The position numbers and the translations under genes were made by a program. From the IMG/VR virus record IMGVR_UViG_3300032086_000127, positions 1 through 47,694 of that record: a DNA stretch of 47,694 nt; one strand, given 5' to 3'. Below, in pieces: positions 1-47,694 of this stretch. Source of the stretch: a virus. Below the pieces are notes generated by a model. The model did no database searches. It had not been told where the DNA came from and saw only the letters and a program-made list of their open reading frames with translations. Within the stretch, counting starts at the first letter, position 1; the number at the start of each line of letters is the position of its first letter.

Positions 1-17
1 GGCAAGGAGAACATAAG

Positions 18-1178
18 ATGGGTTTTTTAAATGCTTCATTTATAGCTGGTGCTGCTGAACGTGCTTCTGAAATCATGCAGGAAGAGCGTGAGAACGCACA
101 GAAAATTGCAGAACAGTCTATGAAATTTTGGACTGAAACTGGTATTGAAAAATACAAAGAAAGAAAAGCAAAGAGAAAAACATTACGTACCCAATTTAAT
201 ACACTGACTCAGGAAGGGTTTACTCCTGACCAAATAGATGTTATTGCAAGAGAAAATAAAACAGAGGCTGTTCTAGGTCATATAGACGCTTTAAAAAGAA
301 GTGAGATAAAAGTTAAACCTGCGGAAATTGTGTCTATGACAGGAGACTACAAAGATACTGGCAGAACAACCGACCAAATTCTTGATGGATTTATGGGTAA
401 GGTTAATAAAGGCATGTCTATGGGAGATGCAATAGCAGATTTAGGTGGAGAAAAAACAGGTTTCTTGGGTCAGAATTTAGGTAAGGTAGCACAGAAACGT
501 GCTGATGCTATTGCTGCTGGTTTTGGTTATGATGTAGATACATTACGTGCATTGGCTACTGACGATATAACTATTGAGGATGCAATGGTTACAGGTAGGA
601 TTAATTTGGTTGACCCTGTAGCCGCAGCACAAGCACGTAAAAATATATCTGGTGGCGATTTAACGTCTACTGAAGAAAGAATGTTTAGAGACCAAGCACT
701 GTTAGGTCTTGGTATCGAGGATGTATTTGATAAGGGTACAGGCACAGTAAGAACTGTAGGCGGAACAGCAGCAGACAAACAAGCTGCCAACAGAATACAA
801 TTAGAGTCCGTTCGCCATTACAATAGTCTTGTTGCAGGTTCAGAAGAACAGCCGCCTATGTCTTCTGCAGATGCGCGTATAGCTACGCTAGATTTTGTGG
901 CGAGACAGGTTGAGCAATATCAATCAGAGAAAGCAGGTAGTAAAGAACCCGGTGTAGTTGGGGGTGCAGATTTAGATTATTCTGGTGTATCTATGGCAGA
1001 ACTTCCGTCTAGGATTAGTAACTCTCTTCAAGGACTTGACTTGGGCAGTTCAGAAGCACAGGCTGTTATAAATCGCGCACAAAGAGAACTAGAAAAAAGA
1101 TACATGGAGCAAGGTTCTTCTAATGCCAAACAAGATGCAGAAGAAGCTATCCAGCAAATTATAAACTCTCTATCTTAG
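18..1178 (+). CDS. Putative internal virion/tail-associated protein (386 aa)
   Basis: This is an Ala/Glu/Lys-rich soluble protein with no clear catalytic motif. It begins after a strong ribosome site (AAGGAG) 9 nt before the ATG. Residues 15-60 are strongly charged and predicted helical (many E/K/R), which suggests a coiled coil. It is the first of three consecutive large rightward genes that close the late unit just before the convergent terminator. In T7-like and marine podoviruses this place usually encodes internal core/ejection proteins, so the role is inferred from position and size, not from recognised homology. The gene probably continues the late operon that leaves the window at its right edge. 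Confidence 0.55.
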   Translation: MGFLNASFIAGAAERASEIMQEERENAQKIAEQSMKFWTETGIEKYKERKAKRKTLRTQFNTLTQEGFTPDQIDVIARENKTEAVLGHIDALKRSEIKVKPAEIVSMTGDYKDTGRTTDQILDGFMGKVNKGMSMGDAIADLGGEKTGFLGQNLGKVAQKRADAIAAGFGYDVDTLRALATDDITIEDAMVTGRINLVDPVAAAQARKNISGGDLTSTEERMFRDQALLGLGIEDVFDKGTGTVRTVGGTAADKQAANRIQLESVRHYNSLVAGSEEQPPMSSADARIATLDFVARQVEQYQSEKAGSKEPGVVGGADLDYSGVSMAELPSRISNSLQGLDLGSSEAQAVINRAQRELEKRYMEQGSSNAKQDAEEAIQQIINSLS

Positions 1179-1192
1179 ATTGGGTTTTATGC

Positions 1193-4100
1193 ATGTTAAA
1201 GTCATACAATCACATAGATGAGTTAGACAAAGCTACTCTAACGGATGATGATGAGTTTTTGGAAGATGCCGCTGCCTTTCTGCGGGAACGGGGTGGCTAC
1301 GATAAACCTATGTCTTCTGGTCAAATCTTTGATAACTTCATGGAACACATGAGGTTTCAAGACAGTAATGAGATTACCGCATTAAGAGACCTTGAGTACG
1401 CACAAAGTGCTAACCTAGAAGGTAAGCAAAGATTTGGTAGGCTGATGGATGCCTACGATAAAGTAGATGATGTATCATGGCGCATGGTAGGCGATTATGC
1501 AGAAGCAGTTGCTCGTGCGCCATCTACGTATTTGGGTCTTATTTCAGGTGGAACAGGTAAGGCTGCTTCCGTAGCCGCTACACAGGCAGCAAAGCTAGGT
1601 ATTCGCAAAGTATTAAATGGCGCAATTAAACAAGCAGGTAAAGCCGCAGTTGTAGAAGGGGCTATTGGCTTGGGTCAAGGCGCAGTACAAGGTGCTACTC
1701 GTGTAGAAGCTGGCATGAAGGATGAGTCTATTCTTGCCAGAAGTTTGACTACAGGTGTCGCTAGTGCTGCTGGCGGTGGTCTACTTAACTTCGGTGTGGG
1801 CGCACTAGGTGGTATAGGTAAAGTAGGTAAGCTAGATGTGGGTAAAGCTGTACCTCTTAGTCAAAGACAGGCGGATGCGGCAGCAGAGTTACGTGCAAAA
1901 GCTGACTTAGCTTCCGCTGAGATTGCAAAAAAAGCTGCAGAAAAAACTAAGACAGTATTAAAAGAGGCAGGTGCTGACAAGGTATCTAAAGTAAAAGGTG
2001 TACTTAACGCACTAGACGCTGACGATGTTGCTGCGGGTAGAAAACTAAAGATGGGTTTGAGTAAGAGTGATAGTCTTACTGCCGCATTAGGTCCAGAGGT
2101 TGTTGATAATATTGCAGCCGCAGCTATAAGTGTTTCAGATAAGTTACAACTAAAAGAAGGTGATAGAATTACCACAGGTATATTCAACCTTATTAGAGAC
2201 GGTAATCTAGATGAAGTAAAAGTTGTAAATGATATACTAAAAGAACATAACATAACAATAGACCAATTTTCTCTTATGTATGTGTCAGAGTTATCTGATG
2301 CAGGTAAGAAACTAAACACACAGTCTCAAATAAAAAGACTGTTAAAAGATATTGATGAACTTCATCAGGCCGGTATGACAGCATACACAGCTAAAGATGC
2401 AAAAGATATTGTTGAAAAAGGTGTAGACGCTACCGCCACACAGAATATATTAAATAAAGCCAGAGACTTAGATAAACTAGGCATTGGTTTAATGACTGCA
2501 CAGCCAGCCACCACTATGCGTAACAACATAGGCGGTGGCTTTCGTATGGCTGTTGATGCAACAGTACGTACAATGGACAACGTAATACACAAAGGCGTTT
2601 GGTCTACCATGTCAGACGCACAGAAAAAACTTAGCGTGGAAGACAGTCTTACTCAGCAGTATGGTAGAGCAGAAGCACAAAACATAATGCGTTCTGCGGA
2701 GACTAATCCCCAAATACTAGAAGACTTGTACAGCAAGTATGCTCGTGGTTCTCAGGGTATTTTTAGTGGCACAGGAGATGTAGCTAAGTATGTGTTTAAT
2801 CCATACGAAGGTAAGGTAGTTAGAAATCTTTTTGAAGAGTCATTTCCCGAAGAGGGTGAGAGATTATTTCGTCAAGCTGCAGATATTGAATCACGCAAAG
2901 GTGAATCTGCATTTGCTAAAGTAGGTAGAAAAGTAAACATACTGAATACTATGTCAGATAATATGTTTAAACAAGGGGTATTAGCTGCATCTATCTCTCG
3001 TTCTTTAAAAGACAAAGGTTTAAACCTAAATGAAATAATAGAACAGGGAAAGTTCAATCAGATACCACAAGAAGTATTTGAGAAGGCAGTCAAGGATGCT
3101 TACGAATTTTCTTATCAATCTAACTTCCGGGGTGAGAGTGGGCTATTTGCTGGCATTGCAAAGTATGGTGTAAAAGCACAAGAGAAAGCACCTTTTATTG
3201 TGTCAGCCTTTATGCCATTTCCTAGATTTGTGGCAAACCAATTAAAGTTTCAGTATGAACACATGCCTGTTATTGGCTTACTTGATACCGTTGGCAGCAA
3301 GACAAAGTTTATGGAACGTCTGCCAAAACAATTAGCGGGTACTTCAGCTTTAACTGCTGCATATATGTGGCGAGTTGAACAAGGGCCAGAGGCTGAGTGG
3401 TTTGAGATAAAGAGAGATGGTGACAAATACATTAATGGTAAAGCTATATACGGTCCTATTGCTCCATTTATGGTAGTTGCTGATATGATATATAGAACAC
3501 AGAATGGAACGCTACCACCTAGTATAAGTAAGTACTACGGCAGAGCAGTGATAGAAGCTACGCTTGGCTCTACCTTTAGAACAGGTTTAGGTCTTGCTGG
3601 CATAGAATCTTTGTTTAATGGTAATATATCTAATCTTGCAGTTGATGATTTCTCAGAAGCATTGGGTACATTCTTAGGCAGACACACTATACCTGCTGGC
3701 GTAGCCAAAGATTTATATAGCCAGTTTGACCCTCAGTCTAAACTTGTTCCAGCCACAAGAACAGGAGAAGAGAACTGGTTTGATTACTTGTACAAAGCAA
3801 CAACAAGAAATCTTCCTGATGTACCGTTGGCTTCGTGGACAGGTCTAAAGACAATGGACTATGACACACCTGCTGTAAGTCCTTTTATGACAGGTCCACT
3901 TACTGCAGTAAGCCCAATAGAAAAGCAACTGTTTGGTGCTACTGTAACTAAAAAAAGCCCATTGATGAGAGAGATGTCTAGGCTTGGATTAGTTTACCCA
4001 GATTTGTACGCAAAAGATTCTGATGATAAAATAGATTTTTATACAAGACAAGAGTTGTCAAGGGCTGGTGGCGCACAAAATATGAATGAGGTTCTTACGA

Positions 4101-4462
4101 AGATAGTGCAGTCAAACGAATATCGTAGAGCGTCTCAAGCAGAACAGATAAAGTTTTTAAAAAGCACCTCAACTTCTCTCAGAGAAAGTGCAAAGAAGGT
4201 AGCCAAAGGTAGACTTAAATCAGAAGCAGCAAGAAGGGGAGACCCTTTTAGTAGAGTTGAAATAGCTGATTGGGATAAAATTCCTAAAGGTGATAAGGCA
4301 ATCATTAACCAGTACTATCAAGAAGAGTTTGGAACAGGTAACAGTATTGCGGAAGATAAAGACTTGTTCATATATCAAGGTGATAAAAAGATAAATGTTC
4401 TTACGTGGGCATTGTCTGTTGCACCTAATATAAGAAGTTTAGATATATCTAAGGCTAGATAA
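1193..4462 (+). CDS. Large putative internal virion (ejection) protein (1089 aa)
   Basis: This is the largest protein in the window. Small-residue, Gly/Ala-rich segments around residues 115-130 and 185-210 could be membrane-active or amphipathic helices. A long charged helical region follows (about 225-400), then an aromatic-rich C-terminal half. Very large helical proteins late in the structural operon are typical of podoviral ejection proteins, which form the trans-envelope channel; that assignment is inference from size, composition and position. No lytic transglycosylase or protease motif was seen. The stop codon directly abuts the next ATG, so the two genes are probably translated together. 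Confidence 0.55.
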   Translation: MLKSYNHIDELDKATLTDDDEFLEDAAAFLRERGGYDKPMSSGQIFDNFMEHMRFQDSNEITALRDLEYAQSANLEGKQRFGRLMDAYDKVDDVSWRMVGDYAEAVARAPSTYLGLISGGTGKAASVAATQAAKLGIRKVLNGAIKQAGKAAVVEGAIGLGQGAVQGATRVEAGMKDESILARSLTTGVASAAGGGLLNFGVGALGGIGKVGKLDVGKAVPLSQRQADAAAELRAKADLASAEIAKKAAEKTKTVLKEAGADKVSKVKGVLNALDADDVAAGRKLKMGLSKSDSLTAALGPEVVDNIAAAAISVSDKLQLKEGDRITTGIFNLIRDGNLDEVKVVNDILKEHNITIDQFSLMYVSELSDAGKKLNTQSQIKRLLKDIDELHQAGMTAYTAKDAKDIVEKGVDATATQNILNKARDLDKLGIGLMTAQPATTMRNNIGGGFRMAVDATVRTMDNVIHKGVWSTMSDAQKKLSVEDSLTQQYGRAEAQNIMRSAETNPQILEDLYSKYARGSQGIFSGTGDVAKYVFNPYEGKVVRNLFEESFPEEGERLFRQAADIESRKGESAFAKVGRKVNILNTMSDNMFKQGVLAASISRSLKDKGLNLNEIIEQGKFNQIPQEVFEKAVKDAYEFSYQSNFRGESGLFAGIAKYGVKAQEKAPFIVSAFMPFPRFVANQLKFQYEHMPVIGLLDTVGSKTKFMERLPKQLAGTSALTAAYMWRVEQGPEAEWFEIKRDGDKYINGKAIYGPIAPFMVVADMIYRTQNGTLPPSISKYYGRAVIEATLGSTFRTGLGLAGIESLFNGNISNLAVDDFSEALGTFLGRHTIPAGVAKDLYSQFDPQSKLVPATRTGEENWFDYLYKATTRNLPDVPLASWTGLKTMDYDTPAVSPFMTGPLTAVSPIEKQLFGATVTKKSPLMREMSRLGLVYPDLYAKDSDDKIDFYTRQELSRAGGAQNMNEVLTKIVQSNEYRRASQAEQIKFLKSTSTSLRESAKKVAKGRLKSEAARRGDPFSRVEIADWDKIPKGDKAIINQYYQEEFGTGNSIAEDKDLFIYQGDKKINVLTWALSVAPNIRSLDISKAR

Positions 4463-6403
4463 ATGAACACCACTACCAAAAATACATATGCTGCACTTGA
4501 AGAAGCAGACAGAAATAGTGATAAAAAGTTCTTGCAGATGCGTCAGGCTGAACCACAGACACTGCAGGAAACATTAGCTGACTTACCAATGGTAGGTGAA
4601 ACCATAGCTGACTTTACACCTGTAGTTGGAGACATCAAAGCTGCCACTGAACTGCCAGAAGATATGCGTATGGCACGTGACCTAATAGAACAAGGTTACG
4701 AAGAAGGTGACATCGTTGACATGGGCTTGGGCGGTGGTCTTGCTGCATTATCCGTTGCAGGTTTTATACCAGCAGGTGGTGCAGTAGCTGATGTATTAAA
4801 GAAGGGTGTAAAAGAAACTGCAAAAGAGAGACTAGGTAAGCAGACACAAGATGCGCTGATTACACCTAAACGTGCAGAGCAGTTAGAGAGAGCAAAAGAA
4901 TTACCAGCATCAGAAAGAAGAGCGTTCCTAGAGCAAGCTAACAGACCTACGCCTAAAGTGTTTCATGGTGCAAAGACTATGAGTCTTCCACGTGAAGAAA
5001 TTATGCTGCGTTATCAAAAACTCCGCACACAATACAATAACCAATATCTAAAAGACCCCATAAGAAAAGTATTTTCAGACAAAGAGTCTGGTTTGATAAC
5101 GTCACGTGGAATTTCTGCTGACGATTTTGTAAGCAAAGCCCAGCCCGGTAACATACAGATACCTGTGGGAACAATGGATGGTGAGGTAGATACCATACCC
5201 CTTATGTTTAAAAAAGAAGGGGATAAACTAAATGCATATGCTGTTGACACAGACACGATGCAGGTGCTAGACGAAGATAATCCTATTTCTTCTATGGATA
5301 TACTAGATGGTAAAGTAAATTATGACGAAGTAGAAGAGGAACTTCTTGGTACATCTGTGCAACTTTCTGCTACATCAGACATGCTGGGCGAGAAGCGCAT
5401 AGATATAGTAGAGCGTGAAGGCTTTCAACCATATGATGCATTTAAGTCTGAGGTTGGAATGGCTGGAAGAACTGGTGGAGAACATTCCGAACTAAAAAAG
5501 AAAATGCTATCAACCTCTCGTGACCCGTTAGTAGCTATGAAGCCCAGCTTTGGCGGTATGGACACAGGCAATGTTGTATATGCTGACTTGCCGCCAGAAT
5601 TGACAAGAGACATGACCCCTATGGAATACAAGCGGGGTGCTGGTCAAATAATAGATGATGAAGGTAAGACAGTAAGAGAGTTACCTGAGTTGGAAGAAGG
5701 GCAGATAGGTTATAGATTACCTAAGAGCATACACCTAGAGGCTGAAGAAGCTATCGCCATGCCAGAAAACCTAGATGTCAAGGCTCTTGAAAAGAATCCT
5801 GAGTTAGCTGCAAAGGTACAACGTGGTCAGGACATGGTAAATAACATCATGGGTAAAGCCGATAGGGTTTTAACTGACGTACAATATCCTAAATCTCCTG
5901 CCGGAAAGAGACAGATATATAACAGGGTAAAAGAAACTTTGAAAAATCTACAGTCGCTTGGTCAGTACACAGAGCAGTATGGCGCACGTGGTACATATGA
6001 TGACCTGCTTGAGGGGCTATTAGATGACAACGACTATAGCGACCTCAACGAAGTCTTATTCCGTATGCCTGAATTAAGGCAGGGTGATACTGAGATGGCA
6101 AAAAACATGTCAGGTCTAACTGAAGTAATGAAAAGAATAAAACAGCAAAGTATGCAAGGTTCTACAGGCAAAGGCAAGAGACAACTTCGTAATGTGCCAG
6201 ACGAACTGATACGCAAGGTTGTGTACGGTGGTGGTGGTGAGAAGGTCACAGAGAAACAGAGAAAGCTGTTAGGTGACTCTGGTGTGAATGTATACTTCGA
6301 TGGTACAGTTGACTTATCTGAATTAGGATACAATGACCTAAAGAAAATACTATTGATAGGAACTCAGAAGTTTAATAGGGGTGGTCTAGCCTCACGTAAA
6401 TAA
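4463..6403 (+). CDS. Putative structural/internal virion protein with C-terminal NRGGLA motif (646 aa)
   Basis: The last gene of the rightward unit, starting immediately after the previous stop. Residues 85-115 form a Gly/Ala-rich hydrophobic stretch (GGGLAALSVAGFIPAGGAVA) that could insert into a membrane; the rest is charged and probably helical. It ends in FNRGGLASRK, a short Gly-Gly motif that recurs in several other proteins of this phage. No enzymatic motif was recognised. Position beside two other large late proteins suggests a virion protein. A hairpin terminator follows its stop codon by only a few bases, consistent with the end of late transcription. Confidence 0.55.
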   Translation: MNTTTKNTYAALEEADRNSDKKFLQMRQAEPQTLQETLADLPMVGETIADFTPVVGDIKAATELPEDMRMARDLIEQGYEEGDIVDMGLGGGLAALSVAGFIPAGGAVADVLKKGVKETAKERLGKQTQDALITPKRAEQLERAKELPASERRAFLEQANRPTPKVFHGAKTMSLPREEIMLRYQKLRTQYNNQYLKDPIRKVFSDKESGLITSRGISADDFVSKAQPGNIQIPVGTMDGEVDTIPLMFKKEGDKLNAYAVDTDTMQVLDEDNPISSMDILDGKVNYDEVEEELLGTSVQLSATSDMLGEKRIDIVEREGFQPYDAFKSEVGMAGRTGGEHSELKKKMLSTSRDPLVAMKPSFGGMDTGNVVYADLPPELTRDMTPMEYKRGAGQIIDDEGKTVRELPELEEGQIGYRLPKSIHLEAEEAIAMPENLDVKALEKNPELAAKVQRGQDMVNNIMGKADRVLTDVQYPKSPAGKRQIYNRVKETLKNLQSLGQYTEQYGARGTYDDLLEGLLDDNDYSDLNEVLFRMPELRQGDTEMAKNMSGLTEVMKRIKQQSMQGSTGKGKRQLRNVPDELIRKVVYGGGGEKVTEKQRKLLGDSGVNVYFDGTVDLSELGYNDLKKILLIGTQKFNRGGLASRK

Positions 6404-6408
6404 ACAAA

Positions 6409-6433
6409 GGGGGCAATTAAGCCCCCTCTTTTT
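6409..6433 (+). terminator. Rho-independent terminator at the convergence of late and early units
   Basis: Six-base-pair G+C stem GGGGGC/GCCCCC (6409-6414 with 6421-6426), loop AATTAA, followed by TCTTTTT. It lies between the last rightward gene and the last leftward gene. The T tract favours termination of rightward transcription. The opposite strand also folds but has a poorer tail (TTTG), so leftward termination may be weaker. Confidence 0.9.
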
Positions 6434-6575
6434 GTAGCCATAACAATATATCTCCCGGTCCTGTTCGTATGCAATCACATACAGTGTTAATGACAGCCAT
6501 GCTAAACATATAACCAAACCACATGGCTATCACTCCAAGTAACAAGTACATTATTACCCTACCTATTATCTCCAT
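6417..6575 (-). CDS. Small membrane protein (52 aa)
   Basis: Begins with MEIIGRVIMYLLLGVIAMWF and has one or two hydrophobic segments (about residues 6-30), then a short polar tail ending in QKEGA. The chosen ATG lies inside the last codons of the MazG-like gene, giving a 17-nt overlap typical of coupled phage genes. The reading frame can be extended upstream, but that would overlap MazG much further. The last gene of the leftward unit; its stop lies inside the terminator hairpin. Function unknown; a holin-like or envelope role is possible but unsupported. Confidence 0.55.
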   Translation of the reverse strand: MEIIGRVIMYLLLGVIAMWFGYMFSMAVINTVCDCIRTGPGDILLWLQKEGA

Positions 6576-6939
6576 CACCCCCAAGTGTGCCTCGCTTACT
6601 TCGTCCTGACAGTTTAGAGTAATTCTCAGAAGCAATATCAGAAAGATTGTAACCCAAGTCATGTGCCAAAGCTGCACAATACCATAAGACATCGCCAATC
6701 TCCGCTGCTATTTCAATCTTTTTTATTTCAAATGACTCTTTATCTGCCCCATCCCTAATGAACTTCTTTACCTTGTTAGCAACCTCACCTGCCTCACCTG
6801 CCAAACCAAGCGCAGGATAAAGTATCCTGTGCGTGGCTGGGTAAATAGCAAACTTGACTGACTTTCGTTGGTAGTCATTGAACTCCATGTCTTTGTATTT
6901 TTCCTTTATCCAATCTTTAGCTTGCTGTTCTAAATCCAT
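6559..6939 (-). CDS. MazG-like nucleotide pyrophosphohydrolase
   Basis: An all-helical MazG/dUTPase-superfamily protein of 126 aa. The diagnostic acidic residues are visible: LAGEAGEVANKVKK in the first helix pair and EIAAEIGDVLWY in the second, followed by the RGTLGGDGD tail common in phage members. Family members hydrolyse (d)NTPs to monophosphates; in phages they are thought to alter ppGpp/nucleotide pools or supply dNMPs. Its place in the unit with ribonucleotide reductase fits nucleotide metabolism. It overlaps both neighbours by about 20 nt. Confidence 0.9.
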   Translation of the reverse strand: MDLEQQAKDWIKEKYKDMEFNDYQRKSVKFAIYPATHRILYPALGLAGEAGEVANKVKKFIRDGADKESFEIKKIEIAAEIGDVLWYCAALAHDLGYNLSDIASENYSKLSGRSKRGTLGGDGDNR

Positions 6940-7450
6940 CGAACAAATCCTTTGTTTGGCTAGATGTTATCTTAAACCATTCATTGTTTCGTTCCGTTGA
7001 TTTACTCTCAAACAATCTGTGCATCTTTCTTTCTGCTTCATGTCGATTGTCTGTCTTGATTTTAGTAATCACAAAGTAATCACGAAACGGTGATGATGTC
7101 TGGTATCCATTCAGTCTATCGTCAGCATCAACAGCCTTACCAATCTTGACCCACTCAGGCCATGCTTTATTTCCGATTGCGTAGACCTCACCCTCATTGA
7201 CAGACTCAATCTTATTGTGTGACCAAGCATCGTCTAATGATTTGTATCTACCGGGTTTGTGTAGAGGATGCGTTTTAGGAATGTACTTACCGTTTACAAA
7301 CATCCTGTTCTTATTCTTAGCAGCATGTGTAGATACACGTTGACGGTATCCACTAGGGCTGTAGTACCAAGTATCTCCATCCTCTTTAACTGGAACTTTA
7401 TTTGTGTAACTATCTACATCTACTCTACTCTTCTTCAGTGCGTTCAACAT
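6917..7450 (-). CDS. GIY-YIG-like (T5orf172/MUG113-type) protein
   Basis: The C-terminal half carries the T5orf172-type variant of the GIY-YIG fold: GEVYAIGN, then WVKIGKA, RLNGYQTSSPF and later HEAERKMHRLF. The N-terminal half (about 70 residues) is basic and may bind DNA. Relatives are putative endonucleases or DNA-binding proteins in phages; some are free-standing homing-type enzymes. No intron or intein was seen next to it, so it is either a free-standing homing gene or an accessory nuclease. It overlaps MazG by 23 nt. Confidence 0.8.
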   Translation of the reverse strand: MLNALKKSRVDVDSYTNKVPVKEDGDTWYYSPSGYRQRVSTHAAKNKNRMFVNGKYIPKTHPLHKPGRYKSLDDAWSHNKIESVNEGEVYAIGNKAWPEWVKIGKAVDADDRLNGYQTSSPFRDYFVITKIKTDNRHEAERKMHRLFESKSTERNNEWFKITSSQTKDLFDGFRTAS

Positions 7451-7673
7451 TATCCTCTCCTTTCTTCTGCATAAAAAACTTAGTCAGCATTTCTAACTTA
7501 TCATGATAGTCAGCTATGTGACCCAACTCAATTTCAATTGCTTCCTGTATATCTTGATGTTCACCAATACCAGCAGGATTATTTAACAACACTTCTATAT
7601 TAGCAATGTGTTTATTGATATGTCCAGCAAAATGTGAACGTGCTGCATCAATCAGTACTTGTCTCAAGTTCAT
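7425..7673 (-). CDS. Small acidic helical protein of unknown function (82 aa)
   Basis: Predicted helical, His- and acid-rich (AGHINKHIANIEVLL, IEIELGHIADYHDKLEMLTKFF) with an acidic tail ending in EEE. The ATG is preceded by an AGGAGAAAG-type ribosome site. Its last codons overlap the start of the GIY-YIG-like gene by 26 nt. Not recognised; it may be a small regulatory or inhibitor protein of the metabolic cluster. Confidence 0.7.
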   Translation of the reverse strand: MNLRQVLIDAARSHFAGHINKHIANIEVLLNNPAGIGEHQDIQEAIEIELGHIADYHDKLEMLTKFFMQKKGEDNVERTEEE

Positions 7674-7782
7674 TTTCTTTCTCCTTCTCTTTCAATTTAA
7701 TCCACTCTTGATAACACGGGTGGCTTTGGGGTGGGTCATATTGTATCCACCCCTCTGCCTGTTTCCATACCAACTTGCTCAC
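7648..7782 (-). CDS. Small GTG-initiated protein (44 aa)
   Basis: The frame opens at a GTG that overlaps the preceding stop in the arrangement GTGA. It encodes a Trp-containing protein with a central PPQSHPCYQEW and a Lys/Glu-rich tail, and runs 26 nt into the next gene. The coupled start and gene-like composition support it, but its small size leaves doubt. Function unknown. Confidence 0.5.
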   Translation of the reverse strand: MSKLVWKQAEGWIQYDPPQSHPCYQEWIKLKEKEKENELETSTD

Positions 7783-7898
7783 TTCTTCTTGAACCTATGT
7801 TTAAAGAACACTACTAAGTTTAGTGTAGTGTTTACTGTAATCATAACGAGTATCCACCACTGCCACCACAGTAAGTCTAATCCACTACACTCTATCAT
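7779..7898 (-). CDS. Single-span membrane peptide (39 aa)
   Basis: Starts in a TAATG overlap with the ribonucleotide reductase stop. It encodes a Trp-rich hydrophobic segment (residues 5-32, including LLWWQWWILVMITV) followed by a basic tail HRFKKK, giving a predicted single transmembrane helix with a cytoplasmic positive end. Function unknown. Confidence 0.55.
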   Translation of the reverse strand: MIECSGLDLLWWQWWILVMITVNTTLNLVVFFKHRFKKK

Positions 7899-9841
7899 TA
7901 TGCTGCGGTTAAGTCAACAACTTCACAGACACCTGCTGTACAAGCTAACTCCCTACCACCTGATGTAGTGTCTTCCTTCTCAAACTCTTGCAAAGCTGAC
8001 CAATCAATTGATGTAGGCATCTGTGCTTTCATCTCTTCGTATTCCTCTTCTGTACAATCCTGATATGGTGCTTGCTTATATGTATGCTCACTGAATGGTA
8101 AGAAGCTGATGCCTGACACTTCATCAAAGTGTTCGTACACCCATGAGCCTACGTCCATCCACTCATCCTCTTTCACAGAGATAGTGACAGATGGTTTGTG
8201 TTCACACCAATGACGCTGGTACGCAAGCCACAACTCAAGCTGCTCAATGGCAGACATGTCATTACGTGTTACCGCACTAGAGGGTGACTGCATTGGAAAG
8301 CTGAACACTGTAGTGCTATCTGGCTTCATCACATCTGGCTCTGATGGAATACCCTGTGCAATCATGAACTGTGTCAACGGGTCTTTGTTATCACCACGAA
8401 CAGTACGAATGTAGTATGGATTGTGACGAGCATGAATACCTGATGCACTGTCCACTAACTGTGACACTGTGCCTGATGGCTTGACGCAAGTAATAGCTGC
8501 TGACTGTGGGATACCAAGTCGCTCTGCCATTGTTGCATTAGAAACCACTGCTACTTCCTTTAGCGATTCAAGCAGTCCAGATATATTCTTACCTCTTTCG
8601 CTGGACTTACCAGACATTAAAAGATTATCCATTATACCTGTCAGAGACACACCAAGCAGACGTTCTTCCTCTGTATTCTTCTTCCAAATGCTACGCAGAT
8701 ATTTAAAGTCAGTCAGAGTAGATTGGAATGTACCCAAGATTGTAGCCAAGCGTACCTTTTCTGTTAGTGTTTCAGGTGTATCTGCTTCACGTACAACTAC
8801 CTCAGATAAGTTACAGAACTGATAAGGACGTAATATAATTTCACTACAAGGGTTACATCCGAAATCTTGTTCCGCATCCCTACGTCCATTCTTAGCTGCT
8901 TGCTTCTGTGCAGACTGACGGTTGAAGATGCCACGTTCACCTGACTTACTCTCGTACAGTGACAGCCATTCACGCATGAACGTACCCATCTGCGGCTTCT
9001 CTTTGTAGGCAACGCTGTTGTTTGCAAGCGCACGTTGTCCTTCGTTTTCCCACCACATACCTGCTTTAGCATGACTCATCTGGTCATCATTCAGGTTTGA
9101 TAGGCTAATGAGTGCGCTTCGTCTGACCCCTCCGACAACTACAACCTCACCAATCTTACACATGATATCGTGGCACTCAATGGGGTAGAGCCTACGACCT
9201 TTTGCAGCCTTGAACTTATCAATGATAAACTCAAACAGTTCCTCAAGTGGGGCTGGGCCACTGGCTCGACCACCAAATGTCTTGAGCCTTGCACCTGCGG
9301 GGCGTACTTCTGATACATCCCACTTGGGAATCTGACCAGCGTACAGCATGGCAATAAGTTCCCTCAGTGATTTGGCCCAGCCCGGACGTGAATCGCCAAC
9401 CTTAATGACAGTATCTGTTTGATGCATATCTTCGTTGACGATGGGTAGCTTCTCAATGTGATGACGTTCTACTGAGAAGCCTACACCTGTACCGCACATG
9501 AGAATGTACATAGTCTCATCAAATGCACGTGGGCTATCCACGGGTACGTATGAGCAGTTGTATCCACCCACATGGCAACGGTCAAGTGCAGGACCAGATG
9601 TCATTAAGGCTCTCATGCTTGGCATAATATGCTGGTCAAGTACGGCTGTCTCTAGTTCAGCACGTAACTCATCAGCAAGATTATACTTATGTTTTTCTTT
9701 TAGGTGTTTAGTCAGATAATCAAAGTATCGTGAGACTGTTTCACTCCATGTCTCTCTTCTCTGTTCATCTTCTTTCCACCTTGCATAGCGTGATAAGGCT
9801 ATAAAGTTTTGATAGTCTGTAGGTAAATGATTACTTATCAT
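7898..9841 (-). CDS. Ribonucleotide reductase, class II (adenosylcobalamin-dependent), monomeric type
   Basis: Reduces ribonucleotides to deoxyribonucleotides for phage DNA synthesis. At 647 aa it matches the monomeric B12-dependent (Lactobacillus RTPR-like) class and is somewhat shorter than the roughly 740-aa prototype. Catalytic residues can be placed: redox Cys96 (GGYNCSYVP) and Cys343 (QFCNLSE), thiyl-radical Cys332 within N330-P-C-S-E334, the GGVRRSALISLS segment, and the C-terminal reducing pair in ELACTAGVCEV (C634, C639). No class I small subunit or class III activase is nearby, as expected for a self-sufficient class II enzyme. It depends on host cobalamin. The ribosome site is CAGGAG just before the ATG. 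I saw no B12 riboswitch upstream. Confidence 0.96.
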   Translation of the reverse strand: MISNHLPTDYQNFIALSRYARWKEDEQRRETWSETVSRYFDYLTKHLKEKHKYNLADELRAELETAVLDQHIMPSMRALMTSGPALDRCHVGGYNCSYVPVDSPRAFDETMYILMCGTGVGFSVERHHIEKLPIVNEDMHQTDTVIKVGDSRPGWAKSLRELIAMLYAGQIPKWDVSEVRPAGARLKTFGGRASGPAPLEELFEFIIDKFKAAKGRRLYPIECHDIMCKIGEVVVVGGVRRSALISLSNLNDDQMSHAKAGMWWENEGQRALANNSVAYKEKPQMGTFMREWLSLYESKSGERGIFNRQSAQKQAAKNGRRDAEQDFGCNPCSEIILRPYQFCNLSEVVVREADTPETLTEKVRLATILGTFQSTLTDFKYLRSIWKKNTEEERLLGVSLTGIMDNLLMSGKSSERGKNISGLLESLKEVAVVSNATMAERLGIPQSAAITCVKPSGTVSQLVDSASGIHARHNPYYIRTVRGDNKDPLTQFMIAQGIPSEPDVMKPDSTTVFSFPMQSPSSAVTRNDMSAIEQLELWLAYQRHWCEHKPSVTISVKEDEWMDVGSWVYEHFDEVSGISFLPFSEHTYKQAPYQDCTEEEYEEMKAQMPTSIDWSALQEFEKEDTTSGGRELACTAGVCEVVDLTAA

Positions 9842-9845
9842 GGGG

Positions 9846-10007
9846 TCACTCCTGTATTGTTCTTATGTTTTTAATGTGTATTCCTTCTATGTCATAGAAG
9901 TATTCTTGTATGCCTTCTTCAACTTCTTCTGCAACATTTTCATCTGCTGGCACAGGGTAGTCTTCGGGGTCTACATCCATAGTGATAAACATTTTAACTC
10001 TTATCAT
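9846..10007 (-). CDS. Small conserved-type phage protein (53 aa)
   Basis: Encodes an acidic protein beginning MIRVKMFITMDVDPEDYPVP and ending IKNIRTIQE. The alternating hydrophobic beginning and end suggest a small beta-alpha-beta fold. It overlaps the end of the DUF3310 gene by 14 nt and stops 4 nt before the reductase ATG; its last codons contain the reductase ribosome site. The close fit supports a real gene. Function unknown. Confidence 0.7.
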   Translation of the reverse strand: MIRVKMFITMDVDPEDYPVPADENVAEEVEEGIQEYFYDIEGIHIKNIRTIQE

Positions 10008-10287
10008 CGTAGTATCCCTCTACCTCTGTAATTAGTTTGTCCAAGTACCAACGTGCTTTCTTCAAGTCTTCAGTACCATTCTTGTAACGATAACGCCATA
10101 GGTATTTCATAATGTTTCCTTGCAAATAATATTCAAACCCATCACCTGTAGCTGCTGCTATAGCCTCAATGCATTCAATCTCTGTAGCATTATAGTGAGG
10201 TGGCTTATTCACCATGTCAAGTTTATCCACAATTCTCCCTGACGTTTTATCTAATTCTTCCATAATGTTTTTGTAGCTTGTCATCAT
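9994..10287 (-). CDS. DUF3310 family phage protein
   Basis: A 97-aa protein whose core matches DUF3310: VNKPPHYN, then IECIEAI, LQGNIMKYLWRYRYKNGTEDLKKARWYLDKL. These small proteins are frequent in phage replication/nucleotide clusters and are often labelled 'nucleotide kinase' without proof. Its place between an unknown protein and ribonucleotide reductase fits. The start overlaps the preceding stop. The family is clear; its biochemical function is not established. Confidence 0.88.
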   Translation of the reverse strand: MMTSYKNIMEELDKTSGRIVDKLDMVNKPPHYNATEIECIEAIAAATGDGFEYYLQGNIMKYLWRYRYKNGTEDLKKARWYLDKLITEVEGYYDDKS

Positions 10288-10643
10288 GCACTCCCTTCTG
10301 TCTTGCTAGAAAAATCAATTGTAACCACATTGCCATCTGTTTCAACGACCTTTGGCTTATTTTCTAACTCAACTTCATAGTGCCTGTCAACTGTTTCCAT
10401 CACATAATTATGAACCAATTCTCTGAAGTCTTCGTTCAACTCCATCACAGGAATTGTTGATGCAAGCATCTTGCAAAAATGCATCACTTGAAAATAGTCT
10501 TCATCACCTAGAGGATTATCAGGTTGTGTTATAATAGCAACATCAATCTCACCATTCCATATACCGTCACTGTCTTGTGTTGGTCTAACACGAACAATAA
10601 AATCCTCTGGTTCTACTCTATCATACTCTGCTTTGCTCATCAT
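10284..10643 (-). CDS. Acidic protein of unknown function (119 aa)
   Basis: An acidic, soluble protein with an N-terminal beta-rich half (EDFIVRVRPTQDSDG) and a helical middle (HFCKMLASTIPVMELNEDFRELVHNYVMETV). It starts at ATGATG behind AGGAG, overlapping the endonuclease I stop. No recognised domain. Its position directly after endonuclease I in the replication/recombination operon suggests a helper role in DNA metabolism. Confidence 0.75.
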   Translation of the reverse strand: MMSKAEYDRVEPEDFIVRVRPTQDSDGIWNGEIDVAIITQPDNPLGDEDYFQVMHFCKMLASTIPVMELNEDFRELVHNYVMETVDRHYEVELENKPKVVETDGNVVTIDFSSKTEGSA

Positions 10644-11101
10644 TTTCTCCTTTTCACTTTTGTACCAGAGAACTTGATAAACTCTGGGTGTTTGTTACTT
10701 CCCTTCTCCTTTAACCATTCTTCTGGAACGATTCTATTGTAGCACATAAATCCGTACTTATCGCACCACTCTCCATAAGTAGACTTAGCACCCTTACGTA
10801 GTTTACGTCTACTGTTTTCAAATACAAACCGTATATCCAACTTGGGATGCTGTTTTTTTATAGCCAGATGCTTGCGTCTATCTGCTGCCGTGAACATCCC
10901 TTTTGTTTCTATTATGATACCATTGGGTAACACAAAGTCAGGTGTGTAGGTACGGTAGGCTAGGTCTTCCCACTCTATCTTAATACATTCGTAACCAAAG
11001 TCAATCTTTAGTTCCTTCAGATAATCAGATAGCTTGACTTCTAAGCCTGACCTGTACCCATACTTACGTGCTGCTCTAAACTGTTTGAAATTAGGCGGCA
11101 T
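10640..11101 (-). CDS. T7-like endonuclease I (Holliday junction resolvase)
   Basis: A 153-aa nuclease closely resembling T7 gp3 in length and motif order. The catalytic set is intact: E21 in YRSGLEVKL, D55 in YTPDFVLPNG, and E65/K67 in IIETKGMF, followed by the HPKLDIRFVF and STYGEWCDKYG segments seen in the family. It resolves branched DNA and helps degrade host DNA. It sits next to the exonuclease, SSB-like and polymerase genes, as in T7-type replication modules, and overlaps the exonuclease gene by 11 nt. Confidence 0.95.
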   Translation of the reverse strand: MPPNFKQFRAARKYGYRSGLEVKLSDYLKELKIDFGYECIKIEWEDLAYRTYTPDFVLPNGIIIETKGMFTAADRRKHLAIKKQHPKLDIRFVFENSRRKLRKGAKSTYGEWCDKYGFMCYNRIVPEEWLKEKGSNKHPEFIKFSGTKVKRRK

Positions 11102-11951
11102 CGTATTCCTCTGCTAGTTCTACGTAGTCAACCATCTTAGGTTCTTTTGCCTGTGACTTAACGGCAGGTAGCCGTTTAAGGTTAGGCCAGCAGTCATTCC
11201 TGTATGAACAGAAAGAACATGTCTTACTAAGAACTTTGTTTCCCGTTTCCTTTCCTCTGAATGTTTCTACCTCTGGTTCAAAACAACGCTCAAACTTATT
11301 GTTGTTTACGTCATCCACTGTGGTTTGTATCTTTGCTATCTCAGCATCAACATCAAGACCACTGGCAGGTACGTACTTGAACTGACCGTTAGCTTTGTTT
11401 ACTACCCACCAACCACCAGCTTTTTTACCCGATGCTCTTGCATACCCTGCTAGTTGTGCAACGTATCCGAAGGCATCGCTATTTGCCAGAGTAGTGTAGG
11501 ATTCAAACTTGTTTCTGTATGACCAGTCTGAAGCTGATTTAATATCATCAACTGCATCCCGAATGACAATATCATATGTGCCAGAAATGTTAGCGTTAGG
11601 CAAGTCCAGAGTAACCTTTTTATTATCTTCATATGCAACTCCTGATTCTTTTAGTAATCCTTTGAATACAGCCTCAACGATGTCTCCAATCATCATATTC
11701 ATTACAAATGTTGTAGGCTTTGGTAGTGCAACATCTGGCTTGTTCTTTTCATACCAAAGTTGGCAAGCGGGGCGACCCACGTTAGACATACGTAGTCTGA
11801 AGTCACCCCGTTTGCTACCACCAAACTGCCTCTTGAGTGCATCTTTAATGTCGCTTGCTACTTGGTCAATGGTGGTATCAGATATTGTTGTTTTGCCTGA
11901 TACCGCATCTTCCATGTACTGATGCAATGCAAGTTCAGCAGGATGGTTCAT
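11091..11951 (-). CDS. Cas4/RecB-like PD-(D/E)XK exonuclease with predicted Fe-S cluster
   Basis: The nuclease core is visible: D127 (GTYDIVIRD) and D136-I-K138 (DDIKSA), with an upstream Glu (E93). Four cysteines are arranged as in Cas4/AddB Fe-S nucleases: C63 near the N-terminus and C245-x2-C248-x5-C254 near the C-terminus. Such phage nucleases are thought to trim DNA ends for recombination or host DNA degradation, the place taken by gp6 exonuclease in T7. The TAATG junction with the SSB-like gene and the overlap with endonuclease I suggest coordinated production. There are no CRISPR repeats nearby, so I do not read it as an adaptation gene. Confidence 0.88.
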   Translation of the reverse strand: MNHPAELALHQYMEDAVSGKTTISDTTIDQVASDIKDALKRQFGGSKRGDFRLRMSNVGRPACQLWYEKNKPDVALPKPTTFVMNMMIGDIVEAVFKGLLKESGVAYEDNKKVTLDLPNANISGTYDIVIRDAVDDIKSASDWSYRNKFESYTTLANSDAFGYVAQLAGYARASGKKAGGWWVVNKANGQFKYVPASGLDVDAEIAKIQTTVDDVNNNKFERCFEPEVETFRGKETGNKVLSKTCSFCSYRNDCWPNLKRLPAVKSQAKEPKMVDYVELAEEYDAA

Positions 11952-12853
11952 TACGCTACCTCGTCTTCCTCAATCTCAATATCAACGAGACTGTCTACAA
12001 CATCTACGTCATCGTCATCCATGTCAGAGTTAGCTTTTTCCGCCCATGTATTTGCGATGTACGAATTGTAGTTATCTACCCACGCCATAAAGTCAGCAAA
12101 CATTGCTTGGTCAGCGTCAGTCAGTTCGATTGTCTTTGAGACATCTAGCGACACTACTGGAAGGTAAAAGGCATTACCGTTAGGTAACTTTCTTTCCTGA
12201 GTGTTAGCCGTAATGATGTGCTGTACAGGAAGACGCTGCATTTTTGCAAGTGAGGTAAAACTCTCACCGACAATCTTGAAAGCATCTCGATTGTCAATCT
12301 CCCATATAAATGGAACAGCACCAAGGTCAGCAGCATCACCGTTAGCAGTGATAGCTTCTGTCAATTCTACTGTACCAAGTACAACACGAACACGTTTAAT
12401 CTGCTTGATTAATTCTTGCATCTTCTCTGGCAATGCCTTGAAGTCCTTGATGTAACCAGCAGGTTTGCCACAGTTAAAGCCACCATCATTATCCTTGAGG
12501 TCAATGTTCAAGTCATCATTCATCAGTGTCTTTATGTAGCGATTAGGTGCGTCACCCATGCCTCGTACAAAACGCTTGTACATAAACCGTTGCATGAATG
12601 GGCGTACTTTAATTGATGAAGCGTAGTAAGTCTCACCATCAGGAATCTCTAGTTTGTATGTACCACCAGAGACAACTTCCATGTTGACCATCTTACCTTT
12701 TACTTCCGTCTGCCCCATGACAGGGCTGTGGTTGATACGCAATCGAGCCAAGCTGCTAGACTTCTGCTTTGTGTTGCTGGCTTCTGATGCCATGCCCATA
12801 GCTTTAGCCATAGCTGCGTAGTTATTAGTATCAATTGTTGTGAGTTGTGTCAT
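11951..12853 (-). CDS. Single-stranded DNA-binding protein-like (300 aa)
   Basis: A beta-rich central body and a strongly acidic C-terminal tail (residues about 275-300, many D/E, starting SDMDDDDVDVVDS) resemble phage SSBs of the T7 gp2.5 functional type, in which the acidic tail contacts polymerase and helicase. It lies between polymerase and exonuclease, the expected place for an SSB. A clear ribosome site (AAGGAG) precedes the ATG. The family is not certain from sequence alone; the call rests on tail composition and context. Confidence 0.75.
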   Translation of the reverse strand: MTQLTTIDTNNYAAMAKAMGMASEASNTKQKSSSLARLRINHSPVMGQTEVKGKMVNMEVVSGGTYKLEIPDGETYYASSIKVRPFMQRFMYKRFVRGMGDAPNRYIKTLMNDDLNIDLKDNDGGFNCGKPAGYIKDFKALPEKMQELIKQIKRVRVVLGTVELTEAITANGDAADLGAVPFIWEIDNRDAFKIVGESFTSLAKMQRLPVQHIITANTQERKLPNGNAFYLPVVSLDVSKTIELTDADQAMFADFMAWVDNYNSYIANTWAEKANSDMDDDDVDVVDSLVDIEIEEDEVA

Positions 12854-12894
12854 ATATTTTACTCCTTATCATAGTTGAAAGTTCGATAGTTATA

Positions 12895-14934
12895 TCAGCT
12901 TACATCCTTTGTGTCAAGCCAATTCGGTCCTATTTTTGACTCTAAAAGCAGAGGTACATTGAAGTCAATGCCCCATCTTAATGCAATCAAATTAGGTAAC
13001 TCCTTGTTTGTATTATTGATTGCCTCAATTACTGCTCTTTCTTCGTCAGGATGTACATCAATAACAATACTGTCATGTACTGTATTGACTATACATGATT
13101 TCATATTGGAAAGCAACCCTTCAATATGCATCAATGCAATAGGCACAATATCCGCAGTAGCAAAGGACTGAACTGGATAGTTCTTTATCTGCGTAAAGTG
13201 TGATACTCTACCACTTGACTTGCGTACTACATCAGGAAAAGCAAACTCTCTGCCTGATGGTGTGCGTATCATGCCTGTGTTTAAAGCTTCTTTTGCAAGT
13301 GTCTTATGCCACGAAGCAACACCCTGATACTTCTCTGTGAAATGCTCATAGTACGCAGCTTCCGCAGGTGTTCTGCCATAGCCAGTTGCTCCGTAGAGGG
13401 GTGCGAATGTGTGCGCTTTCGCATCTTGTCTACTCGTCTGCTGACCAGCATCACTAATAACGGAAGCGGTATATGCATGTACATCAAATCCCGTAGATAC
13501 TTCTTCAATTGCGACTCCATCTTGTGATAGGAAAGCGGCTGCTCGAAACTCTAGCTGTGCAAAGTCAGCTTCAAGTATCTTGCCACCATTCCAACGTGAA
13601 ACAAATACTTTCTTTACAGGAAACGTACCACCACGTGGCATGTTCTGCATGTTAGGGTCAGCCCCAGAGAGCCTACCAGTTTGTGTGCGATGCTGCAATA
13701 AACGAACATGCAACTTACCGTCACTCTTAGTGTGTGTGCGTATGCCCTCAACAAATGAGGATAGGTACGTATCAACGGCACTCAAACGCCTGACCTTAGA
13801 AAGAAACTCTGCTGCATCTGTCATGCCCTTTGCCTTGGCTATGTTACCAAGTGTCTCAAGGTTCTGCTTACTTGTGCTAAAACCATTTGCACTAGCCCAC
13901 TTAGATGATGGCGGCTTGAACTTGAGGCCAGCAATCTCGCTTGTGGGATTGAACAGAAACCCTGCAGTATCACAAGTAGGGCAACGATTAGGTCTTGCAT
14001 ATGGTGTACCATCCTTCTTTGTCTTAGTTATGTATCCTGACCCAGAGCAATCTGTACATTGAACCGCTTTGGTTTTATACAGACGCTCTGTGCCACTGGA
14101 CAGGAGATTGCGGAAGTCTGTGTCATCCATATAAGGGTCAATCGTATTAGCCCAATACGTTTTATCTTTGACCTTACGTGAATAGATAACCCATGACAAC
14201 TGCTCTGGACTATTCAGATTGATAGGTGTATCACCCATCATATTACGAACATGCTTTTGCAAATCCTTTATTAACTGTTCTCGTTCTTCTTCATACTCTT
14301 GTTTTACACTATCCAATGCATCCTTGTCAACAGTAAATCCTGTCTGATAGATACGTGCTAGTGATACACAAACCTGATTGGTCAGGGTAACTGTATCATA
14401 TAGTCTACTGTCTGTTGTATTTAGTCTCCACATTAATCTGTTAGATAATTCCTGTGTAGCGTGTATGTCAGCAGACAAGTATTCTGCTAGAGTATCATAA
14501 TGCATATTATATGTAGTGCCACCTCTATTCAAGTGTTCCTTCAGACTGTCTTGCTTCTGTGTATCTAACTCATATCTTTCTGCACAAGCCTCAAGAGATA
14601 GTGGTTTCTTCTGACCACGTTGTAAAACGTACTCAGCCAGCATTGTATCAAACACAGGGCCATCATACTTAAAGCCTGACTCCCACAGCCACAGCAAATC
14701 GTGCGCTGCATTGTGCATGATAAGTACAGTTGCTTTGTCTAACCATTCCTGAACAATAGTATGACCATTTGGTGTAGGCTCAACGTCCTGATGGTCAAAG
14801 GTAACTATCTTCTCCTCACCTGTATCAGTAAGCATACCGACCATAGTCAGGGAATTGTCTGGTTCAAATGGGTCAAGATGTTTCTTACCATCTCTGTTCT
14901 GCCCTACATTTTCTACGTCTAATGTTAATTTCAT
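12895..14934 (-). CDS. Family A DNA polymerase with inserted DnaJ-type zinc finger
   Basis: Replicative polymerase with 3'-5' exonuclease. Exo motifs: D6/E8 (LDVEN), D79 (HNAAHDL), and D156 (YLSADIHAT). Polymerase motifs: A with D457 (ADFAQLEFR), B with R502, K506, F510 and Y514-G515, C with H620-D621-S622. Between exo and pol, residues 293-321 hold C-x2-C-x-G-x-G ... C-x2-C, a DnaJ central-domain zinc finger known from HMO-2011-type phages. The residue equivalent to E. coli Pol I 762 is Phe (F510). Motif C has Ser where many enzymes have Glu, as in some other phage PolA proteins. At 679 aa its length is normal for a T7-like polymerase. Its stop lies 41 nt before the SSB-like ATG, and it abuts the helicase gene. 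Confidence 0.97.
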   Translation of the reverse strand: MKLTLDVENVGQNRDGKKHLDPFEPDNSLTMVGMLTDTGEEKIVTFDHQDVEPTPNGHTIVQEWLDKATVLIMHNAAHDLLWLWESGFKYDGPVFDTMLAEYVLQRGQKKPLSLEACAERYELDTQKQDSLKEHLNRGGTTYNMHYDTLAEYLSADIHATQELSNRLMWRLNTTDSRLYDTVTLTNQVCVSLARIYQTGFTVDKDALDSVKQEYEEEREQLIKDLQKHVRNMMGDTPINLNSPEQLSWVIYSRKVKDKTYWANTIDPYMDDTDFRNLLSSGTERLYKTKAVQCTDCSGSGYITKTKKDGTPYARPNRCPTCDTAGFLFNPTSEIAGLKFKPPSSKWASANGFSTSKQNLETLGNIAKAKGMTDAAEFLSKVRRLSAVDTYLSSFVEGIRTHTKSDGKLHVRLLQHRTQTGRLSGADPNMQNMPRGGTFPVKKVFVSRWNGGKILEADFAQLEFRAAAFLSQDGVAIEEVSTGFDVHAYTASVISDAGQQTSRQDAKAHTFAPLYGATGYGRTPAEAAYYEHFTEKYQGVASWHKTLAKEALNTGMIRTPSGREFAFPDVVRKSSGRVSHFTQIKNYPVQSFATADIVPIALMHIEGLLSNMKSCIVNTVHDSIVIDVHPDEERAVIEAINNTNKELPNLIALRWGIDFNVPLLLESKIGPNWLDTKDVS

Positions 14935-16154
14935 TATGCTTCATACCTCGCTGTTTTATAATCCAGTTCACAATGTACCACACCATGCCATCCTGTCAAC
15001 TTATTTTTTACTACGTTGAGGTGACGCTGTGTATCTTCTTCGTCCTGCCCATCGACAACAGGATTCTTGGCAATCAATACCATTAGGTCAGCCTCTGCTG
15101 CCTTGCCTGTGCGTGAACCTTCCATCATCGACTGATTGAGTAGTACCTTACCCTCTGCCTCTGCTGATAGCTGAGACATATAGAATACAGCACACTCATG
15201 TTCCTTTGCAATCTGACGGGCATGAACAGCGTTAGCTTTAAGTGCCTCATCTTGTCTTGCATACCCACTCTTGGCAAACTTGTCACCCATATCAAGCAGT
15301 ACAATGTCTGGCTTGTATGTTTTGCAGATGGACTCTACCCATGCCATGTCACGGCCTGTCGCATCCTTAATCTTGATGCGTTCCTTTACAGGCTGATACA
15401 AATCACGTGCCTTACTAGGGTTCTTCTTTATCTCTTGCATAGTCATACCTGTAGCGGCAGTTAGATATCTTGCACCCACACGGTGATAACCTTCTTCGTT
15501 ACACAACACAATGCAGTTAGCACCCTGATGTGCAAACCCGGATGGGCTGGCAATTAAGCTGGCATGAAAGGATGTCTTGCCTGTGTTTGGTCTAGCACCA
15601 ATCTCAATCAAGTGACCAGCGTTTACCCCTTCCACCTTACGTGTCAGGCTAGGGATATTGAATGTCCATCGTGCCTCAAGGTCAGCCTTGGACATCAGTG
15701 TGTCCATGTCGATGTCATCCCACTCAACCTTTAAGTCAGGGGTAAAGTCATCACTGTACTGCTCAAGCAGATTGCGTAGAGGTTCTAGTGTAGCCTTGTC
15801 ACCATTGACATAATCAAAACCAAGGTTGGCAATGTCTTCTCCAACCACTTGCTGAAACAACTTAGACAATACCTCACCCGCAATGTCACCACCTAGAGGT
15901 GTCTCTTTCTTGATGTTGTGAAACAAGGCAGAGTATGCTTGCTTCTGTGCGGTAGTCAGTGTCGGGTTGTTGGACATGAACAATGCCTCAACCTCATCAG
16001 GTGTTACAGTACGCTCGTAACGCTGCATAGCAGTATCAACTGTCTGCTTTATCCTGCGTACATCTTTGCTGAACAGTCTGTCAGGACAACGTGCGCCACG
16101 ATGGTCATCGTAGAACCCTTTATCCATCAAACTTCTAACCAGTGATAATTCCAT
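14934..16154 (-). CDS. Replicative DnaB-like DNA helicase
   Basis: A RecA-fold hexameric helicase of 406 aa. Walker A is GARPNTGKT (residues 186-194); Walker B is PDIVLLDMGDKF, followed by the VFYMSQLS segment typical of DnaB-type helicases. The N-terminal 150 residues are helical and match the DnaB/gp4 linker region. It should load at the fork and work with the separate primase encoded just upstream; the two genes overlap by 20 nt. The primase-helicase functions, fused in T7 gp4, are split here. Confidence 0.92.
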   Translation of the reverse strand: MELSLVRSLMDKGFYDDHRGARCPDRLFSKDVRRIKQTVDTAMQRYERTVTPDEVEALFMSNNPTLTTAQKQAYSALFHNIKKETPLGGDIAGEVLSKLFQQVVGEDIANLGFDYVNGDKATLEPLRNLLEQYSDDFTPDLKVEWDDIDMDTLMSKADLEARWTFNIPSLTRKVEGVNAGHLIEIGARPNTGKTSFHASLIASPSGFAHQGANCIVLCNEEGYHRVGARYLTAATGMTMQEIKKNPSKARDLYQPVKERIKIKDATGRDMAWVESICKTYKPDIVLLDMGDKFAKSGYARQDEALKANAVHARQIAKEHECAVFYMSQLSAEAEGKVLLNQSMMEGSRTGKAAEADLMVLIAKNPVVDGQDEEDTQRHLNVVKNKLTGWHGVVHCELDYKTARYEA

Positions 16155-16926
16155 TTATATCTCCTATCTCAATTAAGTTGTCCATGTCCTCTTTGTTACG
16201 ATACTTCAGGTCATCTGTCAAGCGTAACACCTTGACGTTAGATACGTGACCTCTCAATTCTTTTGCAAACGCTAATGTCTTTGGTAAAGCATCAGGGTCT
16301 AGCGCAATGATAGCAGTTGAGAACTGTGCAAGATACCTCTTGTGTCCTTCGGACAACGATGTTCCCAACACAGCGACACCAACAAAAGCATCGTTACCTA
16401 CAACTGCGGCACTCACACAGTCCTCAACAACTACAGCTACCCTACCATAACCAAACGAAAAAGGCAAGGTGCTTTTACCATAGCGTTTCCACTTAGGTAA
16501 TCGGTTAGACAGTGTGCGACCTGTCGCATCTACCATCTTACCTCGATGTACAACGGGGAACACCACTCTGTTCTCACGCACATCATACATCAATCCAAGT
16601 TCGTCTGCATTTATACCCCACTGTTCTGTCCATGTCAAGACTTCACTATGGTTGTTATGTGGTACAACACAGTCAGGTAATACAAAGGGTACATCAGATG
16701 CATACTCTTCTGCACCAGCAAAGCCAGCACGTATATCATCCATTGATAAGTGGACACGAGTACCACCCTTAGTACCACAAGAAGCCTTGTAACAATTCCA
16801 TACAAGTGAACCCATGTTATTGGTCACTGTAAATGTTTTGTACCCATTACACTTAGGACAATTCATTCTCTTTGTAGTTCCATTAGGTATATCTATATCA
16901 CTTATAGTGTTATATATATTATTCAT
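16135..16926 (-). CDS. DNA primase (zinc ribbon plus TOPRIM)
   Basis: An N-terminal zinc ribbon: C23-P-K-C26 and, after SLVWNCYKASC, C45 and C50, which reads template triplets in T7-like primases. The TOPRIM core follows: VVVEDCVSAAVVG with the catalytic Glu, and AIIALDPDALPK with the metal-binding Asp pair. At 263 aa it is a stand-alone primase, unlike the fused T7 gp4. It lies between integrase and helicase and overlaps the latter. Confidence 0.92.
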   Translation of the reverse strand: MNNIYNTISDIDIPNGTTKRMNCPKCNGYKTFTVTNNMGSLVWNCYKASCGTKGGTRVHLSMDDIRAGFAGAEEYASDVPFVLPDCVVPHNNHSEVLTWTEQWGINADELGLMYDVRENRVVFPVVHRGKMVDATGRTLSNRLPKWKRYGKSTLPFSFGYGRVAVVVEDCVSAAVVGNDAFVGVAVLGTSLSEGHKRYLAQFSTAIIALDPDALPKTLAFAKELRGHVSNVKVLRLTDDLKYRNKEDMDNLIEIGDINGIITG

Positions 16927-16929
16927 GTA

Positions 16930-17847
16930 TTAATCACTTTCCTTTGCGGCACTTGATGTACTTGTACCATGATTTTTACGCTGTGTCAATGCGTAATCAG
17001 CACTGGTCAGTGTATTTTTTAGATAAGGTGTGACCGATTGTGCATTAGCATGTCCTGTTACCGACATAATTTGTCCGATACCGACACCTGCATCTACCAT
17101 CTCAGTTGTACCAGTTCTACGTAAGTCTGATAGCCTTAGTTCCTTTGGTAATCCAGCCTCATCCATAATCTCACGTGCATATAACGGTAGTTTGTGCAGC
17201 GTGTATGGTTGATAGACACCTCGTATTGGTTTTGGTCGTGGTGCTACGTAATCTTGAAAGCCAAAGTCTTCATTTTGTTGTACTAACATTTGATGCAACT
17301 CATCTGATATAGGCAAGAACACTTCTGCTCTACGCTTCGACTGCTCAATATGTACAGTCTGGTCAACCAGATTAACACTATCCCATGTGAGCATACGCAT
17401 ATCACCCAGACGCTGACACCACTCGTATGCCATCTGTGCAATCAATCCTATGTTACGCCACCTAAAATCGCCATAGGCTACGTCTAAGAACTGCTGTACA
17501 TCTTCCCTACCCCAGACAACCTTACGCTTCTCAGCGGCTCTCTTACGCACGATAGCGAAAGGATTAGTTAGACATAGTTCTTCACGCACACCGTGGTTAA
17601 ACACGATGCGTGTCACAGAGATGGTATGATTGGCAAGATGTATGCCACGCTCACACCATTCATTGTATGCAGTCTTTGCCATACGTGTTGTAATTTTGTC
17701 ACACTCGAAGGAAAAAAGTTGCACTCCTTCTACTTTTGTTTGTAGCATTACATTCATAAAGTATTTATACTGTGCTTTAGTTTCATCCCGTAACTGTTTG
17801 TAATCATACGAAGAAGTGTAATCATGTACTAGCTTTTGTAACTTCAT
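16930..17847 (-). CDS. Tyrosine-family integrase
   Basis: A site-specific recombinase of 305 aa with a helical N-terminal core-binding part (about 1-105) and the catalytic domain. Catalytic residues are R146 (CQRLGDMR), a probable Lys near 171, R243 (LSDLRRTGTT), H266 (VTGHANAQ) and the nucleophile Y275 (TPYLK). The position usually His in HxLRR is Ser240, a tolerated variation in some family members. Its presence marks the phage as able to lysogenise. The gene is embedded in the replication operon with only 1-3 nt to each neighbour, so no attP can sit beside it, and no excisionase was recognised. Confidence 0.94.
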   Translation of the reverse strand: MKLQKLVHDYTSSYDYKQLRDETKAQYKYFMNVMLQTKVEGVQLFSFECDKITTRMAKTAYNEWCERGIHLANHTISVTRIVFNHGVREELCLTNPFAIVRKRAAEKRKVVWGREDVQQFLDVAYGDFRWRNIGLIAQMAYEWCQRLGDMRMLTWDSVNLVDQTVHIEQSKRRAEVFLPISDELHQMLVQQNEDFGFQDYVAPRPKPIRGVYQPYTLHKLPLYAREIMDEAGLPKELRLSDLRRTGTTEMVDAGVGIGQIMSVTGHANAQSVTPYLKNTLTSADYALTQRKNHGTSTSSAAKESD

Positions 17848-17848
17848 A

Positions 17849-18697
17849 TTATCTTCCTAACTTGTGTAGCTTGATTGCTACTCTGCATAATTCTTTATAC
17901 CACATCAAATCTTTTGTGAACTCATTCGGTATGCCGTGGAATCCATAGTGTGCGCCAGCTATCATACCAGCTACTGCACCACACGTATCACTATCATGCC
18001 CACGATTAACTGCTGTGATAACACAATCAGCAAACGAAGTCGTTGTCCTAAACGCCCACATTGCACATTGATATGTTTCTACGACATGACCACCAGACAT
18101 AACATCTTTTCTGTCTATGGTGTAAGGTAGTTTGTATTTTTCATATCTCTGTAGTGCATCACCATGCCACAATTCGTGTGCAAACACACGGCTGTACTCA
18201 ATACATTCATGAGTACCATGCGTCAATATTGTCTGCGCCACAGCCATTTCCATTGCACGTTCAGGTGACTTGGATACCATCACGACAGGTGCAAGTCTCA
18301 TAAGCGCACCATTGCCAGAGGAATCGTCAAGTGATACTCCATTGTATAACGTATTGTTTTTGTTGTACTTATCAATAGCACTTTGTGTTGTACCACCAAT
18401 GTCAAAGCATTTACCTCGCGGTATAAACTCTCCTGCGTTGTACCAACGTGACCAGTTGTGCATGATGTCAGCAGGATTGAACTCACCTTCATTGTCGATG
18501 AAAGCCTGTGCCATAGCTAGTGCCATAGCTGTATCGTCAGTCCACTCACCTTTATCTACATCGTGCCATCCACCAGTGTGGTACTTAGTTATATAATCTT
18601 TGGGTTCTCTTGCGTCAGTAAACTCTAGGGGTGCGCCAAGCGCATCACCCACTGCGAGTCCAATAAACATACCCATTGCACTGTCTAATGTCAACAT
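17849..18697 (-). CDS. ADP-ribosylglycohydrolase (DraG-like)
   Basis: Removes ADP-ribose from modified targets. The dinuclear-Mg site motifs are intact: GEWTDDTAMAL (T53, D54, D55) and NRGHDSDTCGAVAG (H234, D235, D237, T238), with the N-terminal GLAVGDALGAPLEF signature. Its length (282 aa) is normal. In a phage it could reverse host ADP-ribosylation used as a defence, or modulate host enzymes as DraG does; the target is unknown. It lies 1 nt upstream of integrase and 14 nt after DUF932, so it is co-transcribed with both. Confidence 0.93.
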   Translation of the reverse strand: MLTLDSAMGMFIGLAVGDALGAPLEFTDAREPKDYITKYHTGGWHDVDKGEWTDDTAMALAMAQAFIDNEGEFNPADIMHNWSRWYNAGEFIPRGKCFDIGGTTQSAIDKYNKNNTLYNGVSLDDSSGNGALMRLAPVVMVSKSPERAMEMAVAQTILTHGTHECIEYSRVFAHELWHGDALQRYEKYKLPYTIDRKDVMSGGHVVETYQCAMWAFRTTTSFADCVITAVNRGHDSDTCGAVAGMIAGAHYGFHGIPNEFTKDLMWYKELCRVAIKLHKLGR

Positions 18698-18711
18698 GGC
18701 ACACCCCCTTT

Positions 18712-19563
18712 CTATGCTGCTAGTTGTTGGAACATATTACTGCCTACCCACTGTGCCACTTTGTTCTCACGATTGAACATGGTGACAGCCTCAGTGTCGT
18801 TACCAGTGTTACGCATGGCAAAGCCATTACGTTCATCTGCGTAGGTAGCGTAGTTAGTAAAGGCTGAATATAGCGCAAACATATTACGTCCACGTATGCC
18901 AACCTCTTGATTGTACAAGGTAAACATCTTGTCTGCTGTACGGTCAGACTTCAATAGCTTCCCCAAGAAAGCCCGTACATCTACTGTTGCTAGGCTTGTC
19001 TCTGCCCAACGCTGTAGCTGTTCAGTCTGCTTGTAGAAGTCCTGACGTGAGTTACGTAGGTCACTGATGAACCTATCCATAGTGAAGTTGGACGTGTTCT
19101 TTCTGCGTACCTTGTCATGCTCACCTCTTATCATACCATTGGTACAGAAGAAGTCAATAGCACCAAAGAATACTTGGTTAGAACAGCTACCATCAATACC
19201 ATGTAGCGCAATGATACGCTGCGATACTGTAGTCTCGTGTCTGTCTGTCGCAATCTTGGCTATGGTGTTAGGCAATTGAATGTCCATCAATGCCCACGCA
19301 TCCTGCCTCGCACGTTTCCACGATACCTTTGCGTCACTCAGTTCATCGCTGGATAATGTCTCAGTCATCGTGTCTTGTACACCATGAAAGAAATCTTTGT
19401 GAGATGCACAGTTGAATGTGTCACCCACTACCCCAATGTATTCACCAGTGTCACCATTGATAACGTACTTCTTGTCTCGTACCTTTGTTGGTTCAAAGTG
19501 TACATCAAACTGTAGGTTCGATGGCACTTCATCTATAATATTACTTACTAAATCTAACGGCAT
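18712..19563 (-). CDS. DUF932 family protein
   Basis: A 283-aa protein with features of the DUF932 phage/plasmid family: an early VNGDTGEYIGVVGDTFN stretch, FFGAIDFFCTNGMIRGEH in the middle, and GRNMFALYSAFTNYATY near the end. Relatives occur widely on phages and plasmids, often as abundant early proteins; no biochemical function is firmly established. It has an AGGAG ribosome site and a good promoter (19593-19622) just upstream, suggesting it can be expressed separately from the early small-gene block. Confidence 0.82.
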   Translation of the reverse strand: MPLDLVSNIIDEVPSNLQFDVHFEPTKVRDKKYVINGDTGEYIGVVGDTFNCASHKDFFHGVQDTMTETLSSDELSDAKVSWKRARQDAWALMDIQLPNTIAKIATDRHETTVSQRIIALHGIDGSCSNQVFFGAIDFFCTNGMIRGEHDKVRRKNTSNFTMDRFISDLRNSRQDFYKQTEQLQRWAETSLATVDVRAFLGKLLKSDRTADKMFTLYNQEVGIRGRNMFALYSAFTNYATYADERNGFAMRNTGNDTEAVTMFNRENKVAQWVGSNMFQQLAA

Positions 19564-19592
19564 GTCTTTCTCCTTTCGTTAAGTGATAATAT

Positions 19593-19622
19593 CTTATAAC
19601 ATAAGTTCAAACAGTATGTCAA
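19593..19622 (-). promoter_or_regulatory. Sigma-70-type promoter upstream of DUF932
   Basis: On the minus strand: TTGACA (19617-19622), 18-nt spacer, TATAAG (19593-19598). Both boxes are near consensus. It sits inside a tiny reading frame between the preceding gene and DUF932 and should drive DUF932, the ADP-ribosylglycohydrolase, integrase and replication genes. Confidence 0.7.
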
Positions 19623-19659
19623 CTATAAACATACCCAGAATAAAACTTGCTACATCCAT
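19594..19659 (-). CDS. Possible hydrophobic micropeptide (21 aa)
   Basis: Starts in a TAATG overlap with the preceding gene and has AGGAG upstream. It encodes a hydrophobic peptide, MDVASFILGMFIVDILFELM, that could span a membrane. The same bases contain a good promoter for DUF932, so the frame may be incidental. Confidence 0.3.
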   Translation of the reverse strand: MDVASFILGMFIVDILFELML

Positions 19660-19892
19660 TACTCTTTCTCCTCTAGTTCTTCAAGCACATAGTCTGCATA
19701 ATACTTTGGTCTGCCTTCAGCATCTGTATCTGGAACAAACTTCATTGTGTTGTGCAACAGATGTTCAAGGCTTTCTAGTTTGCGTACATCTGAAATCCAC
19801 AGGTCACTGCACTCATGTATTGTCATCAGCATATTCTTCAACTCATTGTGAGCCTTTAGAAATTGTACTCTTTCTTCGTGTGTTATCTTCAT
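19659..19892 (-). CDS. Small helical protein of unknown function (77 aa)
   Basis: Predicted mostly helical and charged, beginning MKITHEERVQFLKAHNELKN and ending LEELEEKE, with two cysteine-free helices and a short PDTDAEGRPKYYADY loop. It overlaps the stop of the upstream gene by 4 nt (ATGA). Not recognised; one of the early small-gene block. Confidence 0.7.
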   Translation of the reverse strand: MKITHEERVQFLKAHNELKNMLMTIHECSDLWISDVRKLESLEHLLHNTMKFVPDTDAEGRPKYYADYVLEELEEKE

Positions 19893-20422
19893 GCTACTTC
19901 TCCTTTCATCCAGTGTGGCATACTACGCCCTTTGTTATAGCTGGCAAACTTAGATTTGTCAACCTTGTAAAATGCACGATAAGCTGCAATAGGCCAGTGT
20001 TCGTCAGTCTTTAAGTGGTCAAGCCCACTGAAGCATTGAGGGTGAGGGGTCACAAAATTAGTGTAGTCAGGTATATACTTTGCTCCCTCTACTAATGCAT
20101 CGTAGTGACGCATAGATGCATGCCCTGTGTTTGGTTCACCTGTACTCCTGACAGGGTATCTGTACATATACTCATCGTTCATTGCTTTGAGTAGACGTAG
20201 ACCAAACTTGTAATTCATGACGTTGTCTCTAACCCACACAGTACATGGGTGCGGTACATACGCTTTCTTGTACAACCCAGCTTCCTCTGCAAACTCAGGC
20301 GCATGGATACGCACCGCAGTATTTAGCATCTGTGCTTCCTCTAACACCATCTTAATAATGTGTTCATCGCATAGTTGCTTTGCGATTGCAACGGGGTGAT
20401 GGTCAATAATAAATCTATTCAT
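19889..20422 (-). CDS. Conserved phage protein of the 'MN-F-DH-P-CDEHIIKM-LE' type (177 aa)
   Basis: Begins with the pattern FIIDHHPVAIAKQLCDEHIIKMVLEEAQML, which resembles a conserved hypothetical protein common in cyanophages and other marine phages. It also has HPCTVWVRDN and a Trp/His-rich C-terminus (LKTDEHWPIAAYRAFY). The many conserved-looking His, Asp and Trp residues suggest an enzyme; some homologues are loosely compared with pyrimidine-dimer glycosylases, which I cannot confirm here. It overlaps both neighbours by 4 nt. Confidence 0.75.
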   Translation of the reverse strand: MNRFIIDHHPVAIAKQLCDEHIIKMVLEEAQMLNTAVRIHAPEFAEEAGLYKKAYVPHPCTVWVRDNVMNYKFGLRLLKAMNDEYMYRYPVRSTGEPNTGHASMRHYDALVEGAKYIPDYTNFVTPHPQCFSGLDHLKTDEHWPIAAYRAFYKVDKSKFASYNKGRSMPHWMKGEVA

Positions 20423-20721
20423 ACAATTACTCCTTTAGCTTTGTTCAGTTCATCAGTGGCAGACTTGATGCCATGACAATTACGACACATAACCTGACAC
20501 TTACGTATCTCAGCCATCAGTCTCTTTAATGTGAATAGAAACATCTTTGATGGTGATTTTACTTTTGTTGTAGCATCAACGTGGTCTAGGTCAAGAGCAT
20601 ATGGACTGTCATTATACCCACAAGAGACACAGCCTTTTGATACTTTGTATAAGTTAATCCAGTGTTTTCTTCTTGCTCTTTTATACCTATTTCGTTCAAG
20701 TTTTTTGATGGGTGTTTTCAT
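20419..20721 (-). CDS. HNH-type endonuclease (100 aa)
   Basis: A zinc-bound HNH protein: CVSCGY (first Cys pair), ALDLDHVDATTK (the His of HNH), and CQVMCRNCHGIKS (second Cys pair with the N and terminal H). The start is taken at the Met preceded by AGGAG, 13 residues inside the longest frame. Small HNH proteins near replication genes may be packaging nicking factors, homing enzymes or restriction-type nucleases; here it lies far from the terminase, favouring an accessory or homing role. Confidence 0.85.
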   Translation of the reverse strand: MKTPIKKLERNRYKRARRKHWINLYKVSKGCVSCGYNDSPYALDLDHVDATTKVKSPSKMFLFTLKRLMAEIRKCQVMCRNCHGIKSATDELNKAKGVIV

Positions 20722-20775
20722 CTGTTTTCTCCTCACGTTTAATCTCATTGCTACACACAATGCTGGCAGATATGT

Positions 20776-20979
20776 TTAACCATGATAATTATCCATGTAC
20801 CATTGCTTGTATGTCTTGTACGCCAGCAGTCGGTAGGCATACAGGTCTGCACTTTCCCAATCTGCTATAGGGTCAATGCCCTCGTCAAAGATTGTTTCCA
20901 TCTCACTGTCCAGCATAACCATCAATGCCGTTGCCTGTTCTGGTGGCAGTTCAAGTGCCGTTGTCTTTTTCTTAGGCAT
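20776..20979 (-). CDS. Small acidic protein of unknown function (67 aa)
   Basis: Starts MPKKKTTALELPPEQATALM, preceded by GAGGAG at good spacing; a longer upstream frame exists without a better ribosome site. It is acidic with an aromatic-rich end (LYAYRLLAYKTYKQWYMDNYHG). Overlaps the upstream gene by 8 nt. Not recognised. Confidence 0.7.
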   Translation of the reverse strand: MPKKKTTALELPPEQATALMVMLDSEMETIFDEGIDPIADWESADLYAYRLLAYKTYKQWYMDNYHG

Positions 20980-21148
20980 CTTCTGTCTCCTCAAATGTCA
21001 TATCTTCATGTATTTCCCAATCACCACCGACTGTAATCCAATCTACGTTATCTGCTTGTGCTTTTTCGTATGCTTCTTCTGCATCCTTTGCCTCAATCAA
21101 GGCATCTTTGAACACATACTCTGTTGCTATTACTTTGTACTTAGGCAT
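20972..21148 (-). CDS. DpnD/PcfM-like small protein (58 aa)
   Basis: The Met chosen starts MPKYKVIATEYV and is preceded by AGGAG. The pattern of a beta strand, then FKDALIEAKDAEEAYEKAQ, then an acidic tail resembles the small DpnD/PcfM-type proteins found on phages and plasmids, whose function is unknown. It overlaps the following and preceding small genes. Confidence 0.65.
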   Translation of the reverse strand: MPKYKVIATEYVFKDALIEAKDAEEAYEKAQADNVDWITVGGDWEIHEDMTFEETEDA

Positions 21149-21272
21149 CTTCATTCTCCTCATCCTCGTCAATCTCAAATAGTATACGAATGTATCCTTC
21201 GTCCTCACCTACCCAGTGATACCCATTTGTAGGGCAAGTCTGAAGCCAATCAAACAATTCTTCTCTAGTCAT
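21141..21272 (-). CDS. Small acidic protein (43 aa)
   Basis: A short frame beginning MTREELFDWLQTCPTNGYHW and ending in a run of acidic residues. Its ATG follows AGGAG and overlaps the end of the zinc-ribbon gene; its end overlaps the next gene by 8 nt. The alternating helix and Trp-containing middle look like a small protein-binding domain. Function unknown. Confidence 0.65.
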   Translation of the reverse strand: MTREELFDWLQTCPTNGYHWVGEDEGYIRILFEIDEDEENEDA

Positions 21273-21471
21273 CTTCATTCTCCTTTATTCTAGGTGCGGT
21301 AAATCCATCATCAATAGGCATACCAATATTATCTTTTGGATACCATACATCTACATCACACCCACAGTTAGGGCAGTGTAGGTTTGTGACCATACACATA
21401 TTCTCAGACTCATCCGATATGTCATGGTCACACTGCCATATCAGTTCTGTTTTACAGTGCCAGCAGTTCAT
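21265..21471 (-). CDS. Zinc-ribbon protein (68 aa)
   Basis: Two zinc knuckles are evident, MNCWHCKTEL and LHCPNCGCDV, separated by an acidic linker with CDHD and CMV. Such mini zinc ribbons are common in phage early regions and may bind host transcription or replication proteins. It is coupled to both neighbours by short overlaps. Confidence 0.8.
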   Translation of the reverse strand: MNCWHCKTELIWQCDHDISDESENMCMVTNLHCPNCGCDVDVWYPKDNIGMPIDDGFTAPRIKENEDD

Positions 21472-21755
21472 GTGTCAATCTCCTCTGTCAATGTCCAGCT
21501 ATGGCGGCAGTTAGTCTGCCAGTTATCGTCAATCCAATCACATTCGTAGACTGTGCATACAATAGTGTCACGGTCTTCGTCATGCCAGATGTTCAAGTCA
21601 AACATTCTGTCACCTATCCGTATGCCATACCAATCATCCCCATCACCCCAGATTTTGTAGTGTGGCAGTGCGTCAGTCTCATAGTAGTTAATCAAATCCT
21701 TGCGTTCATCACCAGATAACACAAGGTCAAAGCCACTGTCGTAATTGTCAGTCAT
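21468..21755 (-). CDS. Acidic protein of unknown function (95 aa)
   Basis: A Trp/Tyr- and Asp-rich protein (WGDGDDWYGIRIGDRMFDLNIWHDEDRD) with an apparently beta-rich core. It starts after AGGAG. The high negative charge is typical of early phage inhibitor or DNA-mimic proteins, but this is speculation; no family was recognised. Confidence 0.7.
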   Translation of the reverse strand: MTDNYDSGFDLVLSGDERKDLINYYETDALPHYKIWGDGDDWYGIRIGDRMFDLNIWHDEDRDTIVCTVYECDWIDDNWQTNCRHSWTLTEEIDT

Positions 21756-21984
21756 AGTCCAACTCCTCTGCTTCTAGCCAGCATCCACTGTCCTCACCAT
21801 ACATTGCATCAAACTCTTTGACAAGTTCAGGTGTAGCTTCTTCTAGTTCCTCAAGGGAATTGTAATACCCCAACACCTCTACCACAATGTCCTCTGGTTC
21901 TCCATCTGGTGTGTTGTAGTATGCGTGTGACAGTCCTGCTGGTGACATATCACCCATCGTCATTACTCTAGCTATGTATCTCAT
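21748..21984 (-). CDS. Acidic protein of unknown function (78 aa)
   Basis: Starts MRYIARVMTMGDMSPAGLSH after an AGGAG-type site and carries an acidic, helical second half (YNSLEELEEATPELVKEFDA). It overlaps the next gene by 8 nt and begins 2 nt after the previous stop. Not recognised. Confidence 0.7.
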   Translation of the reverse strand: MRYIARVMTMGDMSPAGLSHAYYNTPDGEPEDIVVEVLGYYNSLEELEEATPELVKEFDAMYGEDSGCWLEAEELDYD

Positions 21985-21986
21985 AT

Positions 21987-22184
21987 CTACTCTCCTGTCT
22001 CTACAGTCACAAAATGTTTAGGCTCAAGGTCAGGCAGTACGTAGGTTCTAACCTGTATCCCTGCCTCAGTTCTGCGTATGTTGATTGACACACCTGCCAA
22101 CAAGTCTGACACAAACAGTGTGTCATGTTCAAGGTGTGATGTGTCCACCATCCAATCTTCTCCAACTTCTATGTATGTAGTCAT
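21987..22184 (-). CDS. Small beta-rich protein (65 aa) behind a structured leader
   Basis: The start MTTYIEVGEDWMVDTSHLEH is chosen because AGGAG lies at proper spacing; a longer frame runs upstream through inverted repeats and is less likely. The protein alternates strands (TLFVSDLLAGVSINIRRTEAGIQVRTYVL) and is unrecognised. It follows 218 nt of non-coding, highly structured sequence that may control it. Confidence 0.65.
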   Translation of the reverse strand: MTTYIEVGEDWMVDTSHLEHDTLFVSDLLAGVSINIRRTEAGIQVRTYVLPDLEPKHFVTVETGE

Positions 22185-22402
22185 GTCTGTATCTCCTATG
22201 TTTGTTTCGGTTATATAATACTTTGATACAGATAAGTGATGCAGGGCGTTTTCATTACGCATTTTTTCGGGGGTTTTGGCTGGACTCACCTAACCCTGCA
22301 TCATCCCCTGTCGCAACAAGGATGCTCCTTTGGTCTACCCTAACGCACAATCCTTGTCACTTACCCTAGCCTGTTACCTGATGCAGGAACTACAGCTTGG
22401 GT
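22185..22402 (-). promoter_or_regulatory. Structured leader with two mutually exclusive stems (candidate RNA switch)
   Basis: Read on the minus strand, element A CCTGCATCA (22379-22387) can pair with element B TGATGCAGGG (22294-22303, 9 bp), and B can instead pair with element C CCCTGCATCA (22237-22246, 10 bp). Inside A-B is another perfect 8-bp stem, ACAAGGAT/ATCCTTGT (22316-22323 with 22350-22357). No open frame of credible quality fills this gap. The arrangement resembles attenuators or riboswitches upstream of the 65-aa gene, but the ligand and even transcription are unproven. Alternatively the repeats are protein-binding sites. Confidence 0.5.
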
Positions 22403-22555
22403 CTATCTCCTTTCTTTTGTCATGCTGTCAAGATGCTCTTTGATTTTCTCAACGTGCATCCATGCCTCTTGGAAATGCCACTTGTGCCTACGCAGTTGTG
22501 TCATGTCCAGTGTCTTGCGCTTTTCTGTCTTTCTCTTTGAGTTTATTGCGGTCAT
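22403..22555 (-). CDS. Small basic helical protein (50 aa)
   Basis: A short frame starting MTAINSKRKTEKRKTLDMTQ and continuing with a Trp/His-containing helix (HKWHFQEAWMHVEKIKEHL). AGGAGAAGC precedes the ATG. Strongly basic at the N-terminus, so nucleic-acid binding is possible. It ends just before the structured leader. Function unknown. Confidence 0.65.
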   Translation of the reverse strand: MTAINSKRKTEKRKTLDMTQLRRHKWHFQEAWMHVEKIKEHLDSMTKERR

Positions 22556-22629
22556 GCTTCTCCTTCCTCTTTTTGTCAGGCACTGTCTGTGTCCTGCGTC
22601 TAGATTGAAGCAGGGCTTTCGCTACGGGA

Positions 22630-22797
22630 TTAACCTTTGAGAACCGCACGAATACCTGCCCCCACTATTAGCACACCTACTGTGTATGCCGCAAGTGGTA
22701 CTATACCTGTTGAATAAAGAATATCGTGACCTGCCATGTATGTCAAGACACTGCCTAATGATAGGCACATTACTGTCAATGTTTTTTCTAGTCTCAT
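22630..22797 (-). CDS. Small two-span membrane protein (55 aa)
   Basis: Starts MRLEKTLTVMCLSLGSVLTY and contains two hydrophobic segments (about 7-22 and 33-52, with a Gly/Val/Ala-rich second span) separated by a polar loop. AGAAAG precedes the ATG, and the start overlaps the stop of a tiny upstream frame (ATGA). Two-span membrane mini-proteins in early regions can be superinfection or antiholin factors; the role here is unknown. Confidence 0.6.
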   Translation of the reverse strand: MRLEKTLTVMCLSLGSVLTYMAGHDILYSTGIVPLAAYTVGVLIVGAGIRAVLKG

Positions 22798-22868
22798 TTC
22801 TTTCTCCCTGCACTATCTCTGATAAGTTTATGGATACCTTTTCTACTTCTAATGATAGTCATAACCAT
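22794..22868 (-). CDS. Possible leader peptide (22-24 aa)
   Basis: A very short basic frame (MTIIRSRKGIHKLIRDSAGR...) sits between two genes, overlapping the upstream stop and sharing an ATGA junction with the membrane protein gene. Its main role may be translational coupling. Size makes it uncertain. Confidence 0.3.
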   Translation of the reverse strand: MVMTIIRSRKGIHKLIRDSAGRKK

Positions 22869-23200
22869 TCTCCCTCAAAAAATTTTTTTACATTGATTGT
22901 GATAAGGGTTTCCATGTAAAACTCACGGGCATCCTCATCGTGGTCATCATACTGATGCATCCAATCTGCGTATGTCTTTACATCAGACGGAAATTCCTTG
23001 CCACCTATGGTGTTAGACACACCTGTTGCGTTTAGATATGCATGGACAAAAGCCATTGCATCTGCTGGGCGGTCTACACCATCAATGAGATAGTTATCCC
23101 CGCCCTTGAATTTCCAGTACGCATTGCCGGATACAAACTTGCCATCCTCTGTATGTGCGCCATAGTTTTCCAGATATTGTGTTGATACTACATATGCCAT
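22859..23200 (-). CDS. Conserved-type early protein (113 aa)
   Basis: Start taken at MAYVVSTQYLENYGAHTEDG, preceded by GGGGAG; eight more codons are open upstream but lack a better site. The WKFKGGDNYLIDGV and TYADWMHQYDDHDEDAREFY stretches look like a compact alpha/beta domain that I recall from other marine phages without a known function. Acidic. Lies 13 nt after the preceding gene stop. Confidence 0.7.
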   Translation of the reverse strand: MAYVVSTQYLENYGAHTEDGKFVSGNAYWKFKGGDNYLIDGVDRPADAMAFVHAYLNATGVSNTIGGKEFPSDVKTYADWMHQYDDHDEDAREFYMETLITINVKKFFEGEWL

Positions 23201-23213
23201 GTTACACTCTCCC

Positions 23214-23918
23214 CTAGCAATCAATCACAAAACCACTGCGGTCATTCTTGGCCTTGCCTTTAGCCTTCAGCCCCACGATTACACCCTGCGGGTCAAGAAA
23301 GCGCAGGTCATCCTTGTCACCATCAATGACAGGCAGACCCTTGAATGTCTTGGGTAGCTTGTCACGAAACACTACTGCCGCATTGATACCTGTCTCACGC
23401 ACTGCTGTCAATACCTGTTCGGCATACTCAGGGTCAGCCTCAGAATATGACAGGGTCAGGTGATAGTTTTCTGGCAGTTTGGCATACGCCCTCTTGACAA
23501 TCTTTGTGTAGTCATAGAACTGTATCTCAGGGAACTGCTCCATGATACCTGTCTTTTCAAACTGAATGTCGCTTGTGCCATTGAGCCTAGCGCAAGGCTT
23601 TACGCCCTTCTTTGTATTGCGCTTGCTAAACTTTGTCAAGTCTTTGTACAGCGCATCCATGTACCCAATGCGGTCTGATAGATAGAGCATAGTCTTGCGT
23701 TCACGCCCTTTTTGCACCACGCCCATTTGTCCACGCCCTGCACTGTTGAGGCAACCCTCATGGCACTTAGCCTTGTCAGCAAGCGCACAAAGATTATGCA
23801 CCTTGCCCTTGAATACAGTTTTGTATGGTTTCATATACTGGATGCCTGTCTCATATTCAGACCCATCACCCTTGATTGTCTTGGCATTGTTGCCCACACC
23901 GATAAGATTATACGTCAT
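23214..23918 (-). CDS. GP88/DUF7227-like cysteine-containing protein (234 aa)
   Basis: Has the pattern LCALADKAKCHEGCLNSAGRGQMG, then a basic R-x-R-K-T segment and CARLNGTSDIQFEK, which resembles GP88/DUF7227-type phage proteins (Cys cluster followed by RLNGTSD). The cysteines (KCHEGC plus an earlier Cys) may bind metal. The C-terminal half alternates strands and ends DRSGFVIDC. Function is unknown in the family; the occurrence of such proteins in early regions suggests a host take-over or counter-defence role, which is inference only. Confidence 0.72.
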   Translation of the reverse strand: MTYNLIGVGNNAKTIKGDGSEYETGIQYMKPYKTVFKGKVHNLCALADKAKCHEGCLNSAGRGQMGVVQKGRERKTMLYLSDRIGYMDALYKDLTKFSKRNTKKGVKPCARLNGTSDIQFEKTGIMEQFPEIQFYDYTKIVKRAYAKLPENYHLTLSYSEADPEYAEQVLTAVRETGINAAVVFRDKLPKTFKGLPVIDGDKDDLRFLDPQGVIVGLKAKGKAKNDRSGFVIDC

Positions 23919-23983
23919 GATTATCTCCCGTCATTGATGCGTTTACTAGGCACAATCCACGTTAGCAGATTGCCCCTGTAGTG

Positions 23984-24343
23984 TCAAGCAGACTTGCGCT
24001 TACCTTTCGGCAGATTAGCAAGTTCAACAATATCCTGCACGTCAAAAGCCCCCATGTCAATGGTATGGTTTTTGCGGTCAAGAGTTTTGTCAATGCCTGT
24101 CAAAAGCAAATCAAACGTAGCCTTAGAGTTTGAGACAATACGACTGCCAAACTCAGCTTTCACTTGACGTGCGGCTGTACGGCTTGCCTTGTAAGCACGA
24201 GTTTTAGACAATTCTTTGCCTGTCTTTTTCTCGAACTTAGCGGCAACCCTAGCAAACTTACGAGCATTATCCTCGTTTAAGTTTTGACCTGTCAAGCCTG
24301 TTGATTGCTTCCAATAAGATACTACAAATGATACATTAGCCAT
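23984..24343 (-). CDS. First gene of the leftward unit; small basic protein (119 aa)
   Basis: Opens MANVSFVVSYWKQSTGLTGQ after an AGGAG site. It is Lys/Arg/Ala-rich and helical (ARKFARVAAKFEKKTGKELS; ASRTAARQVKAEFGSR), with a short hydrophobic C-terminal helix and a basic end GKRKSA. It should be the first protein made from the leftward promoters and could be a DNA-binding regulator, but no known helix-turn-helix or family was recognised. Confidence 0.72.
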   Translation of the reverse strand: MANVSFVVSYWKQSTGLTGQNLNEDNARKFARVAAKFEKKTGKELSKTRAYKASRTAARQVKAEFGSRIVSNSKATFDLLLTGIDKTLDRKNHTIDMGAFDVQDIVELANLPKGKRKSA

Positions 24344-24388
24344 GATAAAAATCTCCTGTTGGTTTGTGTTTCTTGGCTGTGTAGGCAG

Positions 24389-24417
24389 ATAATGCCTAGT
24401 AAAAGCATCGTTGTCAA
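24389..24417 (-). promoter_or_regulatory. Leftward promoter before the first early gene
   Basis: Minus strand: consensus TTGACA (24412-24417), 17-nt spacer and CATTAT (24389-24394, 4 of 6). It lies 46 nt upstream of the ATG at 24343 and immediately after a GGGGGCA/TGCCCCC stem (24418-24461). It is the best placed candidate for the early unit. Confidence 0.55.
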
Positions 24418-24840
24418 GGGGGCAGTGCTTAACTGGCAGATTGCCTAGCGCAATTGCCCCCCTGTTTATTTTTGGATTTCAATTTCTGTTAGCTATACAG
24501 CGATAGACTTGCAACCCCAAGTGGTATTCGGAATATTCGTTACAAAAATTGTCGATTACTATTATTGAACCTCGCCTATCGGTTTGGGGTAGTTCTGCGG
24601 TAATACGCTCACCCTACATTACTTTGCTTGCCGCCCGTTGCCACCTCAGCCGCTAGTCCTATCTCGCCCTCGATACCGCTACACTTGGTCACAGTTCTGG
24701 TTACAAGACGGTTCTCTAGCATAGAGCCGTTCGTATCTTGAGTGCGTTGCCCCGCAGGTATCTGTCTCAAGGTTCTGTTTTTGGATAGTCCATCGACTAG
24801 CAGGTTTTTAAGTGGCCTCATCCACTGCCCCTTAACGCTA
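24418..24840 (-). ncRNA. Candidate structured non-coding RNA, novel (about 420 nt)
   Basis: This stretch has no convincing gene but is rich in nested inverted repeats on the minus strand. Visible pairings: AGTGG/CCACT hairpin (24811-24826); TAGTC/GACTA with 4-nt loop (24786-24799); CTTGAG/CTCAAG (24737-24771) with inner TGCG/CGCA; a long hairpin (24704-24740) combining CAAGA/TCTTG, ACGG/CCGT and CTCTA/TAGAG around a 3-nt loop; long-range GCGGTA/TACCGC (24674-24679 with 24597-24602); ACCCCAA/TTGGGGT (24584-24590 with 24514-24520); and a final GGGGGCA/TGCCCCC stem (24418-24461). A TTGACA box lies just upstream (24858-24863). Two pairings are mutually exclusive (shared CAAG). It matches no RNA family that I recognise; size and phage context recall ornate phage RNAs such as GOLLD or ROOL, without sequence evidence. 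End points are estimates. Confidence 0.45.
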
Positions 24841-24863
24841 GGGCATTGCGCTTGGCCTGTCAA
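24835..24863 (-). promoter_or_regulatory. Possible leftward promoter for the structured RNA
   Basis: TTGACA (24858-24863) is perfect on the minus strand, but at 17-nt spacing the -10 is only TAGCGT (24835-24840). It would start transcription just before the first hairpin of the structured region. An activator may be needed, or this may not be a promoter. Confidence 0.35.
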
Positions 24864-24897
24864 CCCCCTGCCTCATCGCTAGTGTGCGGATGATAAA

Positions 24898-24915
24898 GCC
24901 CCCACAATTTGGGGC
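24898..24915 (-). terminator. Weak hairpin, possible attenuator
   Basis: Minus strand GCCCC/GGGGC stem with an 8-nt loop followed by TTTATC. The T run is short. It lies between two leftward TTGACA repeats and might separate their transcripts. Confidence 0.3.
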
Positions 24916-24946
24916 AAGCACTACGTCTGACCTATGGCCTCATCAG

Positions 24947-24975
24947 TTTATGGCAGAACCGCTTTTCCCTGTCAA
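24947..24975 (-). promoter_or_regulatory. Leftward promoter candidate (upstream copy)
   Basis: Minus strand TTGACA (24970-24975), 17-nt spacer, CATAAA (24947-24952, 4 of 6). Part of the upstream of two similar repeats. It would transcribe the structured RNA region and the early genes. Confidence 0.45.
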
Positions 24976-25146
24976 CCCCTCAATCGCTGGTGCGGATTGT
25001 TAAGAGACCCATAGTCTCAAGAGGTAATCAGGTGAAGCCGTTATCGCCTCGCTGATGATTAAAGTAAACACTAATCCGAAATGAATGTAAACCCCTTGCT
25101 CATAAGTCATTGATTTTATTGGATTTTGATATTCCAGCTGGTGACT

Positions 25147-25183
25147 GTTCATGGTTTGTTTCTAGTTCGTTCCTGTTTCGTTC
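25147..25183. promoter_or_regulatory. Phased GTTC array containing an alphaproteobacterial-type LexA box
   Basis: Half-sites recur every 11 bp: GTTC (25147), GTTT (25158), GTTC (25169), GTTC (25180). The last pair forms a perfect GTTC-N7-GTTC (25169-25183), the direct-repeat motif known for LexA in Alphaproteobacteria. The regular one-turn spacing suggests cooperative binding of LexA or of an unrecognised phage repressor on one DNA face. Confidence 0.6.
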
Positions 25184-25204
25184 TATGTGTAGCAGATAGG
25201 ATGA

Positions 25205-25219
25205 GAACAAAAGGGGAAC
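25205..25219. promoter_or_regulatory. Second LexA-type box (GAAC-N7-GAAC)
   Basis: Perfect reverse-orientation motif: GAAC (25205-25208), seven bases, GAAC (25216-25219). It lies 21 bp after the phased array and just upstream of a TATAAT (25231-25236), where it would cover the -35 region. Binding would block any rightward promoter there. Confidence 0.55.
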
Positions 25220-25280
25220 GCTTACGTGTATATAATATAGTAGGGGGTATAGGATTAGATACACGGCCGGATAACATTCT

Positions 25281-25440
25281 TAGCCTCGACTAACTTTCTT
25301 TACTTTATTTAATACTGCTATTGCGGCAATTCATATGGTATCAGTTAACGATTTACTATTAACTTATTGATTTAATTGTTTTTTATCTTATTTGATAGCT
25401 GGTTTTTACAATTTAAAGTAGCAAAGCAACAAAACCTTTA
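25281..25440. other. AT-rich non-coding tract, possible origin or attachment region
   Basis: About 160 bp of markedly AT-rich sequence (for example CGATTTACTATTAACTTATT) between the LexA-type boxes and the rightward promoter. No gene or clear repeat. AT-rich unwinding elements or attP sites occur in such control regions, but nothing here proves either. From 25441 to 25650 I see only a GGTGG/CCACC hairpin (25449-25470). Confidence 0.25.
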
Positions 25441-25650
25441 CAACTCAAGGTGGTAGGGCAGGACGCCACCCCGGTACGTATAGTTATATATACACATAAA
25501 TACACAGATTAGGAAAATCAAGTGTTAACCACAAAGGTAACTGTCACCCTTATAGATAACTAGCTGCCTATTTATTGTGCAGAATAGGTGGGGGTGTGTG
25601 GACCAAGACACACTAAATGATAAAAAGATGTTAAATTCACAAAAAAGGGG

Positions 25651-25679
25651 TTGACAGTGTACCCATTTCTGAGTATAAT
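25651..25679 (+). promoter_or_regulatory. Perfect sigma-70 promoter of the rightward unit
   Basis: TTGACA (25651-25656), 17-nt spacer and TATAAT (25674-25679): full consensus in both boxes and spacing. It is followed by GTATAAC. No gene lies between it and the first rightward gene at 25827, giving a leader of about 140 nt with inverted repeats. Such a strong promoter needs repression in a lysogen. Confidence 0.85.
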
Positions 25680-25695
25680 TATAGTATAACAAAAC

Positions 25696-25771
25696 ACACT
25701 TAAAGTGTTTCACTTATAATTGTTATTAATATTATCTTGTTAAATACACTTACAATGTAACACTATAAGTG
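25696..25771. promoter_or_regulatory. Cluster of CACTTA/TAAGTG repeats (putative operators) after the promoter
   Basis: A perfect 13-bp palindrome ACACTTAAAGTGT (25696-25708) begins about 17 bp after the -10 box. CACTTA recurs at 25711 and 25747 and its inverse TAAGTG at 25766. This looks like a set of repressor or activator sites overlapping the start of rightward transcription. Confidence 0.5.
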
Positions 25772-25826
25772 ACATTGGTAAGTAATAAGATACGTAAGTA
25801 AATATACGTGCTATGAAAGTTTTCCC

Positions 25827-26045
25827 TTGACAAAACGTAGAAAATCTGTAAAACTATACACAGACAATGTACTTGATGCTTTCTATGAAGCTATACGTAC
25901 CAACTCATTAGACCGTTTACATATCCCTCACAGTGATGTCTTCTATGTGCGTACAGCAGTAGAGGCACACTATGGGCGTTCATTTACTTTGAAACACGTA
26001 GAGGACGCAATGAGGGCTGAAGGTTGGAAAGAGCCTAACGAATAA
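25827..26045 (+). CDS. First rightward protein, TTG start (72 aa)
   Basis: The frame opens at TTG, with GAAAG about 10 nt upstream and no in-frame ATG near the N-terminus. Begins MTKRRKSVKLYTDNVLDAFY; basic N-terminus, then helices and a short C-terminal AEGWKEPNE. It may be a small DNA-binding regulator given its place behind the main promoter, but no helix-turn-helix is evident. Its stop overlaps the next ATG (TAATG). Confidence 0.65.
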   Translation: MTKRRKSVKLYTDNVLDAFYEAIRTNSLDRLHIPHSDVFYVRTAVEAHYGRSFTLKHVEDAMRAEGWKEPNE

Positions 26046-26257
26046 TGTTCCAAGCAATACTTATAGCCTGTGTAATAGGCAATCCTGATTCCTGCATGAA
26101 AGTTTCAGACACCTATGGTCCATATGACGGGCAGGGTAGATGCTATACTCGTTTAGAAGAGATGCAGTATAACTTAGAAGTTTTGTGGAAGAAACACAAC
26201 ATGCCACTAACAGTTAATCACACAATGTGTACAGTAGTGCAGGGTGAGAATACATAG
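26045..26257 (+). CDS. Small secreted or membrane-anchored protein (70 aa)
   Basis: Starts with a short hydrophobic segment (MFQAILIACVIGNPDSC) like a signal sequence, followed by a domain with further cysteines (C17, C33 and C64) that could form disulphides in the periplasm. Coupled to the previous gene by TAATG. Similar small cysteine proteins appear in other marine phages; role unknown, perhaps envelope modification or superinfection exclusion. Confidence 0.6.
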   Translation: MFQAILIACVIGNPDSCMKVSDTYGPYDGQGRCYTRLEEMQYNLEVLWKKHNMPLTVNHTMCTVVQGENT

Positions 26258-26259
26258 CA

Positions 26260-26553
26260 ATGGCTATACCTGAACGTGTAAAGAACAAGATGAAAGAGGA
26301 AGGGCTTACTGGTGTCAATAAGCCCAAACGTACTCCCAAGCATCCAACGAAGTCACATTGTGTGATGGCGAAGGAAGGTGACACATACAAGTTTATACGC
26401 TTTGGTCAGCAGGGCGTAAAAGGTGCTGGTAAGAGTCCTACCACAGCGAAGGACAAAGCACGTAAGAGGTCGTATTATGCCAGACATAATGCGCAGGGTA
26501 AACCGACCAGCAAGCTATCAGCGAAGTACTGGTCACATAAAGTGAAGTGGTAG
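26260..26553 (+). CDS. DUF6321-like small basic protein (97 aa)
   Basis: Contains KSHCVMAKEGDTYKFIRFGQ, QGVKGAGKSP and the C-terminal SYYARHNAQGKP ... SAKYWSHKVKW pattern that I associate with the phage DUF6321 family. It is very basic (pI high by inspection), and homologues are common in cyanophages and pelagiphages near structural genes. Probably a small virion or DNA-associated protein; no function is established. Confidence 0.75.
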   Translation: MAIPERVKNKMKEEGLTGVNKPKRTPKHPTKSHCVMAKEGDTYKFIRFGQQGVKGAGKSPTTAKDKARKRSYYARHNAQGKPTSKLSAKYWSHKVKW

Positions 26554-26564
26554 GAGACTAACCA

Positions 26565-27491
26565 ATGGCTAAAGAGAAAAAAGACATGACCCCTATGGAA
26601 CGTAGGGAGCAAATGATTAAAGACCGTGCTGCTCGTCTAGCACGTGATGCAAAGAAGCAAGGTATCACACCAGCAGAACTTGCAAAGAAAAAGAAAGACA
26701 CATATGTAAAGGTACTAGGTGGTGCAGCATCATTGCTTCCTATTGGACGTATTGTATCAATGGCAAGTAAAGTAATCAAAGGTGGTACTACTGCTAAGAC
26801 GGCAGCTAAGACGAGTCGTGCGCTAACAACCACAACCAAACCTAAAACAAAGTCTACTACAGGCAGGGCAGTTGCCACACGTCCATCTACAGCAGTTAAG
26901 CCTAGAAGCACAGCAGTTGGTCCAAAGAAACCATCTACACCGAAGCGTGAGATGAAGAATATCACACCTACTAAACGTACTAAGATTACAACTAAACCAC
27001 CAAAGAAAAGCACTAAGCCAGTATCAAAGGCAAAGGCGGCTGCTACAGTTGCAGCAACAACGGCATTAGGTGCAGCAGCTTTGATGGGAAACAAAGGACA
27101 AAAGAAGACACAGGCAGCAACAGTAGCAACACCTACATCACGTCCAAAGCGTCCTACTACTAAAAAACGTAGTACAGGCATGAGTGAAGGTAACACTGTA
27201 GCTGGTTCATCAGGCAGACGTGCATCTAAAGGTCCGGGTGTAGGAAAGACAGACAAGAAAGACCCACGTAAAGGTTTTTCTTCAAAAGCTACACCGGGTA
27301 AAAAAGGACCATTGGCAAGTGCAAGAAAAGAGTATCCAGTAACTGGTCCGGGTTCTCAGAGCAAAGTATTACGCCCAAAGAAAGCAGAACCTAAGATACC
27401 AGCAGGTGCAAAAAGATTTCAAGGTTCATACAACAGCAAGACACATAAGCTGCAAAACATTGGCGGCAAAACATATGTAGTGAAGAGGTAG
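26565..27491 (+). CDS. Lys/Ala/Thr/Pro-rich, histone-H1-like basic protein (308 aa)
   Basis: After a helical N-terminus rich in Lys/Arg/Glu, residues about 70-260 are low-complexity with repeated TTKPKTKSTT-, KPRSTAVGPKKP- and KRPTTKKRS-like segments, resembling eukaryotic H1 tails in composition only. One hydrophobic Ala-rich stretch (about 160-180, ATVAATTALGAAALM) could be a membrane segment. The C-terminus (SYNSKTHKLQNIGGKTYVVK) looks like a small folded beta element. Likely binds nucleic acid or is packaged; no homology recognised. Confidence 0.65.
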   Translation: MAKEKKDMTPMERREQMIKDRAARLARDAKKQGITPAELAKKKKDTYVKVLGGAASLLPIGRIVSMASKVIKGGTTAKTAAKTSRALTTTTKPKTKSTTGRAVATRPSTAVKPRSTAVGPKKPSTPKREMKNITPTKRTKITTKPPKKSTKPVSKAKAAATVAATTALGAAALMGNKGQKKTQAATVATPTSRPKRPTTKKRSTGMSEGNTVAGSSGRRASKGPGVGKTDKKDPRKGFSSKATPGKKGPLASARKEYPVTGPGSQSKVLRPKKAEPKIPAGAKRFQGSYNSKTHKLQNIGGKTYVVKR

Positions 27492-27493
27492 TT

Positions 27494-27889
27494 ATGAACA
27501 TATCGAAAGCAAACGAAATTATTATGGCAGTGCAAGAAGGTACTGCTAAAGAAAAAGGTTTCACTGCCCAAGAAATAAAAGATGCTAAAGCACGTATGGC
27601 AAAGTTTAACAAGAACACAGAGAATGATATGATGCCGGGTAAAGCACGTACCAATTTCAAAGATGGTGGTGCTGCTAAAAAGAAAGTGCCAGCTATATCC
27701 ATAAGCGTAGGCATGGTCGAAGTACCAAAGAATGGTAAGAACAAAGCCAAGATGATGCGTGGGGGTATGGCAAACAAACGTGAGCATATGTACGCAGCAG
27801 GTGGTTCTGTAGAAGATAAGATGAACCCCGGCTTACGTGCTTTGGCAAAAGAACGTCCAGACGTAGTAGCTAAAATGCTCAAGAAATAA
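27494..27889 (+). CDS. Small basic protein with MMRGG and AAGGS motifs (131 aa)
   Basis: Helical N-terminus (ISKANEIIMAVQEGTAKEKGF), then a Lys/Gly-rich part with FKDGGAAKKK, KMMRGGMANK and MYAAGGSVED, and a conserved-looking end PGLRALAKERPDVVAKMLKK. The Gly-Gly motifs recur in other proteins of the same unit. Likely a virion-associated protein; function unknown. Its TAA overlaps the next ATG. Confidence 0.6.
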   Translation: MNISKANEIIMAVQEGTAKEKGFTAQEIKDAKARMAKFNKNTENDMMPGKARTNFKDGGAAKKKVPAISISVGMVEVPKNGKNKAKMMRGGMANKREHMYAAGGSVEDKMNPGLRALAKERPDVVAKMLKK

Positions 27890-28413
27890 TGCATCCTATT
27901 GAAGCTGACATCCGCAAGTGGTCTAATGATTTTCTTGAGATACCAAATGTAAAGTTAAATGGATTACCACCCTGTCCATACGCAAAGCAAGCATGGCTAG
28001 ATAAGAAAGTAACCTTTAGCATTAACACGGGGCTAGAGGGTCTAGTAAAAGAAGTCGCAGACTTTAACCAGCATACCTTTGACATTGTAGTATGGGCTAC
28101 ACATCTAATGCCAGACATGGAATACTTAGATGGTTTCTGTGATGGCATAAACGAGGCATTGGCACTAGCCGATAAAGATATGCACCTGATGGTGTTTCAT
28201 CCAGACTATGATGCAGAAGAAGCGGGTCTGGACTTTTTAGTAGATGATGTTACAGATGAAGACCTTGAGTATTGTATGGTATTCGTACAACGATTGTCCA
28301 CACTGGACGATGCATCATTAAGTTTAGAAAAGTCGGGATACTACCAGCACTTTCCTGACGATGTTTATGAATCACTCGTGCTGGACAGACGGAGACTTCG
28401 CAATGGCGGGTAA
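27889..28413 (+). CDS. Conserved-type phage protein with PPCPYAKQAW motif (174 aa)
   Basis: An N-terminal NGLPPCPYAKQAW motif recalls the LCPFA motif of DUF1415-type proteins; an alpha/beta body with a long acidic middle (HPDYDAEEAGLDFLVDDVTDE) follows. I recognise similar proteins from other marine phages without an assigned role. A lone Cys near the N-terminus might be catalytic or metal-binding. Coupled to the neighbouring genes by overlaps. Confidence 0.7.
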   Translation: MHPIEADIRKWSNDFLEIPNVKLNGLPPCPYAKQAWLDKKVTFSINTGLEGLVKEVADFNQHTFDIVVWATHLMPDMEYLDGFCDGINEALALADKDMHLMVFHPDYDAEEAGLDFLVDDVTDEDLEYCMVFVQRLSTLDDASLSLEKSGYYQHFPDDVYESLVLDRRRLRNGG

Positions 28414-28564
28414 AGCAAAAGCAGCAAAGAAAATGATGCGTGGTGGTGTTGCCAAAAAGAAAATGCGTGGCGGTGGCATGGCTAAGATGGCGCAGAAGAA
28501 AATGATGCGTGGCGGTATGGTTAAGAAAAAGATGATGCGTGGTGGCGCAGTTAAAAAGAAGTAA
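28403..28564 (+). CDS. MMRGG-repeat basic peptide (53 aa)
   Basis: Starts at the ATG behind GGAGAC, overlapping the previous gene by 11 nt; a longer frame has no better start. It is almost entirely four copies of a K-K-M-(M)-R-G-G unit separated by short variable linkers and ends AVKKK. The DNA repeats (about 28430-28558) mirror this. Extreme basicity suggests nucleic-acid binding or packaging within the virion. Confidence 0.6.
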   Translation: MAGKAKAAKKMMRGGVAKKKMRGGGMAKMAQKKMMRGGMVKKKMMRGGAVKKK

Positions 28565-28565
28565 G

Positions 28566-28688
28566 ATGAAACGTGTTGCAGTTAGATATCTAGGATGGGG
28601 CTTACTATACATATGTAAGTTCTTTAGTGCTATATCCAATTGGTTTTGGCGAAAGCATAAACGTGTGCTAGATTGGAATGACAGGTAA
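28566..28688 (+). CDS. Short Trp-rich basic protein (40 aa)
   Basis: MKRVAVRYLGWGLLYICKFF, then SNWFWRKHKRVLDWND. An amphipathic or membrane-associated helix (about 5-28) with a basic tail. The next gene starts on its stop (TAATG). The close fit between genes supports it; function unknown. Confidence 0.55.
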   Translation: MKRVAVRYLGWGLLYICKFFSAISNWFWRKHKRVLDWNDR

Positions 28689-29047
28689 TGGTAGACCGTA
28701 ACTATACCACAGATACTGAAGCTATTACAATCACGGCTACGTCAGGCGGTGCAAGTGCGGATACAATATATACCTGCCCACCTAACTACGATGCAACAAT
28801 AGATTTTTTGCACGTTAGTAACGGAACTACTTCTGTTCAAAACGTAACACTTCAATGGTATCACGCAGATACGAACACATATCATCACATTATAAATGAT
28901 AAATCTATAGCAGGTAAAGATGTATATAACGTGATTAATGCAGACAGAATACACCTACATGCTGGCGATAAAATTGGTGCGTTTAATGGTGGTGCTAGTT
29001 TAGAAGTATTTATATCTGTTCGTCAGTTCTATAATCCAAATAGGTAG
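28688..29047 (+). CDS. Beta-rich small virion-type protein (119 aa), paralogue-like to the 45.5 kb protein
   Basis: A Thr/Val/Ile-rich beta protein with an N-terminal ATSGGASADTIYTCPPNYDA and an acid-rich loop near LHAGDKIGAFNGG. The TIYTCP and following alternating strands match the 114-aa protein at 45548-45892 (TIYTCPASTE, ... LEPGDTITVES), suggesting a shared fold. Likely a decoration or tail-associated protein. Confidence 0.6.
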   Translation: MVDRNYTTDTEAITITATSGGASADTIYTCPPNYDATIDFLHVSNGTTSVQNVTLQWYHADTNTYHHIINDKSIAGKDVYNVINADRIHLHAGDKIGAFNGGASLEVFISVRQFYNPNR

Positions 29048-29052
29048 TAACT

Positions 29053-29268
29053 ATGGCAACACGTAAAGCACCAAAGAAACCTGCTAAGAAGAAAGCTAAA
29101 AGCAGAGTAAATGAGGCAGGTAACTATACCAAGCCAGAGTTAAGAAAACGTCTGTTCAATAAAATTAAAGCTGGAACACGTGGCGGTAAGGCTGGTCAGT
29201 GGTCAGCAAGAAAAGCGCAGTTGCTTGCCCTTGAGTACAAAAAAGCAGGTGGCGGTTATAAAAGCTAA
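29053..29268 (+). CDS. DUF5872-like basic protein (71 aa)
   Basis: A strongly basic N-terminus (KKPAKKKAKSR) is followed by NYTKPELRKRLFNKIKAGTR, GGKAGQWSARKAQLLALEYK and a GGGYKS end, the pattern of a small DUF5872-type domain seen in several DNA viruses. Probably DNA-associated; no activity is known. Confidence 0.72.
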   Translation: MATRKAPKKPAKKKAKSRVNEAGNYTKPELRKRLFNKIKAGTRGGKAGQWSARKAQLLALEYKKAGGGYKS

Positions 29269-29672
29269 TGGCTGCAAAACTGAACGAGAACACTGAGGTT
29301 GCGTTACCCCTTCGCAACATTATCAGCATGGTTGCTGCAGCCTCACTCGCAACGTGGGCATACTTTGGTATCATAGAGCGTCTTAATCAGATAGAGACAA
29401 ACATCACAATGATGGAGTCTGACTTAGGACAAAACACAGAGTTTCGTATTAAATGGCCTCGTGGCGAGATGGGCAGTCTACCTGCCGACAGCGAACAGTT
29501 CATGTTGATTGAACATCTTGCTGACCAGCTAGACGAACTGACAGCACAGATAGATGAAGGTCGTGCGCCACATGACCAACAGCAGAAACTAACTTTGGAG
29601 TTTTATGAAAAACGTATCAGTGCCATAGAAGCACGGCTTGAGAAAATGCGAAACGGAAATCATGGTGACTGA
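29268..29672 (+). CDS. Membrane-anchored coiled-coil protein (134 aa)
   Basis: One hydrophobic segment near residues 15-35 (IISMVAAASLATWAYFGII), then a long charged helical region ending YEKRISAIEARLEKMRNGN. This is a signal-anchor plus periplasmic coiled coil. Near lysis genes such topology can suit an i-spanin-like protein, but no partner lipoprotein was seen. Confidence 0.6.
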   Translation: MAAKLNENTEVALPLRNIISMVAAASLATWAYFGIIERLNQIETNITMMESDLGQNTEFRIKWPRGEMGSLPADSEQFMLIEHLADQLDELTAQIDEGRAPHDQQQKLTLEFYEKRISAIEARLEKMRNGNHGD

Positions 29673-29880
29673 AACAATTACTCTGATACTTTATCTTGCA
29701 GGAAATGTAGCTGAACACACAGCATTTGAAAAGCTGTCAAAGTGTTTAAAAGCTAAACGCACAATAGAAAGAAACCTGTACAAAGACACAGGTAATGTGC
29801 GGTACTCTTGTGAAAACAAAACAGTTGAAATTAGTAAAGGTCCAGACGGAAAGAATTACATCGTAAAGATTGTGGAGTAG
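29662..29880 (+). CDS. Small protein with hydrophobic N-terminus (72 aa)
   Basis: Start taken at MVTETITLILYLAGN, overlapping the previous stop by 11 nt. A short signal-like hydrophobic stretch is followed by a Lys-rich domain with two cysteines (KCLKAK; YSCENK) and an end KNYIVKIVE. Probably a periplasmic mini-protein of the same lysis/envelope cluster; unrecognised. Confidence 0.55.
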   Translation: MVTETITLILYLAGNVAEHTAFEKLSKCLKAKRTIERNLYKDTGNVRYSCENKTVEISKGPDGKNYIVKIVE

Positions 29881-29883
29881 CAA

Positions 29884-30324
29884 ATGTTAGCAGAGATAGC
29901 CGCAGCCAATGCAGCATTTGCAGCAATCAAGATGGCTATCAGTAATGGACGTGAGATAGCTGACGTTGCATCGCAAGTAGGCAAATATGTAAATGCCACA
30001 GAGGACCTACGTAAACAAGGCGAGAAGAAAAAACGTGGTGCGGGTGGTGCAGACTTAGAAGAGTTCATGCATCTTGAAAAGCTAAAGCAGCAAGAAGAAG
30101 AACTGAAGCAGCTTATGATATACACAGGCAGACCCGGACTGTGGCATGATTGGATAAGGTTTCAGGCACAAGCACGTAAAGATAGACTAGCTGCAGCAGA
30201 AGCCCGTAGGCGGCAGATACAGAACTGGATTGAAATAGGTACTATAGCTATACTATGTATAGTAGGATTGTTTGGTGTAGCTGCCTTGGTTGCTTGGGCA
30301 ATGTATTTGAAAGGCACAATATAA
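29884..30324 (+). CDS. Tail-anchored coiled-coil membrane protein (146 aa)
   Basis: Long helical charged region (about 35-110) followed by a single C-terminal transmembrane helix (about 117-142, IGTIAILCIVGLFGVAALVA). Similar proteins occur near the lysis genes of other marine phages. Topology suggests a cytoplasmic coiled coil anchored in the inner membrane; function unknown. Confidence 0.6.
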   Translation: MLAEIAAANAAFAAIKMAISNGREIADVASQVGKYVNATEDLRKQGEKKKRGAGGADLEEFMHLEKLKQQEEELKQLMIYTGRPGLWHDWIRFQAQARKDRLAAAEARRRQIQNWIEIGTIAILCIVGLFGVAALVAWAMYLKGTI

Positions 30325-30572
30325 TGACACTTAAAGGACCACAAAAAAGTCTAAAGTCATGGACTAAACAGAAGTGGGGAACAAAGAGTGGGAAGCCGTC
30401 TGGAAAAACTGGAGAACGGTACTTACCTGCTGCGGCTATCAAAGCGTTGTCACCGCAGGAGTACGCAGCCACCACCAGTGCTAAACGAAAAGGAACTGCT
30501 GCTGGTAAGCAATTCGTCAGACAGCCTAAAGCGATACAAAAGAAAACCGCCAAATTCAGAAGAGGTGTGTAA
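30324..30572 (+). CDS. Small basic phage protein (82 aa)
   Basis: Start MTLKGPQKSLKSWTKQKWGT lies in a TAATG overlap. The core RYLPAAAIKALSPQEYAATT and GKQFVRQPKAIQKKTAKFRR look like a conserved DNA-associated phage family I have seen beside endolysins. Highly basic; function unknown. Confidence 0.68.
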   Translation: MTLKGPQKSLKSWTKQKWGTKSGKPSGKTGERYLPAAAIKALSPQEYAATTSAKRKGTAAGKQFVRQPKAIQKKTAKFRRGV

Positions 30573-30955
30573 TGCTAACCGCACTGATAGGTCCAATAAG
30601 TAATATTGCCTCTACATGGTTAGAGGGTAAGGTAGAAGAGAAGAAAGCCCAATCAGCAAGTAAAGTTGCTAAAGCACAGGCTGAAGCTGTAGTGATGCAA
30701 AAAAAAGCTACGGGTGAAATTGATTGGGACTTAGAGATGGCTAAAGGAAGTCAGTCTTCGTGGAAAGACGAATGGCTTACTATACTATTTAGCATTCCAC
30801 TTATACTAGCTTTTGTGCCGGGAATGGAAGAAGTAGTTGCAAACGGATTCGCACAACTCAACGCAATGCCTGAATGGTATCAGTACTCACTTGGAGTTAT
30901 CGTTGCTGCTTCTTTCGGAGTACGTTCAGCTACAAAATTCTTTGGTAAAAAATGA
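30572..30955 (+). CDS. Putative holin (127 aa)
   Basis: A helical N-terminal half is followed by WKDEWLTILFSIPLILAFVPG and a second hydrophobic segment (WYQYSLGVIVAASFGVR), giving two to three membrane helices and a basic end. The W-K-D-E-W/SIP pattern and the position 300 nt before the lysozyme match putative holins of marine phages. It would permeabilise the inner membrane to release the endolysin. Confidence 0.62.
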   Translation: MLTALIGPISNIASTWLEGKVEEKKAQSASKVAKAQAEAVVMQKKATGEIDWDLEMAKGSQSSWKDEWLTILFSIPLILAFVPGMEEVVANGFAQLNAMPEWYQYSLGVIVAASFGVRSATKFFGKK

Positions 30956-31059
30956 AACATCTAATAGCACTAATCAACAAAGTATTTGTGTACAATTACG
31001 TGGGTGACTTGTCGCAGCACAGACTGCACACAACACGCTATGAGGACTTGTGTAAGTAA
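30952..31059 (+). CDS. Short basic protein (35 aa)
   Basis: MKHLIALINKVFVYNYVGDL followed by SQHRLHTTRYEDLCK. The start overlaps the holin stop (ATGA) and its stop overlaps the next ATG. It fills the gap exactly, which supports translation. An N-terminal amphipathic helix is possible. Unknown. Confidence 0.5.
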   Translation: MKHLIALINKVFVYNYVGDLSQHRLHTTRYEDLCK

Positions 31060-31268
31060 TGGCTGATTGGTTTAACAAATATATGAAGATAAACATTACA
31101 GCAAAGCTAACCATGATTGCTTCTGTTGCAATGTCGTGGCGTTGTGCTGAGTGGTTTATGAACCTCGAAGACCCAACAACACAGCAGTCTGCATTTGTTT
31201 CTGTTATCATGGGTGTTATGACAGGTGTGTATGGCATCTATCTGGGCAGAGAAGCAAAGGGCAAGTAG
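31059..31268 (+). CDS. Second small membrane protein, holin-like (69 aa)
   Basis: Two hydrophobic segments (about 13-30 and 45-62: ITAKLTMIASVAMSW; SVIMGVMTGVYGIYLG) with a short acid loop between them, the topology of class II holins. It lies immediately before the lysozyme, with no gap. It or the 127-aa protein is the functional holin, the other possibly an antiholin. Confidence 0.6.
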   Translation: MADWFNKYMKINITAKLTMIASVAMSWRCAEWFMNLEDPTTQQSAFVSVIMGVMTGVYGIYLGREAKGK

Positions 31269-31757
31269 ATGAAATATATTCGCACACATTTGATTAAACA
31301 GCTTGTTCAGAGTGAAGGTCTTCGCCTTGAGGTGTATCAGGATACACTTGGCATTGATACAATAGGTGTGGGCAGAAACTTAGAAGACAGAGGTATTACT
31401 GACGAAGAGTTGGCTGCTCTGGACTTTCCAAACATAGAAGCAGTGTACGAACATGGTATTACAGAAAATGACGCTGCATATCTATTAGAGAATGACGTAC
31501 AGATAGTTGAGGAAGAACTGTTACGGGCGCACCCTTGCGTAGACAGCTTAGACGCTGTACGTCAGCTTGTACTGGTAGACATGGCATTTAATATGGGTGT
31601 GCCGCGTTTATGTAAATTTAAAAAAATGTGGTCGGCTATTCATGAAGACGATTTCCGCACCGCAGCAAAAGAAATGCTTGACAGCAGATGGGCTGTTCAA
31701 GTAAAATCACGTAGCCATAAACTGGCTCACGCTATGCATCATGGAGAATTAAAGTAA
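31269..31757 (+). CDS. Endolysin, T4-type lysozyme (GH24)
   Basis: A peptidoglycan muramidase of 162 aa. The catalytic triad of T4-like lysozymes can be placed at E16, D25 and T31 in SEGLRLEVYQDTLGIDTIGVG, with C-terminal MAFNMGVPRLCKFKKMWSAI typical of the family. No signal peptide, so export needs the holin encoded immediately upstream. Length matches T4 lysozyme. Confidence 0.96.
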   Translation: MKYIRTHLIKQLVQSEGLRLEVYQDTLGIDTIGVGRNLEDRGITDEELAALDFPNIEAVYEHGITENDAAYLLENDVQIVEEELLRAHPCVDSLDAVRQLVLVDMAFNMGVPRLCKFKKMWSAIHEDDFRTAAKEMLDSRWAVQVKSRSHKLAHAMHHGELK

Positions 31758-32119
31758 TGGCTATTTTTATTGAAAGAGATAAATCAGGAACACCTGTACT
31801 ATATCGAGGTACAAAGGGCGGTTCTAAACAGCGTTTAGGTAAAGCATCTAAATCTGATATTAAAGAATATGGCATTTCAGGTGAAATAGGTGCTGTTGAA
31901 GCAGCTAAAAAAGCTATCTCTGGTTTGTTCGGTAGTGACGATGACACAAAGAAAAAACCTAAAGCTAAATCTATTTCTGAAGGGCTAGGTTCTTTTATGT
32001 CTGGTCTTACTAGGAATAAAGGTGGATACATTGGTAAGCCACGTACAGGACACACTGACTATCGTTTTAATAAAGGCGGCATGGTTATGTCATCTACAAA
32101 CAATATGAAAAAGAAATAA
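31757..32119 (+). CDS. Small basic protein with two K-G-G motifs (120 aa)
   Basis: Begins with a beta-hairpin-like segment (FIERDKSGTPVLYRGTKGGS), has a Lys-rich middle and a C-terminus with RNKGGYIGKPRTGHTDY and RFNKGGMVMSS. The Gly-Gly motifs match those at the ends of several structural proteins here. Function unknown; likely virion-associated. Ends in TAATG with the terminase small subunit. Confidence 0.6.
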   Translation: MAIFIERDKSGTPVLYRGTKGGSKQRLGKASKSDIKEYGISGEIGAVEAAKKAISGLFGSDDDTKKKPKAKSISEGLGSFMSGLTRNKGGYIGKPRTGHTDYRFNKGGMVMSSTNNMKKK

Positions 32120-32493
32120 TGGCTAGAGAACTAAACGAAAGACAACAGAAGTTTCTTGAAGTCCTCTTTGAAGAGGCTGGTGGTGACGTAGTTTCCGCTA
32201 AGAAACTGGCGGGGTATTCAGAGAATACGCCAACAACTGCAATTGTAAAAGGTCTCAAGGAAGAGATACTTGAAGCAACGCAGATGTACATGGCACGTAA
32301 TGCACCAAAAGCTGCAATGGCTGTAACAGGCGCACTGTATGACCCAACTGAACTTGGTATTCGTGACAAGATGGCAGCAGCCAAAGAACTGCTAGACCGT
32401 ACAGGTTTGATTAAAACAGAAAAGGTACAGGTAGAAGCAGCAGGTGGTGTTATGCTTATGCCAGCTAAAGCAATTGTGGAAGACGATGACTAG
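32119..32493 (+). CDS. Terminase small subunit
   Basis: A 124-aa DNA-binding protein with an N-terminal ERQQKFLEVLFEEAGGDVVS and AKKLAGYSENTPTT helix-turn-helix, and a helical oligomerisation region ending AAKELLDRTGLIKTEKVQVE. This pattern is usual in small terminases that recognise pac/cos. It lies 2 genes before the large subunit. An acidic tail ends in EDDD. Confidence 0.82.
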   Translation: MARELNERQQKFLEVLFEEAGGDVVSAKKLAGYSENTPTTAIVKGLKEEILEATQMYMARNAPKAAMAVTGALYDPTELGIRDKMAAAKELLDRTGLIKTEKVQVEAAGGVMLMPAKAIVEDDD

Positions 32494-32887
32494 AACAGCA
32501 GGGCAGTGGAAACTTCCACAGCCAACCGATATTAAAGAAGAAAACGAATGGGTACAGATACCACGTATTGCACGTACTGTACCCTTTGGTTACAAACGAA
32601 ACGAAGAAGACCCCGATATTCTTGACCCCATCCCAACTGAGTTGGATTTGCTTGAAAAAGCCAGAACATACACAAATCAATATAGCTATCGTGAGGTAGC
32701 TAACTGGCTGAGTACAAATAGTGGTAGATATATATCACACGTAGGATTAAGAAAGCGGTTACAGTATGAGCGACAGCGTAAGAACCAAGCTAAAAGCCTC
32801 CGCAAGTGGGCAGAGTATGCGGAAAAGGCAATCGCCAAAGCGCAAAGCCTCGAAGAAGAAAGAACAGGTTCAAAAGCCGCAGGTTGA
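32486..32887 (+). CDS. Helix-turn-helix protein overlapping terminase large subunit (133 aa)
   Basis: Start MTRTAGQWKLPQPTDIKEEN shares bases with the end of the small-terminase gene. The C-terminal half (YSYREVANWLSTNSGRYISHVGLRKRLQ) looks like a resolvase-type helix-turn-helix. It overlaps the large-terminase frame by 122 nt. It may help recognise the packaging site. Its exact family is uncertain. Confidence 0.62.
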   Translation: MTRTAGQWKLPQPTDIKEENEWVQIPRIARTVPFGYKRNEEDPDILDPIPTELDLLEKARTYTNQYSYREVANWLSTNSGRYISHVGLRKRLQYERQRKNQAKSLRKWAEYAEKAIAKAQSLEEERTGSKAAG

Positions 32888-34334
32888 GATACAGGAAATT
32901 GAATCTGAAGCTGTTGAGTTTGAGAGTGTAGAAGAAACAGCTAACGTACTCTTTAAACCTAACCCCGGCCCACAGACAGACTTTCTTGCGGCAAGTGAAC
33001 GTGAAGTATTATACGGTGGTTCAGCAGGTGGTGGTAAATCCTACGCTATGCTTGCAGACCCGCTTCGTTACATGGGGCATCCACAGTTTAGTGGGCTGTT
33101 GCTACGACACACTACGGAAGAGTTACGTGAACTAATATTTAAATCACAAGAACTCTATCCAAAAATCTGGCCCGGAATAAAGTGGTCAGAAAGAAAGATG
33201 CAGTGGACTGCGCCATCTGGTGCGAGGTTGTGGATGTCATACCTTGACAGAGATGAAGATGTCCTGCGTTATCAGGGTCTAGCTTTTAGCTGGATAGGCT
33301 TTGACGAACTGACCCAGTGGCAATCGCCATATGCGTGGAATTACATGCGAAGTCGTCTACGGTCCACTGCCCCTGATTTGCCCATTTTTATGAGGGCAAC
33401 CACAAATCCCGGTGGAAGAGGGCATCACTGGGTAAAGAAAATGTTTATTGACCCAGCACCCTACAACAAGGCATATGATGCGACAGATATTGAAACAGGT
33501 GAAGTTCTTAGGTATCCAGCAGGGCATAGCAAAGCTGGTAAGTCACTATTTAAACGTAGGTTCATTCCTGCTAGACTATCTGACAACCCGTATCTCTCTG
33601 AGGCAGGTGACTACGAAGCTATGCTCTTGTCGCTCCCAGAGCAACAGCGTAGACAACTCCTTGAGGGCGATTGGGATATTAAAGAAGGTGCTGCGTTCAC
33701 AGAGTTTAACCGTGATATTCATGTTGTTGAACCTTTTAATATTCCTAACAATTGGGTTAAGTTTAGAGCATGTGATTACGGGTATGGTTCTTACAGCGGT
33801 GTTGTTTGGTTCGCTGTCGCACCGTCTGAGCAACTCATTGTGTACAGGGAATTGTACGTGTCGAAAGTCCTAGCTACGGACTTAGCTGACATGGTATTAG
33901 AATTGGAAGCCGAAGATGGAAATATTAAATATGGTGTCTTGGATAGTAGTCTTTGGCATAAGCGTGGTGATACTGGACCATCTCTTGCGGAACAGATGAT
34001 AAGCAGAGGTTGCAGGTGGAGACCTTCAGACAGAAGCCGTGGTAGCCGTGTAGCAGGTAAGAACGAAATACATAGACGTTTACAGATAGATGAATTTACG
34101 GAAGAGCCTAGACTTGTTTTCTTTGATAGTTGCACAAACATTGTCGCCCAATTACCGTCCATCCCGTTGGATAAAAAGAATCCAGAGGATGTGGACACGA
34201 AAGCAGAAGACCACTTGTATGATGCGTTAAGGTATGGTATAATGTCACGACCAAGGTTTAGTATATTTGATTATGACCCGATGGGTAGACCCGGTGGCGG
34301 TATGCAAGTTGCAGATGCTACCTTTGGATACTAA
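32766..34334 (+). CDS. Terminase large subunit
   Basis: The packaging motor ATPase-nuclease, 522 aa. Walker A is GGSAGGGKS (residues 84-92), Walker B ends FDE (D180-E181) and coupling motif ATTNPGG follows. The RNase-H-like nuclease has D337 (RACDYGYGSYSG), a second Asp in GVLDSS and a third in the C-terminal KAEDHLYDALRYG. Alternative start at residue 18 is possible; the upstream frame overlaps by at least 71 nt either way. Followed directly by the portal gene. Confidence 0.97.
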   Translation: MSDSVRTKLKASASGQSMRKRQSPKRKASKKKEQVQKPQVEIQEIESEAVEFESVEETANVLFKPNPGPQTDFLAASEREVLYGGSAGGGKSYAMLADPLRYMGHPQFSGLLLRHTTEELRELIFKSQELYPKIWPGIKWSERKMQWTAPSGARLWMSYLDRDEDVLRYQGLAFSWIGFDELTQWQSPYAWNYMRSRLRSTAPDLPIFMRATTNPGGRGHHWVKKMFIDPAPYNKAYDATDIETGEVLRYPAGHSKAGKSLFKRRFIPARLSDNPYLSEAGDYEAMLLSLPEQQRRQLLEGDWDIKEGAAFTEFNRDIHVVEPFNIPNNWVKFRACDYGYGSYSGVVWFAVAPSEQLIVYRELYVSKVLATDLADMVLELEAEDGNIKYGVLDSSLWHKRGDTGPSLAEQMISRGCRWRPSDRSRGSRVAGKNEIHRRLQIDEFTEEPRLVFFDSCTNIVAQLPSIPLDKKNPEDVDTKAEDHLYDALRYGIMSRPRFSIFDYDPMGRPGGGMQVADATFGY

Positions 34335-34345
34335 GGAAAAAAAGT

Positions 34346-36490
34346 ATGGATGAAGATGATATCATGATTGAAGATGACGCTATTGCGTTAGAGGATACAG
34401 ATGATTCTGTGACTTTTGATGCTGACGTGTCTAATATCATACCATTTGTCATTGAGCGTTATAGACGTGCGGAAGATTATCGTTATCAGGATGAAGAGCG
34501 TTGGTTAAGAGCCTATCGTAACTATCGTGGTTTGTATGGTCCTGACGTACAATTTACAGAAGCGGAGAAATCACGTGTCTTTATTAAAGTCACTAAAACA
34601 AAAACTCTTGCCGCTTACGGGCAAATTGTTGATGTTTTGTTTGCCAATAACAAGTTTCCTTTATCTATTGAGCCTACGACTTTACCAGAAGGTGTCGTGG
34701 CAGATGTTCATTTTGACCCAAAAGAGCCTGAACAATTACAAGCAGAGACTTCTTTATCTAGCCCATATGGTTTTAGAGGTGATGGAAAAGATTTGCCACC
34801 GGGTGCTACAGCTAAAACTCTGGCTGAAAAGCTTGGACCGTTAGAAGATAAACTTGAAGGTGTACAAGAAAAACTAAAAGAAGGTCCGGGCAAAACGCCT
34901 ACTGCAATTGAATTTAGCCCAGCAATGATTGCTGCTAAGAAGATGCAGAAGAAGATACACGACCAGCTTGAAGAGTCAGGTGCTAACAAAAATCTACGTA
35001 GCAGTGCTTTTGAAATGGCATTGTTTGGCACAGGTATTATGAAAGGTCCGTTTGCCAAAGATAAAGAATATCCTAATTGGGATGACGATGGTAACTATGA
35101 CCCACTGTTTAAAACAGTACCACAAGTAGAACATGTATCGGTGTGGAATTTTTATCCAGACCCAGATTCAAACAACATGGATGAGGCGCAGTTTGTAATC
35201 GAGCGTCATAAGATGTCTCGCTCACAAATGCGTATGTTAAAGAAGCGTCCGTACTTTCGTGGTCAAGTTATTGATGAGTGCATCCAGATGGGTGAAAACT
35301 ACATCAAGAAGTATTGGGAAGATGACCTATCTGATTATGCACCAGAGCATGGCATTGACCGCTTTGAAGTTCTTGAGTATTGGGGTATGGTTGACACCGA
35401 AATGCTAGAAGAGCAGGGTGTAGAAATACCAAACGAACTAAAAGACTTTGATGAGTTACAGGCAAACGTGTGGATTTGTAACAATAAACTTATACGCATG
35501 GTGCTTAATCCGTTTAAGCCAGCTAAGATACCCTACTGTGCTTCACCATTTGAAATGAACCCATATTCTTTCTTTGGTGTAGGCATTGCTGAAAACATGG
35601 ATGATACGCAAACACTAATGAATGGTTTTATGCGTATGGCTGTTGACAATGCTGTGCTATCAGGAAACTTGCTTATCGAAGTAGATGAAACAAACTTAGT
35701 GCCGGGTCAAGACATGTCTATATATCCGGGCAAAGTATTTCGTAGACAATCTGGCGCACCGGGTCAGGCTATCTTTGGTACAAAGTTTCCTAACGTAGCT
35801 TCTGAAAATCTTATGCTGTTTGACAAGGCACGTCAGCTTGCAGATGAGTCTACTGGTCTTCCTAGCTTTGCACATGGACAAACAGGTGTGTCGGGTGTAG
35901 GTAGAACAGCGTCAGGCATTTCAATGCTTATGAATGCAGCAAGCGGTAATATTAAAACTGTTATCAAGAATGTAGATGATTATTTACTACGACCTCTTGG
36001 TGAGGGTTTCTTCCGCTTTAATATGCAGTTTGACTTTGACGCAGATATCAAAGGCGATTTGGAAGTTAAGGCACGTGGTACAGAAAGTCTAATGGCTAAT
36101 GAAGTACGTAGCCAAAGACTAATGCAGTTCTTGCAAATCGCAAGCAATCCAGCACTTGCACCATTTGCTAAGTTCCAATATGTAATCAGTGAGATTGCAA
36201 AGTCAATGGACCTTGACCCCGACAAAGTAACCAACAATATGAGTGAAGCAGCACTTCAAGCAGAATTGATGAAACAGTTTCAAGCACCTGCTCAACCTGA
36301 AGGTGGTATGACTCCACCAGCAGGGGCAGATGCAAGAGACCCAACAGGTGCTGGTGGTGGAACAATAGGAACAGGACAAGTACCAGTTCCGGGTGAACAA
36401 GGATTTAGTAGTAATGGTGGACAAGCAGCAGGTACTCAGCAAACTCAAGCCGATGGTGGGCAACAATCGCCAGTGGGAAGCATTCAGTAG
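34346..36490 (+). CDS. Portal (head-tail connector) protein
   Basis: A 714-aa protein in the position directly after terminase. Helical N-terminus (VIERYRRAEDYRYQDEERWL), a central MDDTQTLMNGFMRMAVDNAVLSGN helix and a GRTASGISMLMNAASGN segment are typical of large podoviral portal proteins. The C-terminal 80 residues are disordered and Gly/Gln/Ala-rich (GTGQVPVPGEQG). It should form the dodecameric DNA entry ring. Its 3' end overlaps the next gene by 77 nt in another frame. Confidence 0.9.
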   Translation: MDEDDIMIEDDAIALEDTDDSVTFDADVSNIIPFVIERYRRAEDYRYQDEERWLRAYRNYRGLYGPDVQFTEAEKSRVFIKVTKTKTLAAYGQIVDVLFANNKFPLSIEPTTLPEGVVADVHFDPKEPEQLQAETSLSSPYGFRGDGKDLPPGATAKTLAEKLGPLEDKLEGVQEKLKEGPGKTPTAIEFSPAMIAAKKMQKKIHDQLEESGANKNLRSSAFEMALFGTGIMKGPFAKDKEYPNWDDDGNYDPLFKTVPQVEHVSVWNFYPDPDSNNMDEAQFVIERHKMSRSQMRMLKKRPYFRGQVIDECIQMGENYIKKYWEDDLSDYAPEHGIDRFEVLEYWGMVDTEMLEEQGVEIPNELKDFDELQANVWICNNKLIRMVLNPFKPAKIPYCASPFEMNPYSFFGVGIAENMDDTQTLMNGFMRMAVDNAVLSGNLLIEVDETNLVPGQDMSIYPGKVFRRQSGAPGQAIFGTKFPNVASENLMLFDKARQLADESTGLPSFAHGQTGVSGVGRTASGISMLMNAASGNIKTVIKNVDDYLLRPLGEGFFRFNMQFDFDADIKGDLEVKARGTESLMANEVRSQRLMQFLQIASNPALAPFAKFQYVISEIAKSMDLDPDKVTNNMSEAALQAELMKQFQAPAQPEGGMTPPAGADARDPTGAGGGTIGTGQVPVPGEQGFSSNGGQAAGTQQTQADGGQQSPVGSIQ

Positions 36491-36626
36491 TTATGTAGAT
36501 ATGGCTATTGAGCAGCATCAAAAGGTGCTAGAACAATCTGATGACACGGTAATGATGCATCGTCAGCAGGGTGCTATAACCGCTTTGCGTAAACTCAAAT
36601 ACTTACGGGATGAAGTAAATGGATAA
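36414..36626 (+). CDS. Small helical protein overlapping the portal end (70 aa)
   Basis: Starts MVDKQQVLSKLKPMVGNNRQ with AAGGA about 10 nt upstream; a GTG seven codons earlier is possible. The WEAFSSYVDMAIEQHQKVLE and MMHRQQGAITALRKLKYLRDEV pattern is a small two-helix protein commonly found next to portal genes, perhaps a connector or chaperone. It overlaps the portal by 77 nt and the next gene by 8 nt. Confidence 0.75.
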   Translation: MVDKQQVLSKLKPMVGNNRQWEAFSSYVDMAIEQHQKVLEQSDDTVMMHRQQGAITALRKLKYLRDEVNG

Positions 36627-38406
36627 ACAGATGGACATGTTTGATAACGGTGGCCTTATGCAAGAGGGCGGCTCTATTGACCCTGTATCGGGTAACGATG
36701 TTCCTGTAGGCTCTACGCAAGAAGAAGTACGTGATGATATTCCAGCCCAGCTAAGTGAGGGTGAATTTGTTTTTCCTGCTGACGTAGTACGATACATTGG
36801 CCTTGAAAACTTAATGCGTATGCGCCAAGAAGCTAAGATGGGTTTGGCTCAGATGGAAGCTATGGGTCAAATGGGCAATAGTGAAGAAGCTACCATGCCA
36901 GATGATTTACCATTTGATATGTATGACCTAGAAGTAGAAGACGATGGTGTACAGGATTTTGCACAGGGTGGTGTAGTTCAAGCACAAGCAGGTACATTTG
37001 TGCCACCACAGCAAAACTATGGCATTAGTGGGTTTCAACAATCTCAGTTTTCTGGATTTCAACCCCAACCTATAACACCACCATCAATGCAACCTCTTCA
37101 ACCTACGTCTATGCAACCTTTGCAGCCTACAGGTATGCAACCTTTACAAACTACAGGAACACCTGTTTCAACAACTCAAGTGTCTGGGCTACCCGGTCAA
37201 GCAGGTGCGGGATTTGATGTAGGTCCACCAGACGAATATAAAACATATAGAAATGAATCTGGTCAAGAAATACAAGTACCTTTTAAAGATGGTAAGGTTC
37301 ATCCAACATTTACTGTACCATCTGGATATACCTTAGCGACAGGTCCACAAGAAACAAAGGTAGAAGACACTACACCAGAAACTACTCAAGTAACACAACA
37401 GCCTCAAGATGATGATGATGGTGCGCCTCAAGTTGATACTATTATTTCAGGAGACAAAGGGCAGTTCTCTACAACTGACATGAGAGGTGTCGGTTACGAT
37501 AGAGGTGCTATGCAAAAAGCTGCTAAAGAAGGTAGTGTAGAAGACCAAGAGTTATTAGATGCTTTAAATGAAATAGCTAAAGCACAAGCAAAAGATGTAA
37601 GACCACTTATGGGTATGGCTATTGGATTATCACCAGTAGGAAGCGCACTACAAGAAGTAGGAACACGAATTGCTCAACAAACGGGTGTAGGTAAATATAA
37701 AGAAACTAAAGGCGTTAACCCACGTAGGGAGTTTCTTACCTCTCAAAAAGTAACTATGGATGCATTTCTTTCTGGCTTAGACAATACCTACGGTGGAACA
37801 CGGGATGCGTTTAAAACGGGAGAAGGCACTGCCGGACAGCGTTTGCATGAACTTGCCCCTGAAGTAAAACGTAGTTTGGCAGGTGAATTAAAAGCTACAC
37901 AAACTGCTTTGAATACTGCCCTAGAAGGTAAAACTATGGAAGACCTTCGTGCGGAAATAAGTAACACTGAAGAAGGTCTAGGCAAAGATATTGCTGAACT
38001 AGGTTTGTCAAAAACTTATAATGACGGCAAGGCGGAACGCGAGAAAACTTACGGTCAACTATTTGCAGAAGCACGTGCCACTAAATCAGCTAGGGATAAA
38101 GTAGCTTCTCAATATGGTTTTGACGCATCGGGTATGTCTCTTTCAGACGCTAGAAAAAAAGGGCAGCAAATAGAACAGCAAAGAAAAGCGGAAGCAGCGG
38201 CTAGAGCAGCAACATATGCAAGACAAGATAGAGGAGATAGCGAAGCTGATAGACAAGCATCTCAGGCATATTCAAGTACTGGACAAGGAAGACAATCTTC
38301 CTCTGCAGCGTCTTATTCAGGTCGTGGCATAGGCGGTGAATTTGGCATGGCTAAAGGTGGTCTTGCTAAACAGATGGAGAAAAGTGGTCTAACTCCTAAA
38401 AAATAA
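36619..38406 (+). CDS. Putative structural protein with LSEGEFVFPADVVRY motif (595 aa)
   Basis: The N-terminal 80 residues hold the pattern MFDNGGLMQEGGS, VSGNDVPVGSTQEEV and IPAQLSEGEFVFPADVVRY that recurs in marine phages in this position. A Gln/Pro-rich linker follows with three tandem copies of an 8-residue MQPLQPT(S/G) unit, then a largely helical C-terminal half (KTMEDLRAEISNTEEGLG; ARKKGQQIEQQRKAEAAARA). Gly-Gly motifs occur at both ends (QGGVVQ; MAKGGLAKQ). Probably virion-associated, perhaps head or scaffold related; no enzymatic motif. Confidence 0.65.
   Translation: MDKQMDMFDNGGLMQEGGSIDPVSGNDVPVGSTQEEVRDDIPAQLSEGEFVFPADVVRYIGLENLMRMRQEAKMGLAQMEAMGQMGNSEEATMPDDLPFDMYDLEVEDDGVQDFAQGGVVQAQAGTFVPPQQNYGISGFQQSQFSGFQPQPITPPSMQPLQPTSMQPLQPTGMQPLQTTGTPVSTTQVSGLPGQAGAGFDVGPPDEYKTYRNESGQEIQVPFKDGKVHPTFTVPSGYTLATGPQETKVEDTTPETTQVTQQPQDDDDGAPQVDTIISGDKGQFSTTDMRGVGYDRGAMQKAAKEGSVEDQELLDALNEIAKAQAKDVRPLMGMAIGLSPVGSALQEVGTRIAQQTGVGKYKETKGVNPRREFLTSQKVTMDAFLSGLDNTYGGTRDAFKTGEGTAGQRLHELAPEVKRSLAGELKATQTALNTALEGKTMEDLRAEISNTEEGLGKDIAELGLSKTYNDGKAEREKTYGQLFAEARATKSARDKVASQYGFDASGMSLSDARKKGQQIEQQRKAEAAARAATYARQDRGDSEADRQASQAYSSTGQGRQSSSAASYSGRGIGGEFGMAKGGLAKQMEKSGLTPKK
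37087..37158 (+). repeat. Three tandem 24-bp coding repeats
   Basis: Three consecutive 24-bp units encode MQPLQPTS, MQPLQPTG and MQPLQTTG within the 595-aa protein. Bases differ at synonymous positions. Variable copy number between related phages is likely. Confidence 0.8.
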
Positions 38407-38472
38407 GACCACATATCAATGGCTACCTAACCCCCCAACACTGGCTACGGTTAGCCCCATAAGGAGAAGACA

Positions 38473-39348
38473 ATGGCTGAAACAGCTATTATGGCAGAAG
38501 AAATGCAATCACCAAAAAAGGTTGCATTTGCAAACAAACCTTACACGCAAGAAGAGCGAATTAAGCGTGAAGAGGAAGAACTGGAACAACTCATCAAAGA
38601 ACAAAAGGGTGAGGTAGAAGAGCCAGCACAAGAGGAAGAAGCAGAGCCAGCAAACGCAGAAGAACGTACTTTTAAAAAGCGTTACTCTGATTTACGTAGG
38701 CATCAGCAAAAACAAGCAGAAGAACTTAAAAAAGAAATAGATGAACTAAAAAGACAGCTAAGTACTGCTGCTCAAAAAGAAATGAAACTTCCTAAGTCTG
38801 ATGAAGACATAGAGGAATGGGCCAAAGAGTATCCTGATGTAGCACAGATTGTAGAAACAATTGCCATGAAGAAAGCGGCAGAGCAAGCAAGTGTACTTGA
38901 AGACCGCATGAAAGCAATTGACGAGATGCAACAATCTGCATCAAAGGAAAAAGCGGAAGCAGAGTTGATTAGATTGCATCCAGATTTTTTGGAAATTCGT
39001 GATAGTGATGACTTTCATGATTGGGCAGATGAGCAACCTAAGTGGGTGCAAGATGCTCTCTACGAAAATGATAATGATGCACGGTCAGCCGCTAGAGCAA
39101 TTGACTTATATAAAGTAGATAGAGGGATTACAAGTGAGAAGAAGTCTAAAAAAACTAAAGGTGCTGCTGAAGCGGTGTCCACTAAAGGCAGTAGAAGCAC
39201 ACCTCAAACAGACGAGGCTTCCACTTATTTAAAAGAATCTGCAGTTCAGGCAATGTCGCCACAAGAATACGAAAAGAACGCAGACGATATTATGGAAGCT
39301 ATCCGCACAGGAAAGTTTATCTATGATATTTCTGGCTCTGCCAGATAA
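38473..39348 (+). CDS. Putative scaffolding/head assembly protein
   Basis: A 291-aa acidic coiled-coil protein immediately before the major capsid gene, the normal place for a scaffold. Residues 25-60 are nearly all acidic, and 70-105 form a heptad-like coiled coil (RYSDLRRHQQKQAEELKKEI). The C-terminus has a folded helical piece. An AAGGAGAAGACA ribosome site precedes the ATG. A direct protease motif is absent. Confidence 0.78.
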   Translation: MAETAIMAEEMQSPKKVAFANKPYTQEERIKREEEELEQLIKEQKGEVEEPAQEEEAEPANAEERTFKKRYSDLRRHQQKQAEELKKEIDELKRQLSTAAQKEMKLPKSDEDIEEWAKEYPDVAQIVETIAMKKAAEQASVLEDRMKAIDEMQQSASKEKAEAELIRLHPDFLEIRDSDDFHDWADEQPKWVQDALYENDNDARSAARAIDLYKVDRGITSEKKSKKTKGAAEAVSTKGSRSTPQTDEASTYLKESAVQAMSPQEYEKNADDIMEAIRTGKFIYDISGSAR

Positions 39349-39355
39349 AAAAGTG

Positions 39356-39383
39356 TTGACAAATAGTTATTTTTCAGTATAAC
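39356..39383 (+). promoter_or_regulatory. Sigma-70 promoter of the major capsid gene
   Basis: TTGACA (39356-39361), 16-nt spacer and TATAAC (39378-39383), followed by TATATGTAACC. It resembles the 25.65 kb promoter in the bases around and after the -10. It gives capsid its own strong transcript. Confidence 0.72.
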
Positions 39384-39396
39384 TATATGTAACCAA

Positions 39397-39426
39397 GTGT
39401 GGATGTATAGCGCAATATATCCACAC
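39397..39426 (+). promoter_or_regulatory. 5' leader hairpin of the capsid transcript
   Basis: A perfect 8-bp stem GTGTGGAT/ATCCACAC encloses a 14-nt AT-rich loop, starting only about 7 nt after the likely transcription start. Such 5' hairpins stabilise messages for highly made proteins. The remaining leader (39427-39584) has no frame I trust; a clean AGGAG precedes the capsid ATG. Confidence 0.55.
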
Positions 39427-39584
39427 ATAACAGCAAACAAACACAGCTTACGGATTACCTGACGAGTTTGGCCTGTTGAACAGTAGGGCGGCCACCTTAC
39501 TTGAATACACACCCAAATGAATTAGCCTCTGATAGTCTGGTGAGTTTGCATCTGTAGAAAAAATGCTAACTTAGGAGAAAAATC

Positions 39585-40640
39585 ATGGCATTTGCATCAG
39601 CAAGTGGGTATGGTAATCTTCCTAACGGTAATTTTTCACCTGTAATTTACAGCAAACAGGTGCAGCTTGCTTTCCGCAAGTCTGCCGTTGCTGAAGCAAT
39701 CACTAATAATGATTACTTCGGTGAGATTGCTGCAATGGGTGATTCCGTTAAGATTATCAAAGAACCCGAAATTACAGTCAAGAACTATGCACGTGGTACT
39801 ACTATCACACCGCAAGACCTTGATGACGAAGACTTTAACCTGACAATTGACAAAGCTAACTACTTTGCATTTAAGGTTGATGACATTGAAGAGGCGCACA
39901 GCCACGTAAACTTCCAGCAATTGGCAAGTGACCGTGCAGCTTATCGCCTAGCTGACCAGTTTGACCAAGACGTTCTTGGCTACTTAACTGGCTTTAAACA
40001 GTCTGCAATCCACGGTGTAGCGGATACTGTTAACACAACTGTTAACGGTTCAAAATCTGTAAGCACTGCTGGTTCTGACGAACTGTTGTCATCAATGAAA
40101 CTGGAAGCTGACGATTTCGGTGGCTCTGCAGGTTCATCAATTGGGATTCAGCCACGTCTACCGGGTGCATCTGCTGTACCGGGTTCAGGCAATGCTAACC
40201 CAACAATGGTTATTGCTCGTATGGCTCGTAAGCTAGACCAGCAAAATGTGGATACTCAAGGCCGTTGGCTTGTTGTAGACCCAGTGTTCCTAGAAGTACT
40301 GAAGGACGAAGACTCAAAACTTCTGAACTCAGACTTTGGTGGTTCAGGTCTGCAGAACGGACTTGTAGTGAATAACTTGCACGGCTTCCAAGTGTATGTT
40401 TCAAACAACTTGCCTTCAATTGGAACAGGTTCAGATACCGTTGGTGGTACTAACGCTTCCAACTATGGCATGATTGTTGCTGGACATTCATCAGCAGTAG
40501 CCACTGCAGAGCAGATTAACAAGACAGAAACATATCGTGACCCTGACAGCTTTGCTGACATCGTTCGTGGTATGCACCTGTATGGTCGTAAGATTCTACG
40601 TCCAGAGGCTCTTGTTAATGCTAAAATTAACTTGGTATAA
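39585..40640 (+). CDS. Major capsid protein (HK97-fold type)
   Basis: 351 aa, with an N-terminal IYSKQVQLAFRKSAVAEAIT and the characteristic YFGEIAAMGDSVKI and ITVKNYARGTTITPQDLDDE region of podoviral coat proteins, then a C-terminal domain with IARMARKLDQQNVDTQGRWL and VNNLHGFQVYVSNNLP. Position after the scaffold and its own promoter support the call. A strong AGGAG ribosome site is present. Confidence 0.9.
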   Translation: MAFASASGYGNLPNGNFSPVIYSKQVQLAFRKSAVAEAITNNDYFGEIAAMGDSVKIIKEPEITVKNYARGTTITPQDLDDEDFNLTIDKANYFAFKVDDIEEAHSHVNFQQLASDRAAYRLADQFDQDVLGYLTGFKQSAIHGVADTVNTTVNGSKSVSTAGSDELLSSMKLEADDFGGSAGSSIGIQPRLPGASAVPGSGNANPTMVIARMARKLDQQNVDTQGRWLVVDPVFLEVLKDEDSKLLNSDFGGSGLQNGLVVNNLHGFQVYVSNNLPSIGTGSDTVGGTNASNYGMIVAGHSSAVATAEQINKTETYRDPDSFADIVRGMHLYGRKILRPEALVNAKINLV

Positions 40641-40655
40641 GGGGAGTATTGAAAA

Positions 40656-41135
40656 ATGGCTAACATTACTGCAGTACTGCACCCTGAATCAGGGAACTCA
40701 CAGCGTGGACGTAACCCGTACTACGTAGATGTCACAATTGACCTGACCACAAATAGCATTGCCCCCGGTGATACTATTCAGGCAATTACCGTACCTGCTA
40801 ACACATTAATCATGGCAGCAGGTTTTCAAGTTGTAGAATCTGCAACTATGAATACAGGTACAGACGCAACTGCTGCTCTTGGTTTCACTGGTGGTGATGT
40901 CGATGAGTTTGCAGCCGCACTGGACATTGACGGTGCATCTGATGGCGATTACGCTCCACAGGTTGCAATTGATGGCCTAGCACCATCTACTTCTTCTGAC
41001 ACAATTGACTTTGTGTTGGCGGGTAGTGGTGCGTCATTCTCAGCAGGTAAGCTACGTGCTTACGCTGTGATGATGGACATCAGCGACCAAGGTGACATGG
41101 CTGCTGACGAAGTAGACCGTGACACACTTGCATAA
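40656..41135 (+). CDS. Putative head decoration protein (159 aa)
   Basis: A beta-rich, Thr/Ala/Asp-rich protein (NPYYVDVTIDLTTNSIAPGD) between the capsid gene and a terminator, starting 15 nt after the capsid stop. Small beta proteins co-expressed with coat are often decoration proteins; no family identified. An alternative is a minor head completion protein. Confidence 0.6.
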   Translation: MANITAVLHPESGNSQRGRNPYYVDVTIDLTTNSIAPGDTIQAITVPANTLIMAAGFQVVESATMNTGTDATAALGFTGGDVDEFAAALDIDGASDGDYAPQVAIDGLAPSTSSDTIDFVLAGSGASFSAGKLRAYAVMMDISDQGDMAADEVDRDTLA

Positions 41136-41145
41136 GTAATCACTT

Positions 41146-41182
41146 AGTGAGGGCAGGGCAACTTGCCCTCACTTACTCTTTT
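41146..41182 (+). terminator. Terminator after capsid/decoration genes
   Basis: Ten-base-pair stem AGTGAGGGCA/TGCCCTCACT (41146-41155 with 41164-41173), 8-nt loop, followed by TACTCTTTT. It would end most of the capsid transcript and let a part read into the tail genes, matching the much higher need for coat. Confidence 0.82.
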
Positions 41183-41193
41183 AGGAATTAACG

Positions 41194-41913
41194 ATGGCAT
41201 ATGATTACTTAGGCTTGACAAACGAAGTGCTAGCAAGAATGAATGAGGTGGAATTAACTGCCTCTAATTTTGCAACTGGCGCACGTGGATTTCAAGTACA
41301 ATGTAAAAACGCTGTAAACGATGCTATCAACTATGTCAATCAACGTGAATTTGGTTGGCCTTTTTCACATGCAACTAGCACTGTAACACTGGTAGCAAAC
41401 ACAACTCGCTACACTATACCAACTACAGCTACGCATGTTGACTATGAAACATTTAGAATATCAAAAGATAATACTCTTGGTGTTGCAGGTACAACTCTAC
41501 GAGTACTTGACTATAAAGAATACGTAGACAGATTCATTGACCAAGAAAGTACTACGGGTGTAGGCGGTGTTCCTATCTATGTGTTTCGTACACCAGATAA
41601 TAACTATGGTTTATATCCATATCCAGATGCAGGTTATGAATTAAAATTTGAATATTTTGACAGACCTACTGCTCTTTCTGCAGCAACAGATGTACCGACA
41701 ATACCAGAACAGTTTCGTCAGGTAATTGCAGATGGTGCTACTGCATATGCCTATCAGTATCGCGGCGAAGCACAACAGTATGGCATTAACTTTTCAAGAT
41801 TTGAAGACGGCATCAAACATATGCAGTCAATCCTGTTAAACAGGGTAGACTATGTGAGGTCAACTTATATACCGCACTCGCAGAGATACGGCATTAACAC
41901 AGCAATGTTTTAG
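41194..41913 (+). CDS. Tail tubular protein A-like (head-tail adaptor)
   Basis: 239 aa. Pattern: YLGLTNEVLARMNEVEL, NAVNDAINYVNQREFGWPF, RYTIPTTATHVDYETFRI and YPDAGYELKFEYF, typical of podoviral gp11/TTPA-type adaptors located after the capsid. The N-terminal helices should bind the portal, the beta body the tail tube. 7 nt separate it from the next tail gene. Confidence 0.82.
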   Translation: MAYDYLGLTNEVLARMNEVELTASNFATGARGFQVQCKNAVNDAINYVNQREFGWPFSHATSTVTLVANTTRYTIPTTATHVDYETFRISKDNTLGVAGTTLRVLDYKEYVDRFIDQESTTGVGGVPIYVFRTPDNNYGLYPYPDAGYELKFEYFDRPTALSAATDVPTIPEQFRQVIADGATAYAYQYRGEAQQYGINFSRFEDGIKHMQSILLNRVDYVRSTYIPHSQRYGINTAMF

Positions 41914-41920
41914 GTGATAC

Positions 41921-43423
41921 ATGGCAGACGAATCAGGATTAAGCCCATTTGTCTTTGCCTGTTCAGGGGGATTGGTATTAGACCTATCTACCTTTGAAAT
42001 GCAACCGGGTATGGCACTTGAGTTGCAAAACTTTGAGCCAGACATTAAAGGCGGATACAGACGTATCTCAGGATACACAAAGTGGAATACTAATATTGTG
42101 CCTCAAGACGCTAGTTCCAGTGAAAAGGTTCTAATGTCTGCTTTCTTTAATAATAAAGTTATTGCGGCACGTGGTGGTAAAATACATGAAGCTGGAACAA
42201 CAGGTAGCTGGACACAGATTGACACTGGCAGAACAAATGCTGGTAAGTACACACACTTCCGTTACAATCTGGCTGGCACAGATTTTATCGTGTGGGCTGA
42301 TGGCGCAAATCATGCGACCAAGTATGATGGCACTACTGTTACTGACCTCAACGCAACAGGCGCACCTGCTAACCCAAAGTTTGTAGTTGGTTTTAAAGAT
42401 GCACTGTTCTTTGCTGGTATGTCTGCTACACCACAGGCAATAACTTTTACAGCACCTTTTACAGATAGTGATTTTAGTACAGCTAATGGTGCAGGTACAA
42501 TAAATGTAGACAGTAATATTACTGGACTGTTTCCATTTCGTGACCAATTATTTATATTCTGCGAAGAACGTATATTTAAATTAGTTGGCAATACCATAGC
42601 AGACTTTCAAGTGTTACCTGTTACACGTGAAATAGGTTGTGTTAATGGACATACTATTCAGGAAGTTGGTGGTGATATTATCTTTCTTGGTCCAGACGGA
42701 CTGCGTACTGTTGCTGGTACAGAGAAAATTGGTGACGTTGAACTTGGCACAATTAGTCGGCAGGTACAGCCACGCTTTGAAGGTCTGACAGATGTTGATG
42801 AATTTGACAGCGTAGTTGTACCAGATAAAACACAGTATCGCATATTCTTTTCTAATGCAAATATAACACGTGGAAACACAACAGGTGTTATAGCAGTTAG
42901 AAAACAAACATATGAGTTTGCAGACCTTCGTGGTATAAGACCAAGTAGTACAGACTTTATCGTTGACCAAGGTGAATCAATAGTTTTACACGGCGAGTAT
43001 GATGGTTATGTATATCGTCAAGAAACAGGTAATGACTTTGATGGTAATACCATTACAGGTAAGTACAGGTCTCCTGACTTATCATTAGGTGATGCAGGTA
43101 TCCGTAAAAACTTTCAGCGGATAATTATTAACTACGCACCTGAAGCTGCTGTAAATGCAGATTTGTTTGTAAGATACGACTATGAGTCACCACAAGTACC
43201 CCGTCCTGCTGCATATCCGTTTGATACAGCCACAGTGGTTGCGGTTTATGGTTCATCAGTATATGGAACAGCAACATACGGTGGTCAGTCAAACCCATTA
43301 ATTAGACAGCCTATTGAAGGGTCAGGATTTGCTGTGGCACTACGGGTAAACGACAGGGGTGTATCAGCCCCGTATTCGCTGAAGGGATTTCAGCTAGAAT
43401 TTGATGTAGGAGCAAGACGCTAA
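41921..43423 (+). CDS. Tail tubular/nozzle protein (500 aa)
   Basis: A beta-propeller-like protein rich in repeated aromatic strands ([56 protein letters not shown]) as in podoviral tail nozzle proteins (TTPB/P22 gp10-like). C-terminus [20 protein letters not shown] is typical. Overlaps the fibre gene by 1 nt. Confidence 0.8.
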
Positions 43424-45492
43424 TGGCAGGTTATACCAGACAGTCTACATTTACTGACGGTGACATTATCAATGCTGCCGATAGTAATGACGAGTTCAAC
43501 CAGCTACTTAATGCATTTAGCATTAGCACAGGCCACAAACATGATGGCACTGCTGCTGAAGGTCCAGTCATTGGTTTGATTGGTGACCCCGGTGTTGCTA
43601 CACCTATAAACAAAGTTGTTGTGGACGATACAAACAACCAGATTGAATTTAATATTGATGTATCTTCTGTATCAACAGAACAGTTTGTAGTTAAAGATGG
43701 TGTTATTGAACCAACTACAACTAACGATATTGACTTAGGTTCATCTTCTAAAAAATTTAAAGACTTGCATCTTGCTGGTGCGGCTAATATTGGCGGTACA
43801 GTAACTTTGTCTGGCAATGTTCTTGTGTCTGGTACTTTAGGTGCTGACCTTATTCCAGATGCAGATGATACTCGTGATATTGGTAGCACCTCTGCTGAAT
43901 GGAAAGACTTGTACATTGATGGCACTGCATACGTAGACGCTATCAACTACGCTGGTACAGCTATTACATCTACAGCAGCAGAACTAAACTTGATGGATGG
44001 TGGTACGTCTATCGGTACAACTGCTGTAGCAGGTGGAGATGGTATTGTAACCAACGATGCAGGAACTATGCGTCAGACTACTGTGGATACATTTGATACG
44101 TATCTTGCAGCCACAACAAAAACACTTACAAACAAAACAATTGATGCTGACAACAATACCCTATCTAATATTGAAGTAGACAATTTTAAAGCTGCTACAA
44201 TAGTATTAGAGTCAGAGGGTATTGGCTCAAATGATAATGATACAACAATACCTACATCTGCTGCCGTCAAGGATTATGTAGACACACAAATTACTGCAGA
44301 AGATTTAGACATTGCAGGTGATAGTGGTACAGGTGCTATTGACTTAGACTCGCAGTCTTTGACTATTGCTGGTACAACTAATGAAATTGAAACATCTGCT
44401 TCTGGTCAAACACTTACTATTGGGTTGCCTAATAATGTAACAATAGGCAATAATCTTACTGTTACTGGTGACCTGACTGTATCAGGTGATGATATTACTA
44501 TGGGTACGAATACCTCTGGTCATATCATGGTGGCTGACGGTACAAACTTTAACCCAGTTGCTGTGTCGGGTGACGTGACTATTAGCAGTGCTGGTGCAGT
44601 TACTATTGCCAGTGGTGCTGTTGAAACAGCAATGGTTAATGCTAATGTTATTACAGGTCAAACTGCAGAAACATCTGTAGACAGTTCTAACGATTTAATT
44701 CTTCTATACGATAACTCTGCAACAGCGTTACGCAAGATGACTGTCGCAAACCTTGTTTCTGCTGCAGGTGGATTAACTGACGTGGTTGCTGATACAACCC
44801 CCCAGCTTGGTGGTGACTTAGATGTAAACGGTAACGACATCGTATCTACATCTAATGGTAACATTGACATCTTGCCAAACGGAACAGGAGTTGTAAACCT
44901 TGATGGCGATGGTTCATCAGGTGGTGTCTCTATTTCTGATGGTCTTGTTGATATTCGTACAGGTACTGGCACACGCTCACAGGTCAAGTTCTACTGTGAG
45001 TCTAGCAATGCTCACGCACAAACACTTCAACCACAACCTCACTCTGCTGGCGTAACAAACACCCTGACACTACCTGCTGGTGGTAATCAGGAAATTGTAG
45101 GTACAACAGCCACACAAACCCTGACTAACAAAACAATAGATGCCGCACAGTTATCCGGCACGGTTGCTAACGCACGTTTGGATGCAGAGTTACAAGCACT
45201 TGCTGGCCTGACATCTGCAGCAGACAAAGGTATTCAGTTTACTGGTTCTGGTACTGCAGCAGTATATGACCTAACAGCAGCAGGTAAAGCACTATTAGAT
45301 GATGCAGATGCATCAGCACAGCGTACTACACTAGGTCTAGGTACAGCCGCTACACAGACTGTAGGTACAAGTGCAAACAACGTAGTACAGTTAGATGGGT
45401 CAGCTAGACTGCCAGCAGTTGATGGCTCACAGCTTACTAACCTACCAGCAAGTGGTGATGGTGGTATTGCAATGGCAATTGCATTAGGGTAG
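43423..45492 (+). CDS. Tail fibre/tailspike-type protein (689 aa)
   Basis: After an N-terminal adaptor ([20 protein letters not shown] and a HKHDGT motif), the body is a chain of Thr/Asp/Gly-rich repeats such as [17 protein letters not shown] and [16 protein letters not shown], plus a '[21 protein letters not shown]' -like strand region typical of trimeric fibres. No chaperone or endosialidase domain is visible at the C-terminus ([11 protein letters not shown]). It attaches to the nozzle and recognises the host. Confidence 0.85.
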
Positions 45493-45532
45493 TTGACAAC
45501 CACGTAAAAATATGGTATAATTACCGTATAAT
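45493..45532 (+). promoter_or_regulatory. Perfect sigma-70 promoter of the tail-adhesin cassette
   Basis: TTGACA (45493-45498), 17-nt spacer, TATAAT (45516-45521), followed by a second TATAAT (45527-45532). The same arrangement, with a GTATAA after the -10, is present at 25.65 kb. It gives separate control of the downstream beta-rich and adhesin genes. Confidence 0.82.
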
Positions 45533-45547
45533 TAATTGGAGTAAATA

Positions 45548-45892
45548 ATGGCAAACGCATTTCTAAGTGAGACAGATACAGCTATTGGTACATCTGCTGC
45601 CACTATCTACACTTGTCCTGCTTCTACTGAAACTACCATTATTGGTTTGAGTATTGCTAACATTGTGACTAGCCAAGTTACTGTAGACGTAAAGCTAAAT
45701 GGTGCTGGACGTACTAGCGGTGCAGTGGATAATGTTCACCTTGTAAAAGCAGCACCCATTCCTGTAGGTGGTTCACTTGTAGTTGTAGGCGGTGACCAGA
45801 AGGTAGTGCTAGAACCGGGTGATACAATCACTGTTGAGTCTGACACTGCATCGTCTGTTGACGTTGTACTTAGCCACCTAGATATTACATAA
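45548..45892 (+). CDS. Small beta-rich tail/decoration protein (114 aa)
   Basis: A Thr/Val-rich beta-sandwich-like protein. The TIYTCPASTETTIIGLSI beginning and LEPGDTITVESD near the end parallel the 119-aa protein at 28688-29047. Ribosome site GGAG sits in the leader right behind a strong promoter. Likely an accessory virion protein; an exact role is unknown. Confidence 0.62.
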   Translation: MANAFLSETDTAIGTSAATIYTCPASTETTIIGLSIANIVTSQVTVDVKLNGAGRTSGAVDNVHLVKAAPIPVGGSLVVVGGDQKVVLEPGDTITVESDTASSVDVVLSHLDIT

Positions 45893-45902
45893 GGAGTAGG
45901 GC

Positions 45903-46352
45903 ATGGCGTATCAAGGCGCAGCACCAATACCAGCTTTCCAAAGCCGCCCTGCCAAGCAGGAGTTTAACGGCACTGGTTCAGCAACCACGTTTACCCTGAA
46001 CAGAACAGTTCGGGCAGAGGACATTGTTGTGTCTGTAGATGGTGTTGTGCAAGAGCCGACAGATTCCTACACTGTGCCTGATGGTACTACCCTAACATTC
46101 TCTGCTGCCCCATCAAGCGGCACTGGCAACATCTTTGTTATGTACATGGGTACATCAATGGGGTCGGTTGCTCCTGCTGCTGAGAACAAGGGTAACTTCA
46201 AGGCTGGCGGTATGTTCCGTACCAACGCACAAACCTTGAATGATGACGTAACTATATTGGCAACAGAGAACGCTAACGTAACAGGGCCACTAACAGTAGC
46301 AACAGGGGTTACCCTGACTGTTAACTCAGGTGGTACATTGGTGACGCTATGA
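45903..46352 (+). CDS. Tail fibre/baseplate-like protein (149 aa)
   Basis: Begins AYQGAAPIPAFQSRPAKQEF, then FNGTGSATTFTLNRTVRAED and VSVDGVVQEPTDSYTVPDGT, a beta domain known from phage tail adhesins and fibre-associated proteins. C-terminal strands end TLTVNSGGTLVTL. AAGGAG precedes the ATG. Overlaps the next gene by 4 nt. Confidence 0.7.
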   Translation: MAYQGAAPIPAFQSRPAKQEFNGTGSATTFTLNRTVRAEDIVVSVDGVVQEPTDSYTVPDGTTLTFSAAPSSGTGNIFVMYMGTSMGSVAPAAENKGNFKAGGMFRTNAQTLNDDVTILATENANVTGPLTVATGVTLTVNSGGTLVTL

Positions 46353-46735
46353 GTACATTGAAGGCAGATACAATCGTAGCGGCAGACGGCACTAGCCCTG
46401 TCACGCTGACTAAGCAAGATGCGGCAAAGGCGTGGGTTGTGTATGACCAGTCTGCAAACACAGTACGAAACTCGCTTAACGTCAGCAGTATTGGAGATAC
46501 TGCTACAGGAGATTTCTTGAGAAACCACGCATCATCATTTTCAGACGCCTATTATACAAATACTGGAGGCGGTTCATATCATGGAAGTGAGGGCGTTACC
46601 GATGATTCGCTTGGTCATAGACACGCCACAAGCACAACAAGCAGTGTTGCTATGAAAACAACTTATGGCGGTGCGGGTTTAACTGCACTTGATTGGCAAT
46701 CCAACGAAATTGTTTCACACGGAGACCTAGCATGA
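46349..46735 (+). CDS. Tandem tail-adhesin paralogue 1 (128 aa)
   Basis: First of three related genes. It has an N-terminal ADTIVAADGTSPVTL, the KAWVVYDQSANTVRNSLNVS core, and a variable middle (His- and Ser-rich: GHRHATSTTSS) before the common end GDLA. The middle is the most different of the three. It fits a receptor-contact module of a tail fibre. Confidence 0.72.
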   Translation: MSTLKADTIVAADGTSPVTLTKQDAAKAWVVYDQSANTVRNSLNVSSIGDTATGDFLRNHASSFSDAYYTNTGGGSYHGSEGVTDDSLGHRHATSTTSSVAMKTTYGGAGLTALDWQSNEIVSHGDLA

Positions 46736-47148
46736 GTGAGATAATTACGGACAACCTCACGGGCAAGACTTCTGCTGGCAATGTGACCATTACCTCTGAG
46801 GGCGGTTCTGCTACAATGCAACTGCAACAGGGGTTAGCGAAGGCTTGGGTTAACTTCAATGGCACTGGCACGATTGCAGAGCGTGACTCGCTAGGCGTAA
46901 GTGGGTTGGTAGATAATGGGACTGGTAATTATTCAGTTAATTATACAAATGCAATGTCAAATGCTGAATATTCTATTTCAGGAATAAGCACTTGGAATAC
47001 ATCTGGAACTTCGGGTTCAATATTTGCTGCCAGTACAGGCACTTTTTCAACAACAAGTCAACAGATTGTTGTCTATCAGAGTAATTCTTTGTTTGCTCTT
47101 TTAGATTCACACACTGTTTGTTTAAATGTATTCGGAGACCTCGCATAA
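46732..47148 (+). CDS. Tandem tail-adhesin paralogue 2 (138 aa)
   Basis: The start MSEIITDNLTGKTSAGNVTI overlaps the previous stop as ATGA. It shares KAWVNFNGTGTIAERDSLGV and the end FGDLA with the next gene while the central 60 residues diverge. An upstream in-frame start would overlap the previous gene and is less likely. Confidence 0.75.
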   Translation: MSEIITDNLTGKTSAGNVTITSEGGSATMQLQQGLAKAWVNFNGTGTIAERDSLGVSGLVDNGTGNYSVNYTNAMSNAEYSISGISTWNTSGTSGSIFAASTGTFSTTSQQIVVYQSNSLFALLDSHTVCLNVFGDLA

Positions 47149-47561
47149 TGGCTGGAAAGATTATAGCAGACACTTTGGAAACTGGTGCTGGTGCTGATAT
47201 CGCCACCAGCTATGTTGTTAATGGTAGTGCGAAGGCTTGGGTGAACTTGAATGGTACTGGTACTATTGCCGCCCGTGACAGTTTTAACCACAGTAGCCTT
47301 ACCGACAATGCAAATGGTGATTACACCAACACCATAGCATCTGCTATGGGTAATGCTAATTATGCAGTAAGTCTGGCAAACACACAGGGAGAAGCCGCTA
47401 GTACTAACTCTGCAATAGGTATTAGAACTACTGGCACAGCAGGGGATGACCCTGCCTCTACCTATAGTACTACCTCACAAAGAACTATTCACAGAATATC
47501 TTCTGGTAGTTCAGGCGATATAACTATTTGCTGTATATCTGTTTTAGGAGACCTCGCATAA
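47148..47561 (+). CDS. Tandem tail-adhesin paralogue 3 (137 aa)
   Basis: Starts MAGKIIADTLETGAGADIAT in a TAATG overlap. KAWVNLNGTGTIAARDSFNH and SLTDNANGDYTNTIASAMGN align with paralogue 2, and the end is LGDLA. The last bases before each stop (GGAGACCTCGCATAATG) are repeated between paralogues 2 and 3, a possible recombination seam. Confidence 0.75.
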   Translation: MAGKIIADTLETGAGADIATSYVVNGSAKAWVNLNGTGTIAARDSFNHSSLTDNANGDYTNTIASAMGNANYAVSLANTQGEAASTNSAIGIRTTGTAGDDPASTYSTTSQRTIHRISSGSSGDITICCISVLGDLA

Positions 47562-47694
47562 TGAACACACCTGAATTTAAAGGCACACATCTATGGGACA
47601 GACTATGCTGGGCAAAGGAAAACCTTGAGGCTTATCAGTCAGACTACCGTGTGGTCTACGAGGACAGCATTGATGAGTGCGCCAAGATACTTGT
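47561..47694 (+). CDS. Partial protein, cut by the right edge
   Basis: Starts MNTPEFKGTHLWDRLCWAKE in a TAATG overlap and runs off the window after 44 codons. Similar short acidic, Trp-containing proteins follow tail genes in related marine phages. Function cannot be judged from this fragment. Confidence 0.7.
   Translation, partial: MNTPEFKGTHLWDRLCWAKENLEAYQSDYRVVYEDSIDECAKIL

Follow-up and report, generated by a model that had tools for sequence, protein, structure and literature searches.

What is held in the non-coding DNA that lies ahead of the replication genes of an HMO-2011-type phage? Our window, a stretch of 47,694 nucleotides, comprises the whole IMG/VR virus record of such a phage. 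Its leftward operon encodes a 119-aa protein, a GP88-like protein, integrase, primase, DnaB-like helicase, DNA polymerase, Cas4-like nuclease and ribonucleotide reductase, its rightward operon encodes terminase, portal, major head protein and tail genes, and a divergent non-coding stretch occupies 24344–25826. Within this stretch, adjoining the first leftward gene, an initial annotation had placed a candidate large structured non-coding RNA at 24418–24840. To our knowledge, few classes of very large structured phage RNAs have been described, and their functions are open. Our analysis supports the kind of object that was proposed and only part of the proposed fold: we consider it probable that the minus strand at 24418–24831 encodes a discrete structured non-coding RNA, with its own promoter at the head of the replication operon, which would act in trans as a scaffold.

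Much of what had been read from the sequence was readily recovered. The proposed limits are close to those of the RNA as we now draw it (~24831–24418), and no credible gene lies between them, as the longest ORF encodes 84 aa and matches nothing in Pfam or PHROG, and relatives do not conserve the stop-free stretches. The complementary segments were present at their reported positions (a composite hairpin at ~24704–24740, ACCCCAA/UUGGGGU at 24584–24590/24514–24520, and GCGGUA/UACCGC at 24674–24679/24597–24602), as were the TTGACA just upstream (24858–24863, minus strand) and a 7-bp G-C stem at the end (24455–24461/24418–24424). Because the folding energy of the 423-nt region was no better than that of shuffled sequence (z = −1.13, with 15 of 100 shuffles folding as well; z = −0.99 for the plus strand), complementarity within the window is not by itself beyond chance. 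The sequence alone was insufficient to make the case; the comparison of relatives supplies it.

Using the 119-aa gene as an anchor, together with three conserved RNA motifs, we gathered 43 distinct RNA sequences (including that of the window), mostly in IMG/VR contigs of HMO-2011-type marine phages. By sequence they fall into four subgroups: W (the window and five others), B (7), C (19) and D (11). Scans with a W-type pattern returned mostly unrelated coding DNA and contributed two W members (L071 and L117). The RNA occupies the same slot wherever flanks could be checked, with a length of ~410 nt in the window and ~400–620 nt in relatives. The 119-aa gene, whose protein has a predicted fold of low confidence (pLDDT 62.5), is not in every case its neighbor. 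Because at least four unrelated genes come after it across the relatives, the RNA does not serve as leader to any single gene, and we found no constant link to a single downstream gene of the sort that a riboswitch or leader of the 119-aa gene would have. The features proposed for the window are as follows.

23984–24343, minus strand: first leftward gene, 119 aa, function not assigned.
24389–24417, minus strand: second promoter, TTGACA-N17-CATTAT, serving the leftward operon and matching the consensus at 10 of 12 positions.
24418–24831, minus strand: structured RNA, putative extent (start ~24831–24828, 3′ hairpin end 24418), drawn from covariation in the W alignment (A2), promoter spacing and the 3′ hairpin.
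24418–24461, minus strand: 3′ hairpin H11, a G-C stem without a U run after it; ACCGGCGAC/GUCGCCGGU at the equivalent place in relatives.
24480–24551, minus strand: helix H8, CAAUUUUUGU/ACAGAAAUUG, 10 bp, closing part of the 3′ domain; CACAUUU/AAAUGUG in relatives.
24589–24617, minus strand: helix H7, GUAG/CUAC; AAUGCGG/CCGCAUU or AAUGAUG/CAUCAUU at the equivalent place in relatives.
24645–24726, minus strand: core stem Pa, CUC/GAG (24726–24724 with 24647–24645) and UGCUAG/CUAGCG (24721–24716 with 24656–24651).
24662–24708, minus strand: core stem Pf, UCUUGU/GCGAGA; consistent changes in the W alignment.
24675–24695, minus strand: core hairpin Pc, ACUGU/GCGGU with an ACCAAG loop; changed to CCAGUG/CAUUGG or CCAAUG/CAUUGG in W relatives.
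24729–24826, minus strand: 5′ domain H1-H2-H3, ending in GAUACGAAC (model R2); drawn from covariation, the tree null and R2 matches.
24737–24771, minus strand: helix H3, CUUGAG/CUCAAG (24771–24766 with 24742–24737), around H3b, UGCG/CGCA; drawn from covariation.
24786–24799, minus strand: helix H2, UAGUC/GACUA; GAGGU/ACCUC, GGGGC/GCCCU, GGGUC/GACCU or UAGCC/GGCUA in relatives.
24811–24826, minus strand: helix H1, AGUGG/CCACU (24826–24822 with 24815–24811), loop AUGAGG; GGUUG/CAACC in relatives.
24835–24840, minus strand: −10 box of the RNA promoter, TAGCGT, after a 17-nt spacer; TAGNNT at the same place in many relatives.
24858–24863, minus strand: −35 box of the RNA promoter, TTGACA; equivalents upstream of the core in most relatives.

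Within the window's own subgroup, the 36 proposed pairs are paired in 99.1% of cells across the six W sequences. Changes on both sides of a pair account for 24 cells, compared with at most 3 for slid controls and a mean of 7 under a tree null (0 of 300), in a test that favors the proposed structure because that structure was partly read from the alignment's own consensus. Pa, with all cells paired in the six sequences and a single consistent change (C-G to U-G), is weak by itself in W because there is no two-sided change and too little variation. Pf has one-sided consistent changes at four pairs and a two-sided change at one, and its last pair has two unpaired cells. Pc corresponds to helix 5 of the alignment of the other subgroups (A4, below), and some form of its ACCAAG loop is present in all four. 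Between the window and its close neighbor L124 there are 27 differences in the RNA stretch. One pair has changed on both sides (A24767-U24741 to C-G, in H3, which elsewhere reads CUGCC/GGUAG or CUGCU/GGCAG), the differences at 24719, 24691, 24662, 24600 and 24486 fall in proposed helices with pairing kept, and 24755 and 24744 both differ, breaking one H3b pair.

The 5′ domain could be followed beyond W. Its cells are 99.3% paired, with two-sided change at 9 of 18 pairs (tree null, 0 of 300), and a covariance model of it (R2, trained on five W sequences, including that of the window, and three B sequences) recognized 17 held-out relatives, comprising all 11 D members, three C2 members and three further B members. 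These matches (E from 1e-6 to 0.12) sit immediately upstream of the match to the core model described next, and apart from the window itself nothing else scored below E 5 in 324 kb. A sequence-only model of the same domain recovered 12 of the 17, partially and mostly more weakly.

The core shared by subgroups B, C and D opens with CGAAC/U, has its CCAAG loop 80–84 nt on in most members (farther on in those with insertions), and comprises Pa, Pb, Pf, Pc and a pseudoknot, Pk, in which the Pb loop pairs with a downstream segment. A covariance model trained on subgroup C only (R1) found, in place, seven of seven held-out B sequences (E about 4e-19 to 2e-11) and 11 of 11 held-out D sequences (E 3e-12 to 4e-5), and nothing else in 266 kb scored better than E 0.26. 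In A4, an alignment of 37 R1 matches fitted to the nested helices and not to Pk, two-sided changes occurred at 24 of 26 pairs, for a total of 230 cells, compared with 77 in shuffles (0 of 500) and 22–53 with slid partners; under a tree-aware null the mean was 57 and the maximum 110, with none of 300 replicates reaching 230. Pk was paired in 75.8% of A4 cells, with two-sided change at four of its five pairs. A plain, unfitted MAFFT alignment of subgroup C (A3) gave 65 two-sided cells, versus 22 in shuffles and 2–15 with slid partners, and the tree-aware null gave the same picture as in A4. In an alignment-free arm-swap test, 0 of 5000 permutations were as good for Pa, and likewise for Pk. In an all-against-all covariation test with the tree null over the 37 sequences, one pair passed alone, partly because the plain alignment shifts the Pa 3′ arm by one base between subgroups, and helix-level tests were therefore used instead. 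The covariation support is thus at the level of helices and of the structure, not of single pairs.

R1 did not match the window; the W core lacks Pb and Pk. The tie between the window and the other subgroups rests on the 5′ domain, the slot, the Pc loop and the 3′ hairpin. With covariation across homologues holding up strongly against four controls (shuffles, slid partners, arm swaps and the tree-aware null), sequence comparison shows helices kept through compensatory change, in the same genomic slot and ahead of different downstream genes. Of the outcomes that the initial annotation had named as refuting, the ordinary folding energy alone was observed. Stems of this RNA are conserved among relatives, but they are not the long stems that the annotation had singled out. 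The composite hairpin shows no covariation, has two of its pairs broken in relatives, and competes for sequence with H3, Pa and Pf, three helices that relatives retain. Of the long-range stems, the 7-bp and the 6-bp one could be traced in no more than the three closest sequences. Judged by eye, the 6-bp stem is incompatible with Pc, which is kept, and in W members farther from the window other helices occupy these positions. Also rejected was the closing stem of the minimum-free-energy fold, 5′ GGGGCAGUG with 3′ CACUGCCCC, which, again by eye, relatives do not preserve and which is in competition with the 3′ hairpin.

The exact ends of the RNA are predictions drawn from its flanking signals. 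Both a script and inspection by eye found TTGACN-N17-TANNNT upstream of the core in most relatives, at a promoter-to-core distance of mostly ~85–130 nt; the script missed or mis-picked some cases, among them the window, where the box at 24863–24835 gives ~95 nt. At the other end, H11 has further variants in relatives, and directly 3′ of it comes the second promoter, with a similar one in relatives regardless of the next gene (the variants and the promoters of the relatives were read by eye). Farther upstream in the window, 24898–24979 (minus strand) carries another TTGACA promoter (−35 at 24970–24975), which has upstream sequence in common with the RNA promoter (the CCTGTCAACCCC repeat) and is followed by a short segment, perhaps a small RNA, with a terminator-like hairpin GCCCCAAATTGTGGGGGCTTTATC at its end (from 24915); tandem promoters apparently also occur in some relatives. 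The 119-aa gene is bracketed by a 22-nt inverted repeat (86%; 23936–23957/24388–24409) that overlaps the −10 region of its promoter and is possibly an operator. In nearly all relatives the most conserved DNA of the region is at 25443–25554, which is non-coding, and 25842–25900; parts of both blocks match HMO-2011 and CRP phages, and they are candidates for an origin or operator.

The RNA was not found throughout the group. Neither R1 nor R2 gave a match within the slots of nine HMO-2011-type records (in several of which the slot is cut at the record end), no RNA was detectable in the slots of L052/L053, HMO-2011 and the CRP isolates examined, and a blastn search with three RNAs against GenBank phages returned nothing. 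The slot seems to hold alternatives in some phages; in HMO-2011, protein genes occupy it. L021/L022, on the same contigs as L052/L053, have a small ORF (MAKARLGKRERAKL...) ~370–160 nt upstream of the 119-aa gene and no RNA match. At the left ends of CRP-207 and CRP-9 (L131 and L134), unannotated slot stretches that look structured by eye, matched by neither model, are possibly other RNAs. A scan of bacterial genomes with the conserved hairpin pattern gave three matches, none of them matched by R1, which we took as chance.

How should such an element be understood? We regard an independent early transcript that serves in trans as an RNA scaffold as most likely. Because no run of U follows the 3′ hairpin, transcripts may end there or continue into the operon, which keeps alive, as the main rival, a cis-acting leader: the RNA would be the 5′ portion of a leftward transcript made early and would modify RNA polymerase, by put-type antitermination, or otherwise control the 18-kb replication operon. 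The constant position of the RNA, with a promoter before it and the first gene of a long operon after it, fits such a leader, which we nonetheless judge unlikely. A better promoter directly behind the RNA, with a similar one in relatives, means that the operon can do without the RNA's transcript; with its 400–620 nt the RNA is several times longer than put; and L052/L053, HMO-2011 and the examined CRP isolates have no detectable RNA in the slot.

The initial annotation had also allowed for an origin or multi-protein DNA site, whose inverted repeats would mimic RNA stems. The region does lie next to the divergent control region, which is partly A+T-rich and coincides with the GC-skew minimum, but a DNA-level element gives no account of compensatory changes over long distances, in nested helices and a pseudoknot, and also fails on the leftward promoter at a similar distance in most relatives and on the wobble pairs. 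Read on the leftward strand, the helices contain 82 G-U versus 32 A-C cells (53 versus 32 without one constant G-U pair), an excess that is moderate support for an RNA of that strand. Deeply conserved DNA blocks, moreover, lie elsewhere (25443–25554 and 25842–25900), and we disfavor this reading as highly improbable. We give no more credence to a degenerate intron or ribozyme (group I/II-like or a new self-cleaving one) in place of a scaffold: the size, the pseudoknot and the conserved unpaired joints might be taken as ribozyme-like, but no Rfam intron or ribozyme model matches, there are no interrupted exons, and the RNA has its own promoter.

In the scaffold reading, an RNA of ~410 nt would be read leftward from its own sigma-70-type promoter ahead of the DNA-replication operon, presumably as a discrete RNA early in infection because it sits at the head of that operon. 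It would fold into a 5′ domain of three hairpins (H1–H3), a core of Pa, Pf and Pc (to which B, C and D add Pb and the pseudoknot), a variable 3′ domain and the G-C 3′ hairpin, and would present conserved unpaired motifs to a host or phage partner in trans: the UAAAA linker, the ACGAG/AUGAGG loop of H1, the GAUACGAAC joint and the ACCAAG loop of Pc. A role as antisense to the phage's own genome was set aside: the longest match was 15 nt, equalled in 1 of 20 shuffles.

The relatives also show exchange of modules between phages. L054 and L056 are 99% identical in their middle and 3′ parts and 61–64% identical in the 5′ part and core, where shuffled controls give 50–61%; L054 shares its core with L040 (95%) and not its middle (58%); and L034 has its 5′ domain in common with the window (92%) and its core with L038 (81%). 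Module limits are approximate because segments were cut at fixed distances. With one module 99% identical and its neighbor replaced, such exchange amounts to a natural domain-swap experiment. More tentatively, the RNA may represent a new class of large phage RNA whose domains are interchangeable and recombine between phages, folding alone as an RNA-only assembly or together with a host protein and serving early takeover or protection of the cell. Phages of the HMO-2011 type, which carry it, have been described as belonging to the most abundant viral groups of the sea (PMC9038755, PMC6918029). Their control region holds a gene missed by protein-based annotation, and natural variation among these phages is enough to fix much of the RNA's secondary structure without experiments.

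Among phages of the same type, HMO-2011, CRP-1 and CRP-345 are like the window in genome layout, in the divergent slot and in conserved 72-aa and 97-aa genes, whereas the isolates examined differ from it in having no detectable RNA in that slot; in the papers on HMO-2011-type phages that we searched, we found no mention of such an RNA. Among known RNAs, the put antitermination RNA of phage HK022 is likewise placed after an early phage promoter and ahead of the first gene. It is short, with two hairpins, and lies within the operon transcript, whereas the window RNA is followed by a second promoter, and the likeness would be in the way of working only.

Large RNAs of the GOLLD, ROOL and OLE classes form homo-oligomeric assemblies in cryo-EM, with a nanocage for GOLLD and ROOL. 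No Rfam 15 family matched the RNA, and these three classes gave no match either at gathering score (the window and 14 relatives) or up to E 10 (the window region and six relatives). A group I intron, RNase P, tmRNA or tRNA was likewise not found at the RNA region by covariance model or ARAGORN. The only RNA genes found at gathering score were tRNAs elsewhere in relatives; the window has none, and five C relatives (L010, L013, L017, L023 and L025) have one ~2 kb downstream of the core, ~1.2–1.9 kb downstream of the 119-aa gene start. GOLLD is a large structured phage and prophage RNA, of unknown function, with a conserved region beside a variable one, and one well-studied member came from a marine metagenome (PMC12286853). 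It is often >800 nt and near tRNA islands, whereas the RNA described here is ~400–620 nt, lies at the head of a replication operon and has no covariance-model match to it. ROOL is large, ornate and pseudoknotted, ~600 nt, and likewise often near tRNA islands in phages and prophages (PMC12286853); it differs from the window RNA in position and in the lack of an Rfam match, and modules are swapped among the relatives of the window RNA. The comparison with GOLLD and ROOL drawn in the initial annotation is thus apt for the kind of RNA and not for descent: extensive covarying structure without coding capacity, the mark of a large structured phage non-coding RNA, is present here, and by sequence and structure we regard the RNA as a new family of a kind already known.
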